Below, piece after piece: positions 1 to 64,000 of a stretch of DNA of 64,000 nt. A model generated the notes under the pieces. The model made no database searches. It saw only the letters and a program-made list of their open reading frames with translations, and was not told the DNA's origin. Within the stretch, counting starts at the first letter, position 1, and the number at the start of each line of letters is the position of its first letter. Made by a program: the position numbers and the translations under genes. This DNA comes from Zasmidium citrigriseum (lineage: Eukaryota; Ascomycota; Dothideomycetes; Mycosphaerellales; Mycosphaerellaceae): NCBI GenBank assembly GCA_002786025.1, contig NHNW01000036.1:248001-312000 (forward strand), given 5' to 3'.

Positions 1-605
1 ACGCAGACGACGCCGCTGCCCTCATCAAGCATGTCTCGCCAGATCAACCCGTGACAGTACTTGGCAGCTCTTCAGGAGGCATTGTGACCATGCAGCTCCT
101 CCTTCGACACCCTGACCTCATCAAGATAGCCGTCCTCCACGAGCCTCCCGCGAACCAGCTGAATCCGGACTATCCCGAAATCAAAAAACTAATCCAAGAC
201 ATCTACAACACCTATCGTCGCTCGGGAGTTCCGCCAGCCATCGAGAAATTCTGCGATTACGGACAGCTTGACGACGCAGAGCGAGCAGGTTTCATGCATG
301 CCACCGACCCTCGCTCTGGGCCCTATGTCTTCAGCAATGTGATGTATTGGTTTGAGAGGGAGTTTCATTACACTGATGTCGAGTTCAAGCCTGAGATGTT
401 TGAGCCATATCAGTCGAAGATGCTCTTACTGGGCGGACAACTCACGAATAAACAGGCATTTCATTTCCGGGCGACTGAGAATCTTGCGAAGGGTTTGGGA
501 TTGCCCCTGCCTTTGATGCCTGGAGGTCATCTCGGGTACGCTTCGCATTCGGAGCAGTTTGCGAAAGACTTCATGGTTGCACTGAAGGAAAAGAACAGCG
601 CTTAA
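1..605 (+). CDS. alpha/beta-hydrolase fold protein, 3' part
   Basis: The frame is open from the first full codon (base 3), so the start lies outside the window; the GTG at base 51 is an internal Val. The visible ~200 residues begin just before the nucleophile elbow G-S-S-S-G (VTVLGSSSGG) of an alpha/beta hydrolase and end with MPGGHLGYASH, where the His is a good catalytic-base candidate. Enzymes of this kind hydrolyse esters or small acyl substrates; the substrate cannot be told from sequence. No intron is visible in this part. Fold assignment is firm, specificity unknown. Confidence 0.8.
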   Translation, partial: ADDAAALIKHVSPDQPVTVLGSSSGGIVTMQLLLRHPDLIKIAVLHEPPANQLNPDYPEIKKLIQDIYNTYRRSGVPPAIEKFCDYGQLDDAERAGFMHATDPRSGPYVFSNVMYWFEREFHYTDVEFKPEMFEPYQSKMLLLGGQLTNKQAFHFRATENLAKGLGLPLPLMPGGHLGYASHSEQFAKDFMVALKEKNSA

Positions 606-671
606 ACGAAGATTAAGACGACATGCAACAACGTATCATCAATGTGAGACTTTCGGAAGTCATCGATTCAT

Positions 672-2362
672 TCAATACGTCGACCGCACATAAGCTACCG
701 GCCCATCGTATACTTTCCGTCCAAGCACCAGGTAGTATATCACCGCCAGCACAATGATCCCAACGAAAATCACCGGCGACCAGTTGACTGTCGACAGCGT
801 GACTGGTGTCGTGACTGGGAAGGGGATGAAGATGATCAAGAAGACACCATAGATCATTGCAAACAGATTCACGGCCATGCCGAAACGGCCGAGAGACCAG
901 TCGCCTTTGGGTAGAGGCTTGCCGAACATGCGACGCCAGACGAGGCAGCCGATCGAGATCTCGTAGGTGAAGACCATGCCAAGGAGTTGGCTGCATAGAA
1001 TGCACGTCAGCAGTGGCTCTTGGTTTTCTGGTAGGATCTGTACTTACACTGATGTGATGGCATTGAAGGCGATGGAGCTTCCCAGCGAGATGAGGCAGAT
1101 CAGGACCGAGAACATGTATACGACGATAACGGCTCGAGTCGGACAATTGGTCTGTCGATCGACCTGCTAAGAGTCAGTGACTGTTAATCAACGAGGCTCA
1201 AGTGCAGAGAGCTAACCTTCGAAATCCAGCTCGAGAATGGCAGGCCTTTATCACGCGCGAAAGCCCAAACCTGTCTGGAACACGAAGCCATATAATTGAT
1301 CGCGCTGAACATGATCAGTATGACCTGGATAGAAGTCAAGGCCGCCGAGCCCGATGCGGATCCAGTAGCGTTCTGGAAGACGGCCATGAACGGGAAGCCG
1401 GTTGGAGAGTCGAAAGCTTCCTCCAAGTTGGTCAAAGTGAAGCAGTATGTAATCAACATGACGAAGACCATTAGTCCGTTGACAACATAGCTGGCCACCA
1501 TCGCCTTCGGCACGACAGAGGAAGCTCGCTTGGTCTCTTCAGCCATGTGTGCTGCGGCGTCGGATCCGGTTAAACCCCAGACAAGCAGAATCTGGCCAGC
1601 GAGCATGCTCAAGCCTAGACTACCCCAACCGCCGTCATCTGTAAAGGTGGTGAAGACTTCATGTGCCGTGAGTCGGTCGCCTGATGAGAGCACCCAGAGA
1701 ACGATGAGGGTCGAAACGTAGCCAACGATGACCAGGACGAAAACAATCCCTTCCAGCTTGGGCAGCTTCCTGCTGAGGAAGACGTTGGTGATGAAGTTGA
1801 TCGAGATCAGGGCAAAGGCGTAGAGGTATGCTTTCCAGGCGGTGGCTTCGTAATTCGGATGGAGTATGATGATGATGCCCTGGATCAAGTTGCCAGACAG
1901 GAAGACCCCGCTGACAGTTCCGCAGCACCAGGCCAATGTTGAAAGCCAGCCACTGGTGTAGCTGATAACCTTCTGCAGAGAAGGCGGAGCGAACTCACTC
2001 GCCCAGTGGTATTGACCGCCGGCAGTCGGTGCCATACTCGCCATCTCTGCGAGCGATAGAGTGATGAAGAGGAAAGCCGCGAAGTTGACCAAGTACATGA
2101 CAATCGTGCCGCCGGTGTTCCCATCGATCAGAGCGCTGGTTGTCGAATTGGGCACAAACACCCATCCGACCATGGCAACGACCGTGAACGCCGTGATGCT
2201 CAGAATCCGGTACCCGCGATCAAACTCTTGCTTCTTGCCCAAGCGGTCCATGTCCGCATTGTCGACAGCTTCATTCGATATCTTCTCGGCATCGGTGACA
2301 TCCGGGATATTGAGGCCATGGTGCCCAATATTCTCAATGTCAAAGCCCGCCTCCTTGTCCAT
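672..2362 (-). CDS. APC-superfamily amino acid / GABA / choline-type permease
   Basis: Three exons on the minus strand: 1217-2362, 1048-1163 and 672-990, giving 526 aa. Introns are GTTAGC...GCAG and GTAAGT...GCAG, and the frame is kept across both. The protein has a hydrophilic ~65-residue N-terminus followed by about a dozen hydrophobic segments. Family signatures are TAGGQYHWASEFAP after the third segment and TGSDAAAHMAEETKRAS in the middle, both typical of fungal GABA/choline/amino-acid permeases (the UGA4/HNM1-like group of the APC superfamily). The start ATG at 2362 was chosen because the longer frame upstream has only a poor Arg-rich lead. Plasma-membrane uptake of amino acids or amines is expected. 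It faces a rhodopsin-domain gene across a 0.9-kb divergent promoter region. Confidence 0.9.
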
Positions 2363-3266
2363 GGTGGGCAGTCTTGAATGCCTCGTTGCTGAACGTACAG
2401 AACACAGCTTATCGCAGCAAGTCCTCCGCTTCCTCACCAGCCATTATTATAATCCCCCAAAACTCCAATTCGCGAAATCGGCACCGACGGCGGCAGGTTG
2501 CAGTTGGCCGCTGCAGGTCGAGTATGCAACGGCACGTGGTAACATGGTGTTGGTGCATAAGCAAGACTGCCTGCAGGACGCCGGACGCCGCCTTTTTGAA
2601 CGAGCTTGGCTTGGGTGAAATTGATCGGCTCTCTGCAGCTGGCGGGATCAGAGCGTGACCAAGCAGATGTTGCGGTCAGGCCCGTGGAAGTGGCGGTCCG
2701 TTTGGCTTTGCGCTTGCCGCTTCGCAACTGCTGGATTGGGAGTTTGAGTTTGTTCCTTCGGCTGGTGGGCGTGGGGTGGCAGAGCTCTGCTCGGTCGTTT
2801 TGCGAGTGTTGAAGGGAAGGAGTGCGATCTCAGGAGCCCGCAAAAGAGACGTTCTGAAGGGAAAAGACTTCGCAATGAATGTGGGCAAAAGACCAGAAAG
2901 TTGAACATCCATGTCCTCTTCACATGCGGTTGTGGCGGCTGTCACGAGAGCTGGCCGGGGCGGATCGTCCTTCGGAAACCCAAAAACGCTCCCGAAGATT
3001 GCGTTTGAGCATAACGTTCGAGGGTGTCACCCACAAAAGGCGAAGATTGTTGGCTTCTAGACAAGAGCTGAGGTGCGACAGGGAGCTCTAGAAATGGACC
3101 TGTACCCCCGAGGGTGGCACAGTTGGACAACTTCTCTTGGTCTCTTGGACAACACGCAAGCTGGACTGGACCGTATAAACCCCGTGGGTGCCTTCATCCT
3201 GGAAATGCCGAGGAACGGAGGAGATCGTCTCGAAAGCCTGGAGTGACCTGACAGCGAAGAGTCGAC
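2363..3266. other. intergenic, divergent upstream regions
   Basis: This 904-bp stretch lies between two start codons pointing away from each other (permease and rhodopsin-domain protein). All frames carry short, non-conserved-looking ORFs on both strands that overlap each other. I see no repeat, RNA gene or conserved coding signal; it must hold both promoters. Confidence 0.5.
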
Positions 3267-4372
3267 ATGGCCCGGATCACGAAGGACGACCAGGGCGGCA
3301 AGATTGTTCTTGCTGCCGGTTTGATGCTGGCTTACACGATCATATCCGTCCTCATTCGGCTGCATACTAGATGGCCTTGGAGAAAGATGTTCCGAAGAGA
3401 AGACGCGGCCCTTCTCATAGCAACGGCTGTCAGCGTCTGCTATACGGTGACCATTGCCTTGGCTGTTCATGATGGCTTCGGGAGACGGGAAACAATGCAG
3501 ACTGCGGCTATCACACACGTCTCGAGGATCGAGCGGATGCTGTCGATCAGTTTTGTGCTCTTGTTCTTGACTGAGGGACTTGGAACGATCTCCTATGGCT
3601 TGTTTCTCGTCAGCCTGGCGGAGGACAACAGCGCTCATCAGCTGGCTTTGAAAGTGGGCTGCTACTTGGAGGCTGTCTTTACTGGAGTTGCGGTCATTGT
3701 CTCTTCAGTATACGCAGCACGACGAGAGTCACTTAGCGTATGTACAGATGCAAGGATACCAGACTCCTGTGCTGACTAGTGGCAGTTCTCGATCTGGGTT
3801 GCCTTTGGTGTCATCCAAGCAGGCATTCTGCTCTTGCTGTTTTGCTCTATCGCCAGCATGCTCCTGATGAGCCGGATGCACTGGTGGAAAAAGACTCGAG
3901 CGATCTTCTGGTTCAGCCTCTCCATCGCGTGAGTCCACATTCCGCGACTTAAGTTCATCATCAGCCGCTAACAAGAATCAGCTTGATGGGAGCAATTGCC
4001 GTACGCCTCGTATTCACTCCTCACGATATCTTCCGAGCAGGCTCCACGGTCGACGCAGTCAACCTACTGATCATCATGATTGTCGAGACGCACTTTCACA
4101 TCATCAACGCAACATACCCAAATCTGTTGGTCTTCGTGGATAAGTCAACCACCGGCTTCATCCATGGAGTACCTCGCAGCTTTTCGACATATACTTCGCC
4201 GAATTCGAACTCCAGCATAGGGACTCAGCATAGTCGCGGGATTTCATATAAGTTCAAGCTTGTGTCTCCTCGTCCGTCTCCGGAGAAGAGTCAGTTGCAG
4301 AGCAGAAGCAGTGAGGCTGAAGCAAGTACTTCTCAAGGAAGCCATCACGATGGCGACATCCAGCGAGGCTGA
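3267..4372 (+). CDS. fungal rhodopsin-domain integral membrane protein (Pth11-like)
   Basis: Three exons (3267-3737, 3780-3928, 3982-4372) give 336 aa; donors are GTATGT and GTGAGT, and phases match. The first ~265 residues hold about seven hydrophobic helices with polar loops and a WPWRKMFRREDAALLIA segment after helix 1, the usual look of the large fungal rhodopsin-domain family (often annotated Pth11-like or integral membrane protein). The last ~90 residues are a Ser-rich, charged cytoplasmic tail (SPRPSPEKSQLQSRSS). I see no CFEM domain at the N-terminus, so it is the shorter form of the family. Members are thought to be surface sensors, but most have no proven ligand. Confidence 0.8.
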
Positions 4373-4876
4373 ACGTGAGGGCTGAAGACCGACAAGTCAA
4401 AACATCGAACGACCTCATGCCCTCACGGAAGGACTTAACGGACTTAAAAGACAAAGAATATCCCAAGCTAGACCTCGATTTCTCACCCAGAATACGTTCG
4501 GCTGGCCATGATCCCTCGAATCCGATCTCAACTTTCAGGAAACCGAATACAGCCTCTGGAACGATATATCCTGTGTCGTACTCGGAAGGGGATCGCTAGC
4601 AATGGCAACCACCTCCGGCTCGGCCAGAATCCACGGGATCGCGAGCTGCATCTCAGCCGCGGACACTCCGCCCATTTGTAATCGATCTAAATGCATTCAC
4701 GTGGAAAGACAAGCTTGACAATCGACTCCGGAATTTCGGAATCTGGACATAATAAGGTTTGAAGTACGATCTAGGGTTCGATTGAGAGTGTATCTCGACG
4801 ACAATAGAGCCCTATATCAACATCGAGTCAACAGCCACTATCAACAAGAACACACCGCTTACCGAGACCGACGACA
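4373..4876. other. intergenic
   Basis: About 500 bp between two genes on the plus strand, serving as the 3' region of the first and promoter of the next. It contains only short frames without recognisable features. Nothing else seen. Confidence 0.45.
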
Positions 4877-6057
4877 ATGGCACCAATTCGAATCGCGTTC
4901 ATCGGACTCTCGGCGACAGGTAGGTGGGCTGCACGAGCTCATCTGCCTTACATCAAACAATCGCCTTTTTACGAAATCACGGGCATATGCAATTCCAGCA
5001 AAGAGACCGGAGAGGCCGCAATCAAGGAATACGGTCTGCCATCTTCTGTCAAGGCGTATTCCTCAATACAGGAGCTCGCCGAAGACTCAGATGCTTTCGA
5101 CCTTGCTGTCTGTTCTGTAAGAGCGTAAGCGGAGACCCTTACGGCAGCCATCACTGTGCTTCTGTCTGACATTGTGCGAGTGACAAACACTACGAGACCA
5201 TCAAACCCATCATTGCCAAAGGGAAACAATGCTACGTCGAGTGGCCCCTCGGCAAGACTCTCCAAGAAGCAGAAGAACTCCAAGCCATTGCAAAAGCCTC
5301 CGGCAACCCACGCACGATCGTCGGCGTCCAAGCACGCCGCTCACCAGTCGTGAACAAAGTCAAAGAACTCATCACCAACAACACCATCGGCGAAATTCTC
5401 AGCGTGACGATCAGAGGCGCAGCCGGCATGTCCGGAGCTGTCGAAGAAGAAAGCCTTGGAAGACTACTCAACGATCCGAAGATTGGAGCTAATGTCTTCA
5501 CTGTTCATTTCGGACATATGCTTGACTTTGTTTTGTATGCCTTGGGTCAAGACGTGAAGTCTTTGAGCACGATCCTGAGCACCCAGCGACCCAAAGTCCA
5601 CCTAAAACACCCCGAAGGCTCGCTAGAAGAAATGAAACGCGGAACGCCCGATCACGTCCTCCTCCAAGGCTCTTTAACGAACGGCGCATTGCTGGATATG
5701 ACCCTCCGCGGCGGCCCCGCATTCAAAGGCTCCCCAGGTTTCACATGGAACATCTACGGCGAGAAAGGCGAGATCGAAGTCACCGCACCCGGCGTCGTGC
5801 TAAACGTTGGATTTGGTGATGCAGTGTCTATCAAGCTTCATGATCATGAGAAGGACTCTGTGGAGGTGGTCGATTGGAAGGTGGATGATGAGGCGGAGAA
5901 ATTACCTATCCCTTCGCAGAATGTTGCGAGGGTGTATAAGGCTTTTGCGGAGGAGAAGAGGGAGGAGTATGCGGATTGGGGGGAGGCTGTTAGGGTGCAG
6001 GGGTTGTTGGAGAGGATGGTGGAGAGTTCGAAATTGGGACAGGCTGTGGAAATTTGA
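4877..6057 (+). CDS. Gfo/Idh/MocA-family NAD(P)-dependent oxidoreductase (Gal80-like branch)
   Basis: Two exons (4877-5124, 5181-6057) encode 374 aa; the junction restores CSVRADKHYET, the usual start of the nucleotide-binding core's last strand. The N-terminus MAPIRIAFIGLSATGRWA is the Rossmann fold, with GLSATG in place of the common GxGxxG. KGKQCYVEWPLGKT corresponds to the conserved E-K-P motif of this superfamily, but here reads E-W-P, as in Gal80-like members, which lack the usual catalytic Lys. The C-terminal half is the beta-sheet oligomerisation domain. Family members oxidise sugars, inositols or biliverdin, or act as NAD(P)-sensing regulators (Gal80). The altered E-K-P motif makes a regulatory or unusual-substrate role plausible. 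Confidence 0.85.
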
Positions 6058-6144
6058 TGATGGTCCTGGGCGTGGACAGGAGACGAAGCTGGCAGCAAGT
6101 ATCGTCAAGATCGTAATGGCACTGCTAATCGTAACCTTGCAATC

Positions 6145-7285
6145 TCAACATATCTCAAAGCCAATGTCGCTCTGGCTCGCCTCTAGCTTGCTCACATCCA
6201 GATCTTTCGCCTTCTCAGGAGGTATCGGTGCAGCATATGACTCTCCAACACTGCAGAGCAGCTCCACAACGCCCTTCCCACTCGAGAAAACATACATCTT
6301 GGCGTACCTCGATCGAATGCTTATCGTCAACTCAGTCCCGCTTGGAACGTACACGAGCTCTCCAGCATGAAGATGCGCAGGAGACGACGCTCCGATTCCA
6401 AACTCCACAACCCCCTCGACCACCTGAAAAGCATGGTGCGTACTCTGAAACCTCAACTTCCTGCCACCCGCAAACAAATCACTCTCGCCATGATGCGAAC
6501 TCCCCTCAAGACACCCAATAACAAACTTCCCATTCGACTCCTTCGTCGTGATCAACGGCCGACAAACCATCCCTCCAGCAAGATACGCCGGTCCACTTCC
6601 ACTCTGAAGAAAGTACGGCTCCAGCGCTCCAGGAAGTCGATTCTCGTCCTCTTCCCAAGCAGAAGGTCCGAACTTCTGATGCCGCGGACAAGGGACCATA
6701 TCGAATTGCTCAGCCGCGGCTTTGAGTTTCGGGATCAGGACTTCGAAGAGGTTTCGCTGGTCGTCGAGGGGCCAGAGGGGCCCGGAGTAGGGCTCGCCGA
6801 TGAAGCGGAAGAATTCTTCCCAGCCGCCCGGCATGATTAGGCCGATCATTTCGGAGTGGGAGCCTAGGACTTGGTATTGGTGGATTGTGCCCTGGACAAA
6901 GTCAGTCTGTTGCCCTCGCGAACGATGGAAAATGTTGACGTACGGGTGGCACGCTGGCGAAGTCGCCTGGTCCCATCGTTCGACACTTCTCACCAGCCCA
7001 GACGTTGATGTTGCCCTTGAGACAGAGGAAGACATCGTGGGCTTCGCGGTGGTAGTGGGCACCGATCGGATCGCTTTGGCTTCCACTGCTACCGACTATG
7101 GCGAAGGCATTCTCGCTCTCCTTGCCGGTCACCAACAGTCGGGTCGCTGACTTCGACAACGGGATATAGATGATCTCGCCTTCTTGCGTAGATATGACAT
7201 ATGGCTGTCCTGACTTTCCCGGCGGCAGATCAGTACTTCTCAGGAGACTGCCATGTGAGTGAGAGGTGCCGTTCTGCATGGTCAT
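6145..7285 (-). CDS. bicupin dioxygenase-like protein (quercetin 2,3-dioxygenase type)
   Basis: Two exons (6944-7285, 6145-6891) encode 362 aa; the intron GTACGT...CCAG splits the first cupin cleanly at PP|GTIHQY. The first cupin carries HYHREAHDVFLCLKG and GDFASVPPGTIHQY, giving the His-x-His...Glu...His metal set. The second cupin (about residues 250-330, QVVEGVVEFGIGASSPAHLHAGELVYVP) keeps the fold but lacks the HxH pair, so only the first site should bind metal. This asymmetry is known in fungal quercetinase-like bicupins, which open flavonol rings. No signal peptide is seen, so it is probably intracellular, unlike secreted quercetinases. The exact substrate is not readable. Confidence 0.82.
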
Positions 7286-7758
7286 ATTCAGGGAGGTAGC
7301 TGGGTCGTGAAGAAGGAGATCAGCTCTTGGAGCTCGACGGCTCTGGGAGCTGGCATGGCTGATATAGACTCTGGCCAGGTTCCCTAGCGACGTTCATCGA
7401 AGACGAATAGCGATGGGGAGTTGATGTCGGCTTCGGAACAATGGCACGAGCCCTAGAACGCTTGCCGTGTGGGGTATAGATTGGATGGGGAAGTGGGTCC
7501 GGTGGCTTCGATCTTTCTCCTTCTCGCTCGGCCGAAGACGCTCTCGACCACTCGACTTCTGCCAGGCACGCCTCGCTCCAGATGCCGTCTTCCAAGGCCG
7601 ACAAGTCCTCGTGTTGATGGCGTTTCAGATGGTCAAAGGTTGGGAACCGGGAAGATGAACATCCAGCTTCCGGGAACACATGTCATGTGAGTGAGATCGA
7701 TTCAATTTTCCATTGGGGCAGGAACTATCCTTTCTCGTCCCTCCAACATCGCATCGCA
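7286..7758. other. intergenic, divergent upstream regions
   Basis: Some 470 bp between the bicupin start (minus) and the esterase start (plus). Overlapping short frames on both strands show no family features. Nothing else recognised. Confidence 0.45.
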
Positions 7759-8736
7759 ATGGATCAACTACCACCACTGGGCAAGGCTATCCAGCAAATT
7801 GTGCTGCCGACACTGAAAGCCTACGATCCGATCCTGCGAAAGAATGCAGATACGATCAGATCAGTCACAGCCAAGAAGGAGACGCACTCGTACGGACCTT
7901 CGCCGCGACAACAGCTAGACTTCTACCCAGCTCCAAGCCCACAGCTTATTAATGGCCGACGACCAGTCCTCATGTTTCTATACGGCGGTGGTTTGGTGAA
8001 TGGCCACAAGACTCTTCCCGGATACGCCGATGATCTGTGCCATGCCAACATCGCTGCTTTCTTCGCCTCGAAGTACGGCTACGATGTGGTCATCCCTGAC
8101 TACCGCTTAATGTCTCACGATGCAAGATATCCCTCTGGTGGAGAAGATGTCGCCCTGGCCGCTGAGTGGATCTTCGAGAACGCTGGCAAATTTGGTCCGG
8201 AGCCGATTGATCTGTTCGTCATGGGTAATTCGGCAGGCGGGGTTCATCTCTCGACGTTTCTCTTAGATCCGGCGTTCGAAGACACACGGGCGAAGATCCT
8301 CCATGGAAGTGGCATGCGATTGAGAGGAGCTGTTCTTCTGTCTGTGCCATTCCACTTTGAGCACTCTCACGAAAGCCGATTTGAGATTCTGGAGAAATAC
8401 TTCGGGGATTACAAAACCAAGTCACCGCTGGGCCTACTGAGACTGGCTCAAACCAAAAGCAAGATCGACTTTATCCAAGCTGGAGTCAGAGCCTTTGTCT
8501 TGAATGGAGAACTCGATCCCGAGCACGAGATCCTTCAGCCCAGAGACGATTTCATTCAACAATGGATGCAGGATACCAGCCTTGAGAGTCGTGGTTCTTT
8601 GGCAGTTGACTGGATGCCTGGTCAAAACCACATCAGTCCTTTCTGCAGCTTGAGCACTGGTCTTGAACGCGAGGAAGCATGGGGTCATCAGGTGGGAGCG
8701 TTTTGCGACAATGTTCGAAAGTTTCAGCCGTCTTGA
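7759..8736 (+). CDS. alpha/beta-hydrolase fold esterase (HSL/arylacetamide-deacetylase type)
   Basis: Single exon of 325 aa. The ATG at 7759 was chosen because the frame upstream contains only a GTG. FLYGGGLVNG is the oxyanion-loop motif (HGGG variant with Tyr for His), VMGNSAGGVH is the nucleophile elbow with Ser, NGELDPE offers the acid, and PGQNHIS the His. These place it in the hormone-sensitive-lipase-like carboxylesterase group acting on short acyl esters. No signal peptide, so likely cytosolic. It is divergent from the bicupin and followed by a retroelement fossil. Confidence 0.85.
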   Translation: MDQLPPLGKAIQQIVLPTLKAYDPILRKNADTIRSVTAKKETHSYGPSPRQQLDFYPAPSPQLINGRRPVLMFLYGGGLVNGHKTLPGYADDLCHANIAAFFASKYGYDVVIPDYRLMSHDARYPSGGEDVALAAEWIFENAGKFGPEPIDLFVMGNSAGGVHLSTFLLDPAFEDTRAKILHGSGMRLRGAVLLSVPFHFEHSHESRFEILEKYFGDYKTKSPLGLLRLAQTKSKIDFIQAGVRAFVLNGELDPEHEILQPRDDFIQQWMQDTSLESRGSLAVDWMPGQNHISPFCSLSTGLEREEAWGHQVGAFCDNVRKFQPS

Positions 8737-8968
8737 GCTTCGATGTATCTATACACACACCTCTATACGAGCGCTCATGCTTTCGATGTTCCTAAAACAT
8801 CCTGACGAAACGCGGCATGTGGCAGCCATACACTCAGTCTTAACACTAAATCCCTCAATCACAGGACGGTTATCACCTGTTAATCTGTGCAACTAGAAAA
8901 CGTGGGTGGCACAGGCAAGATCGCGAGGCCGCCCGCTTGAAGCTTGACCCTGGAGGAGCATCGCTGTT

Positions 8969-9590
8969 GTCAAGCCTGTGGCGACCAGAATTCTTCTGGC
9001 CGTAATCGCTGCAGAAGACCTGGAACGTCACCAATTCGACATTATCGCGGCTTTCCTCCACGCGATATCAAGAGATCACGTTTTCTATGTCGAAATGCCA
9101 CACGGCTTTGAGATCGACAATCTCATCGGCCGGCTTCTGAGAGCCTTGGATGGCCTAATATGATCGCCTATGTTGTGGTACGAAGAGCAGGACGTTTGTG
9201 GATGCCCTCAACTTCTATTCCATTCCGGGCGGCCCCTGCGCCTTAAGCCCAGTGACGGACAGATCATCGTCGTCTACATTGTTGACTTGCTTGTTACGGC
9301 ATCCGACTCCTGCAGAAGCAATGGCCGTTGCGCACCTGGGGTAGGATCACTTCAAGATGCCACGCCTTCGTGACCTTCACTACTATCTCGGCATGCGAAT
9401 TATTCGAGACAAGGCTCGCCGAGCCATGTACACTGTCCATTGTCCAAGACGACTACCTCAATCGTCTACGCGAGAAGTACGGAATCATGGACATTTCGCC
9501 ACCACACCTTAGTATGAACTCGATGATGGGTTCAGTCTTGTGTGTGTTGATGTCTACGAGCGGATTGAAGAATGAATGAATGCTCAGACC
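8969..9590 (+). pseudogene. decayed Ty1/Copia reverse-transcriptase fragment
   Basis: Translation of the plus strand gives pieces of a Copia RVT_2 domain in the right order but in shifting frames. VATRILLAVIAAEDLERHQFD and an AAFLHA...YVEMPHGFE block come first, then LLRALDGL with an in-frame stop, then WYEEQ. IIVVYIVDLLVTA follows, in which the YVDD catalytic motif is damaged, then HYYLGMRIIRD, and finally DDYLNRLREKYGIMD in another frame. Gag, integrase and LTRs are not visible, so this is only an internal remnant. Its base composition is not RIP-like, unlike the two transposons further on, so it decayed by another route or is below RIP's length needs. It ends within about 60 bp of the NLR gene's 3' end. 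Confidence 0.8.
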
Positions 9591-9647
9591 ATGCGAGGAA
9601 CCCTCATGTCACGTGTCGTGTTATCAATTACGTTGCGGCGAGGTTGG

Positions 9648-12600
9648 CTATGGCTCGGGACGCTCCTCGCCGCGGATCCTCGACTTCGCCTCTAATGCCT
9701 TCAACGCTAGCTCCTCTGCCTCCTTCAACCGTCCTAGGTTCCGGTACGTCGATGCAAGGTTAGCCATACCTGCTAGCGTGTCGGGATGCTCCTCGCCGAG
9801 CATCCTCAACCTCGCCTCTACCACTTTCTCCTCTAGCACCTCTGCCTCCTTCCACCGTCCTTGGTTCCGGTACGTCGACGCGAGGTTAGCCATACCTGTC
9901 ATCGTGTCAGGATGCTCCTCGCCGAGCGTCCTCGATCTCGCCTCGAGCACCTTCTCCTCTAGCACCTCTGCCTCCTTCCATCGTCCTTGGTTCTGGTACG
10001 TCGACGCGAGGTTAGACATACTTATCAGGGTGTCGGGGTGATGGTTCCCTAGCGTTGCCTGCATCTTCTTCAACACTTGGGTAAGTAGCTCCTCCGCCTC
10101 CTTCCACCGTCCTTGACGCCGGTAGGTGTCTGCAACCTTACCCATACTTAATAGGGTGTCGGGATGATCGCCCCCTAGCATCACCTGCATCCTCTCGAGG
10201 ACTCTAGAGAGTAGCTCCTCCGCCCGCTCCCACCGTTCTTGACTATTCAAAACATCTGCTACCATCACAATGCTACGTAAACTTTCGATATTGTCGTCTC
10301 CGAATATCGATACTCTTGCCCGCATAGACTCCGTAGCCATCCACTCTGCTTCGGTCAACTGACCCTTAAGATATAGATACCATGCTGCATTGTACATTAC
10401 TAATGACCAACGTAATAGAGCGTTCTCGTGCAGCGGTCTGTAGTGCATAGCGGATTGTACGTGCGGCAAAAGTGTTTGGCAGATAGACCAGTTCTCGTAA
10501 TCTCCGGTTGGAAAAGCCCGACTAAGGCGGAGTAGAAAGCGGTCTCGGAAAACGTCTATCTCCTGCCGATTGTACAGCCAGATTTGGGTTGCGTCCTGTA
10601 CCAATCGATGCATTTCCCAAGTTGATGGATCTGTTGTGGCGGAGATGAAACAAAAGTCACGTAGCATCGCAATGTCTTCCTCGAACTCGTTGTACAGGAG
10701 GCTAGCACTTTTGTCGTCCGAGACATCTTCCGTGTCTTGCACGAGGATCTCTGGAATAGATCGACGGTCGCAAAAGCTCATGAAGGCGAGGCGGTTAGCG
10801 GCTGACCGTCGGGTCTGGGCAATGTACTCAAATGAGATCTGCCATGTGAGTAGAATCGAACTACGCTCCTTGTCATTTCCTCGATCCAGGAACTGGCCGT
10901 GTCGTAGAAGGCTGGTCTTTGATCGGTCGCTGTTCTCTAGTTCTTGCACGTACCGCTCCACCGAGTACATTGGACGCCTCCGTCGTACAAAGGCTGCTGC
11001 CTGCTTCATTGCAAGTGGGATATATTCGAGCGCCGCAGCTAATGTTTCATGGTCTTCAACATCTTCGTGACCTAGTATCTTTTCCAGGAGTTCCATCGCA
11101 GTACTGTTGTTCATTGGCGGGACCTCGACGATTTGGCTCAGTTGTACTATTCGTCGTGCTTCGCCCTTGCTTCGGGATGTCACAAGTACAGAACCATGGT
11201 CGCAGGAGGGCAGGTAGTCGATAAGCCGTCGTCGGTCCGCCGAGGCAGGCGCCTCTAGCAGAAAGGTAGCGTCGTCGACGTTGTCCAGCACGAGCAGCCA
11301 CCTGCCCTTACTCGGATCGCAGAGCCAGTCATGCAAGAGCTCGAAGATGTTCGCTTGTGGGTCGCGCCTTCCGTAAATCTTGGTCGCGTCTGCTATCTCG
11401 CGCACACCTTGCTCAAAGCGCGCCCTCGTACCCGCGTGCAGCCACAACACCCACGTCTGCGGCGACTCTTCGTGGATGCGGCGTACGAAATCGACGACCA
11501 GCTGGGTCTTGCTGCTCTCGTGTTAGCAGCATTCAATCAAAGTCGATGGTGTAAGAGATGTACCCTGTCCCGCCGAGCCCAATCAATGCGACCCACGCGC
11601 CTGGCGAGTCGAGTTTGACAGAGATTTCATCGCGCAGTGCAGGACGGTCGACGTAGTCTAGGTCAGGGATGAAAGGAATAGTCGATAATGGGCTCGGTGG
11701 CATTTCTGCACGCATATCAGTCTTGACCTTACATGCCAGATGGGATGGGATAACGGGATGCAGCACTTACCCAACGCCTCATAATCACTCATGCCAAAAT
11801 TACCCTCAACATCCTCCAAATCTACTTTCATGCCACTCTTTGCTGCTTGTTCGACAATTTTCTGCAGCATCATTTCGGCCAAAATCCTCGCCCCAGACTC
11901 ATTGAGGTCCGGAACATTGAGGTCCGGAACATGCTCTTGAGGCTCGCTTACATCTGCAGCGATGTCATTCGCCTCGATATCTTCCCATCGCAGGTTTGTC
12001 TCACTATGGTCGCCAGTGCGTGAGGATGGCTCACTACCAGCAGACATCTCTGCCGGGTCGACCGAGCTTTCAGGCGTTCTACCGGCGTCGCTGAGAGTCT
12101 CATCGAGCTGTGGAGCCAAAAGACTCAGAGCAATGTCAGTGAGGTGCATCGCAATGTGTTCTAGCAGCCGTTGCTTTCGCATTCCCGGCGCTTCCCCCTT
12201 TACGCCATCAGGCTGCGACTCGCACAACGGACAAGCATCGGCATCTCGAGGAACTCCACTCTTCCACTTGTGCCGAATGAAGGAATCTAGTTTGGGTCTG
12301 TCGAAATGATGCTCACTAGTCAAATGGGTTTCGTAGTCAATGCGCCGATGGAAAAGAAGGAGCCCATCAACGAATTGCCCACCAGATTCCATAGCATTGG
12401 TCGCCTTGTCACGTGGAAACTCGCACTTGTCGCAGTACCACCACAAGAGGTGAATGTTTTGGGTCCAGTCTTCTCCGTGCCTTTCGTCCATGTGGTCCGA
12501 CCACGGTTTAAAACCATGGAAGAAGTTGCCTGAATTTGCGCACTTTTCAGATAGACACACATACACTTGGAGGTCCTTATCAACATGAGCCCTATGACAG

Positions 12601-13799
12601 GCAAGTTAGATCAGATTCTAACGGCGGGGGAAAGGGACATCTCACTGCCAATTTTGATCGGAACACGACGCTTCTTGTGGGACGAGACAGTACGGACATT
12701 GGAAGTGAGATTCGTCCTCTTTGTATGGTTGAGGCTTGGGCGGATATTTCGTTTTCGTCTCTTCCTGGAGCTTCTGGGATTTGCCCATAACACTCGCAGA
12801 AGTTTTCGAATACCCGCGACTGACACGGAAGTCAAGGTCGGTTCGGGGTTTGGATGCTAGTGATTCAGGTATATGCGATTTCCCAGGGCCTTGCTCGGCC
12901 GGTGGGGCTGCTTGGAACTTGCGTGGAGCGGCAGATATGTTCGACGAGTGGGCAAAAGCGCTTTGTTCTGGTTGAAGTTGCCTTTCCAGCGCGGCTGTGT
13001 TCTCGTCATAGACCGGCTTGCGCTTTGCAGCGCGGTCACGACGATGGAGAAGGCCGTCTCTGCGAACCCTAAGTTGCTTGCTTAGCTGGTCCGTCAGAGT
13101 CGATCGTGCCGAGCTTAACATTCTTATGCTTAGCCACTTTCGACACAGAGTCTCGAACGCATCGCTATCCCAACGAACAGGTGTCGGCGAAGTCGTTGAC
13201 GGCTTGCGCACGATGCGTGCAAGATTGAGCAGTTCTCGCAATATTACAACTATTTCTCCCCACGGCTTGGCTCCCAACTTGTTGATAGTCTCTTCTGTCG
13301 AGTCAAGGCCGTCAAGTTCTTCGAGATGGAGGATTTTCTTGAATTGATCCCGGTCCGAGGACGCTGTTTCGTGATCTCAGGATACTGATCGTCTGGAGCA
13401 TATAGCAGAGTAACGACGCTCACCGTAGTTCAAATTACTCAGAATAACCTCCAGAAGAGCGATGAATGTGCGCGCAACGTCCTCGAAATCTGTAAGCAGT
13501 GCATCGAGTCGATGCTTTGGCTCTGCGCAGGCACCCGAGTATTGAATCCAGATTTCCAGCCTGTGCCTGAGCCTTTCAACGCAGAGACGTACTTTCTCGT
13601 CGCTTTCGTCCTCGATGAAGCGACGGAAGGCATCCCTACATTGCAGTGTAAGATCATAGATCGTCCGCGGATTTTCGCTTGTTGTATCTGGCGGTCTCCC
13701 ATGAGACTGCGGAGCCTGTCCGGAAATCTGATAGTGAGCGTCCTGCTGGGCCATCGCCGCGCGCAACTTCTCTGGGTCTGCTGTTGGAAAGAAACTCAT
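9648..13799 (-). CDS. NLR-like protein: acuF-type C2H2 fingers, NB-ARC NTPase, TPR repeats
   Basis: Five minus-strand exons (13424-13799, 12646-13375, 11771-12591, 11564-11705, 9648-11511) give 1,310 aa with all phases consistent. Order: a helical N-terminal region (about 1-170); Cys/His-rich zinc-finger block (about 350-510, starting FQCPYCLVPQEASC and containing YVCLSEKCANSGNFF and WYCDKCEFPRDK) of the type found in fungal acuF-like proteins; an acidic linker; an NB-ARC NTPase with P-loop GLGGTGKTQ (685-693, split by the last intron), Walker B WLLVLDNVDD and a YIPLAMKQAAAF motif (plant-type GLPLA); then C-terminal kinesin-light-chain-type TPRs of 42 residues. STAND/NLR proteins of this kind act as switches in fungal heterokaryon incompatibility and self/non-self recognition. 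It shares a 389-bp divergent promoter region with the S8-protease gene. The last repeat breaks off at EERPEP and stop, see findings. Confidence 0.9.
9655..10032. repeat. three tandem 126-bp units encoding 42-aa TPRs
   Basis: Units starting at 9655, 9781 and 9907 have an exact 126-bp period and are highly alike at DNA level (shared blocks such as gatgctcctcgccgag and ggtacgtcgacgcgaggtta between the two later units). On the minus strand they encode the final TPRs (GEEHPDT...MANLASTYRNQGRWKEAE). High DNA identity between repeats, not merely protein similarity, suggests recent exchange between units, as described for fungal NLR repeat arrays. Confidence 0.85.
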
Positions 13800-14188
13800 G
13801 TTTGCGGTCCAACGCGCTGGTGCCCGCGGCTTGAATGGTAAGCGGTAGTTGAGGAGAAGAATGGAGAGCGTTGGTGTGGAGAGAACTTGACGTGGAAGGG
13901 CTGACGGAAGAAGGCCGCACAAGCCCAGGGCTTACGTACAAGTGGCACAATCATGCATGTCGTGCCATACAAAGCGCCACTATCATTGGTTACAATCTGT
14001 GATCGCACATATATGGAAGATGCATTCTGCAGCCAGCTGCTCTTTGGGCACTCCAGCTGCCGCCGTGGGCATGCATGGGCATGCACCCCCTTCACGTGGA
14101 CGGCTGACTGATTTGAAGGCACACGTATGTCCGAGGACCCTTACCTGTTGTCCAGACTCTTTCCCTCCATCCCTTCAAATTCGCAGCC
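13800..14188. promoter_or_regulatory. shared divergent promoter region of NLR and protease genes
   Basis: These 389 bp separate two start codons pointing apart. They hold two GCATGC palindromes at 14069-14074 and 14079-14084, spaced by one helical turn, a CACGTG E-box at 14093-14098, a catgcatg palindrome at 13952-13959, and a pyrimidine-rich tract just before the protease ATG. Shared control of both genes is inferred from layout; the protein binding these sites is unknown. Confidence 0.5.
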
Positions 14189-16790
14189 ATGGACCATGGT
14201 GTCGAGCTGCTGACCTTTGCACTGACTATCACTTTTCGTCGACTTGGCTCATTGTCTGGCGGCACTGAATTCGGGTTCTTCTCCGTCCTGAAAGTCAAGC
14301 TGCTAAGATTGAAAGATGTTCTGCCGAATTTGTCCAGCGCAGGCCAGCCTTGTCCTGAGAGCCTGCAAGCAAAGATCATGCGGGTTGTGGGAGCCTACGA
14401 CGTCTTGATTGACGACCAAATAAAGGCCGACCTACCGCGCGCCAGAGTTCCTGCGGGCGAAAGAGCGAAGCTCGATCTTCTGTACCAAGTTACTAAGGAC
14501 GAAGCCCAAGCCGCCATGTACATCTGTCTCCGTGGCATCGACTTCGAGAAGCCTTATGCCAATTTGTTGCTCGACCATCTGGAGGTCTTGCTACAATACA
14601 CCGGTACCGGCAACATCAGTCCTCCGAGTCCCGTTATTGGACCTTCAGAGACAGCCAATATGAAGAGAGGGGACGCGAGCAAATTCGAAGTCTATACTCT
14701 CTTCAAAAGGTGGTACGAAGAGACATGTCCAGAACCCCAGCGACACGAGCTGAGATTGTTCCTCGGCTCTACGGAATTGAGCAAGGAAATTTTGCGCGTA
14801 TTTTGCTCAAACCAGCACCAGCGAAGCGAGCAGCGATGGCGTGCTGTCGACTTCTCACAACAGATGTCGAGAGAAAACCCACTAGGAAACCCCGACCCCA
14901 ATGGCTGCCATCTTTGTCGTGACTTGCACAGCACTTCACGATGGCCCAGCCGCGCGATTACATTTCATTATAACAGGAGCGTAGTATGGTCTGCTGGTCA
15001 AGGTGAACAGGTCAAACATCCTATTCCGGAGTTTCAAACGCTGGAGGTTTGGTTGCGAGCAGCCAACCACGACCCGACACTACGAGAATGCGCTGCATTT
15101 ATTTCCTGCGTCCTCGTACAGTCGCTGCTTTCGCTGTGCGGTACTCATTGGCTGCCCGCTGCCTGGGACTTACAGACGATATGGATACACAAAACCCCTG
15201 ACGGCTCTTCTGACGGCTACCAGACCCCGTACGCCGCATGTGATCTCCAGCAAGACGCTGCGAATGAGCAGGACCTTGCGCCTCATCCCTACTTCATGAT
15301 CAAGTTCGCAGTCCTGCTGTTGAAGATTGCTTTACCGGATGCCAGCTTTCATGAGAGGGATATCCTAGATGTCTGCGACCTCGATGACATCGTCCGCGAC
15401 CTCGACGAAGAAATCAGCAGATTTCTGTATCATGACGGCAAAGAAGTAAGCAATGGTCTCAGGCAAGCGGTGAAAATTTGCCAGAACTGGGGATTAACGC
15501 TCGGAAGCACGGATGCCACGCGCGAGTCGCTTATCAAGGAGATTCTTGGGTATCTCCAAGATGGTCTGTCCGCCGATAGCATCTACGAAAGATGTACAAG
15601 ATCATGGGGTCCCATGTCACAACTTGAGAATCGAAGTTTGATACCAGAGGATAGTTCGGGCACCAACAGAAAATACTATGATTTCTTCGATGGGAGCGAA
15701 AGCAAGGAAGATGCCAGAGGAGACGCGTGAGTGCTACTTGGTCTGGGAAAGCATTTGGTGCATTGAACTGACTACCTCTAAGTGCATCCAAAGACTGGTT
15801 GGCGATGATGGAAACAATGCGCAGAAACGTCTTCAGTACCCCTCCAGGGAATTCCAGACCAAGAGTCGCAGTACTAGACACTGGATTTGACCTCCGCGGC
15901 CCACATTTGGAAGACCAAATTGACCGAGTACAAGAGTGCAGGACGTGGATTGGACATGAAACAAACACGGAAGGTTGCACGATCAAGTTCCAGGACGAGG
16001 ATGGTCATGGCACATCCTGTGTGAGTGCATTGCTCCTAGTCTCGCCCGACTGCGATATATTCGTCGCACGAGTTTTTACCAGTCGAAACCCGATGCAAGA
16101 CGGACGTCCGCCAGCAGTCACTGCTCAGGGAGTAGCAAATGTAAGCATCCCAACACATTTTCGATCTCGCAACGTGCTAACTGATGTCACAAGGCGATCA
16201 GATATGCTGTGAACGTTTGGAAAGTCCACGCCATTTCCTTTTCAGCCGGGTTGGACGAAGACGTTCCATTTGTAGCGAGCGCTATCCTTTACGCCTACGA
16301 CAAACGTGTTCCGATCTTCGCAGCTGCCGCCAACTGCGGTCGCAACAAAGATGCAGCCTGGCCAGCATCTCATCTTAATACAATCTGTGTGTTTGCTTGT
16401 TCAGGCATGGGCACTCCATCTGCGAGTAATCCAAGTACCAGAGATGTTGGACTTCACTTCGCAGCTCTTGGAGAGCATGTACCGGTCTGGTCTAACCAAG
16501 TCGATGAGAACGGGGACTCAATACAGGTGCGCAAATCCGGTTCATCTTTCGCGACCCCTATCGTCACCGGTATCGCTACTTTGATCATGCAGGTTGTCCT
16601 CGATCGCGGTACCCCTGATGCGGATGAAACCCTGGACAGATTGAGGGACCCGCGTAGACTGGCTCGAGTCCTAGAAGAGATGCAAAGGGAATCGGGAGAG
16701 TACAAGTACCTCAGACCGTGGTTTTTCTTCATACAACGCAAGGACAACTATTTGTTCGAAAAAATCCGTGAACTTGTGTATCGTCGATAA
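14189..16790 (+). CDS. HET-Q2-like protein with C-terminal subtilisin (S8) protease domain
   Basis: Three exons (14189-15726, 15783-16140, 16194-16790) encode 830 aa. The C-terminal ~300 residues are a subtilase with all four active-site motifs: Asp545 in VAVLDTG, His588 in DGHGTS, oxyanion Asn679 in AAANCG, and Ser750 in GSSFATP. There is no signal peptide, so it works inside the cell, unlike secreted subtilisins. The first ~510 residues are a mostly helical region I cannot assign firmly; it resembles the N-terminal regions of fungal incompatibility-type proteins and contains LEVLLQYTG, closely matched by LEIWIQYSG in the neighbouring NLR. The gene diverges from the NLR and converges on the gasdermin-like gene 29 bp away. 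In Podospora, the subtilisin-like HET-Q2 cleaves the gasdermin HET-Q1 to trigger cell death; this is the obvious model. Confidence 0.9.
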
Positions 16791-16819
16791 TGAACATCTA
16801 CAGCCAGGTATTTCGTACA

Positions 16820-17620
16820 TCAACTAGAACTTCCCGTCTCCTCTACTCTCGAGCTCTCATCGAATTCTACTACCTCAAACACTTCGTCTTCGTTAGCCTG
16901 TTCTGCATCATCGAACAGAGCGTACTTCGTGAACGGAGTCTCGGCGACTGCGGCCTTGATGCTCTTGCGAATGCGAAGGAGCCGATATGCGAGAAGAAAT
17001 GGATGGGCTATGTTGCTGGTTGTGTCACTTCCTGTTGACTTGCTGTGACCAACTTCGGGACCAACAGAAACCGGAACGCCAACTCCAGTTCCATCCACCC
17101 CGATCTTAAATCGCCTCTCTGTTTTGCCTTCTCGGTGTATCTCAACGGTGGCATCTTCCGCGACCATAAGCCCCGCCACAAGGTAAACGTCAGTTCCTCG
17201 AGGCCAGGGCTTTGCGACGTTGGCGACTCTCGGATCCTCGCAGGCCTGTATTAGCTCGGGCGTTGATGGGTTGAACCAGGTAGTCTTCATTTCCCTGCAG
17301 TGGACCTTCAGACCATATGCGCGACGGTTTCCGATCTCAATGCCGCCGCCAATGCCTTGTATCGACGGTATGTCCGCCCAAAGCTTAACCTCGTGCGAAT
17401 TCTCCTCGGTACTGTTGTGCACCCAGTCCGTTTTGACAATCTCCTGAGGATCAGTCGCCGTAAGGAAAGCGCCTTTGTTGAGTATCATTTCAGGATTAGG
17501 AAGGTTGGAGCGCTTGTCATGCTTGATGATGGCTCCAAGTTTGATTTGGCCGTCGGGCTTGATCCCAAAGTGTGGAAGCAGCATAAACGACGGCACTTGT
17601 GCATCCAGCGGATTTGGCAT
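16820..17620 (-). CDS. fungal gasdermin-like pore-forming protein (HET-Q1/RCD-1 type)
   Basis: A single exon from the first ATG gives 266 aa. The run VPSFMLLPHFGI, then LGAIIKHDKRSNLPNPE, MKTTWFNPS, DVYLVAGLMVAEDATV, PFLLAYRLLRIRK and TKYALFDD is the conserved layout, as I recognise it, of fungal gasdermin-family proteins (RCD-1, HET-Q1). The short length and the acidic C-terminal tail of about 30-36 residues fit that family, in which a protease removes a ~5-kDa tail to free the pore-forming part. Phe230 and Phe236 are possible cut points, by analogy to cleavage after a Phe in HET-Q1. The frame stays open 13 codons upstream with a plausible FLLKSFVT segment but no ATG, so an upstream exon (acceptor at 17631-17632) may supply the true N-terminus. 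It is tail-to-tail with the S8-protease gene. Confidence 0.82.
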   Translation of the reverse strand: MPNPLDAQVPSFMLLPHFGIKPDGQIKLGAIIKHDKRSNLPNPEMILNKGAFLTATDPQEIVKTDWVHNSTEENSHEVKLWADIPSIQGIGGGIEIGNRRAYGLKVHCREMKTTWFNPSTPELIQACEDPRVANVAKPWPRGTDVYLVAGLMVAEDATVEIHREGKTERRFKIGVDGTGVGVPVSVGPEVGHSKSTGSDTTSNIAHPFLLAYRLLRIRKSIKAAVAETPFTKYALFDDAEQANEDEVFEVVEFDESSRVEETGSSS

Positions 17621-18102
17621 CGTGACAAAGCTTTTGAGTAGAAAGAGCACAATAGACAAAGAGATTTGAGAACGTATTCAACTGAAGTAGGGAACCTTCC
17701 GACGAGTCTGCTGCTTCCTCACCGGCCTCAAAGGCCAGAGGCAGGAGACTTATAGCCACTTGCGATCACACTGCTGGAAGCTCCTTTTTCCGTACGGGGG
17801 TGCAGTCGGCGCTTCTGTGAGATGCCGCGAGGATGATATGATATAATAAGCCATCCAATCGCATGTGCAGTGGACCGCGTAACGCATGTTCTCTAGGCAC
17901 GCTGGCGAAATAGAACAGTTGCAGTTGCAGACGGTCCTATCCTGTCGTTCGGGCTGTCGAGCGCCGGTAGCCGCTGATGCAATGCACGAATGGCCGGCGC
18001 TGAAAGCACAACGCTTTGTATCGAGGACAGTGGCGTCGCCGAGCCAAATGCTTTCACGGCGTGTATCAGGCCGACGACGCTTTGCAACGACCGTATCCTA
18101 TA
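17621..18102. other. intergenic, upstream of gasdermin-like gene, ending at a transposon
   Basis: About 480 bp that must hold the gasdermin promoter and possibly a short first exon. A pyrimidine-rich tract followed by CAAAAG at about 17631-17665 (minus strand) would make a good intron end. The stretch is of normal composition and stops at the left TA of the Tc1-type element. No second gene is supported. Confidence 0.45.
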
Positions 18103-18489
18103 CTGGGGTTTTCAAAACCTCGTGCCCACCCCGCTCAGGGCAGCCAAAAACCTCGGCCCAGAACTTTGCTAGTAAATCACACCAAAACTTCTGGACTCTC
18201 CTTCATTTTCTCCCAACCTTCATAATTTCCTTGTTGCTTAATATATCGGTGTTATATACTATTATAGGTGTTAGTAGCCTATAGGCCGCCGGTTACCTAA
18301 CCTCCGGGCGTAATATACCTACCGCCGCCGCCCTCGCCGCCGCTAAAGAGTACCCCCTTCGACTACCTCGCTATTAGATTACTGCTCTTCGAGAGCGTTT
18401 TAGTTAAGGCTAGAGTAGCCGTAATATCCGCCTAGTAACTAGTATTAGTAGAAGGTATATAGATAAGATAAGAAAGAATATATACGAGA

Positions 18490-19460
18490 CTAGAGAGGTA
18501 TATCTATCTACTAGCTTAAAGAATAGCCGTCTACGCCTTCTACTTCCTATTAAAGAGCAATCCTTAAAGATATTCCTTAATAATAACCCTACGGCCTACT
18601 TCGATAAGATATTATAGTATCTATATAATAAATATAAGAAGGTAGTTAGTACTACGACTCTTTATAGGGTTCTAGGCTCTATAGGCTAGATAAGGAAGAA
18701 GGCGACGAAGAAGGCGAGAGAGGCTAACCCTAAGGCGCGTACCCTCTTTAAACTTAGACAACTCGATATAGATTCTAATAGGGTTGTCTATATAGACGAG
18801 AGTGCTTCTAACGAGCGTATAGGCTAGCGTAAATATAGATAGTTACCGAAGGGTGTTAACTACTCTAAGAAGACTTCTATACACCGCTCTAAGCGATAGT
18901 CGATATTACTAGCGATAATAAAGGATAGATACCTTAAAGGCACCCTTATATACTAAGGATCTATTAACGGAGCCCGCTTTAAAGAGTAGTTTAAGTTTAC
19001 TATCTTACTACAGCTATAACTAAACTCGATTATTATAATAGATAATACGTCTATCTATAAACGAGACAACTACGTAGCTAGCTTAGCCGCTTTCTACGGG
19101 TATTAGGTTATCTATCTACCGCCCTACTTACCTAATTTCAACCCTATTAAGCAATCCTTCTTAGTATTAAAGGTATAGATTAAGAAGTATTAGATGTTGT
19201 ACAAGGCGTTTAAGACCTTTAGAGACTTCTTGTAATATATAATAATAGAGGTTAGTAGTAAGGACGCCGAGAGGTAGTTTCGGCGTAGTAGGTATAGGCT
19301 ATAGGTTAGAAAGTCTAAGGGGTTAGGCTTAGAGGGTATATCGATGTTAGGCTTTAGCTTTCGGAGGTTCTATACAACGCAATACTATACTAAATTTAAT
19401 AATATAAGTTAGCGGAGTGTCTATTAGATATGTAGAATCGCACTATATTAGACTAGTTAC
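18490..19460 (+). pseudogene. Tc1/mariner-type DDE transposase, destroyed by RIP
   Basis: Read on the plus strand with TAG/TAA standing for lost Gln or Trp codons, the order is a helix-turn-helix part (TTLYRVLGSIGWTRKKATK, with one stop at W), the first Asp in VVYIDESASNERIG, the second in IIIIDNTSIYKRDNY, and VIYLPPYLPNFNPIKQSF, clearly the LPPYSPDxNPIE signature with the last catalytic Glu now Lys (G-to-A). Stops are scattered throughout, so no protein is made. Limits are approximate. Confidence 0.8.
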
Positions 19461-19760
19461 AAAATAATAATGTAGTAGCAGTATAGTAGGTACCTATCGA
19501 TAGATAGGGGTATCTAGCTTATCTGCTAAGACCTTAGATTTCCTCCTTATAGATCCCCTATCTATAAAGCCGGCTTAGATTCTTTAGAAGCTTAATAACC
19601 TTCGACCCTTAATCGACCGCTAATAATACTATTATACGATAGGAAAATTATATACGGAAGGTCTATACACTTTATACTCTAATATATCTAAAGGGCTAAG
19701 AAAAAAAATAACTTAGTAGTAAGTTATAGTATAGTAAGGGTAGTAAATCCAGCTAGCTTG

Positions 19761-21470
19761 TAAGCTCTAAACATCGGCTTTAAATAAAGCGCTCTTTATA
19801 ACGCTAGACTACCTACTATACCCTCTCGTATTGTCCGCCCTTTAGCCTATATTGCTTCTAGTAGTCTAGAGATACCTTTCCGATTTGCTATAAGCTTAGA
19901 TCGTCGCTATTAAATGCTACCCTTATAGCCTAGATATCCCCTACCTTGTTCTTCTAGTCTAGTCGCTCTATAAGCTAGTAGAAGAAGCGCTCTCGTTACT
20001 CCTTCGTATTAGGTACGGAAACTTAAGAACTACGCGGTAGGCTATCGTTAGCGACGGTAAGGCCGCTACTACCGCTAGTAGCGCTCCTTAGGCGAGTCTC
20101 GAGTACGTTAACGACCTTAACTTAGACTAGACCGCCGCCGTTAGCTCTACGTCCGTTCTTCGTTAATTATAAGCCGCTAGCGGTACGTAGGTTCCTTATT
20201 ATACTATAAACTAGTTAAGTACTAATCTACGCACCTAGATCTTAGATTATAAGGGTACCCCTTCTAATACTAGTTGCCTATATAGATATAAGCTCGGCGA
20301 GGATAGGGTAGTAATATTTAGCCGTATCTACACCCTAATACTAGTAAATACCCTCTGCCTTACTATTATAGTAAGTAGGGTTAGTATAGCGCTATCGAGT
20401 AATAAGTTAGAGCCGCTAGTTACTAGTCTCGTTAAGCTCTCGCTCTACTACTTCGATATCGTCTAGTACCTCTTCGTTAGTAGTCCTTATAGTAGATCTA
20501 GGTACCTAGCCGCTCGCTCTTAGTGTCGATCTTAGTACTTAAGAGCTTAGAAGGTTACGCCTTCGTTAATTACTTACTAGCGTACGAAGGTCTATCTACC
20601 TCTTAGGTTTAGGTAGCTACTCTACCTAATAGACGACGTCTATAAAGAGATCTTTCTTTCCTTCGCTATACTACCTTACTAGCTACTTTATAGCTACCGT
20701 CTAGTACTTATCGTCTATATAGCTAGTAAATCTAGTCGTAGGGGTATCGCTCTTCCTTAGCTTTAAGAATCTATATAATATCGTAAACCTAACTAGCCTA
20801 TATACCTCGATCTTATAGTCCTAGTTCTCGGCTACTTCCTTAGTAATAAAGTCGTCTATCTATTACTAAAACTCCGTCTAGATAGTAGTATTAGTGCTCT
20901 TAATATTAGAGTTGTATATAGTACCGAGCCGCTCTCGCTTCTAATAGATATACTACTAAGATTTATAACGAAATATATCCTCTTCTTTATAAAGACTACT
21001 TTCGTCTATTAATACCCCTTTAGTCTTATTTATAGGAGATCTACGCCTTCGCTTAACCGCCGTTGTATCTTCTTATAAATGTCGCTTTCGGCTAGCCTAT
21101 AATTACGTTAATAACTAAGATATAGAAACTTCTAAGGTTAGCTCTACGTCTAATATATCGATAGGCTCGCGGTCCTATTGTGCGTCTCTTATCGGCGCGT
21201 AACTATTATTAATATCTTCTTCTTTATCTTTATCGTCTATAGGTTCCTTATCTTAGTGCTCGAATAGCTCGAAAGGTAGTAATAAAGGTATATTAGGCTT
21301 AGGTTCGGGTTTAGGCTACTTCTTCGAAGGACTACGATTTAATAGGTTATAAGGGTCGAGGGCACGTTCCGTTAGCTTATAGGTACGTGTAGATTAACGA
21401 ACAATACTAGTATTTAACTACCCTACTATTGTATAGGTTATAGCGTATATTATTAGTTAAAGAAGGTAGA
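19761..21470 (-). pseudogene. possible second reading frame of the same element, opposite strand
   Basis: Beyond the transposase the minus strand reads as a long charged sequence when TAG/TAA are taken as RIP-made stops, for example KRERLGTIYNSNIKST and VYRLVRFTILYRFLKLRKS. The plus strand does not give a comparable reading. I do not recognise the product. It could be an accessory gene of the transposon, a captured host piece, or chance. Limits are rough. Confidence 0.35.
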
Positions 21471-21618
21471 TTAAAGGAATGTTTTAGGACGCGCTAAACG
21501 CGTGTGGTCGGATTTTGGTGTACGGGCTACCTATTTAGGAACTCCGGAATTCGGTCGATCCCAGCCCGCGTTTTTCTCAATCCCGCGGGGTGGGCACGAG
21601 GTTTTGAAATCTTCAATA

Positions 21619-22286
21619 ACATCGCGAATGGCGGTGGCGCACATTGAGCTCTGCAATCCCGTCCTTCGTGGCACCCACATTGTCTGCGAGGCCGCGAAGC
21701 TGCTGCAACATTTTGAGCAACATGTCTGGCACACGGCACAGTTGCAGGAGCTGTCCTCAACCAGTGTGATCAGTGTCTTGGTCACAGGTTGATTTTGCTC
21801 TTCAGCGAACCGCAGCCGCTCGCGATTCTGCGAGCTGGAGCTTGGCTTGCATATGTCCAGTCCCAGGTGCAGGACCTGCCACGCCCATTTCGCCCTTGCC
21901 CTCCTTCACTATCTCTGCCATCTCTTCCATCCCTCGGTTCCCTCCCGTCCGGTCCATCGCGGCAGGGCGTCGCGCCGCGGCGTCTAGCTGGAATGAGTCG
22001 ATGAGGCAGGCTTCTCAATGAGGTGAGGAGGGAGACGATCGGGCGTCACGCCCGCCTTTGAAGGCGGCGGGGACTCAGCCACCTCTCGAATACCAAAGGA
22101 TTCTCTGCGCTTCGAACGGGTGCACTTTGTCGTCGAGCACAGCCTTCGTTTGCCCTGCACACCGTAGCGTGGATCGCACTACTATATCAACACAAGGAAC
22201 AGGTCCTCAAAGGGAAGACCACTAAGCGGCGGTGCAAGCACTCACAGAAATATTAACTCTCAAAAACTTAACTAAAAACCCTAACC
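21619..22286. other. intergenic next to transposon
   Basis: About 670 bp of normal composition. Overlapping short frames exist on both strands, including a Cys-rich one (minus, 21531-21785) that partly runs into the transposon end, but none has a family feature. I support no gene here. Confidence 0.4.
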
Positions 22287-22760
22287 ATGGAAAAATCAGC
22301 TCCACCCCCCTACGTCCCTTCACCTGGAAACTCCGCCCCAAAACGACCATGGACATCACCCCGGCCAGTCACCTACACCCTCAGCTACACCTCGAAAGCT
22401 GCTCGCTCATTCAGCCTCGACCTACCCAATCGTCTCGTGGCAGCACATAGATCCTTTGACCCGAGCACACCGTCTTCCTCCATCCGCGTAATCTCCCACT
22501 TTCTGGCCAACTCACATGGCAACTGGTTCTTCGCCGGAGGGTCAGGTGCCGACCAGCAAGACTATCGATACGTTCGGGTAGTTGTGGAATTGCCTGTCGA
22601 TGATGGAGGCGGTCTGTCGAAGGAGAGCAAGCAGGAGCTTATGGTGCTTATTGTGAGCGCTGTGCAGGCGTATGAGGGGAAGAAGGCGAGAGAGACGGAG
22701 ATTGATGTTGTTGTTAGGGAGATTCAAGGAGAGGATGAGATGTGGGTTGGGGGTAGGTGA
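22287..22760 (+). CDS. hypothetical protein, 157 aa
   Basis: Single exon starting at an ATG in good context (accATGg). The first ~45 residues are Pro/Ser-rich and look unstructured; the rest alternates hydrophobic and charged residues (SSIRVISHFLANSHGNWFFA, YRYVRVVVELPVDD, IDVVVREIQG) as in a small alpha/beta domain. I do not recognise the family. There is no signal peptide or membrane segment. Third-base composition switches from C-rich to G-rich along the frame, as in several undoubted genes here, which supports it being real. Confidence 0.55.
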   Translation: MEKSAPPPYVPSPGNSAPKRPWTSPRPVTYTLSYTSKAARSFSLDLPNRLVAAHRSFDPSTPSSSIRVISHFLANSHGNWFFAGGSGADQQDYRYVRVVVELPVDDGGGLSKESKQELMVLIVSAVQAYEGKKARETEIDVVVREIQGEDEMWVGGR

Positions 22761-22908
22761 TCAATTGGGAGGAGGTTGCGGCTCAATGTTTCATGTCCTT
22801 GGCATGTGGCGAGAGGGACTGGTTTGCATCATGCTTGGCCTGCATGCAGGTCTTCTACTCGAGCGGCACAGCAGGAATCTCAAGTTCAACATCAATCTAG
22901 CAATCAAC

Positions 22909-23537
22909 ATGATTCCCGTTATTTGCACAGCGCCTGTGAAGGCAGAAGTGAGTGACTATTCCCGTCGACCGCGACATCGAAAATGGATACACTGATCTTC
23001 TTATTACAGTTCATCAACGACTTCCTTCTCGAAACATACAACGCCTGTCCCGAAGCTGCTCAAGCGCTCGTTATCATCACTCATACAGATTGGCCGCAAT
23101 ACGCCAACGATGAGTCAGTCCTAAGCCCAGAAGAAGCTCGCAAACAGAAGTCAGTCGTCCGCACCCACGGCGGCGGACCCATGAAAATCCCCTCACGGCC
23201 ACCCTGGACTCACGATTTCGAGTCTCCATTCCTCAACCAGAGCCCGGAAGAGGTTGCCAAGATTCTCCGCGAGGCAGAAGACGCTCCACGATTCCTTTCG
23301 AGAGACTATTGTGCAATTCTTGACCAACAGAGCCTGGAGGATAGAAGTGCACTCGTGGTGAAGACTAAACGGAGTTCAGGGGACAACATGCCACCTGGTT
23401 TTGAGAGTTCGACGATTGTGCAGGTGAGAGAGCCCTTTATGGAGGTTAATGGGTTGCTTCAATCTGCGTGGGCTGGTGTTAGCTCTTTGAGCTCGACGAT
23501 GTGGAATCGATATGAGAGCGGGAGTCGGATGGCATAG
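22909..23537 (+). CDS. hypothetical protein, 188 aa
   Basis: Two exons (22909-22947, 23010-23537) with a GTGAGT...TTACAG intron between. The N-terminus MIPVICTAPVKAEFINDFLL leads into an all-soluble protein with ALVIITHTDWPQYANDE and a MPPGFESSTIVQVREPF segment near the end. It looks like a compact single-domain fungal protein that I have seen only as hypothetical; I cannot name a function. The upstream exon is short, and a start inside exon 2 (ATG 22983 in the intron) is excluded if the intron is real. It lies just after the other unknown gene, on the same strand. Confidence 0.6.
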
Positions 23538-23946
23538 ACATCCGTAAAGTCCTGGAGAACAGTGTCTGTGAGAGTCTCATCAGTCATCATTGTCAAAGCC
23601 TGATACATGGACAGGAGAGTTGGATTCTCTACACTCTCCATTTGACCATCGGTCCTGAACTTTGTCGGACACTTTCTACACCCGAATACACGGAAGTCAG
23701 CATTGATGAGGCGTCTACCCAGCAATATCGCATTGAATGCGAAGCTCAGGATGACTTGACAAGGATCAGCCAACAACCAGTACCGGAAAGCACAATCTTC
23801 TCGCGTCAAAGGTTCTGGGGATTTGGAGGCCGTTCAACTTGATATTCAGTTTGACGAGAGTTTGCATCGCATAAAGGGGCTCGTTCGTTCGGACCATTAG
23901 AGCCTATCGATGCCCAGCAACGATCACCCATGGAGCCTGTCGTGAC
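23538..23946. other. intergenic
   Basis: Roughly 400 bp between two plus-strand genes with no supported coding frame, repeat or RNA. It marks the start of the likely catabolic cluster. Confidence 0.4.
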
Positions 23947-25129
23947 ATGGAACGCAACGACAGTCGTCTAGGGCTTCCCAACTCTACTGCACCGGGGCTT
24001 CCGACGACTGATAAAAGGCCAGTCACTACACCTGCAGACATCAATCATCGAAAGCCCGCTGAATCATCAAAGATCGCGACAAACCCTATCAGCATGCCCC
24101 ACAAGGAAGACTCGGCCGCACTAGGCTCCGTTAACACGACCATCAGCTATCACTCGCCGGAAGGCTATCCAAATGGGAAGAAAGAGATCTTCTTGGGCAC
24201 CGCCGGCGAGAAGCTGAGAAAGCATGACCTCCGGCCGACCACCGTCACAGACATGCGAACATGTGACGACGAAATCACTCTCGACACGCAGGGATTCCAA
24301 CATGTCGTCTCTCCCACTTCGCTCAAGTATGACGACTTCTCCAACTACAACTACGTGAAGGCAAATTACTGGCTTGAGACAAAGGAGATGCTAGAACGTG
24401 TTACCGGCGCACGCAATGTAGTCCCAATGGCCCATGTTATTAGAAGGAGTACCTGGGATGAGATCATTGAGCAAGCCGAGCGAGTGAGGCGAGAACAGGG
24501 CGAGAAGGGGTTGTGTACGGGGATGAACCCGGCGAGATCGGCGCACTGCGATCAGAGTGATTGGGGAGCTGAGCTGGCATTGCGAACGATCTTCTCAAAG
24601 GAGGAAGCTGAGAAGTTGATGAAGAAGCGATGGGGTCAGTCCAGGATTTTGTTCACTTTGATCTCCCTGTGGCTGACATGTTCCAAGGCATCATCAACGT
24701 CTGGCGACCCCTCAAACCCGTCCATCGAGACCCCTTAGCGGTCTGCGACTACCGCACCGTCTCACCAAGCGAAGACCTCGTGGGTGTGGATCTCATCGTC
24801 CCAATGCCCGAGAATCGCAAAGATATCCATCCTAACAGAAGCGACGACTCGATCACGGTCAATCGATGGGATGTCAAGTATAATTCGAAACACAGTGTGC
24901 GTGGACCGTCGAGTAGATTTTGCTGTTGTTGACAGGTTCTCAGTGGTACTACATCTCGAATATGCAACCGGACGAATGTCTGCTGCTCAAGATCTTTGAT
25001 TCGAAGAGAGATGGTCGGGCGAGATGTTGTCCACACACGGCGATTGCGACTGAGTCTGATGAAGGGCCGGCGAGGGAGAGCATTGAGTTGAGGACGCTTG
25101 TGTTTTGGGATGAGGAGCCTGCTGAGTAG
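23947..25129 (+). CDS. CmcJ/AsaB-type hydroxylase/desaturase-like protein
   Basis: Three exons (23947-24634, 24688-24896, 24944-25129) give 360 aa. After a disordered N-terminus of about 50 residues come YDDFSNYNYVKANYW, VVPMAHVIRRS and, across the first junction, RWGIINVWRPLKPVHRDPL; then KHSWYYISNMQPDECLLLKIFDS and CPHTAIATESD. This is the family annotated as 7alpha-cephem-methoxylase P8 chain-like, GA4-desaturase-like or AsaB. The HRDPLAV, HSWYY and CPHTA segments hold the conserved His residues. Members act in secondary metabolism or hydroxy-acid chemistry, often with unproven cofactors. It opens a same-region cluster with a PLP dehydratase, dehydrogenase, transporter and aldolase. The start could also be the Met at codon 50. 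Confidence 0.83.
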
Positions 25130-25435
25130 GCTTGATTTGGCTCTCTGTTGTGAGTCGTATGTAAGTCAGAGATTGATCTAGGAGGCAAGAGTGGTCGAGT
25201 CCATCTTCACAAGACCCACTCATCTCATCGCTCTTGCTTTGCGCCAATCATGTATCGGCTTAGTCAGACATTGTGGATACTGGTAGGGCGTAAGTGAAGG
25301 CTTTGAATGGACAACTTTCAGGAAACATCGATCAATCATTTCCTTGTGAATGGTCTATCAAGAAGACTCCCTTCGCAGACAGTCGTGCGATTGATTTGAC
25401 ATCTATCAAGTCCCTTCCCACCGACCAAAATCGGC
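25130..25435. other. intergenic
   Basis: About 300 bp between the CmcJ-like gene and the dehydratase, both on the plus strand. It holds the dehydratase promoter. Nothing else recognised. Confidence 0.4.
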
Positions 25436-26590
25436 ATGGCCGAATCCTTGGAAGGTGCTGCGGCCAAGCAGCCTTGGATCGAAACGCCCTTGGTATGGTC
25501 CAAACGCTTGTCCGAGTTATCAGGATAGTAAGTATTCCATCTCTTCATCGACTATGAGGAATGACCTAACGTCGTGTACAGCAACATCTACCTGAAGCTT
25601 GAGAACAACCAGCCATCCGGATCATTCAAAAGCCGCGGTATGGCTAATCTCATTCGTGCCCATCTTCCAAAGGGCTCTATGAATGGCAGTGTCGATGGTC
25701 AAGAGACTCTCAAGAAGACGCACTTCTTCTGCAGCTCAGGCGGAAACGCAGGTCTTGGCTGTGTCTCTGCCGCAGTCACATACGGCTGTCCGGCGACCAT
25801 CGTTGTCCCGAATTCGACATCCGACTACATGATTGCCAAGATAAAGACCGCTGGAGCCACGGCAGTCCTCCAGACTGGAGCATCATGGTTCGAAGCGGAC
25901 GAATATCTCCGGAACCAGGTCCTGCCAGAAGCCCGAGAGCAAGGGCAGACGGCGATATACGTCCCTCCTTTCGATCACCCTGCCGTTTGGGCTGGTAACT
26001 CGACCGTCGTTGACGACATTGTTCGACAACTTCCTACCGTGGATAAGCACTACCCAATTCACGGAGCTCCCAAGACTGAACGGCCTGAACTACCAGATGC
26101 CATCATCTGTAGCGTTGGCGGCGGCGGTCTTCTGAACGGCATCATGCAGGGGCTTGAGAGACACTCAGCATGGGACAGCGCAACCAAGCCGAAAGTCCTG
26201 GCGATGGAGACTGTTGGAGCAGATGCTCTCTCCAAATCTGTACAGCAAGGAGAGCTGATCACATTGCCTGCCATAACGAGCGTTGCTACTACACTTGGGG
26301 CTCGAACAGTATCTGAGCAGGCATTCAAGTATGCCATGAACAAGGACCGTATAACATGTGCCACGCTCACAGACAAGGAGACTGTGGAGGCTTGCAAGCG
26401 ATTTGCGGATGACGAGCGACTTTTGGTTGAACCAGCGTGCGCAGTATCGTTGGCAGTGCTGTACACAGGCAAGCTCAAAACGTTCCTTCCCGACTTAAGA
26501 CCGGGCAGTCGTGTCGTTGTGATTGTTTGCGGAGGCAGCGGGCTGTCGATTGAGATTTTGAACAAATACATCAAGGATTATCTAGACTAG
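25436..26590 (+). CDS. PLP-dependent L-serine/threonine dehydratase (catabolic type)
   Basis: Two exons (25436-25527, 25582-26590) encode 366 aa, the usual length of cytosolic Cha1-type enzymes. PSGSFKSRG carries the Lys that binds pyridoxal phosphate, SSGGNAGLG the substrate loop, and CSVGGGGLLNG the phosphate-binding glycine loop; IVCGGSG closes the site. There is no C-terminal ACT-type regulatory domain, so it is the catabolic rather than the isoleucine-biosynthetic form. The reaction is L-serine or L-threonine (or a hydroxy-aspartate) to the 2-oxo acid plus ammonia. Its neighbours suggest that the oxo acid is passed to a dehydrogenase or aldolase. Confidence 0.9.
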
Positions 26591-26639
26591 ATGCTGGAGC
26601 ATTTGGAGCAACAAACACATGCGATGGCCAGCTCATTGA

Positions 26640-27828
26640 TCATATCAACCTGGCTTTACTTCCAACCTTGACCGCCGACTCATGAAGATTATCAATCTCC
26701 TGCCACGTATACGGAATACCCTCCTTCTCCCTCACCACTTGCCGTTCCGCCTCCATCTCCCCAGCCGTATAAATCCTCGTCACCCCATCCGCAGGCGCAC
26801 AATCGCGAATCCGATCCATCAACGTATCCATGCGTTGAAGGTACTCTTCTCTCGAATCGAGAAACGCCTCAGGCTTGAAGACCATAAACCAATGCCCAAC
26901 GCCTTGAGGCTTGCTTACGTCTGAGTACTGGTCGTTGACGTCTCCTGCGAAAGCAGCTCCTGTGATGAGGCCGCCGAAGATGTCCATCATGGTAGCGAGA
27001 CCTGAGCCTTTGGGACCTCCGATCGGGAGGACTGTGCCTTTGAGAGCTGCGAAGGGGTCTGTTGTTGGTCGACCGTCGGCGTCGAGCATCCAGTCTGCTG
27101 GGATTTTTTCGCCTCTTCGGGCTGCTTTGCGGACTTTTCCCTGATTACCACGTTAGACAGTCCCGAGATTTGGACAATTTGAACGTACTCTTGCTACTAC
27201 CGAGGGAGACATGTCTAATATGAAGTCTCCTTTCTCTCCGCCGGGAAAGCCGACAGCCATGGGACTGGTTCCTAGCAAAGGCTCTTTGCTGCCCCAAGGT
27301 GGCATCGAGCGACTGGCGTTTGTGAACACCATGGCAGCGGAGCCCTTCTCAATAGCCTTCAACAAGTACGTCGCCGCCATTCCGAAGTGACTGCTATTCT
27401 TAACAGCAGTAATGCCAACACCAAATGTCTCGGTCATATGTATGCAGTGATCGATCGCTTTATGACCGGCAACGAATCCAAAGCCGCTCTGAGCATCGAT
27501 TCTCGCCATGACAGGTGTCTTTTGATCGATGTTGAACAATGGCGACCTCCTTGAAGTCAGTCAATGAAAAATACGCATGTTGTAACGAAGAGCCTCACAG
27601 TGTTAGCGATCCAGCCTCAATACGGGCGATGTATCCAGGAAGTCGGTTGAGACCATGAGTATCGACGCCTCGAAGGTCTGCAAGCACGAGGCTGTCGGCC
27701 ACGATCTTGGCATGCTCATCAGGTACGCCGACTTGTTGTAGTACTCTTGTAGCCCACTCTCGAGCTTGAGTCGGAGGAATGTTGATTGTACCGCCCGTCA
27801 TCTCGACGGTAGGTTGTGTTCTGGTCAT
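26640..27828 (-). CDS. Ldh2/malate dehydrogenase-family oxidoreductase
   Basis: Three minus-strand exons (27599-27828, 27189-27549, 26640-27140) give 363 aa. Typical family features are DLRGVDTHGLNRLPGY at the N-terminus (catalytic His), VKNSSHFGMAATYLLKA, PPWGSKEPLLGTSPMAVGFP, and PIGGPKGSGLATMMDIFGG. The family (type 2 malate/L-lactate/L-sulfolactate dehydrogenases, diketogulonate and ureidoglycolate dehydrogenases) uses NAD(P) with its own non-Rossmann fold to interconvert 2-hydroxy and 2-oxo acids. It is convergent with the dehydratase gene (49 bp between stops) and divergent from the transporter. Substrate not readable. Confidence 0.9.
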
Positions 27829-28290
27829 GTTCGTGTTGCTCTCAACAGCTCACGTTCTCGCAACATATTTAGGTTCCTCTTTTCTTCGCCCTAGCCAAGA
27901 TCATTGTGTCGATCGTGTGCCTCCATGACTTTATTTCCGCGGTACGATGGCTGGCGAAGGAGTTCGGAGTCCTCCGGCATGCAGCATCGTAGCTGGTGAA
28001 GGCCCGGAATCCTTCAGGGAGATCTCCGTGTGGGAGAACCATTGCGCCATGATCCACAACCCGGCCCTCAATGGTCTGTGAAATGCGAGATCAATGACTT
28101 GCCGTACTCCGGCTTGTCTCTGCTAAGAGTGAGGAGAACGCCGTCCAGCAGGAAGTGGCGTTATACGAGGTTACCAAGTCGGAGGGGAACGACTAGGTCC
28201 TAGACTCATAGTGTTCCCTTGATATGTTCTTATGATCGTCCTGCTTCGACTTTAGCTGTATCGTATCGTGACAGCTTTGTTGTCAACACC
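27829..28290. other. divergent promoter region of dehydrogenase and transporter
   Basis: About 460 bp between start codons pointing apart, which could let one regulator control both. No coding signal seen. Confidence 0.45.
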
Positions 28291-30230
28291 ATGTTCTTCT
28301 TGAAGAAACTTCTGCTGTCCAGGCATGGAAACGAACATCTGCCAGAGCAAGTGCTCAATGGGCGCCTGTTTTACGGCATTCTCGGTATTTCGACGGCTGA
28401 CCGTGCACTTGATAGACAGAAAGCTGACCTGACCAGTCTATGGCTTCATGGGAGCCGTTCGCGGCCTCGACGAAGGTCTCATTGGAACGACAACAACGCT
28501 GCCTTCATTCTCGAATCACTTCAAGCTGGAGGATCCGTCGCTGAGTGCCAATGCACAAGCCAATAGACTCTCTAATATCACGTCCATGGTGCAGCTCGGT
28601 TCCATTGCTGGGTCCCTGGTGGCTTTCTTCTTGACTGACAAGATCGGTCGAGTTTGGGCAGTTCGAGAGCTCGTTCTCGTGTGGAGTAAGCCTTCCCCTG
28701 CCATCGGCGAAGTATTAGGAGGTATTAACCGGGTAATCGCAGTGATTGGCATCGCCATCTATCTGGCCGCTGCAGCGAACGGCAGCCTTGCTATGGTCAT
28801 AGCAGGACGATTCATCGCCGGCGTTGGAATCGGCCAGACCACAGTCGTAGGACCGACATACTTGGCTGAGATTGCACCAGGTGCCTTCCGAGGCCTGGCG
28901 GTCTCTGTCTTCGCCGGAATGGTGCGTAAACTCAAGGGCAGAAGCCATCCTGTATTGTGTCTGAGACATCTACTGACCTTCTGTCCTTCACTTTTAGGTA
29001 TATTTCGGGACGATGCTGGCCTACTTCGCTGCCTGGGGTTCGTCCTTGCATGTCCGTGACGACGCTCAGCTGCGGTGGATTTTGCCCAACCTCCTCCACG
29101 TCTACTTCGCCGCTTTGATCGCCCTGGGCTCGTTGTTCTCGAACGAGTCCCCCAGGTGGCTGGTGAAGGTTGGAAAGATTCAACAAGCCGGACAGAATCT
29201 CTCCAAGATCCGCAACCTGCCCGAAGATCACGATTTTGTGATCGGCGAACTGAAAGACATCAGCGACCAGCTCGAGCGAGAAGCAGAGGCCACACAGACC
29301 AACGACCGATGGGCCATCCTGCGAGAGTTCGTCGTCCCACCGCCAAACCGGTATCGATTGATGTTATCAATCATGACCCAGCTGCTGAGCCAATGGTCCG
29401 GGGCATCCAGCATCACGATCTACGCTCCTCGTTACTTCGCCATGATCGGGACATCCGGAACAGAAGGTCGCCTCCTCGCAACAGCAGTCTTGGGCGCCGT
29501 GAAATTGGCCACCGCGATCATCTGTGCCATCTTTCTCATCGATTGGCTTGGGAGGAAGAGGTCTATGCTCGGCGGCATAACACTCCAGTCCATTGCTCTC
29601 CTCTATGTCGCCATCTTCCTCCAGATTGATGGCCAAGCTGAGGGCCCGCAGTCACCCAGCACGCAAAGAGCCGCTACCGGGGCCGTCGTCATGATATACA
29701 TGAGCGGTGTTGGGTGGGCGGCTGGGTGGAACACGATGCAGTATCTGATGAGTGCCGAGACGTATCCACTACGCCTTCGAGCATTGGGAAGCTCCGTAGC
29801 CATGGTTTTGCACTTCGCCAATCAGTAAGTACCCAAAATGGCAACAAGGCCAGTGTGTCTTTGCTGACTGCTGCATAGGTTTGGAAATTCGAAAGCAGTG
29901 CCTGAGATGTTCATCGGGCTCACAAACGCCGGTACCATGTTCTTCTTCGCCGCAGTATCTGCCGTTGGACTCCTTTGGGTCTGGTTCTTCGTGCCTGAGT
30001 TGAAGGGCATGAGCTTGGAGTCCGTCGATGCTGTGTTCGACCTTCCATGGCGTAAGTTGTATAATTCGTCCTCTTTCTGGCCAGTTGCTGACAACAAAGC
30101 AGATGTCATCGGACGTAAAGGCCCACGTCTGGTCCGAGATCTAGACGATCTTGATGACTTTGAACAAGTCGCCGAAGCAAAATCGAACGATATGACAATC
30201 GAGCGCTTGAATGACGGCAAGAATGCTTGA
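28291..30230 (+). CDS. MFS sugar/quinate-type transporter
   Basis: Six exons (28291-28384, 28437-28685, 28743-28921, 28998-29824, 29879-30051, 30103-30230) encode 549 aa. Sugar-porter motifs are YGFMGAVRGLDEGLIGT in helix 1, DKIGRVWAVRE in loop 2-3, AGRFIAGVGIGQTTVV in helix 4, ESPRWLVK after helix 6, DWLGRKRSM in loop 8-9 and PELKGMSLESVD after helix 12, then LPWHVIGRKG. About 12 membrane helices in the plasma membrane are expected. Within the family, this form is close to quinate/hexose and acid-sugar porters. The setting next to 2-hydroxy-acid enzymes hints at uptake of a sugar acid or other carbon source. Confidence 0.9.
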
Positions 30231-30704
30231 GAGATGTCAAGCTGGTGATCGCTCAAGGCCCAACCAGCCTATCATCAGTCTGGCCTCATAGGTCGTGAAA
30301 CGCTTCATTGAATGCCAGTCGTTTCTGTAGTCCAAGTATTCGCAAAAGTTCCAACCTTCCTCAAGCCCGTCTCAAATCGCCGTAAAGCTCCTTGTGCCAT
30401 TATAGATCTGCTGCAACGTTCTTCGGCAGATGAGCGAATGGAGAGTTGAAGAAATGTATTCGGTGCTATGCAGGAGCCGGATGCATCCGCTCGGCTGGAT
30501 GGCTCCGTTTTTGACATGAAGAGCGTCTGTCATAACGGGACACACCTCTCGGACGATATCGGCCATGTCGATCAAAGACTGGAGATAGTAGCTCGTTAAA
30601 GAGGATTCTCAAATGTACGAATTTCTGTCACCTTTCGCCTCGAGACGTCAGGCTTTCAGAATTGAAGCCCAGCTCTTATCCACTCAGTTTTGCCGCCACA
30701 AGTC
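30231..30704. other. intergenic
   Basis: About 470 bp between transporter and aldolase genes on the same strand. Short frames on both strands have no recognisable content. Confidence 0.4.
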
Positions 30705-31550
30705 ATGTCTCAGCAAGCATTGAAAGCCATCGGTCGTTTTGCATCTTGTGATGTCAGTCTGATAGTCGTCAGACGTCAATCTCCCACTGACTTCTGTTTC
30801 AGGTCGCAGATGCTCTGGTCAAGCTCGGCCATCGATATGGCGGCTACATGCACGGCATCAAGATGTTCTCGCCTGATGCTCAAGCCGGAGACACCAAGAT
30901 CTTCGGTCCTGCGTATACAGTGCGTGTTGGCTCAGCCTTTCCCAGTCCATCTATTGCAGCTTTGTTGACTGATATTTGACAATGCAGGTCTTGATGGTCG
31001 ATGCAGCAGACACAACTTCTCCGACTCCGTCTTCGCATTTCGTGGACAGCATTCCAGAGGGAAGCGTGGTTCTCATCTCGCAGCCTCGCTCCCTATTCAC
31101 AGCCTGCTGGGGCGGCCTGATGGCCACGAGGGCGCAACGACTCGGCGCCAAAGGCATCGTCATTGATGGAAACTTCCGCGACATCAATGAACATCGTGAG
31201 CTGGGGATGCCGGTGGGTCTGACCTTATTACTTGTCAGAGATCATTTGCTTATATTTGAGTCCAGATGTTCGCTCGTGCCATCGCTGCTCCTGGATCCGC
31301 ATCCTTCACTCGCAGTGCTGCAATCAACGTTCCGGTGCAGTTCACGTCAGAAACGCAGTTGCGACCATTGACGATCAAGCCCGGAGATTACATTCTTGCA
31401 GATGCAGATGGAGTTGTGGCTATCCCACCAGAGAAAGCCGAAGACTGTTTGAGGCTGGTCCAGGAGAGAGCGCAGATTGACGAGCAGACTCTCGCAGCCT
31501 TACAGAACGGTGAAGCAATGGGTCCTGTCATTGCTCGTCTGAGAAAGTAG
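30705..31550 (+). CDS. RraA-family 4-hydroxy-4-methyl-2-oxoglutarate aldolase / oxaloacetate decarboxylase-like
   Basis: Four exons (30705-30752, 30803-30919, 30988-31212, 31266-31550) give 224 aa, the usual size. Family features are DVADALVKLGHRYGG at the start, MVDAADTTSP, WGGLMATRAQRLGAKGIV and IDGNFRDINEHRELGMP (the G-x(20)-R-D core that binds Mg and the enolate) and then a VPVQF...GDYILADADGVVAIPP block. Fungal members split 4-hydroxy-2-oxo acids into pyruvate plus a second oxo acid, or decarboxylate oxaloacetate. The gene ends 63 bp from the 3' end of a Zn2Cys6 regulator. Substrate is inferred only. Confidence 0.88.
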
Positions 31551-31613
31551 TATCATGAGGTTGTCACCCGCTGTACATAGCTTGCTGTATCGAACGCTCT
31601 GTCGTCTTTGGTC

Positions 31614-33983
31614 TCATGGTTGCATTGAGGGTATATCGAAATCAGAGGTTGCGTAGTATTGATCAGGGAAGTCGGTCGGGAACGAGCCAAACATATCTGC
31701 AAACTGATAGTCATTCTGCATGAATGATCTGAGCATCTCCTCGATATCAGCATGTTCCCAAGCATCGCTCTCGAGTTCCGGTGCATCAAAGCTGTTCAAG
31801 CTTGCGGGAGTGGTGTGCGGATCAGGGATAGATGCAGCAGTCGATTTCGTAGGGAGGAGAAAGGCATCTGTTGTCAAGTCGACCAGCGATTGAAAGCTAC
31901 GACCGCAACGCCGGGCTGGAGCCCACCACATACTTCCGAGAGTTAACAGGTTTGTACACAGCCGTAGATCTTTCGAGACTTGAGCTGTCGCCATGGAAGC
32001 GCGGACCTGTGGACAAGCCCAAATGCAGAAAATCAACGTCGTTCCAGCGGAGAATATTCCGTGTATGACCGGCCAGCTCATTGTCAACGCATCGTGCTCA
32101 TGCAATGACCAGTACAGATTCAGTCTCTGCTTTGCACTGTCGAAACAGCGCTGCAGTGCCGCAGATTCGGGAGTACGACAACCGAGCGAAGGTTGATATA
32201 AAAGACAAACTGCGTATTCGTAGTTGATCTGAAGTTTGGACTTGAGCATGGACACCCTCTTGTCGGCCACAGAGTTCAGATGTTGCAATGCGTCGGAGGT
32301 CCATTGGTCCAGTCTGCTGTGTATATCGATTTGAGTCTCGCTGCGTATGGACGAGGGCGTGGTGCCGGACGAGAATCGATAGAAGCGATATTTGATCTCA
32401 GATATCAGCTTTGCCCAGTGGAAGCGTGCAATCGAATAGTCCATCAAGACTTGATCCTCTGGACTTGAGTGATTGCTGTCGTCAGCGAGCCGACTTGGGA
32501 GGGCGAGCTCTAATGTGTCATCTTGAAACCCCAGAGGCCTGCCTTGGACAGAGCTAATGGATCTGTGATGACGTTAGACTCAGACTTGTCAATGCTGAGA
32601 TTATGTATACTTACCTGTCCAGCTCATAAAGACAGAAGAACACTCTTCTCCGCATCTGAATTGCTTCGGGCGACAAAGTACATGAGTCTCGAGCCCCACG
32701 ATGGAGACCAAGGTCAACAGCGTATGCCATCCCAAGATGTAAGAAGACCCAAGGATTACCGCTTTTGCCGCTGATGAAGCCATGTAGCACCGAAAGGACG
32801 ATTAATTGCACCGACTCGAGCGAGACATCTCCCAAGGTCTTGGACATCAGCTTGATGGCAAGGTCCTCATATGCGCGGGGATCCGCTCCAAACCGGTGTT
32901 TGTGATTTTGCAAGTGAGCAGCGATGGCCAGAACGTAGAGCAGCTGTGCACCCGCTGAAGTTGTCGAAAGAGGCATGGAAGATAAGCCATCGTTGTGAGA
33001 TAGCTGTCCGTTGTAGCTATGCGCATGGTTGTCCTTCAGCCAACCATTGGCTTGAAGACTGTTAGGTGATGGAGCATTGATCGAGTCGTACAGAGCTGCG
33101 ACAAGGGCCTGGATGCTAGGTTGGTGTAAGACTGGGTAGTCCGGATGATAGTAATGGAAAAACAATCGAACCAGGCGACTGCACTCCTCCTGTTTTGGCA
33201 GGACCTGTACAGAACGTAAGCAAATCTATCAGGAAGCGAGATAAGAGAAAATGTCCAGTGGCTTACCGTGCGTAATAGCTCGAGCACAGCCAAAGTTCTA
33301 TGACGGGCTGTATCATTACTACTCTCAGTCGCTGGACCTTCGTCCAGATCGCTGGACTCTGCGGATTGGTCGTCACCAGCAAAGCGAGCGTCGCCGTTTC
33401 CTTGTAAAAGGTCGGCGAAGAAGTGTCCCGATGAGGCCCCAAGGTAGTGCATCCTAGAGTTACTTGCGTTAAGTGAGATCAGGCCTAAGTCCAAAGCCAT
33501 GCGGCTTCCATGATTCACGGCCTTACGGCCATTGTCAAGCCCAGCTTCAGTTGCCCGCCGCTTGGACGACACATTCGAAGACGGCTGGACCGCCTCTGTG
33601 CCAGGCACGTCTGCAGTCGTTTGCGGAGACTCGTTGGTGAGATCCACATCGGGCAGACGTGATTTCACCAAATCCTCCAGCCAAGCAACCCGTGCCAGGG
33701 CATCTGACAGAAGTCTGTACGAGTCAGTGGTGACCTGTGCAGATGGGATTTTGGTCTCGTACCCTCTCGGAACAGACCCAACGCTGGCCACAGTGCTAAC
33801 GTCGATGCACTGGACGCCAGCTTTTTCGCACTTCGAGCATGACGGAGCTTTCCCGTCACACTAGAAACGGGTGAGTATGAAGGACGATGTGGGTCAAACC
33901 CAACATACCTTGATCCTGCGCTCCCTGCATCTTTGACAGGCGATGCGGACCTTGCGCTCGCGCGGCTCCGTCGATGCGTCCAT
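31614..33983 (-). CDS. Zn2Cys6 transcription factor with fungal_trans domain
   Basis: Four minus-strand exons (33909-33983, 33267-33860, 32615-33204, 31614-32562) encode 735 aa. The binuclear zinc cluster lies at the N-terminus: CQRCRERRIK, then CDGKAPSCSKCEKAGVQC after the first intron. A coiled segment and Ser-rich linker follow, then the fungal-specific middle homology region (RLFFHYYHPDYPVLHQPS, FLHLGMAYAVDLGLHRG, RRVFFCLYELDRSISSVQGRPL). The last ~60 residues are acidic (DAPELESDAWEHADIEEM), likely an activation tail. As the only regulator beside the transporter, aldolase, dehydrogenase and dehydratase genes it is the natural candidate to control them. Confidence 0.92.
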
Positions 33984-34409
33984 ATTTCGTGATTTCGTGG
34001 GACATGCTTGGTCTTGAGAGTGTGTGAAGTTGTCAAAGCTGAGGAGCTGAGGTCGACATCAAAGCTAAATGACGGGACCCTCCAGCAGGAGCTCTCCGCC
34101 CGCTCCTGCCAAACCTTGGTTTCATCAGAGGGAAGGAGGGAGCTCGCGGCAAATTGGAAGAACGACTTCGACACGAAAGTCTACATAGACACAGTCCAAG
34201 GGATCGAAACTGCGCGACTGCAGAAGTACAGTCAATATCGAGCCTGTCTTATTCATTTAACACATCAAATCGGTAAAATACATCGGAAACCTCAACACAA
34301 AAGACAGTCTCATACCGATTACAACACTGGACCCAGCCCGCTCGTGTCTAAACCTCCAGATCCTTCACCATTACCTCTCCATGCTCTTGTCTTCGTTGGA
34401 AGCATTCGT
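33984..34409. other. intergenic
   Basis: About 430 bp from the transcription-factor start to the 3' end of the CFEM gene. It holds the factor's promoter. No other feature seen. Confidence 0.4.
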
Positions 34410-34838
34410 CTACTGGAAAACCAGCATCGGGCAAGTCGCGTAAGCGGTATACGCCGTCGCATTGAAGTACTTGCAGACATCCGTGACACTGTTCTGGAAA
34501 TTGCCCAGCTGCTCGTTGCTGCAAGTGGCATTCACGCCACCGGGAGTCAGCATGCACGGAACCATGATCTATCTCGAAGTATCAGCGTCTGTCCACGGGC
34601 ATGAATCGGTTGTCCGTACATCATCGATCCTCTGAGTGCGCTGGCAGTGGCAGAAGAAGTCATTCTCCTTGCATCCATCCGCCTTGAGAGCATAGTCTGT
34701 GCAAGCGACCGCGCAGGGCTCGTTGGTCTTCTCCCATTTGTCCAGTGTCATGCACTTGTATTTCTGGTATTGGCCGCGGGTGAAGAGGGCGTTGGCTGCC
34801 AGAGGCAGGGCGAGCGCAGCGTAGAGGAAGGACTTCAT
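34410..34838 (-). CDS. small secreted CFEM-domain protein
   Basis: Two minus-strand exons (34620-34838, 34410-34568) give 125 aa. MKSFLYAALALPLAANALF is a clear signal peptide. The mature part has the eight CFEM cysteines: EPCAVACTDYALKADGC, KENDFFCHC (the Asp ahead of the CxC is the haem-iron ligand in known CFEM proteins), MVPCMLTPGGVNATC and DVC. Two extra cysteines flank the set. There is no GPI signal at the C-terminus, so the protein should be released. Such proteins take up haem iron or act as effectors at the host surface. A Mutator-like transposon begins about 190 bp upstream of its ATG. Confidence 0.85.
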
Positions 34839-35036
34839 TGTTATTGTTGTTGTTTGAAAAGAGCGTGGGTGTAGTTGAAAGAACGAATGAAAATAACGAA
34901 GATGTTAACAGACAGTAGATGGACAGAAGAAGCTGGAAAGAAGCATTCGCCGCGCGCGAGTACACGGCCGCCTTTAGTACACCGTACCTACTTCGCGATC
35001 AACAGCATCTAGTGTCACACGACTCACAAGGCTGCA

Positions 35037-38000
35037 GGGGATTGGTAACCGGCCATTGAGTGATTGTTATTTGGGCATTAATCTCGATATTACCGTCAGG
35101 GGACGGTAACAGCCTGTTCCCAATAATTAGCCATTTCCCCATAGTAAATCGTCGTCTTGGCAGGACACGTCGTCGTCGCGTCCCACCTACGTATCTTCCT
35201 TCTCTTTAATATACCGTTATATTAACGCTCCGCCCTTATAGCGCCTACTACTATACCTACCCTCTCTCTAGTACTTTCTACTACTTCTTAAGCCTAATAT
35301 AAGTAATTAATCTTATCCTTATAGTAGTACTTCGGCGATAAACTAGGTAACCTTTAAGTAAGCGACTTCTTTTAAGATATTAGCTTCTTCGACGATAAGG
35401 GCGATAAGAGCGATACTAGTAACTCTAGATTTAATAAGCTAGCGTTAGAGGACGTTATTATCGATAGACTTAGTAATATCCTTAGTAATTAAGAGCTAGA
35501 TAGTAATAAGGAAGAGGAGCTAGAGTAGCTAGCTAGCTAGCTCGATATCGAAGTAATTACTACTAGAGCTACCGCTATAATAGCTAGCTATAATAAAGGT
35601 AATAAGGACGTACCCTTTAAGGTAGAAGATAAGGTACCTATAGACCGTCTATTAGTAGATCTACCTTCTAGCGAGACGTATAGTTTAATAGAGCGTACCT
35701 ATAACGCTATATAGCTCTAGGCTACTAAATACGGATTTACGGTAGTATATCGCTCTAGTAATAAGTCGACGAGGCCTAAGTTAGCTAGTAAATAGATTAG
35801 CCGCCTTATTAACTATAATTAAGGGCGTCTACCTAAGCGCCGTAATAAGAGGAAGCGGCTAGGCGCTATCTTAGGCCGAGTTAATTATTAATAGCGCTAT
35901 ATAATCCGTACTTATAACTCGAAGAATCTAGACGGCTAGTAGATAATAGCTAGCTCTCGAGGATAGTACAATTACTACTATTACGACTCTAGCGTCTTTA
36001 TAATCTACTAGCGGCGGTAGCGGCTATAGTAGAAATTTAAGAAGGAGGTACTAGATAACTTAAATACTAACGTAAGCGCTTAGTCGTCGTTATTAAGGCT
36101 ATAAGAGCGATATAGTAGTTATAAGTTAATTACGTATACCCCTTTTAACGAATCGGCTAGATTCCTTTCTAACTTTATATATAGGCTTATAGACTATCGA
36201 GGATATCTATAATATTCGTAGGCTCGTAAGACGACTTATATAAGGCGATATAACTACTCCGGATACCCTTAAGAAGATTCTTAAAGATAATAACTACCTA
36301 TACTAGCTAGAGAAGGTAGAAAGGGGGCCTAATAAGGGTACTATCGATAAGCTACTTATTCTTAACCCTTAGATAATAGAGCTCTATAAACTATACCCGG
36401 ACTATATTATCGCGGACAATACCTATAAGATAAACTAGTATAATAGGCTATTATTTAATCTTTCTACGGGTACTAGCTATAGCGATATAATACCCCTTAG
36501 GTACTATATAATAGGTAAAGAGGATAAAGAGGCGTTTACGTAGATTTTCGAGTAGTTTAAGTAACTTTATAGCTATTACTTACTACCGCTACCTAACCTC
36601 TAGGTTATAGATCGAGATAGAGAGTATATTAACGCCCTTAATAGGATCTTTCCGAATACGCCGTACCTAATTTACGCCTAGTATATATTTAAGAACGTCT
36701 AAGCGTAGGCGAGGAAGCTTATAAAGTAGAAGCCGGTTTATAAGAATAGTAAGCTCTTATACTATAAGGATTTAGACGACTACGCTACCTTTATAGACCT
36801 CTTTAGAGCTACTATATATACTAAATCGATAGACGAGTTTAATAAGTATAATCTCGAGATAGCTACTAGTAAGAACCCTTACTATTAGACGCTCTAGTAG
36901 TATATTAATCGTAAATACTAGCCTTATAGAGACCGGCTTATTTACTACTTCTAGTAGTACTAATTCGCTTTCTATAGGTAAGTAGTTACCTTATAGGTTA
37001 AAGGAGCGTACTTAACGATAAAGAAGTAGATTACTAGTAAGCGCTATAATATCCTTTTACTCTTCTTAAAGCTCGTCCCTTAGTAGAAGCTTAAGTATAC
37101 TAAAATTAAGGCTTATATAGGCCGTAAGAGACTTAAGATCCCCTAGTAGTACCGCTATAAGCTATATTAGAAGGTTAATAAGGAAATCTATCGTAAGCCT
37201 ATCTATATAGCTAAGTAGTAGTATAACTATACTATCGACGAGTTAAAAGAGGTTAATAATAGTAAACTACGCTCTATCTATAACGGCTAGTTTCGTAAGG
37301 TATAGGGGATTATCTATAAGTATTAGATTATAGATATTCTTAAGTAAGATAGTAGTAACTTCGCCTTCGAGCTCGATTACTTCGATAGGTACTAGTATAT
37401 CGACAAATCGGCGGCGCTAGTCTACCGAATAGTCTATCTTAATTATACCCTCGAGCCTACTACCCTACTAAATAATCGCTACGGAAGAGCTACCGTACGA
37501 GCGTCTACTTAATACTATAGCTAAGCTAATACTTATAACCCTTCTAGCTTCGAATATTACGATCTTAATTATCTAGCTAGCTAGCTAGTAAGGGGTAGGC
37601 GCGGTAGTATAAGAGGTAGATAGGGTAGATAGAGTAGAAGAGGTAGAGCGTAGTAATCTATATTATTATTATAACCTTATATATAACCTACCTAAGTCTA
37701 TATACCCTCGTAATTAACGTAGTAATAACTCTAGTAGTTATTAGGCTAGCCGCTCGCTCTACGGCTAACGATATTATCTATAGAGGCGGTATTTAGATAA
37801 GCCTATATAGATCTACCCCCCTCTAGGTAGTAGTAGTTCTATAACCTTTAGAGACTAGTAATAGGACCCCCTAGGGTACTCTCTATAGCTCTACCCCCTT
37901 CTACTACTCTAGTATAGCGTTAGTAGTATTACTAGGGGGTACTAGCGGAGTAGTTAAGGTTCGAGGAGCTAGTCCTTTACTTACGGTAGTACTAATAGGC

Positions 38001-38519
38001 CGCCTATAGTAATTAATACTAACGTAAGTAACGCGACGAGCCTATAACGCGAGAATTTTACGATAATTAATAGTAGTTTCTCGGTCTCTAATTAGCTAAT
38101 ACTAGAAAGGGCGGCAAACGACGATTTAAGCTAGTTTAAGTATTACGAAGGTTATAGTAAGCCGCTATAAGCTAGCTCTAGAAAGCTAGCTAGATTTACG
38201 ACTAGATTGTACTTATAATACTATAACCTAACGGTTATATATTTAATACATTATAAGAGGCTATTATATATATTATTATTACCTTCCGCTCTTATATAAA
38301 TATTATCTTAATATATATTATTATAATAGTATAGGTTAGTAGGGGAAATCTAGCTTTAGATACTACTTACGACGAGGAATTAAGGATTTAGCTTTAAGTG
38401 CGTGGCAGCTACGCGATTATGCAACTTTGTATAAGGATTACAGCGAAATTTGCATGTTGACGTAGATATCGAGATCAATGCCCAAATAACGAAAGGTCAA
38501 TGGCCGGTTACCAATCCCC
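35037..38519 (+). mobile_element. RIP-mutated Mutator-like element (MULE), 3,483 bp
   Basis: The ends are inverted repeats of about 62 bp (35037-35098 and 38458-38519): the outer 23 bp starting GGGGATTGGTAACCGGCCAT are identical, followed by a six-base mismatch and further matching blocks GTTATTTGGGCATT and ATCTCGATAT. The insertion has a perfect 9-bp target duplication. From about 35,190 to 38,400 CA and TG dinucleotides are nearly missing, so every frame is full of TAG/TAA, while the outer 120-150 bp at each end are normal. It lies between the CFEM gene and a nuclear-type protein gene. Confidence 0.9.
35650..37560 (+). pseudogene. MULE transposase, destroyed by RIP
   Basis: Reading the plus strand with TAG/TAA as former Gln codons restores a typical MULE transposase order. 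There is a FAR1-like N-terminal part (KYGFTVVYRSSNKSTRPKLA), then YIIADNTYKINQYNRLLFN (the first catalytic Asp region, normally DxTYKTN), LQVIDRDREYINALNRIFPN with the second Asp, and YAQYIFKNVQAQARKLI. Only CAA/CAG-type codons and some Trp are lost, which shows that C-to-T change in CpA caused the decay. Limits are approximate. Confidence 0.8.
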
Positions 38520-38528
38520 AAGGCTGCA

Positions 38529-38996
38529 TAAAATTCTCCTAACACTTACCATTTTCATGCTGATGCAGGCGCCTCGGTGGAAGCTACAAGAGCGCGCTCA
38601 TCTCCTTGGTGCCGCTGGCTTGGAGTAAGAACGAATCCAGACTCGGCACCGTGTTCGCAAAATCGTGGAGGCCGTTTGCGTTGGCCGAAAGAGGTGATGG
38701 CGGACGTTGTGGTCACGGGGTAGCGTGAGCCGATCTTCATCGGTCGAGTCAAGCCGAACTTTCGGCTCCTTTTTTAGGAGAATTTCATATTTCTCCTGTC
38801 AGCGCTTGGAAGAGACGGGATCAATGGTTTCGAAATGCTTTCAGCAGAGTCCGCTCTCCTGCTCAGCGAGCGCAACAATGCACCTCTCGTCGCTGTCGGC
38901 CCATTCAACGAGACGTCGCCACCGAGGAGATCCTGAGCATTGCATTGAGCACGACTTTCCAACACATTCACAGATCCTCGTACAACTGCCATTCCA
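38529..38996. other. intergenic
   Basis: About 470 bp between the right end of the MULE and the 3' end of the next gene. Composition is normal, so RIP has not spread here. Nothing coding recognised. Confidence 0.4.
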
Positions 38997-40454
38997 TCAC
39001 CGTCCGTATGCCTCGCGCGGATAGTCATCCCACTCTTGCTTGAACTTGTAGCTCGACTTTCCGCACCACAAAGGTCCCGGCCGCCGAGTGCCCGAGAATT
39101 CCACGGTCTCTGGGAAGAGGTTATGGAAGACACCACGAACTTGCTCTCGACCGTAGAATTCTAAATCTCCGAAGCATCCTTTTCCAAATCGAAGGCTCCC
39201 ATTCTGCTCGAAGTCTCTGGCGCGCCAACCGAACGACAAACTCCGATTGAAGGCAATGTCGTCGACCTTGATATTTCCAGACTTCCAAGCCAGTTCGAAG
39301 CCGCCCCAAATCAGACCCGCCTCATTGTCAACGCAGATGAACAGTCGGAGCTTGTCGGCATGTTCTGGTGACTGGGCCGCCAGTTTCGGGCAGTCGATGT
39401 TGTACACGCCTGTAAGATTCAATTGCCCCTGCGTGATGTCGGGGCGAGTGTCCATTGACTCGTCTTGGTCGTACCCGTCTGGGTTGGCACTGCCGAAGTC
39501 GTCGTGCTCGTTGTCATGGTCACCGTAATCATCGTACGGCTCGTTCTTGATGGTAGGGCGATGATCCAGACCCGCTTCGCGCTTCACCTGGGCTTCCGTC
39601 TCTCTGATGGCTGGCTGACTGAGAGCGGACTTGCGTGCCGTCTGTTTCGTTCTACCTCCTGGTCTCTTGGCCGGGCTTGAGCTGGCATGGTGCGGGCTCG
39701 ACCTCTGGAAGACATTGTCGGGATGGTTTACGGGGTCGCTGCGGAGCTCAGTCGCTGCCTTCTTCTTTCTAGTCGTACCGCTGGTCTTATTTTGAGTAGA
39801 CGAGCTTTCATCTGCGTTGCTGGCCTTTGATTTCAGTGTTGGCTTTGGTGTCTTGGCTGGGGTGGCTTTTGGAGCATGTTTGGGTGCGGCCTTTGGCGTG
39901 GCCGCTCTGGTAGATTTTGCTTTCGACACATCTGATCTGTCGATGTTGATAGACACGCCATCTACAGTGACGGATACCTTGGTCCTCTTGGAGCTTTCGG
40001 CCGATTCTTCGTCGTCTCGACCGCGCTTGGTGCCTTTACCAGACTCGCCCTTCTTGGCTTTGCGTACTGCAGCGGCATACTCTTTCTACCATTGAAGAGA
40101 TGAGTTAGAGCCATGCTTGAAAGTATATGATACTCGAGTCAACTACTGTACCTTCATTTGGCCCTCCATGTCGGCCAAATGTGGGGGCTGCGACTTGAGC
40201 TTGCCTTGGTTGAGCGCCTGCTGCAGTCGCACCTTCGCTGTGTTCTTGTCTTTGGATCGCTGCAAGCCATAGTGTATGAGTTGCGCTTCATACCAGTGAC
40301 CGACTTGGTCTTTGACGTCTTTGCCATTCAGGAGGCGCTTGATCTCGGCTTCCGGTGCTCGAGGATGTCTCTTCAACTCGCCGCCGCACTCGACGAGCAA
40401 GATGTCTCTGTAGAGAAACTCGCCTCGAACGACAGGAGCTACCGAGCCGTCCAT
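38997..40454 (-). CDS. hypothetical nuclear-type protein, 463 aa
   Basis: Two minus-strand exons (40152-40454, 38997-40085). Residues 1-100 form a conserved-looking globular domain (MDGSVAPVVRGEFLYRDILL, VKDQVGHWYEAQLIHYGL). The middle (about 100-300) is a long Lys/Pro/Ala-rich disordered stretch with nuclear-localisation-like KRGRDDEE, RKKKAATELR and KRPGGRTKQTARKS; the last of these resembles a histone-tail-like basic patch. The C-terminus (about 300-463) is again globular (IDCPKLAAQ, LFICVDNEAGLIWGGFELA, GKGCFGDLEFYGREQVRG). I do not recognise either domain family. A chromatin or nucleic-acid role is a guess from the basic patches. Confidence 0.75.
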
Positions 40455-41062
40455 TTTCGTGGCTTGTCTGTGATGGTGGGAGGCGGTAGGTTGATTTCGA
40501 GGGGGCCGGAAATGGGTGGCTGGGAAATGCCCGGCAAGAAAGGAGGGCTAAAGTCTTGACCAAGATCCGGACTGTTGGAAGGCGAATTGAATCACGAAAT
40601 GGACAAGAAACTTCGAGGGAGTCCTGGATCTACTCAAGGTAACATTCACCTCTTTGGAAATGCTGCTAAAGGCACAGAATCTGATGGCGTAGCAGGGAAT
40701 TCACCCACCTACCGGGGACCACGACTTTCTTGCGTCGAAGACTGGCGACAAGGTTCTGGTCTCTGCTTCCGCTGCCGCCATCTCCTTTTCTTCCACCTCG
40801 TCAAGAGCGATATCGAGAAATCGATCTGTCTTTGAGGCAGGCGCGGTGTCGCAAAGGTGAACTAGGTCGACTGTCGCCCTACGGAATTGAGATGTAGCCA
40901 ATCGGCGTAATTGTGCCTGCAGAAAGCTGTACATTGGTACCGCCTAATGCCGGCAATGACTGCAGGGAATTTATCCGGCGTTGGACAGTGAGTAGTCAGT
41001 GGTATAAGAACCGATCTCGAACAACAGACCAGACGTCTTTCATCGTTCGACCGACCGGCAAA
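40455..41062. other. intergenic, divergent upstream regions
   Basis: About 610 bp separating two start codons pointing apart. No coding or repeat signal recognised. Confidence 0.4.
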
Positions 41063-41987
41063 ATGGCAGATCTCAGCGAGCTCACGGCACAGTCACTCTT
41101 CAACATTAAAGGCTGGATCACGGTTGTCACCGGTGGAGGAACAGGTCTTGGGCTTATCACCGCACGAGCGCTGGCCGCCAACGGAGCCAAGGTCTACATC
41201 ACAGGAAGACGACTCGAGAAGCTCAAAGATGCAGAGATGACCGATTCCGCCAGTGGTGGCTCGATCATCGGCATTCAGATGGACTGTACCGACAAGCAGA
41301 GCATCCAAGAAGGTGTCAAGCTCATCGCAGAGAAGGAGAAGTTCGTCAACCTCCTCGTCAACAACGCCGGTGTGACAAGCGTCAACTACGGACCCAGCGG
41401 CGCACCCCGAGGCTCTGTCAAGGAGATCAGCGAGACGATGATGGGCAACCAGACTTTCGACGACTGGACTTCCATCTACAAGATCAACGTTGCCAGCTAC
41501 TACTTCACATCTGCTGCTTTCCTGCCATTGCTGGTGGCGGCCAAGGACCAGGGCTATCCTGAGTCTGGGTCGATCTTGAACGTCTCGTCCATCTCTGGCA
41601 TTACGAAGGAAAGCCAGAATGGCCAGTTCAGCTACAACGCGAGCAAAGCTGCCACAATCTCCTTGACGGAGCAACTTGCCGTGGACTTCAAGCGACCGGA
41701 GCTTGAAGTTCGAGTGAATACTCTGGCTCCAGGCTACTTCCCCAGCGAGATGACTCCGATTGGGCAGCATTCAGGGAAGGAGAAGGAGTACTTCCGACAG
41801 AACTGGGGCGTGCCGTTTGGTCGAGCTGGCCATCCTCGAGACTATGCCCAGGCGCTCTTGAACTTTGCAACAAATGGGTATGTTCCTGCCCAGATATTGA
41901 AGTGAAGATGCTGACTGATATTGCTGCAGATACGTAACTGGATCGACTCTGATCATCGACGGAGGTTGGCTGCTCGCTCACGCATAA
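41063..41987 (+). CDS. short-chain dehydrogenase/reductase
   Basis: Two exons (41063-41877, 41930-41987) encode 290 aa; the small last exon supplies the standard C-terminus YVTGSTLIIDGGWLLAHA. TVVTGGGTGLG is the cofactor-binding TGxxxGxG, NNAG follows strand 4, and the catalytic set is Ser in NVSSISG with YNASK. GRR after strand 2 suggests NADP(H). The ATG at 41063 has a good context (aaaATGg). Reduction of a ketone or oxidation of an alcohol is expected; substrate unknown. It converges with a second SDR gene, with only 17 bp between stops. Confidence 0.9.
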
Positions 41988-42004
41988 ACAGCACTCGCAA
42001 ATCT

Positions 42005-42763
42005 TTACCAAGGAAGAATCTCATCCTCAGTCACCAACCACCCATGCACCTTCTCCTTCGAATCAGTCGCCGCTCGAATCAAAGCCTTCGCGCCATCCCT
42101 TGGATCCTTCACACCTCTGTGCCCATTGAAATCTGTACTGCAATAGCCCGGATCAGATGCCGACACTACAAAGCCCTCATCCTCCAACAGCTTCGCATAA
42201 CTCAACATGATCATGTTCATCGCCGTCTTCGTGCTGCGGTAGATGGGAAAGTGTTTCGCGCTGTACAAATCGTCGTACTCTCGTGCTTGGGTAAGCGACG
42301 AGAGGCCAGAAGAAGTGAAGGCGATGCGCTTCCCATTCGGATCTTTCGACTTGCGGAGAAGAGGCAGGAAAGCTTCGGTCGTGATGGCGGCGCCAAAGAG
42401 GTTGGTGTTGTACTGCTGCTGATACAATTCTCTCAGGCTCGGTGTATCGTTCCCTTGTTCTTGCGGGCCAGCCACGCCGGCGTTGACCATCAAGATATCA
42501 AGATGGCCATACTTCTTCTCGACGAGACTCGCGGCGGCGTAGATCGACTCATCCGATGTGACATCGATTTGAATAGGTTCGACGTCGGCGGCGTCGACTT
42601 TCAAAGAGCTGTCTGCTGCAAGAGCTTCGATTGCTTTCTGCGCTTTACCCATGTCCCGGCTGCCCATCAAAATATGGTATTTCCCTGTTGCTGCCATTTG
42701 CTGACTGGCGAAGTAGCCCAGGCCATTGTTGCCGCCGGTGATGAGGACGAGGGTTTTCGACAT
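42005..42763 (-). CDS. short-chain dehydrogenase/reductase (carbonyl-reductase type)
   Basis: Single exon of 252 aa from ATG 42763. LITGGNNGLGYFAS is the TGxxxGxG motif, MGSRDMGKA suggests NADPH, DILMVNAGVAG follows, and YRSTK is the YxxxK pair with Ser in AFTSSGL. The C-terminal HGWLVTEDEILPW fits carbonyl-reductase-like members. It is convergent with the other SDR but not closely related to it in sequence, so this is not a recent tandem duplicate. Confidence 0.88.
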   Translation of the reverse strand: MSKTLVLITGGNNGLGYFASQQMAATGKYHILMGSRDMGKAQKAIEALAADSSLKVDAADVEPIQIDVTSDESIYAAASLVEKKYGHLDILMVNAGVAGPQEQGNDTPSLRELYQQQYNTNLFGAAITTEAFLPLLRKSKDPNGKRIAFTSSGLSSLTQAREYDDLYSAKHFPIYRSTKTAMNMIMLSYAKLLEDEGFVVSASDPGYCSTDFNGHRGVKDPRDGAKALIRAATDSKEKVHGWLVTEDEILPW

Positions 42764-43210
42764 GGTGGAAGGTGAAGTCAAGGTCGTGAGGTACGTTGAA
42801 TATTGCCAAGTTCAATGGTTTGGTATCGGGAGAAGACTGACTGCGATATATATATCGATTCGTATCCGCTCGGATATAGCACTTTCTGCCCCGTCAAGTG
42901 GATCACAAACGCCGAGTATGCGGAGCTAAGCAGAAATACCTTGCTGAGCCAACGCACTTCTCAGCAACGAGCGGATCTTCTATATTCGATAGCGAGCATG
43001 TGTCCGACAACGACTGATTTACGGCGCCTTTTTGCTGGATTTGGCTCTCGAAACGGGCTCAATTGGTGACGATCATGGCAAGTTTCATCGCCAACAACCG
43101 ATACCCGAATCCGAGCAGCGACATTTCTTACAAACGATACTCGTGAGGACTACAAACAACGGATTTACTCGTCGTTAAATGGTACCTCTTATTCGATGTG
43201 GCGCAACAGA
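42764..43210. other. intergenic
   Basis: About 450 bp upstream of the minus-strand SDR and past the end of the carbamoylase gene. Nothing recognised. Confidence 0.4.
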
Positions 43211-44844
43211 TTACATATTTCTCTCTCTCAAGATCTGGTCGTAATTCAAGACAGCCCTACCCAGGACCAACGCGCTTTCGGCACAATCTTCCTTGCTAGT
43301 CCACTCCTTCGGGTTGTGGCTCACGCCGTCCTTGGCTCTGGCAAAGACCATTGCCGTGGGACATAAGCGAGTTGTCATGGAGCTACAATCATCATCAGCT
43401 TCCGGCCGCATGTACCTCCAAGGAAGTCGACCTCACCTGTCATGGACAGTCCAAGTGTCCGCCCCAATCCCGTTATCGCCGCAGGCTCTTCGAACGCAAT
43501 CGACAGCCTCAGGCCAGAACTTTCCAGCCGGAAAATCGATCAGCTTCTCGACCGAATACCCAAGACCAGATGCTTTGGCTTCAGCTTCCGCACGAGCGAG
43601 GATCTCCTGACCCATGGCAGCAAGACGTTCATTCGAGACGTTGGCAACACAGAAGACGACCTTTGTCCAAGACCGGATGTTGCAAGCCCCAATTGGTCCC
43701 GACTGAATGTTTGTTACGGTAGTAATCCCGCCGTGAGCCAAGGCGAGGTGCTGCAAGTCTAGCATCACTTTCGATGCGCCGATGATGCTGTCACGCCGAC
43801 CACGCATGTCGTATGTGTTGGCGTGGCCGTCGACGCCGGTGAAAGTCACTTCGTAATAGTCGATGCCTTGCCAGCCTTCGACCCAGCCGACGGGCTTGCC
43901 GGCTTCTTCAAGTCTTCGCTGTTGCTCGCAGTGTATCTCGAAGTGGGCACTGATCTGTGAAAGGTAAAGGGCATCAGTAAATGTCTCGGACACGCAAAGA
44001 TACGGCTTCGACCCTTTGGGCTTACCGGCCATTCTTTGAAAATATTCGGCCCATCACCAATGTATCCAATGGACTGGAGAGCAGCGCCCATCGTCTCGCC
44101 GCTGCCATCATTTGCCTTGCTTTCGAAGGCTGCTGTGACATCCTAAAGTCGATCAGCAAAGACTGTGATGCATCAAACTTCGAAAGCTACCTTTTCACCG
44201 GCATACACGACCGAGGATCCGAGCGGAGGGAAGAAACGCGCACCCTCCTCGTTGGTCCAATTGATCAACGCGATCGATGCGTCTGTCTTGATCCCCTGCT
44301 CCTTCATTCCTCTGAAGGCCTCCAGTGCACCGATGACACCAAGAGGACCGTCAAAGCGACCACCTGTGGCCACGGAGTCGAGATGGGAGCCCATTGCGAT
44401 GGGTGGGATGTTGTTATTCTCTCCTGTGACGAGTAAGTCATTTGGCATTATGGGTAGACTTGGTGGCTTACCTTCGAAGGTCGCAAACTGAGAGCCGGTG
44501 CCATTGACAATGTACGTCTTTGCGCCAAGGGATTTGACCTGGTCATGGAACCAGTCCCTAGCCATCTTGTCCCAGGCCGTTCCACTCAGTCTGGATAGGC
44601 CACCTGCTTCGGTTGTCGCGTTCGTTTCAGACCATTTCGCCGTCGTGTGGATGTCGTCCCTTGGGCGAGATCAGTCGACTTGGCCAGCGATCATTCGGAA
44701 TCGAATCGACACATACCAAAGTCGATCAGCATTGATCTTAAGCTTTTGAGCAGCTGGTGCGTTGACGACTCTTGCATAGCCTCGAATCGAAACTGTTGTC
44801 AGACTCGACTTGCATATTAATCGACTAGCCAAATGGAGAGCCAT
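43211..44844 (-). CDS. M20-family amidohydrolase (N-carbamoyl-amino-acid hydrolase / beta-ureidopropionase type)
   Basis: Six minus-strand exons (44717-44844, 44472-44659, 44191-44423, 44026-44142, 43437-43954, 43211-43382) give 451 aa. Metal and catalytic motifs are MGSHLDSVATGGRFDGPLGV, NWTNEEGARFFP, a His in AHFEIHCEQ, and GVSHNPKEW near the end. This is the family that releases ammonia and CO2 from N-carbamoyl amino acids, with relatives acting on allantoate. The chosen start MALHLASRLICKSSLTTVSI looks like a mitochondrial presequence; an in-frame ATG at 44931 would add 29 residues. It diverges from the thiolase-like gene. Confidence 0.88.
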
Positions 44845-45441
44845 TATCTCGAGCAAATGCTCTGTGAGGATATAGGCTGCTTGCACGTTCGAACCGAAGA
44901 GGCTCCAGCAAGAAGGCAAGTCCGTAGTCATCCTTCCTTTCTTGTACCCTCAACATTTTATCCTTTCAACAGCCCGATGGCCATTCAGTGGAAAAGCCTT
45001 ATCATCATGCATGTAAACACAGCCATCACTTCCTTGCTGCAACCAGGATACGTCGACTCTTTGAGCAATTCCCCTCTCGAGCCCTTCCCAGCAGACTGAC
45101 AGATGTCGTATAGAACAGGCAACATGAGAGGTCCAAGATACGATGCATTCTCGTCTTGCGTATCTCTCGTACATCAGATGCGCTTGACCGAAGTCTTGGA
45201 AACTTTGCTGAGTTGTAGAACTAAGTGAATGCACAACTAATCCCTGTAGGATTTCGCTGTGCCGAACCCGAGGCACGAGGTCCGATCTCCACCTCACCTG
45301 CTAGTCAGCGAACCGAGCTTCGAAGTGGTATGCAACCAAAACATCAACTTTCATCGTTCTCACTCCGACTTCCTCTAGAAGCAGGCCGTCAGTCCATGCG
45401 TGATGTGAAACCGGTTCTGCAGAACATCGTTCACCATCAAA
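44845..45441. other. divergent promoter region of carbamoylase and thiolase-like genes
   Basis: About 600 bp between start codons pointing apart. If the longer carbamoylase start (44931) is used the region shrinks by 87 bp. No other feature. Confidence 0.4.
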
Positions 45442-47416
45442 ATGTCCCGCCAACCCTCCCGCAAAACTCCCGTCATAATCGGCGTCGGCGACATCATCAA
45501 CCGCTCCAAAAATGCCAAAGACGCCATCGAGCCGCTCCAATTGATGATACAAGCCATTCAAGAGGCCATCAAAGATACCGGCCTTGAAGCTCGCGACCTC
45601 TCTACTCTACAATCTTCCATCGACAGCATCGACGTCGTAAAGTCCTGGACCTGGCCCTGCGATTATCCCGGCCTCATTGCCGAGAGATTGGCGATTCGGC
45701 CGGTGCACTGCGAGTTGAGCGAGCATGGTGGGAATCAGCCGGCGAAGTTGGTGGATGAGGCGGCGAGGAGGGTGAGTGCTGGAGAGTGCAGGGTGGCAGT
45801 TGTTACGGGCGGAGAGGCGTTGGCTTCGTGTGGGTTTCGCCTCTCGAAGTGTTTATTCTTGCATGGATGTTAATGGTGGACTCTAGTAACCGCATGCGCT
45901 GCTGCAAAGCAACTCCCGCCACCAGGCTGGACTCCTCCAACCGAAGATGTCTCGGCCGTCTTCTCACCTACGACTCGCCAGCTTCAACCAAGTACGTCAA
46001 ATCTCTGCCCTTCATGACTATTGAAACTGACCCATCAGGCCTCGGAGCAAAGCACTCTATTGGCAACCCAGTTCAACTATACCCTCTCTACGAAAATGCA
46101 TTCAGAGCATACCGAGGCCAGTCGATCCAAGACAACCACCGCGAGTCTGCCGAGCTCTACGCCGAATTCGCCAAAGTTGCAGAGCACAACCCCTACGCAT
46201 GGAACTATGGCTCGCCAGCCGAGACGGCTGAGAGTATTGGAACGATTTCGAAGAGGAATCGTATGATTTCATTTCCTTGTGAGTGAAGAAAGAAACCACA
46301 ACGCCAGTGGTCCGGGCTGACCTTCTGACAGACCCACTATTGATGAATGCCTTTAATACGTGAGATCAAGCGAAATGCTCTAAAGCTCAGTTCTTACTAA
46401 TACGCTGACAGCGTCAACCTTGCCGCCGCTTGTATTGTAACATCGACAGAATATGCCCGAGAGCTGGGCATCTCACCGGACAAGTTCATTTACCCATTGG
46501 GAGGCGCAGGGACATCAGATAGCAACGAATGTAAGAAGCCAAATGCTTCATATATGGCTAAGCTAATGTTGAAATATGCAGTCTGGCCAAGACCGGCCTT
46601 CTGGTGGAGCCCCAGCATATCCCGATCCCTCGATGCCGCCTTGGATGTCTCGTCCATTGAGAAAGAGGAGATCGACTTGTATGACTTCTACTCGTATGTC
46701 TGGTCATCTTTCGAGTACTTGAACCACGCTAATAGGGGTCAGATGTTTTCCGATCGTGCCAAAACTTGCATGCGAGCACCTTGGTCTGCCGATCACAGGA
46801 TCACGGAAAGCCATCACGCTGCTGGGAGGTCTGACTTCCTTCGGAGGTGCTGGTAACAATTACTCCTTGCACGTAAGTCTCAAGATCATCGTTCATTACA
46901 CGGTATGGACTGATAGTCGATAGGCAATCACAGAGATGACCCGTCAGCTCAGACAAGGCAAGGGCAAGACTGGTCTAATCCTTGCCAACGGCGGCTGGGT
47001 GACATATCAGCACGTCCTCTGCCTTTCGAGGTCACCACGGAGCGACGGTCTTCCATATCCAGATTCAGCTCCTCTCCCAGAATATGTCACAGATGTCTTC
47101 ATTCCGCCGATAGCAGAGCAAGCTGAGGGGAATGCAACGATCGAGGTAGGTTGTCGATTCAAAGCGAACATGTAGCACCGCTGACGTCTGCCTCCAGACA
47201 TACACCGTCGAATACGATCGCGACAACAAGCCTCTGCGAGGACACATCGTTGGCCGCCTGCGAGACGGCAAGCGATTCTTGGCTAATCATGCTGACGAAC
47301 ATACGCTCAAGGAGCTTTCGAGCTGGGAAGTCGAACAGATCAACAGAAAGGGCACAGTGGTGACAGACAAGAGCGGCCGGAATCTGTTTTCTTTCGGAGA
47401 AGTATCCAGACTATAA
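45442..47416 (+). CDS. thiolase-fold acetyl-CoA acetyltransferase-like protein
   Basis: Nine exons (45442-45829, 45887-45991, 46039-46278, 46332-46359, 46412-46530, 46582-46693, 46743-46872, 46924-47145, 47198-47416) encode 520 aa. Signs of the thiolase fold are TPVIIGVGDIINRS at the start, CELSEHGGNQPAKLVDEAA at the position of the usual nucleophile loop, AAACIVTSTEYARELGI, IYPLGGAGTSD, DLYDFYSCFPIVPKLACEHL and GGLTSFGGAGNNYSLHAITE (the conserved GG...NNYS/H active-site His region), followed by an extra ~90-residue C-terminal domain. In this subfamily the usual Cys nucleophile position reads SEHGGN with no Cys, so condensing activity is doubtful. Exon 4 is only 28 nt. Confidence 0.82.
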
Positions 47417-47985
47417 AGACATGTTGCAACGCTTGTCCAGTGCGCAGAAGCGTCCAAAGAACCTGTGCTGATGAAACGGACTGAGCTCCAAGCTGGGCAC
47501 GTTTTCGGCTCTTGGAATCAGAAGCTTCTCCCGTAATGGAAGGTCATCTCCACGATTCCGGGTCGAGTACGTTTCTTTGGTCTGCTTTTGGCTTTCTCAG
47601 CCAGCCTCGTGGCACGCTAGAGCCAGAAGACCCCTGGAAGGATTTCTGTGCCGTGAACGCCAACGGAGCGGCCTTCGTGAAGACGTGAGAGCCACGCGAT
47701 GGGTGTCTGACTTCGTTGCCATGATTCTGCCCAATATGCCCTCACTTGGTGTTCAAGCAAGGTCCATGGGCAATAATGTTTGGATAGTCGCTTTGAAGCC
47801 CGTTTTCGTTCAATTTGGAGACTGCGCTCATGTTTTCAATGTCGAGCCCGCAATCCTTTCAGTCTTTACGCGGAGAGGCGTCCATGTGTCGGACCCATGG
47901 CCGGGCTCGCCGCATCGATTCGAATAGTCCACACGGAAAGGGGCGGACGTGTGTTCGATTCAAGCCACAGCTAGGGGTGGTCTTC
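47417..47985. other. intergenic, between converging genes
   Basis: About 570 bp between two stop codons facing each other. A 116-residue frame (47577-47927, plus) lacks an ATG in good context and shows no domain, so I leave it out. Confidence 0.4.
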
Positions 47986-49764
47986 TTAACGCTTCACGCA
48001 GATGCCACCATTACCGATGAGCCGATCTTTCAATCCCATGCTTTCCGTTCTGACACCAAGCCAGTGCACAGGGACTTTGTCGATCACTTGCTTTTGGCCA
48101 GCTTCTCGGACGTCGACCATTCTTTCTGTAAAGGATCGAGAGGAAGATTCGGTCTTGATGCGCTCAAGAAGGGTATCTGGTTGCCAGGCAGGCCTTGCAA
48201 GGGATCTTCCGGTGATGGCGATGTCTTGTGCTATTTGCAAGATTGGATCTTCCGCTGTGGGTTGATCGACTGGACGCACAAAGCCCATGAGCATGACGTT
48301 CATTTTGCAATCGAAGAAAGTTGCGTCACCGAAATCGTGGATGAGGTATACTGATACTGATCGTTTCTCCACTACGCTTGCTTGGATGTCCTTCAGAGGC
48401 GCAACTGTGGCCACAGCAGGGTGCCATACTTCGTAAAGTTCGTTCGTGAACAAGTCCTCCTTGAGTTTCGTCGGAGGAGTCACCTTCGCCCAGGCTGCGT
48501 AAACGCCCGATAGTCGCAGCAGTGTATCTTCAGCCACGTTTCCAAGGTTTGCCGTTGGCATGCCGAAGTTCCTTTGACTTCTCCTTGTACCTCGCATGAC
48601 TTTGCTCGTGAACTGGATTGGGAAAGGGTGCCGCGCGCCATCTTCGTCACCGACGAGTCTCATATCTTCACTAGACTCACCTTGGGCCGGCTGATGAGAA
48701 AGCTCTCGCGTTTGTGCGTATGTCTCGTTGACTTTGTTGATCTTCCCTGGGGCTCCACTACTATCGTAAGCGCTCGTAGCTGCTGCTTGTGTTAGACCGC
48801 CGAGCTGATAAGGCTGAACTGTGTTCTGCACGGCAGTCTTCACAGGCTGCAAGGCGCCAGTGGCTGCAGCGTTGGCCGCGTTGTTTGCAACAACAGAGCC
48901 GATTCTGATACCAAGCTCGAGTGGCAGACTTCTTAGACTTGCACCTCGAAGCATGCTGGGATCGGTGGACATCGAAGCGTATCGGAAGACCGGCGAGGGA
49001 CACAACACCTTCCGGCCATCACAGAGGACGATTCTCAAATAGCCGTCCTCGGCCACATGAGGGATTCGGACAATATTCGTTTCGCAAGGACGATGATTCC
49101 GAATATGCTTGACATCTTTGGCCTTCTTGAGAAATTTGTTGATGTCGCGTTGCCATGCTCGCTCATCGGCTTTCGGCAAAGCATCAGCAGTGGAGAAGGT
49201 GGTCGGTGTCACATCGATCCAGGCAGATCTCGAGCCAAGAGTGCCTATCGCTAGTCCAGTCTTGCCGCTGAAGCCCCTTTTCTGCAGCCATAGCTTGCGG
49301 TCAGTCGGAAGCGCTTGATCGGAGAAGACAGTAATGGCGACACTTGTCGTAGGGCCGCGATAGTAGACCAGTCCGATTGAGTGCCGAAGAACGGAGTAAT
49401 GTCTTGTTGTTTCGTACGGGTGAGAGACAAGACCTCCAGCGAAATAAACCGCCTCGTTCAATGCCGTCCCTAAAGCAGCCTTTACTTTCGATGGCTTTTC
49501 GCCACCATCCGACTCAAGGACTTCATCAGGTGCTTCAGAGACAGTATTGGATGCCACCGGCTCATCATCAAGATGAAGCCTCACGAGCTGTTCATCAAAT
49601 TCGTCGATGATCTGGCCTTCTTGAATGGAATCTATCCTCTCAGCTTCGTACGGAGGTGGCTGGGATTTTGGCGGATGTCGCGCTTCACCCATGATCCTGT
49701 CCAAGGCATCCTTTTGATCCGTCTTGAGAGGCCGACCTCCTGGTACAGGTTTCCGTTGGATCAT
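47986..49764 (-). CDS. protein with C-terminal riboflavin-kinase-like domain
   Basis: Single exon, 592 aa. About residues 380-500 match the flavokinase beta-barrel: FTSKVMRGTRRSQRNFGMPT with ANLG (the PTAN motif binding the nucleotide and Mg), RLSGVYAAWAKV, then SVSVYLIHDFGD and FDCKMNVMLMGFVRP. The usual catalytic-Glu segment is altered, so activity is uncertain. Ahead of it lies a conserved-looking domain (about 85-230; FAGGLVSHPYETTRHYSVLR, LVYYRGPTTSVAITVFSD) seen in fungal proteins sometimes labelled LipA/NB-ARC, and an Ala-rich linker. At nearly three times the size of a plain riboflavin kinase, it is probably not the housekeeping FMN1. Confidence 0.75.
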   Translation of the reverse strand: MIQRKPVPGGRPLKTDQKDALDRIMGEARHPPKSQPPPYEAERIDSIQEGQIIDEFDEQLVRLHLDDEPVASNTVSEAPDEVLESDGGEKPSKVKAALGTALNEAVYFAGGLVSHPYETTRHYSVLRHSIGLVYYRGPTTSVAITVFSDQALPTDRKLWLQKRGFSGKTGLAIGTLGSRSAWIDVTPTTFSTADALPKADERAWQRDINKFLKKAKDVKHIRNHRPCETNIVRIPHVAEDGYLRIVLCDGRKVLCPSPVFRYASMSTDPSMLRGASLRSLPLELGIRIGSVVANNAANAAATGALQPVKTAVQNTVQPYQLGGLTQAAATSAYDSSGAPGKINKVNETYAQTRELSHQPAQGESSEDMRLVGDEDGARHPFPIQFTSKVMRGTRRSQRNFGMPTANLGNVAEDTLLRLSGVYAAWAKVTPPTKLKEDLFTNELYEVWHPAVATVAPLKDIQASVVEKRSVSVYLIHDFGDATFFDCKMNVMLMGFVRPVDQPTAEDPILQIAQDIAITGRSLARPAWQPDTLLERIKTESSSRSFTERMVDVREAGQKQVIDKVPVHWLGVRTESMGLKDRLIGNGGICVKR

Positions 49765-50494
49765 GGTCTCATCGAACTTGATGGGTCTTCAGCCATACAG
49801 GTGAGGTTTGATGACCATGGCGATAGCTGCAAATGGGGAGATAGCGATCCAGGAGATAAGCCCATCAAGGCGGTATACAGCTTGAGCTATGTCTATCATG
49901 CTTGGGCTCCATTGTCGACATGCTGGAGAACGTTTTCGTATTTTTGCGGCGCATTGAACAATGCATGGAAGTCTTGTCGCGGTGAAGACCCAAAACAAGC
50001 TTTCCGCCGTTTCGTCGGTGCCAAGACATTCGAACTCCACCCTCTTCCTCGCTTCCGCTTCCTTCTTTCCACCTTCCACTTGCGACCTAGAAACATCGCC
50101 TACCTCGCACCGATACCGCGCCTATCATGCATGATACCTATCCGATGTCTTCGTTTCGAACCGCAAATGGCAGGAATGGCCGTGGACCTCGCCAGTACAG
50201 TGGCCCGGGAACGAACATCGCCTGGCTCGTCAGGCCAACTCCCGGCCATGACACATTGACAATTCGGCAAGCTGATAGCAGGTGTCACGGTGCCTTCCTA
50301 ACGAACTCATGGCCCGAGTTCTAATGCAGGTACTTATGGGCAGAGCAGGTAGGTGCAGTTCTGCGGCTCGTTTCACGCGAGTCCCACGTTTGTGCTACAT
50401 TCGCATGTCAGGAATGTAAGGTCCTCAAACATTGCTTCACAAACACCTTGTCTTGCCCCTGCGGTCTTGCTCCCTGCGAACTATTGCTTGGATA
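49765..50494. other. intergenic, divergent upstream regions
   Basis: About 730 bp between divergent starts. The frame on the plus strand over 49573-50259 is mostly the antisense of the upstream gene plus chance extension. Nothing supported. Confidence 0.4.
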
Positions 50495-52670
50495 ATGCTT
50501 AATCCTTCAGCCATTGCCACTCTCCTGAGTGCAATATCTCTATCCGCCGCTGCATCTGCTCGGCCGCAACATGGTCTGAAAGTGCAGCTTTCAGTGGCGG
50601 ACGATATCCTGAACAGCAGCACAACTGGACGAGCTCTCTTAATCTTCGCACCGGCAGGCGTGGATCCCCTCGACGACACCGATGTCACTTCAACACCCAA
50701 TTACTTCTACGGACAAAACGTCTACAACTTCGATACTGGCGACACTGTCACTCTATCTGGTGGAAGCGGACGACGGACCAGTTTTGGCGTATGGGGATAT
50801 CCAAATGCGAGTCTGGACGATTTGCCTGCTGGAGACTATACAGTCCAGGCATTCCTGAATCAGTACGAGACTGTAACTCGCAGCGATGGTTCCATAGTCA
50901 GCGTTCGATTTCCTTGTGGTGACGGGCAAGTCAATGTGGACGGGCCTGGCAGTCTAACGACAGATGCAACCAACGTTACGATCTCGGACGGCCCGCAAAC
51001 GATCAAGCTCGCCTTCAACGACGTGGTGCCGGTGGACCCTTTCAATGGGACAGAGATAGGCGGTTGCTCGCAGGGGAACTACGCCGACACCGACAACTTG
51101 AAGCACGTCAAGATCCGCAGCGAGGTGCTCAGCAAGTTCTGGAATCGCGATATGTGAGTATAGCCAAGGACAGAAGGCGCTTTGAGACGTTTTCTAACAC
51201 TGTCAGGTATGTCGGCGCCAATGTTCTTCTTCCCCATGGCTACAATGCGAACGACACCACCAAGCGGTATCCGGTCATCTACTCACAGGATCACTGGGCT
51301 GGAGGTGATTCTCCTTTTGCTAGCTACGGTCGTGGAAACTGGACCGATGCGTGGGACAGTGGAATCATTCCCTCGACCAACGGCAGTGCTGGCCGTGAGA
51401 CACCCAAGCTGATTCTTGTGAATTTCCGTCATGAGGCTCCTTACTAGTGAGTGATGCACAAATCACTTTGCGATTGAAACGCTAACAATGTTACAGCGAC
51501 GATTCATACGCCGTGAACACAGCAAACCTCGGACCCTACGGCGATGCGATCAACGACGAACTAATCCCCACAATCGACAAAATGTTCAATACCATCGCCA
51601 AACCCTACGCCCGAATTCAAGAAGGCGGCAGCACAGGCGGATGGGAAAGCGCCGCCAGCCTCATCTTCCGCCCCGACCTCTTCGGCGCCTGCTTTTCGTC
51701 GTATCCAGACTCATTGGACTTCCACCGACACCAAGACATTCCCCTCTACGACGCTTCCAACGCGTACACCCGTCCCGACGGCAGCAAAATCTGGTCCATC
51801 CGCTCCGTTGTCAACGGTACCCTAACAAACCTCGTCACCGTCGAACAAGAAAACCACTGGGAACTCCCCTTCGGCACCTCGTCACGCTCAGCAAACCAAT
51901 GGGATATCTGGAACGCCATCTTCGGTGCTCAAGGTCTCAACAACTACCCTCTCGAGCCGTGGGACAAAGTCACTGGCGAGATCTACCCTGAGGCTGTGGA
52001 GTACTGGAAGCCGATGGACCTGTCACACTATATTACTAGCAACTGGGAAACTATTGGCGATGTGCTGAAGAAACGGATATATATCTATGTGGGCAGTTGG
52101 GATAATTACTTCCTCAACGAAGGTGTTGCGGAGTTTCAGAAGAGGGTTTCAGCGAAGGGTGGGGAACACTGGGCGAATGTTACGGTCTTGGAACATCAGA
52201 CTCATGGGGGCTTGTATCAACGAAGAGAGCTATGGAATTATCTGGAATTCCTTGAGAGTTGGATCCAGGATCATGCCCCGGATGGGAGAACGCCGCTTTC
52301 GGAGAGCGTGACGAGTCCTGCGGCGAGGGGCAATCTTTGGGAGGATGTCATTGCGAGAGGGGGACATCAAGCTGCGCTGAAGAGACAGGCACCGCCGAGT
52401 GTTGAGGTCAAGAAAGTTGGGTACGGGAGGAGTTTTGTTGAAGGGAGTGTGGGGAGGTGGGATCCTGGTGTCAAGCTTGAGGCGCAGTGGATCGTGGACT
52501 GCGAGCCGGAAGGTAGTGTCTTCCCTGTCAAGCAGGGCGAGACGGTCATGTACAGGCCAAAGGGGAGGGGAAGGCAGAAGGGGAAAGAGGTCCAGTTGGC
52601 AGTAATCGGACGCAAGAGAGGGTATAAGGAGGAGACGAGGAAGAGTAATGTCGTCAAGGCCAAGATCTGA
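50495..52670 (+). CDS. secreted esterase-like alpha/beta hydrolase
   Basis: Three exons (50495-51153, 51207-51446, 51497-52670) encode 690 aa. MLNPSAIATLLSAISLSAAA is a signal peptide; the frame is open further upstream but only from a TTG. The mature protein has an N-terminal beta-rich domain (LIFAPAGVDPLDD, GDTVTLSGGSGRR), then a hydrolase domain of the putative-esterase (esterase-D/LpqC-like) type: NVLLPHGYNAND, QEGGSTGGWES with the nucleophile Ser, YVGSWDNYFLNEG, and LEHQTHGGLYQRR with the His. Several Asn-x-Ser/Thr glycosylation sites are present. The last ~130 residues form a basic tail. It probably acts on extracellular esters. Confidence 0.8.
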
Positions 52671-52763
52671 ACAGGTTAGTGAGACTTCGCTGGCCTTGCT
52701 TTTCTTCATGTCTATAAATTAGCAACTCATACCATTCCTCCTCAACACACCTTTCTCGCCGCT

Positions 52764-53829
52764 CTACTTCGCCGCCAACGCCCTCTGAACCTCGACAGCC
52801 TGCTTCACCGTCGAGACCAAATCATCAACCCCTTCCTCCATCCCCACAAGTCCGTTATCCCTCTTCTCATACAGCGTCCCACCCTCCGTCCAAATCCTCC
52901 TCAGCGTCACACTCCCCCCTTTCTCCTTCTCAATCTCCTTCAACTTCTCCAGATTTGTATACTCAACCTCCCATTTCTCACCAGTCTGTCTCTCAAACTC
53001 CGCCACAAGCTCCTTGGGCGTCGTGGTGAAAGAATTCACATGAATAGCTTTGTTAGCCACGGCATCCGGATGCAAGATCGCTCCAACAACAAGTTTGCCC
53101 ACGTCACGCATAGTCGTCAGTGAGATCTTTCCTTCGCCGTCGCCGAGGAGGACGGCACGTTTTCGGGCTACGTCGAATGTCCCCTCGGCTTCGTCTTGAG
53201 GCGGTTTGGCAGCGAGGTATAGCATCCCATCGGCGTCACCGTAGGGACCTGTGACGACGTAGGTGTAGGTCAGGTTCTTGACGGTTTTGAGCAAGGCGCG
53301 GACTTTGAGTTTTTGTTGGTGTGGTGCCTCGTTGGCGGAGGAGGGCCAGTATTCGATGTCGGTGCCGTATTCGGAGGGGAAGAACTTGAGACGTGTGAGT
53401 TTGGGTTGGGTGAATGGGGAGATGGTGGTGAGACTCACTCTCTTGATGTCGGGATGTTTCTCGGCCAGCTCGATGAGTTGGAGTTGGGTGTGGATTACGG
53501 GGCGGCCGACGCAGCTGACGACTGTGTCCATGCCGTTGTATGCTAGAACCTCGTCAGCTAGTGTAGAGGGTATAGCGTGTGTCTATGGAATTGTATGGAA
53601 TTGTACCTTCATTGACGGCCTCGGCAGATGTGATCTCGCCAGCGATGATCTCCGCCCCCTGGGCTTTGAGATGGTCAATCTCGTCAGACTTGGTCCAAAT
53701 CGTGTTGGGCGAGGTGAAGATGGCGATTTTCTCAAACTTGTCCTTGTTGGCCAGGATGGCATTTGTAATGTGTTGGCCAATCAGGCCCGTAGCTCCGAAG
53801 ATGAGGATGTTCTTGGTTTGGGCGGCCAT
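52764..53829 (-). CDS. NmrA-like / isoflavone-reductase-type NAD(P)-binding protein
   Basis: Two minus-strand exons (53607-53829, 52764-53542) give 333 aa. [15 protein letters not shown] is the dinucleotide-binding loop of the atypical SDR group; [23 protein letters not shown] and YVVTGPYGD continue the family pattern. Members are either NADPH-dependent reductases of phenylpropanoid-like compounds or redox-sensing regulators such as NmrA. It shares a 276-bp divergent promoter region with a transcription factor gene, which suggests a sensor or enzyme under that factor's control. Confidence 0.87.
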
Positions 53830-54105
53830 GGTCGATTCTGGTCAATCTAGCAGGAGTTGCGGTCAGTTGTGATTGTTGTTCATGAAGAAGTGAGGTTGAA
53901 ACCTGCCTTGGAGGGTGAGACAAGGTCGATCGCCAATCGTTGGGAGTATCCGATGCATGTGAATCACTTCCCGGCGTATTTGTGAGCACAGTTGGGCGTA
54001 GCTTTTGGTGGCGGTGAGGTTTACTTCGGTCACAACTTCCCGGCTGACTGACACGAAACACCTTTCGCGGCGGCAAGAGTCAGAGGCTCTCGGTATCCTT
54101 GGTCA

Positions 54106-56022
54106 ATGGCCATGGAACTGACCTTTGTGAATCAATACGGCGACACCGCTCCCAAACGTCGTCGCCTCGCAAAGGCGTGTGAAAGCTGTCGAGCAAGAAA
54201 GGTCACTCTTCTCAACGCATTCCTCGACTTCTGTCGCTGACAAACCATTCAGAAAAGATGTATTCATTTTGCAGGAGCAGATAAAAATGCGGCGAATGGA
54301 GAGAAAGACGACAGCGACCATGAGGATTCCGGCAGCAGTGCGACTCCTAAGGTTAATGGCACACCCAGCTCGCACCGGAAAAGCGAGTCTGGTGGCGTCC
54401 GAAGATTCATCAGCGATCTGAACCCAGAGGCCACCTTCCTTCAGCGTCCGTACCGTACCAGTGAGCCCGAGCATAGACACCAGAACGACGACATCGGCAT
54501 CTGGGTCGACAAGCGCGAGTGGGATGCCCTTATCCGACAAAAGAACAGCACGAGCGAGAGTGCCGCTGCTCAGGCGGCTGTTCACAACAATCAGAGGCCG
54601 CATTCTGCTGTTCTGGGGCCGTTAATCGACATCTACTTCCGAAAGGTTCATCCTATCTTACCTCTACTGGACGAGGACGAGTTTCGCAAGAATCACGCTG
54701 GAGGTATTGTTCCCGAGCCACTCGCTCATGCTGTTTGTCTCGTGGCGGCCAAAGATGCTGAAGCCGCACCGCATCTTCGTCTCTCCGAATCTGACACGCC
54801 TCTGACCCCCAGAGACTTCTGCAGCAGACTACATGCATCCGTGATGGCGACACTCAAAACGCCAGATCTCCTTGAGAAGATTACACTCATCCGGATTCTT
54901 GCACTGGCATCGCTCCACCCTGAAGGTCAGGACGGTGCAGAAGATGCGACCATGTGTCTGAACAAGGCCATGCACTACACTCAGACTCTCGGATGGCATC
55001 TCGGGCAGCAACAGGGCGTGGCATCTGGCGACGATCTCGCAACGAAACGACTGTTCTGGTGTCTCTGGAGTCTGGATCGGATCAACGGATGTCTCTACGG
55101 CAGGCCGGTCATGATGAGTGATGAGGACATTGCCATCGAGCCTTTTGAACAAGGCGAAAGCGGTTTCCCAGCTTTCGATACCTGGCTGTTCATCGCGCGC
55201 ATGCTCAACAAAATCATTGGCTTTTATCGACCCGGTCAGCCTCTCACTTGCACCGGTTGGGAGACCGACTACTTCCCCAGCTTCGAGGAAGCGTTGGACG
55301 AAGGACAAGCTTGGGGTCTACCGCAGTCTACGCTGGCCACACTGCATCTCTTTTATCTTTTGATGGCCGTTCTTTCTCATCGATCCCGAGGTGTCAAGTA
55401 TATGCCACGGTCGACCCCAAGTTATGTGCGGCAGTCATTCTGCTCGCTCGAGCTTATACGCCTCATGAACTCGCGTCTCTTCGAGTCTCTACACCCACTT
55501 CCGATTCTGCCGTACGCAATATCGCTCTCGCTTTCAGTCGCGTATCAGCGCATTCGACAGTGTCAACTTCAACACCAGCAGGAAGACGCGCGAGAGGATT
55601 TCAGGACATGCTGTCAAGTACTTCAAAAGCTCCGCCGATGCTGGTCTTCGGCCGATGTCATTGGTGTCATTTCTAAGAAAGTGCTCGACCAACTCAACAA
55701 GGCCACAGACTTGTCATCGTTCCGAGTCGGACGCTTTAGTGATGAAGGCCGCAACAGTCCCGGGATTTGCACTGCTTCGCTGGTGAAGCCTCACACAATC
55801 ATTGACGACCCGGATCCTACGGAAGGCAACGCAAACCAAAATCCAGCACCCAACGAGCAAGATCCCAATTCAATGGCAGCGCAGAATGGCTTTGAACTTT
55901 TCGAAGGCATGGACGACATCTTCCAGACGTACATGGATCCCAATTATCCGGTGAATCTAGACGACTTCTCCTTTCTAGACGATACAAGTCCGCTGGATTG
56001 GAGTTATGCCCCGGCATCATGA
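54106..56022 (+). CDS. fungal-specific transcription factor with atypical zinc cluster
   Basis: Two exons (54106-54201, 54253-56022) give 621 aa. The N-terminal DNA-binding part reads ACESCRARKK|RCIHF: it has the first three Cys of a Zn2Cys6 cluster, but the remaining three do not follow; the next 30 residues are hydrophilic (ADKNAANGEKDDSDHED). The middle homology region is intact (LIDIYFRKVHPILPLLDEDE, LFWCLWSLDRINGCLYGRPV, SDEDIAIEPF). The C-terminus is acidic and aromatic (YPVNLDDFSFLDDTSPLDW), an activation-type tail. I therefore call it a regulator of the fungal_trans family; how it binds DNA is open. It is divergent from the NmrA-like gene. Confidence 0.85.
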
Positions 56023-56425
56023 TGAAGCGATGATGATGGCAGAAAGAAAGGAATGATGTCTTGTCTTCTCTTCGCTAGCGCCATTGTGCCTTGGAACGAC
56101 AGCCGCTGCGTCTTGGCCCGAGCGTGCAGATGGGGCTGAGTGACGTATCTGTACAACCAACATGGAGCTGACCAGTCGAACCATGAGCCCAGCCTCCTTC
56201 AAGTTGTTGCTTGCAGCCACATCTGGGTTGGCAGGTCGTCGTCTTTCCTTCTGCTCATCGTTCATCCTCATCTTCATCAGCATTCCGTTGCCATTTACAT
56301 ATTCGTGCCAGTCGAGAGACAAGAGCTCGGAAACAGTCCCGAAGCTATTATAGTCGAGCTTCCTCTACATTACCAGCCACTAGCACACTATACACACTAC
56401 AACGATAGTAGTGCAAACCCTCACC
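56023..56425. other. intergenic
   Basis: About 400 bp. The frame covering it on the plus strand is an accidental extension of the BTB exon and lacks an ATG in place; a CTCACC start context leads to the true ATG at 56426. Confidence 0.4.
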
Positions 56426-57261
56426 ATGGCGGACCAACGAGAACGACCGCTCCACGAGTACGCCACCGCAAACCCACCAACCGCCAAACCAAACTAACGC
56501 AATGCTATAGACTCCTCTCCCACGACATGGTCGACATCTACGTCGGCCCCGAAAACACCCACTGGGTCCTGCACGAAAAACTCCTCTGCCACCGCTCGCG
56601 CTTCTTCCGCAACATCTTCCACAACAAGACCGGTTCCAAGAACCGCTTCTACGGCCTCCCCGACGAAGACGACGAACCCTTCAAACTCTTCGTCGGATGG
56701 CTGTATTCCGAACGCGTGCCCCCGCCCAAAGAAGAGAAAGACTTGTCTCCGTTGTTGGATATGTATTTGATGGCGGAGAAGTGGGAGATTCAGAGGTTGA
56801 TTTTGGAGGTGCTGGATGCTGTTAGGGGGTGGTATCATGAGACGGATACGTGGCCGAGTTTGAGGAGGGTGCAGTATATTTACTCGAATACGGAGGGAGA
56901 ATCCCCAATGCGCCAGCTCCTCGTCGGGTGCGTAGCGAGGATGCTTGCACTAGGACAAGGTGTTCCGACGCATTGGCAGAATGCGCTTACCAAAAACGGG
57001 CAACTCGCTGTGGATATTATTCTGGCGGTGCAGAAGTGGAAACTTGAGGGGGATAGTGTGCCGGATGCGAGGAAGGAGAGTGTGAAGCCTGTTGTGGAGG
57101 AGGCGAAGGAGAAGGGGTTGAAGGTGCAGGAGGATGAGGAGGAGGATTTGGATAATACGCTGGATTGGGGAGAGGGACTGACGTGGAGCCAAGATGTCAG
57201 TGAGATTGGTGGGATGAGCTCGAAGCAGAGTGAGGCGGGGGCTGTTAATGGGAGTTCGTGA
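56426..57261 (+). CDS. BTB/POZ-domain protein
   Basis: Two exons (56426-56457, 56511-57261) encode 260 aa. The junction yields HELLSHDMVDIYVGPENTHW and LHEKLLCHRSRFFRNIF, the start of a BTB domain (defining the D, the V-H-K-x-L-L and the S-x-F-F blocks), continuing FKLFVGWLYSERVPP and YLMAEKWEIQRLILEVLDAV. The intron has a CTAAC branch point 17-20 bp before the acceptor. The last ~60 residues are acidic and Lys/Glu-rich. Fungal BTB-only proteins of this form are common; many are thought to be Cul3 adaptors, but here there is no second domain. Confidence 0.85.
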
Positions 57262-57456
57262 CTAGATGGGGGAGAGGAGAAGGTGGGCTGGTTTGGGGGC
57301 TTGAGGGGGATGTTATGAGGATTGCATCTCGTTTCTCTCTTTCGGTTTGCAATGTGTGATGGATCTGAATGCATTTGTAGTATCATGATATCGACAGGAA
57401 AGGATGAGACGGCCGATCAAGCTTCTTCCGGATTCGGAACCACCGTTCGTCTTTTC

Positions 57457-58020
57457 TCATGCTGCCAACACAGCACCAACCCCCAACCCCATCATCACAA
57501 CCTGTTCCATTCCCCATGCCCTCATACCTGCTTCCGCAGCACTCGTATCCTGACTCTGACTCACGCCCGTCCTGGTCGCATCATTCCCAACGCCACCAGA
57601 TGGCGTCTCAGTCGTAGCCGTGCTCGTGGAGGACATATCCGCCATACTCGTCGAAGACATGTTGCTTGTCATGGAATCTGTTGATTCGGACATTGTGGTC
57701 GGCATGGACATATCTGCCTCCCGTATTAGTAAAACCATCTTAAAACGTAGTGAGTTGGAGGACGAACCAGATGTTGATGATAATGGTGTTGTGGTCGTCA
57801 GACTTTGCTCCATCGGCCGCGGAGCTGAGAAGCTGAAGGGCGTCGAGGTAGTGCTAGACTCGTCCGAGGAGGCGGTAGAGACTCGTGTGCCAGAGATTTG
57901 GGTGATGCTCTGTTGCATTGGGCCTGGGATGTGCAAGGTTGAGGAAGAGGAACTTTCTTGAGCCAGCGTGCTGGTGACCATGCCAATCAGGCAGAGGGTT
58001 AGAGAGGTTGTGGTCTTCAT
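57457..58020 (-). CDS. Ser/Thr-rich cell-surface protein, probably GPI-anchored
   Basis: Minus strand; best model has two exons (57768-58020, 57457-57713), 169 aa. MKTTTSLTLCLIGMVTSTLA is the signal peptide. The rest is Ser/Thr/Met-rich with repeats such as SMADMSSTSTATT and ends in a hydrophobic tail (MEQVVMMGLGVGAVLAA) after a Gly/Asn region, as expected for a GPI signal. The intron (57714-57767) has a TACTAATAC branch point and CAG acceptor, and removing it deletes an out-of-character KMVLLIREA stretch; the donor GTTCGT is weak. Unspliced, the frame is also open (187 aa). Heavily O-glycosylated wall mannoprotein is likely. Confidence 0.7.
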   Translation of the reverse strand: MKTTTSLTLCLIGMVTSTLAQESSSSSTLHIPGPMQQSITQISGTRVSTASSDESSTTSTPFSFSAPRPMEQSLTTTTPLSSTSGSSSNSLRFKMVLLIREADMSMPTTMSESTDSMTSNMSSTSMADMSSTSTATTETPSGGVGNDATRTGVSQSQDTSAAEAGMRAWGMEQVVMMGLGVGAVLAA

Positions 58021-58661
58021 GTTGGCGAGGTCGGTATTGCACAAAAGTAGAAAAGAAAGTGGATGGACTGAGAATATCAATGAGGGAACGAAGTCGAAGG
58101 TGGCACGAGGACAAGTCAAATAGCAAACAATACGAAAGATACACTTCGCACCTGAAACGCGTCGTACAGCCATTGAAGCTTGTCGGAGCTTGTCATTAGC
58201 CTTGGTAGGAAGGAGGGAATGCTTTAGCTGTAGTGAAGCGTGGCTTGGATTTGGATTGGATGGTGCTGGTGTGAAGCGCGGAAGAGCCGACGTCATCTGT
58301 GAAGATCGCTTTGGAGCTTGCCATTGGATGTTGGAATCAATGTTGAAGGCCGCGGTGCACGGCCGCAAGAAAGATGAAGATGTATATCTGTAAGTCAGTG
58401 ACGTTTGTAATGTGAAGGAGGTGGGAAGTTGTCGTCTCTTTCACTGAAGCTTCGATTCGAATGCTATCCTAGGTCGCATTCTCAGGGTATCATGAGGTAT
58501 CCTCAAAGCGTTTGATCCTCCCGCACATCATGCAAAGCAGGTCGGTCTGCCAGTCGGCCATTCGATCCAGTATGCTCGTCAGGGGTGACGTTGGCCGTGA
58601 GAGAGAGGTTTGAGGATCTTCTTCTAGCCTGCCGGTGGGCATGTCTGCTCGAAGAAATTTC
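58021..58661. other. intergenic
   Basis: About 640 bp upstream of the GPI-type gene and past the end of the next minus-strand gene. Several short frames, none supported. Confidence 0.4.
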
Positions 58662-59269
58662 CTAAACTTTCTTGTCCAGGAGGTCACGGGAGATGTAGTC
58701 CTCGTCGACTACGCCACCGCCGTGGATGTTGCGTTGGTGAGAACCGATCTTTGGCTGCAGGGGAGAAGGTGTAAGCTCGGATGAAGTCGAGCTTCATTTT
58801 CTTTAGTACTTACCATGATGGTGTTCAAGAGCTCTGAAGTGGCGAGCAGCAACTTGCGGTAAGCGCCCTCTGGAGTGACGGAGCTGCCGCCCTCGAGAAT
58901 TGGCTTGATGCTGGTGATGAGCTGTCAGCGTTGGTGTTGCAAAGATCCTGGTTTGAGCTCGGGGTCAAAGGCAACTCACCCAGAGACAACAGACGCCGTG
59001 AACTCGGCACCGTCGCCGTAAACGACGACGTTCAGGCCCTGTGGATCGACGCCAGTGGTGTCGGTCGTGTTGGTGCCTGGCACGAGGGTGGTGCTGGACT
59101 CCAGAAGCACCGGGAGCTTGGCGGCGGAGTCGGAGCGATCGATCTTGTCGATAGCGGAGCAGAAGATGTACTTGGAGTTGTCTGGTCGCGGTCAGTCAGG
59201 CAGCTACATTGTGGAGGATGAAAGCGTACTGATAATCTGCATGCGCAGATCGCCCATGTCGCTGGACAT
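58662..59269 (-). CDS. hypothetical protein, four exons, 143 aa
   Basis: Exons 59230-59269, 58980-59181, 58814-58910 and 58662-58754 (minus) give MSSDMGDLRMQII followed by NNSKYIFCSAIDKIDRSDSA, VDPQGLNVVVYGDGAEFTAS, KPILEGGSSVTPEGAYRKLL and PKIGSHQRNIHGGGVVDEDY. All junctions keep one open frame and each intron is 48-69 bp, which is strong evidence for a real gene. I do not recognise the family. An in-frame ATG at 59404 would add 45 Pro/His-rich residues. The third exon could instead start at 58925 by a nearby acceptor, but that breaks the frame. Confidence 0.65.
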
Positions 59270-59567
59270 GTTGCTGGAGGTGCTTGCGGATTTCTTGAAC
59301 GGCGGTTCTTGAGGAAGAGGTGGGTTGAAGTCCGACTTGCGTGGATGTCGCGGTTGGTGTTGGTGTGGGTTGGGAGAGAAGGCGAAGTCGAGAGGGACGA
59401 CCATTTATGACGATTTCGGCGCTAGCGAATAGGCGGGTGAGGACTGGATTCATGTGAAAGCAAACGGCGTCAGTGAAGCGCGCGTCACGTTTGTGCAAAC
59501 GCCGCATGTCTGTGAATGCTTCTTGGGCAGGCACGTGAAGGTTCGAGCGGGTTCCTGCATTTCGAGT

Positions 59568-60080
59568 TCATAGCGGCTTCTTGCTCTCATCGTTCTTGCT
59601 TTCTTCGGTGCTTCTGGCCTCTTCATTCACCTCGTCGGGAACTTCCTCCCGGACATCCTGGCTTATATCTTCCGACTGCGCTTTCTCTTCGTCGAGCTTC
59701 CGATACTTCCTCCTCGCCTTCTTTGCCGCACTTGCCTTCTTCTTGCTGGCTTTCTCCGCCTTCAACGCAGTCCTACTCAAAGGGCCTTTCTCCAATTCTT
59801 CCAGCTTCTCCGCCAGTATCCGCCTAGCTGTCCTCCGATTCTGTTCCCGGCTTCTGGTTTCCTGGCTCTTGACCACGATTCCCGTGGGAAGGTGCTTTAG
59901 CTGTACAGCAGACGAGGTCTTGTTGATTTTTTGCCCGCCGGGGCCAGTGCCTTTGAGGAAGCTCTCGGTGATATCGGTCTCTGGGATCACGAGTCTCGGA
60001 GGCAGGGGCTTCTCATGGTGGACTGCATGGCTTGAGAAGGAGCGCGCAAGTCTCTGCAGACTGCGTGCACCCAACAACAT
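59568..60080 (-). CDS. mitochondrial class I release factor-like protein with GGQ motif
   Basis: Single exon, 170 aa. MLLGARSLQRLARSFSSHAV is a mitochondrial presequence. GTGPGGQKINKTSSAVQLKH (residues 44-63) carries the GGQ loop that cuts the peptidyl-tRNA ester, and SQETRSREQNRRTARRILAE completes the domain. There is no codon-recognition domain, so it belongs with the small rescue factors (C12orf65/MTRFR, yeast Rso55) that free stalled mitochondrial ribosomes. The C-terminus is a long Lys/Glu-rich tail typical of ribosome-binding members. Its start lies only 147 bp from the Sld7-like start on the other strand. Confidence 0.9.
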   Translation of the reverse strand: MLLGARSLQRLARSFSSHAVHHEKPLPPRLVIPETDITESFLKGTGPGGQKINKTSSAVQLKHLPTGIVVKSQETRSREQNRRTARRILAEKLEELEKGPLSRTALKAEKASKKKASAAKKARRKYRKLDEEKAQSEDISQDVREEVPDEVNEEARSTEESKNDESKKPL

Positions 60081-60227
60081 CCCCAGCTGCGATAGCTTTC
60101 GATGGTTGTTGGTAGCGAGGAAGAAGATCTGAGGTCAAGGTTCGGCAATTCACAAGCTCAAGCGAGCGCGCCACTTTCGCGTTTCAGATCGCGTCTTCCG
60201 CTTCACGAAGAACTAATCTTCGACATC

Positions 60228-61737
60228 ATGTCAACCATGAAGGACATTTGGAGCGGCAGTATATCATTGAATGGAAAACGCAGTCTAGATGGTATGTATA
60301 TTTCTGGTTCTGACAAGACACATATTGACCTTGATGCCAGGCATCTCAATTTGCACACAATCCGAACACCCACCATGCCTTCAACCACAAGCATCTCTGC
60401 GGTTCCTATCTGTGGTCGAGACTTCGCGCATTCCGTTGTACATGAGCCTTGGAAGGCCTCTCCAGGTTGAGACCACTTGCGAGGAAACCGAGTCTTGGTT
60501 CTCCAGCATCCTACTTGAAAGTCAGACCGACTCAGCAGAAAGTTCGGCACGTTGGTGGCAACATGCTGCGACTGACTCTCTATTGGGTGTCCTTGTGTCT
60601 GTTACGGAACCCGTACTGGCTCCAAGCAGCAACACATCGCCTCGGGTGACCGAGCTTCTGTTCTACGCGGCTAAAGATGAAGCAAGTACTACCACTCGGC
60701 CATTAACGCCGCCAGAATCTTCGCCGAGCCCAGATGCTTTTTCAGACAACATATTCTCCATTCGAGTCTTTGCACTGCCGTTGTCTTCTCAGTTACTGCA
60801 CAAAGCAGATCTAACACCCCCGGTATCTCCTGAAGTGGACCCTCAGCACATTGAACCGACGTTCCTTCCTCATGGACATGCCATCTCAACGGAATCAGGA
60901 GAAGTCATCAACAGGCCGCCGGTACGGAAGCGAAAAGACATCAATGATGCGTTCGACGAAGCAACCGAAAGACGGCGTAAGGCTCGACGAAAGGGAGGTG
61001 AAAGTGTGGCCGCCGCCGCTGCAGGGCATGTGAAGTCTGAGCAATCAATGCCAACGCTCAAACATCGTCGATCTGTCAGCAACGCTCAAATCCCTCTTCA
61101 GAGCAGGCCACTCTCAAGATCATCCAGCGTAGCTTCGACCAAGCCTACAGGATTGCGAGAACCTTCAGTCTCGGGAGTCTCGAAGCCATCTGGATTGTCC
61201 CGAGCACAGAGCATCTCAGGCGCGCCAGATGTCCAGGCCGAAGTGACCATCGAACAGAAGAACAAAGATCTGGTATCAAAGATGGTCATGGCAGGAATGC
61301 GACTGTACGGTCTCCATCAATCCAAATCCCGCAAGTCACGAGTGAACTCTGCAGCTCCTTCACCGGCAGTGGATCTTAGCTTCGAAGAGATCGAAGCAGA
61401 CAGAAGGAACGATGAGGAGTTCAAGCTCATCTACCACCAAGTCTACAAAGGCACTTGCTTCGCCATGCGTCAGCACATGCCTAGCATATCGCTGCAGCCG
61501 CATACGGAGGCCTTACGGGAGACTGTCGACAGACTTTTAGCAGTGTTCTGCAACGATCCGCTAACCATGGAAGGAGAAATGCCGGGAGAGGAGTTCACGC
61601 CTGGCGGTAGGAAGGCCTTTGGATCTTCGGCTCTGCAGGTTTCGAATCAGAACCCTTTCATTCAGGCAGCTGTTGGAGGCGACAGTACGACGACTACACC
61701 AAGTATGAATCCATCCAGAGCTTCTGGAAGAGTCTGA
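60228..61737 (+). CDS. Sld7-like DNA replication regulator
   Basis: Two exons (60228-60291, 60341-61737) encode 486 aa. The C-terminal ~130 residues match the Sld7 C-terminal domain: NKDLVSKMVMAGMRLYGL, EFKLIYHQVYKGTCFAMRQH and ETVDRLLAVFCNDPL. The N-terminal part begins MSTMKDIWSGSISLNGKRSL with a domain resembling the Sld7 N-terminus, joined by a long basic Ser-rich linker with nuclear-localisation-like KRKDIND and RRRKARRKGG. Sld7 works with Sld3 in firing replication origins. ATG 60102 would add 42 residues but would leave only 21 bp from the release-factor ATG, so the later one is preferred. Confidence 0.85.
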
Positions 61738-62129
61738 ACGCGACGATGGCGGTGCAACGAAGATGCTGTACAACGACTACCTGCATGAACCGCTGGACTG
61801 GGCTCTGAACTCAATGATGTCTGGCTGTTGACGTCGCGCAGCTAGATACAGTTTGCTGGTCACGTCAACCACTGTCTCACTGCGAGCGTGCATGCGTGCC
61901 TCAACGTCCACTGGGGTCGAGATGCCGTCGTTGAGAGAATGAAAGCGCGTCACGCGTTACACAGACAAGGACGACTTGAAGCTGCGCCCCAAGAGGCCGC
62001 ATTCCTTCCGACTGTGTCGACACAGCCTCTTGGTGCGACCTTTTGGTGAGCAAGACGCGTTCTTTCGAACCCTTCCTACCCTTCTCGACATCATGTTGAT
62101 GGCAGCCTGCCATTCCCATTCGAGGGACC
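61738..62129. other. intergenic
   Basis: About 390 bp between two plus-strand genes. No supported frame. Confidence 0.4.
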
Positions 62130-64000
62130 ATGTGGCTCTTGAATGCCGAAACGAGACATCTGGAGCATTTTCCAGACGATGAAAGGATCTACGGAAGATA
62201 TGCAATTCTCTCGCATACGTGGGAAGAAGACGAGGTCACCTTCGAAGATATCCAACAGGACTGTGTCGAAGAAAAGGCTGGCTACCACAAGATACATCTT
62301 ACTTGCCTTCAAGCATTGAAAGACGACCTTCAATATGTGTGGGTGGACACATGTTGCATCGACAAGAAGAGCAGTGCGGAGCTCTCCGAGGCCATCAATT
62401 CGATGTATCGCTGGTATTACAATGCCCATGTGTGCTATGCCTATCTGTCCGATGTCTCCTGTTCCGCTGCGGATGGCCTCAATGACTCGGCATATCTCCG
62501 ATTTGAGCGGATCAGGAATCAAGTCACTCGGCCTCGTTGGTTCTCTCGTGGCTGGACCTTGCAGGAGTTGCTGAGTCCAAGGGCAATCGAATTCTACGAC
62601 TCGAACTGGCTACCACTCGGCACACGGTATGAGGTGGTTCAGGCGCTATCAAGCATCACCAGAATCTCCCCCGAGTTCCTTGAGGACCGAGACAGTGTTG
62701 GCGGGGCAAGCATCGCGCAGAAGATGTCTTGGGCTGCTGCTAGAGCTACCACACGGCCTGAGGACCAGGCCTACTCGCTCCTTGGCATCTTCAACGTGAA
62801 CCTGCCACTTCTGTATGGTGAAGGACGAAAGGCAGCGTTCTTGAGACTACAGGAAGAGATTGTGCGTACTCAAGGAGACCATTCAATTCTGGTCTGGTAC
62901 AGTCGGCATGGAGAGCTACTTGCGCCGTCGCCTGCTGCCTTCTGTGAATGCGATCGAATTGTGCGGCACGTCATGACAGAGGAGGACACATTCGAGCTCA
63001 CCAACAAGGGATTGCGAGTGTCTGTGCTTGCGCGCTCCGAAACGCCTTCGAGCTTCAACGAACTGCATGGTTGCAGAAGAATACCTGCTGAGCATCAAAA
63101 TGCCGACAGGATCCTCATTGCGCTGAGCTGTGGCTTCGATGATGTCTCCAACAAACGAATTGCCATTCACCTTCGAAGACGCCCTCGCATATCCAAGCTC
63201 CATCGCAGATTTCGGGAACCGCACGCTCGACAAGAAGAGGTATATGATCGCCTGCCTGAGATCACAACAGTCACAGAAAGAGAACTATTGGATTTCATGC
63301 CTATGGATGTCACAATCTCGAGAAACCCAGCCGAGCTGCTCAACGTCTCCAGCTCCAGAATCTCAATATCTCACGGCACGACTGCAAGAGTTGAGAGCAT
63401 TTTCCCTCATGACGAGCAGGCCGTGCTGCAAGAAGACCTGATCTTGCTGCCGCTGGCCACCAGAGAGGAGCGCACAGCGTTGGGATGTCTGCGCGTGTTG
63501 CTGCAGGGCGATGCCTCACCCGTTGCGCCCTCTGCTATGTTCCTGTACGTTGAGTTGAGCGAGCTTGATGGCCATCCACGCCTCTCTGTTGCAGTCAAGG
63601 ACGAGGGTCCGGATGAGCCATGTCTGATGGCCATCAACGCATCTTACTTTGGCATTGAGCAGGGCGAGAAGCTATCCCTGTATACCAACGACGTCTGGCG
63701 GTTGCACGTTGGAGCACGATGTGTGCTGCAAGGAGGCCAAACGATTTGGCACCTCGATCTCTCTGGATCATTTTTCGACTTCCCGCAACCAATAAACACC
63801 CTAGAGGAGCCTATGAGTCCGATGATCACAGCCTCAGCAGAACCAGCCCCGTCAGAAACAACGCTCTCGACACATGTTAACAACGAGAAACAAGACTATC
63901 CTCCTTCATCGCCATTGTTACCAGACTTGCTCGTCGACATTCTGCGTGCACTGATAGTCCTTCTCGCTCCGGATACGACGCGATCACTGCAGTCTCTCGT
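62130..64000 (+). CDS. HET-domain protein, 5' part
   Basis: The frame opens at ATG 62130 and stays open to the window's end (623 codons). MWLLNAETRHLE is the classic start. HET blocks are YAILSHTWEEDEVTFEDI, YVWVDTCCIDKKSSAELSEA with INSMYRWY, and RWFSRGWTLQELLSPRAIEF. After the domain comes AYSLLGIFNVNLPLLYGEG, where many HET proteins continue, then about 350 residues without a recognised domain, ending in a proline-rich and hydrophobic part (LLVDILRALIVLLAP). HET-domain proteins act in heterokaryon incompatibility and trigger cell death; the HET domain is related to TIR. It lies 44 kb from the gasdermin island and need not be linked to it. Confidence 0.92.
   Translation, partial: MWLLNAETRHLEHFPDDERIYGRYAILSHTWEEDEVTFEDIQQDCVEEKAGYHKIHLTCLQALKDDLQYVWVDTCCIDKKSSAELSEAINSMYRWYYNAHVCYAYLSDVSCSAADGLNDSAYLRFERIRNQVTRPRWFSRGWTLQELLSPRAIEFYDSNWLPLGTRYEVVQALSSITRISPEFLEDRDSVGGASIAQKMSWAAARATTRPEDQAYSLLGIFNVNLPLLYGEGRKAAFLRLQEEIVRTQGDHSILVWYSRHGELLAPSPAAFCECDRIVRHVMTEEDTFELTNKGLRVSVLARSETPSSFNELHGCRRIPAEHQNADRILIALSCGFDDVSNKRIAIHLRRRPRISKLHRRFREPHARQEEVYDRLPEITTVTERELLDFMPMDVTISRNPAELLNVSSSRISISHGTTARVESIFPHDEQAVLQEDLILLPLATREERTALGCLRVLLQGDASPVAPSAMFLYVELSELDGHPRLSVAVKDEGPDEPCLMAINASYFGIEQGEKLSLYTNDVWRLHVGARCVLQGGQTIWHLDLSGSFFDFPQPINTLEEPMSPMITASAEPAPSETTLSTHVNNEKQDYPPSSPLLPDLLVDILRALIVLLAPDTTRSLQSL

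Follow-up and report, generated by a model that had tools for sequence, protein, structure and literature searches.

A gasdermin gene adjoining a DUF7580-S8 protease gene in Zasmidium citrigriseum: a probable regulated-cell-death module with a recurrent divergent neighbor

Results

A fungal gasdermin gene and a DUF7580-S8 protease gene lie tail to tail in the 64,000-nucleotide stretch analyzed here (hereafter the window; C79:248001-312000, loci being named by contig), and they probably form a self-contained regulated-cell-death module in which the protease would cut the tail-inhibited gasdermin and the resulting pore would kill the cell. This reading draws on the gene structures, the predicted gasdermin fold, the intact catalytic triad, the adjacency of the two genes, paralogous pairs elsewhere in the genome and the repeated divergent pairing of DUF7580 genes with a second type of gene. 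Proteolytic activation of the gasdermin by the adjacent protease is the best explanation of these observations, which come from the DNA sequence of one genome (a 44.4-Mb, 148-contig assembly) and from exon models made by hand. The features concerned are:

9648..13799, reverse strand: third gene, its product consisting in order of a helical segment, C2H2-type zinc fingers, NB-ARC and TPR repeats (tentative exon model)
9655..10243, reverse strand: TPR repeat units of 126 bp with 75-86% matches
13800..14188, no strand: region of 389 bp separating the two divergently placed start codons, a putative shared promoter
14189..16790, forward strand: three-exon gene for the 830-aa DUF7580-S8 protease with D545/H588/S750
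14696..15481, forward strand: DUF7580 domain (Pfam), residues 170-431, perhaps kinase-like (weak likeness)
15859..16616, forward strand: S8 catalytic domain, spanning the second intron (16141-16193)
16791..16819, no strand: gap of 29 bp between the two convergent stop codons
16820..17620, reverse strand: fungal gasdermin, 266 aa, single exon, stop included (profile and predicted fold)
16823..16912, reverse strand: acidic low-confidence tail, residues 237-266, the proposed inhibitory segment
16913..16921, reverse strand: A234-L235-F236, directly N-terminal to the acidic tail, a candidate protease site

The 266-residue protein is a gasdermin with an acidic tail

The gasdermin open reading frame runs from an ATG at 17620 to a stop ending at 16820. 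As a single query, its product gave a best PDB match of only E 0.14, no match at E<=1 in a protein-database search and none in a Pfam scan. A paralogue was found in the same genome at E 1.3e-23, and a profile of the window gasdermin and two paralogues matched RCD-1-2 (5.2e-11), RCD-1-1 (7.8e-11) and HET-Q1 (2.4e-5) in the PDB; a further profile search matched the HET-Q1 pore structure 9uv9 at 1.2e-6, and 50 relatives were found. Among solved structures, the RCD-1 pore was the nearest and the best match to the predicted fold. A single-sequence structure model (pLDDT 34.8) was left out of the fold search. As the paralogue, the RCD-1 and HET-Q1 profile matches, the relatives and the predicted fold all agree, we consider it settled, at the level of sequence and structural model, that the protein is a fungal gasdermin with the pore-forming fold. 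An earlier note on this DNA had proposed as much from the letters alone and had named RCD-1, HET-Q1 and a fold comparison as the means of checking; the identification held, with the three-paralogue profile giving the matches that the single sequence did not give at significant levels, and with a gasdermin fold, best matched by the RCD-1 pore, being found rather than none.

The short acidic tail described in that note is real, with 13 D/E against 2 K/R in the C-terminal 40 residues. Immediately before it, an alignment of 56 sequences contains a cluster A-[F/L]-L (A in 50/56, then F or L in 51/56 and L in 50/56), at whose third column the window gasdermin has F, i.e., L-F where most relatives have F-L. 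HET-Q1 is reportedly cut near F238 (accessible portion of PMC12881547). Placing the cut of the window protein at its A-L-F cluster is a guess from sequence, and the cluster could instead mark the end of the fold.

The adjacent gene encodes an intact S8 protease with a DUF7580 half

The protease model (ATG at 14189; introns 15727-15782, GTGAGT..AAG, and 16141-16193, GTAAGC..AAG; stop ending at 16790) was made by hand and chosen for the best splice signals among nine open variants. Judged from its motifs, VLDTG, DGHGT and GSSFATP, the catalytic triad (D545, H588, S750) is intact, and the 830-aa model reproduces the residue numbering given previously. In a Pfam scan, each of the last two exons matched S8 (E 1.1e-4 and 1e-8); the first matched DUF7580 (PF24476) at E 2.8e-14 and nothing else at E<=1. 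The DUF7580 half is perhaps kinase-like: a six-sequence DUF7580 profile gave E 0.0024 for a molecule named FD15, 0.21-0.35 for IRAK4 and 0.35-0.77 for plainly unrelated chains, and in one relative, a HeLo protein, the stretches matched by DUF7580 and Pkinase overlap. DUF7580-S8 proteins are common, both domains occurring together in 29 of 60 matches of a protein search.

The tail-to-tail arrangement stands as first described, with the S8 protease identified by profile and the gasdermin by profile and predicted fold, and with bases 16791-16819 separating the stops. According to the portions of the published surveys available to us, ~63% of fungal gasdermin genes adjoin S8 genes and ~80% are near some protease, and about one third of ~1500 proteases show 18 architectures between them (PMC10197012); kinase-like domains are joined to some protease domains (PMC12881547). 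Given that published clustering and the abundance of DUF7580-S8 proteins, the pair in the window is a typical case of a known pair type, which is the usual state for fungal gasdermins. RIP-like indices are absent from it (TA/AT 0.56-0.59). Since both genes sit in one assembly, it is fair to suppose that the protease would have to be kept inactive.

DUF7580 genes recur beside divergent helical/zinc-finger genes

On the other side of the protease gene, a third gene is read in the opposite direction; neither it nor the DUF7580 half had been mentioned in the earlier note. Its P-loop, GLGGTG/KTQ, runs across an intron. When the P-loop exon was joined, the NB-ARC match was 2.7e-8 (33.8 bits against a cut-off of 23.5); without that exon it was 1.8e-4, below the cut-off. 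TPR_12 was matched at 5e-59. The gene thereby has the NB-ARC domain with repeats that characterizes fungal NLRs. It may also belong to the gasdermin-protease unit, because a comparison of loci within the genome suggests pairing.

For this comparison, DUF7580 places were set against matches to the N-termini of the C69 neighbor and the C65a gene. The eight DUF7580 places listed comprise six ordinary DUF7580 genes and two HeLo-type genes with kinase-like regions (C116, C61), and the ten loci listed for the N-terminus queries include six with a helical part plus zinc fingers. Both sets of six fall at the same loci, C79 (the window), C64, C69, C65 (twice) and C54, and at 6/6 the two genes are divergent, with start-to-start distances in that order of 389, 503, 265, 433, 444 and 403 bp that depend on the chosen start codons. 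By hand arithmetic, six plus six sites scattered at random over 44 Mb would be expected to yield about 0.001 pairs within 500 bp; the six pairs are not independent, since the C64 and C69 loci look, from their sequences, like duplicates of one another (identity of 45-48% in S8, 39% in gasdermin and 34% in the helical part).

Which loci enter the set of six varies with the query. Two places at E<=0.01 were returned for the helical exon of C64 and one for the zinc-finger exon of the window; a search with the C54 exon gave C65a at 5e-14 and C69 no better than E 1, and a single DUF7580 protein retrieved 2/6 DUF7580 genes. The remainder come from the Pfam profile and from the queries with C69 and C65a. 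A module profile was built from the six themselves, and its matches to them hold by construction. Loci dropped from the set were C85 and C94 (transcription-factor-like ORFs without the helical part) and C83 and C80 (a C2H2 ORF and unrelated ORFs without a match to the module profile); the HeLo-type C116 and C61 were not counted, with no helical/zinc-finger match within the surrounding 10 and 9 kb.

What follows the common N-terminus differs between loci: NB-ARC-TPR in the window, S8-gasdermin at C64, patatin in two stretches at C69 (E 2.2e-6 and 2.3e-6), a ubiquitin-like domain at C65b (3.2e-18), a further zinc finger at C65a and no domain in the exon scanned at C54. No S8 or gasdermin match was found at either C65 locus or at C54, where the DUF7580 proteins start with a hydrophobic helix resembling HeLo (Pfam HeLo E 0.03 in 1/3, under the cut-off).

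The homology of the six N-termini was assessed by pairwise hhalign. Ten of the 15 pairs had P<1e-6 and together connect all six loci; the remaining five were C69-C65b (1.9e-5), C79-C69 (2.8e-5), C79-C64 (1.2e-4), C64-C65b (0.0024) and C79-C65b (0.038). This threshold was tightened because controls against nine further proteins from this genome showed 1e-4 to be too lax: 2/18 comparisons with zinc-finger proteins and 0/36 with others had P<1e-4, while 0/54 fell below 1e-6 (lowest 6.9e-6, C69 against a zinc-finger protein). Over its full length, the window N-terminus paired best with C65a (P 7.5e-9) and C54 (6.1e-7), a two-sequence C64+C69 profile matched it at P 4.3e-9 over 400 columns, and its best value against three zinc-finger controls was 0.011. 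When the zinc fingers were removed, the helical parts gave 1.1e-35 for C64-C69, 4.8e-16 for C65a-C65b, 8.2e-13 for C65a-C54 and 1.5e-5 for C69-C54, and the window helical part gave 3.6e-4 at best. On these alignments, a homologous N-terminus is secure or nearly so for five loci; a sixth, the window gene, probably belongs with them but is unproven and the weakest of the set.

Two further readings of the third gene turn on these comparisons. The gasdermin and protease might work as a pair beside an unrelated NB-ARC gene, the co-occurrence of DUF7580 and zinc-finger genes then reflecting duplicated old segments rather than function. We give this a substantial chance, somewhat short of even: the C64 and C69 loci do look like mutual duplicates, and the window NB-ARC gene is remotely similar and unconvincing outside its zinc fingers, yet the six pairs have diverged strongly and are still arranged head to head, 265-503 bp from start to start, the layout is kept even at the three loci lacking S8 and gasdermin matches, and the pairing is constant where the part after the common N-terminus varies. 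Alternatively, and more tentatively, the real unit might be a modular two-gene sensor, consisting of DUF7580 and the helical/zinc-finger protein under one bidirectional promoter, into which exchangeable death effectors (S8 protease with gasdermin, NB-ARC-TPR, patatin lipase) would be plugged. Because the controls weakened the window member, this sensor reading was rated lower and that of an unrelated neighbor higher.

Gasdermin and S8 genes are associated elsewhere in the genome

Searches with three of the four gasdermins as queries (window, C69, C64b) located gasdermin genes in at least four places at E<1e-4 (window, C69, C64a, C64b), the counts being lower bounds. Each of the four is associated with an S8 domain. 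At C69, the gasdermin and a DUF7580-S8 gene are adjacent on the same strand. At C64a, the nearest listed S8 is a DUF7580-S8 gene ~14 kb from the gasdermin, across AT-rich sequence with TA/AT of 2.1-2.3, values which we take to be RIP-like, and the locus looks like a gasdermin-protease pair split by inserted repeats. Further gasdermin-query matches at C84 and C83 (E 0.2-0.3) concern mostly the acidic tail.

At C64b, the two domains share an unbroken 502-codon frame that leads from the oxyanion and serine region of S8 directly into the gasdermin, which ends in a GAT-repeat poly-aspartate tail. Within the junction (L005:4860-5200), the sole match to the donor patterns GTNNG[TA] or GTANG was GTCCGT, so that no usual intron donor is present there. 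The nearest free relatives of this gasdermin (276-277 aa) start at a matching Met, so that the fusion is probably recent. If the modular-sensor reading applied, C64 would have sensor, protease and gasdermin merged in one polypeptide that could free its own pore domain. An Aspergillus felis protein resembling ANK-S8-gasdermin was not counted as proof of fusion, as the usual serine motif was not visible by eye and the gene model is possibly merged.

These associations bear on whether the protease is the activator at all. The nearest solved structure, RCD-1, is described as free of cleavage control (accessible portion of PMC12881547), and death might likewise be triggered in the window system when a different allele is met after cell fusion. 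We think this improbable, given an S8 partner with each of the four gasdermins found, one of them in the same frame, and a long acidic tail that fits protease-controlled gasdermins; the data contain one allele. An ordinary protease of turnover or secretion that lies beside the gasdermin by chance is very improbable: S8 domains are numerous in the genome (21 matches; the five examined lie at C79, C64 and C69), but the recurrent gasdermin-S8 pairing, the frequent union of DUF7580 with S8 and the published clustering figures all speak against it.

Discussion

Proteolytic activation of the gasdermin by its neighbor would proceed as follows. The short acidic C-terminal tail would keep the gasdermin inactive, and the DUF7580-S8 protein would serve as switch as well as cutter, with the subtilisin half restrained in the cytoplasm by the DUF7580 half. 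A trigger, possibly acting with or through the divergent helical/zinc-finger NB-ARC-TPR protein, would release the protease, which would cut the gasdermin at or near A-L-F 234-236; the freed N-terminal domain would then enter the membrane as a pore and the cell would die. The part of sensor or regulator is suggested for the third gene by the recurrent divergent pairing.

The closest known parallel is HET-Q1/HET-Q2 of Podospora anserina, likewise a short-tailed fungal gasdermin (its structure 9uv9 being matched by our profile) with an S8 protease, for which cleavage of HET-Q1 by HET-Q2, with death, is established according to reviews (PMC12881547, in part). In contrast to that system, the window gasdermin and protease sit together in one assembly; the DUF7580 half of the window protease may be a further difference. 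The window gasdermin is only remotely similar to HET-Q1, and strain incompatibility is a property of HET-Q, whereas the window is known from one assembly. RCD-1-1/RCD-1-2 of Neurospora crassa are described as becoming active when two alleles pair, with no cleavage involved (PMC12881547, in part); the window gasdermin differs in being adjoined by a protease gene. Q2L (HET-Q2-like) clusters also contain an S8 protease with a non-catalytic N-terminal half adjoining a gasdermin, and the two- and three-gene clusters in the descriptions available to us do not include a divergent helical/zinc-finger partner of DUF7580. Bacterial gasdermin-protease defense operons use other protease families and, to our knowledge, are without such fungal partner genes.

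Thus, the pair type is known, while in the portions of the literature searched we found no description of the divergent helical/zinc-finger partner or of a gapless S8-gasdermin frame, nor the name DUF7580; Clave 2022 may list the partner. The stimuli that activate the sensors of these fungal pathways are a major open question (PMC12881547, accessible portion). A concrete candidate for such a missing sensor is the partner that is constant beside DUF7580 at six diverged loci while its remainder varies. The fusion of sensor, protease and gasdermin at C64, if transcribed as one, would amount to single-molecule pyroptosis and would show which parts suffice.

Other genes and related loci

The window also holds ordinary neighbours, identified with Pfam, and two AT-rich islands with RIP-like indices:

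1184-2437, amino acid permease
25574-26590, PLP-dependent enzyme
47986-49764, riboflavin kinase
60289-61737, Sld7
18130-21800, AT-rich island, TA/AT about 1.9
35000-38900, AT-rich island, TA/AT about 1.9

Both islands are probably old repeats, and the nearer one (18130-21800) begins some 500 bp past the start of the gasdermin gene.

On contig C64 of the same genome, a single uninterrupted frame of 502 codons (L005:4391-5899) spans both S8 protease and gasdermin, and its tail carries a long aspartate run encoded by a GAT repeat. Among database relatives, P0033 from Fusarium austroafricanum is matched from end to end by the gasdermin profile (E 1.5e-111); its source name, aldehyde dehydrogenase, looks wrong.

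On contig C69, a patatin-like phospholipase is fused to the helical/zinc-finger N-terminus (L015:562-4130), in a gene divergent to the DUF7580-S8 gene of that contig. Three further divergent pairs of DUF7580 and helical/zinc-finger genes were found at L018 and L019 (contig C65) and L020 (contig C54); the 10 kb around each pair contained neither an S8 nor a gasdermin match.

In the third gene of the window, the TPR units (9655-10243) are 126 bp each and 75-86% alike, resembling the homogenised repeats of fungal recognition genes.
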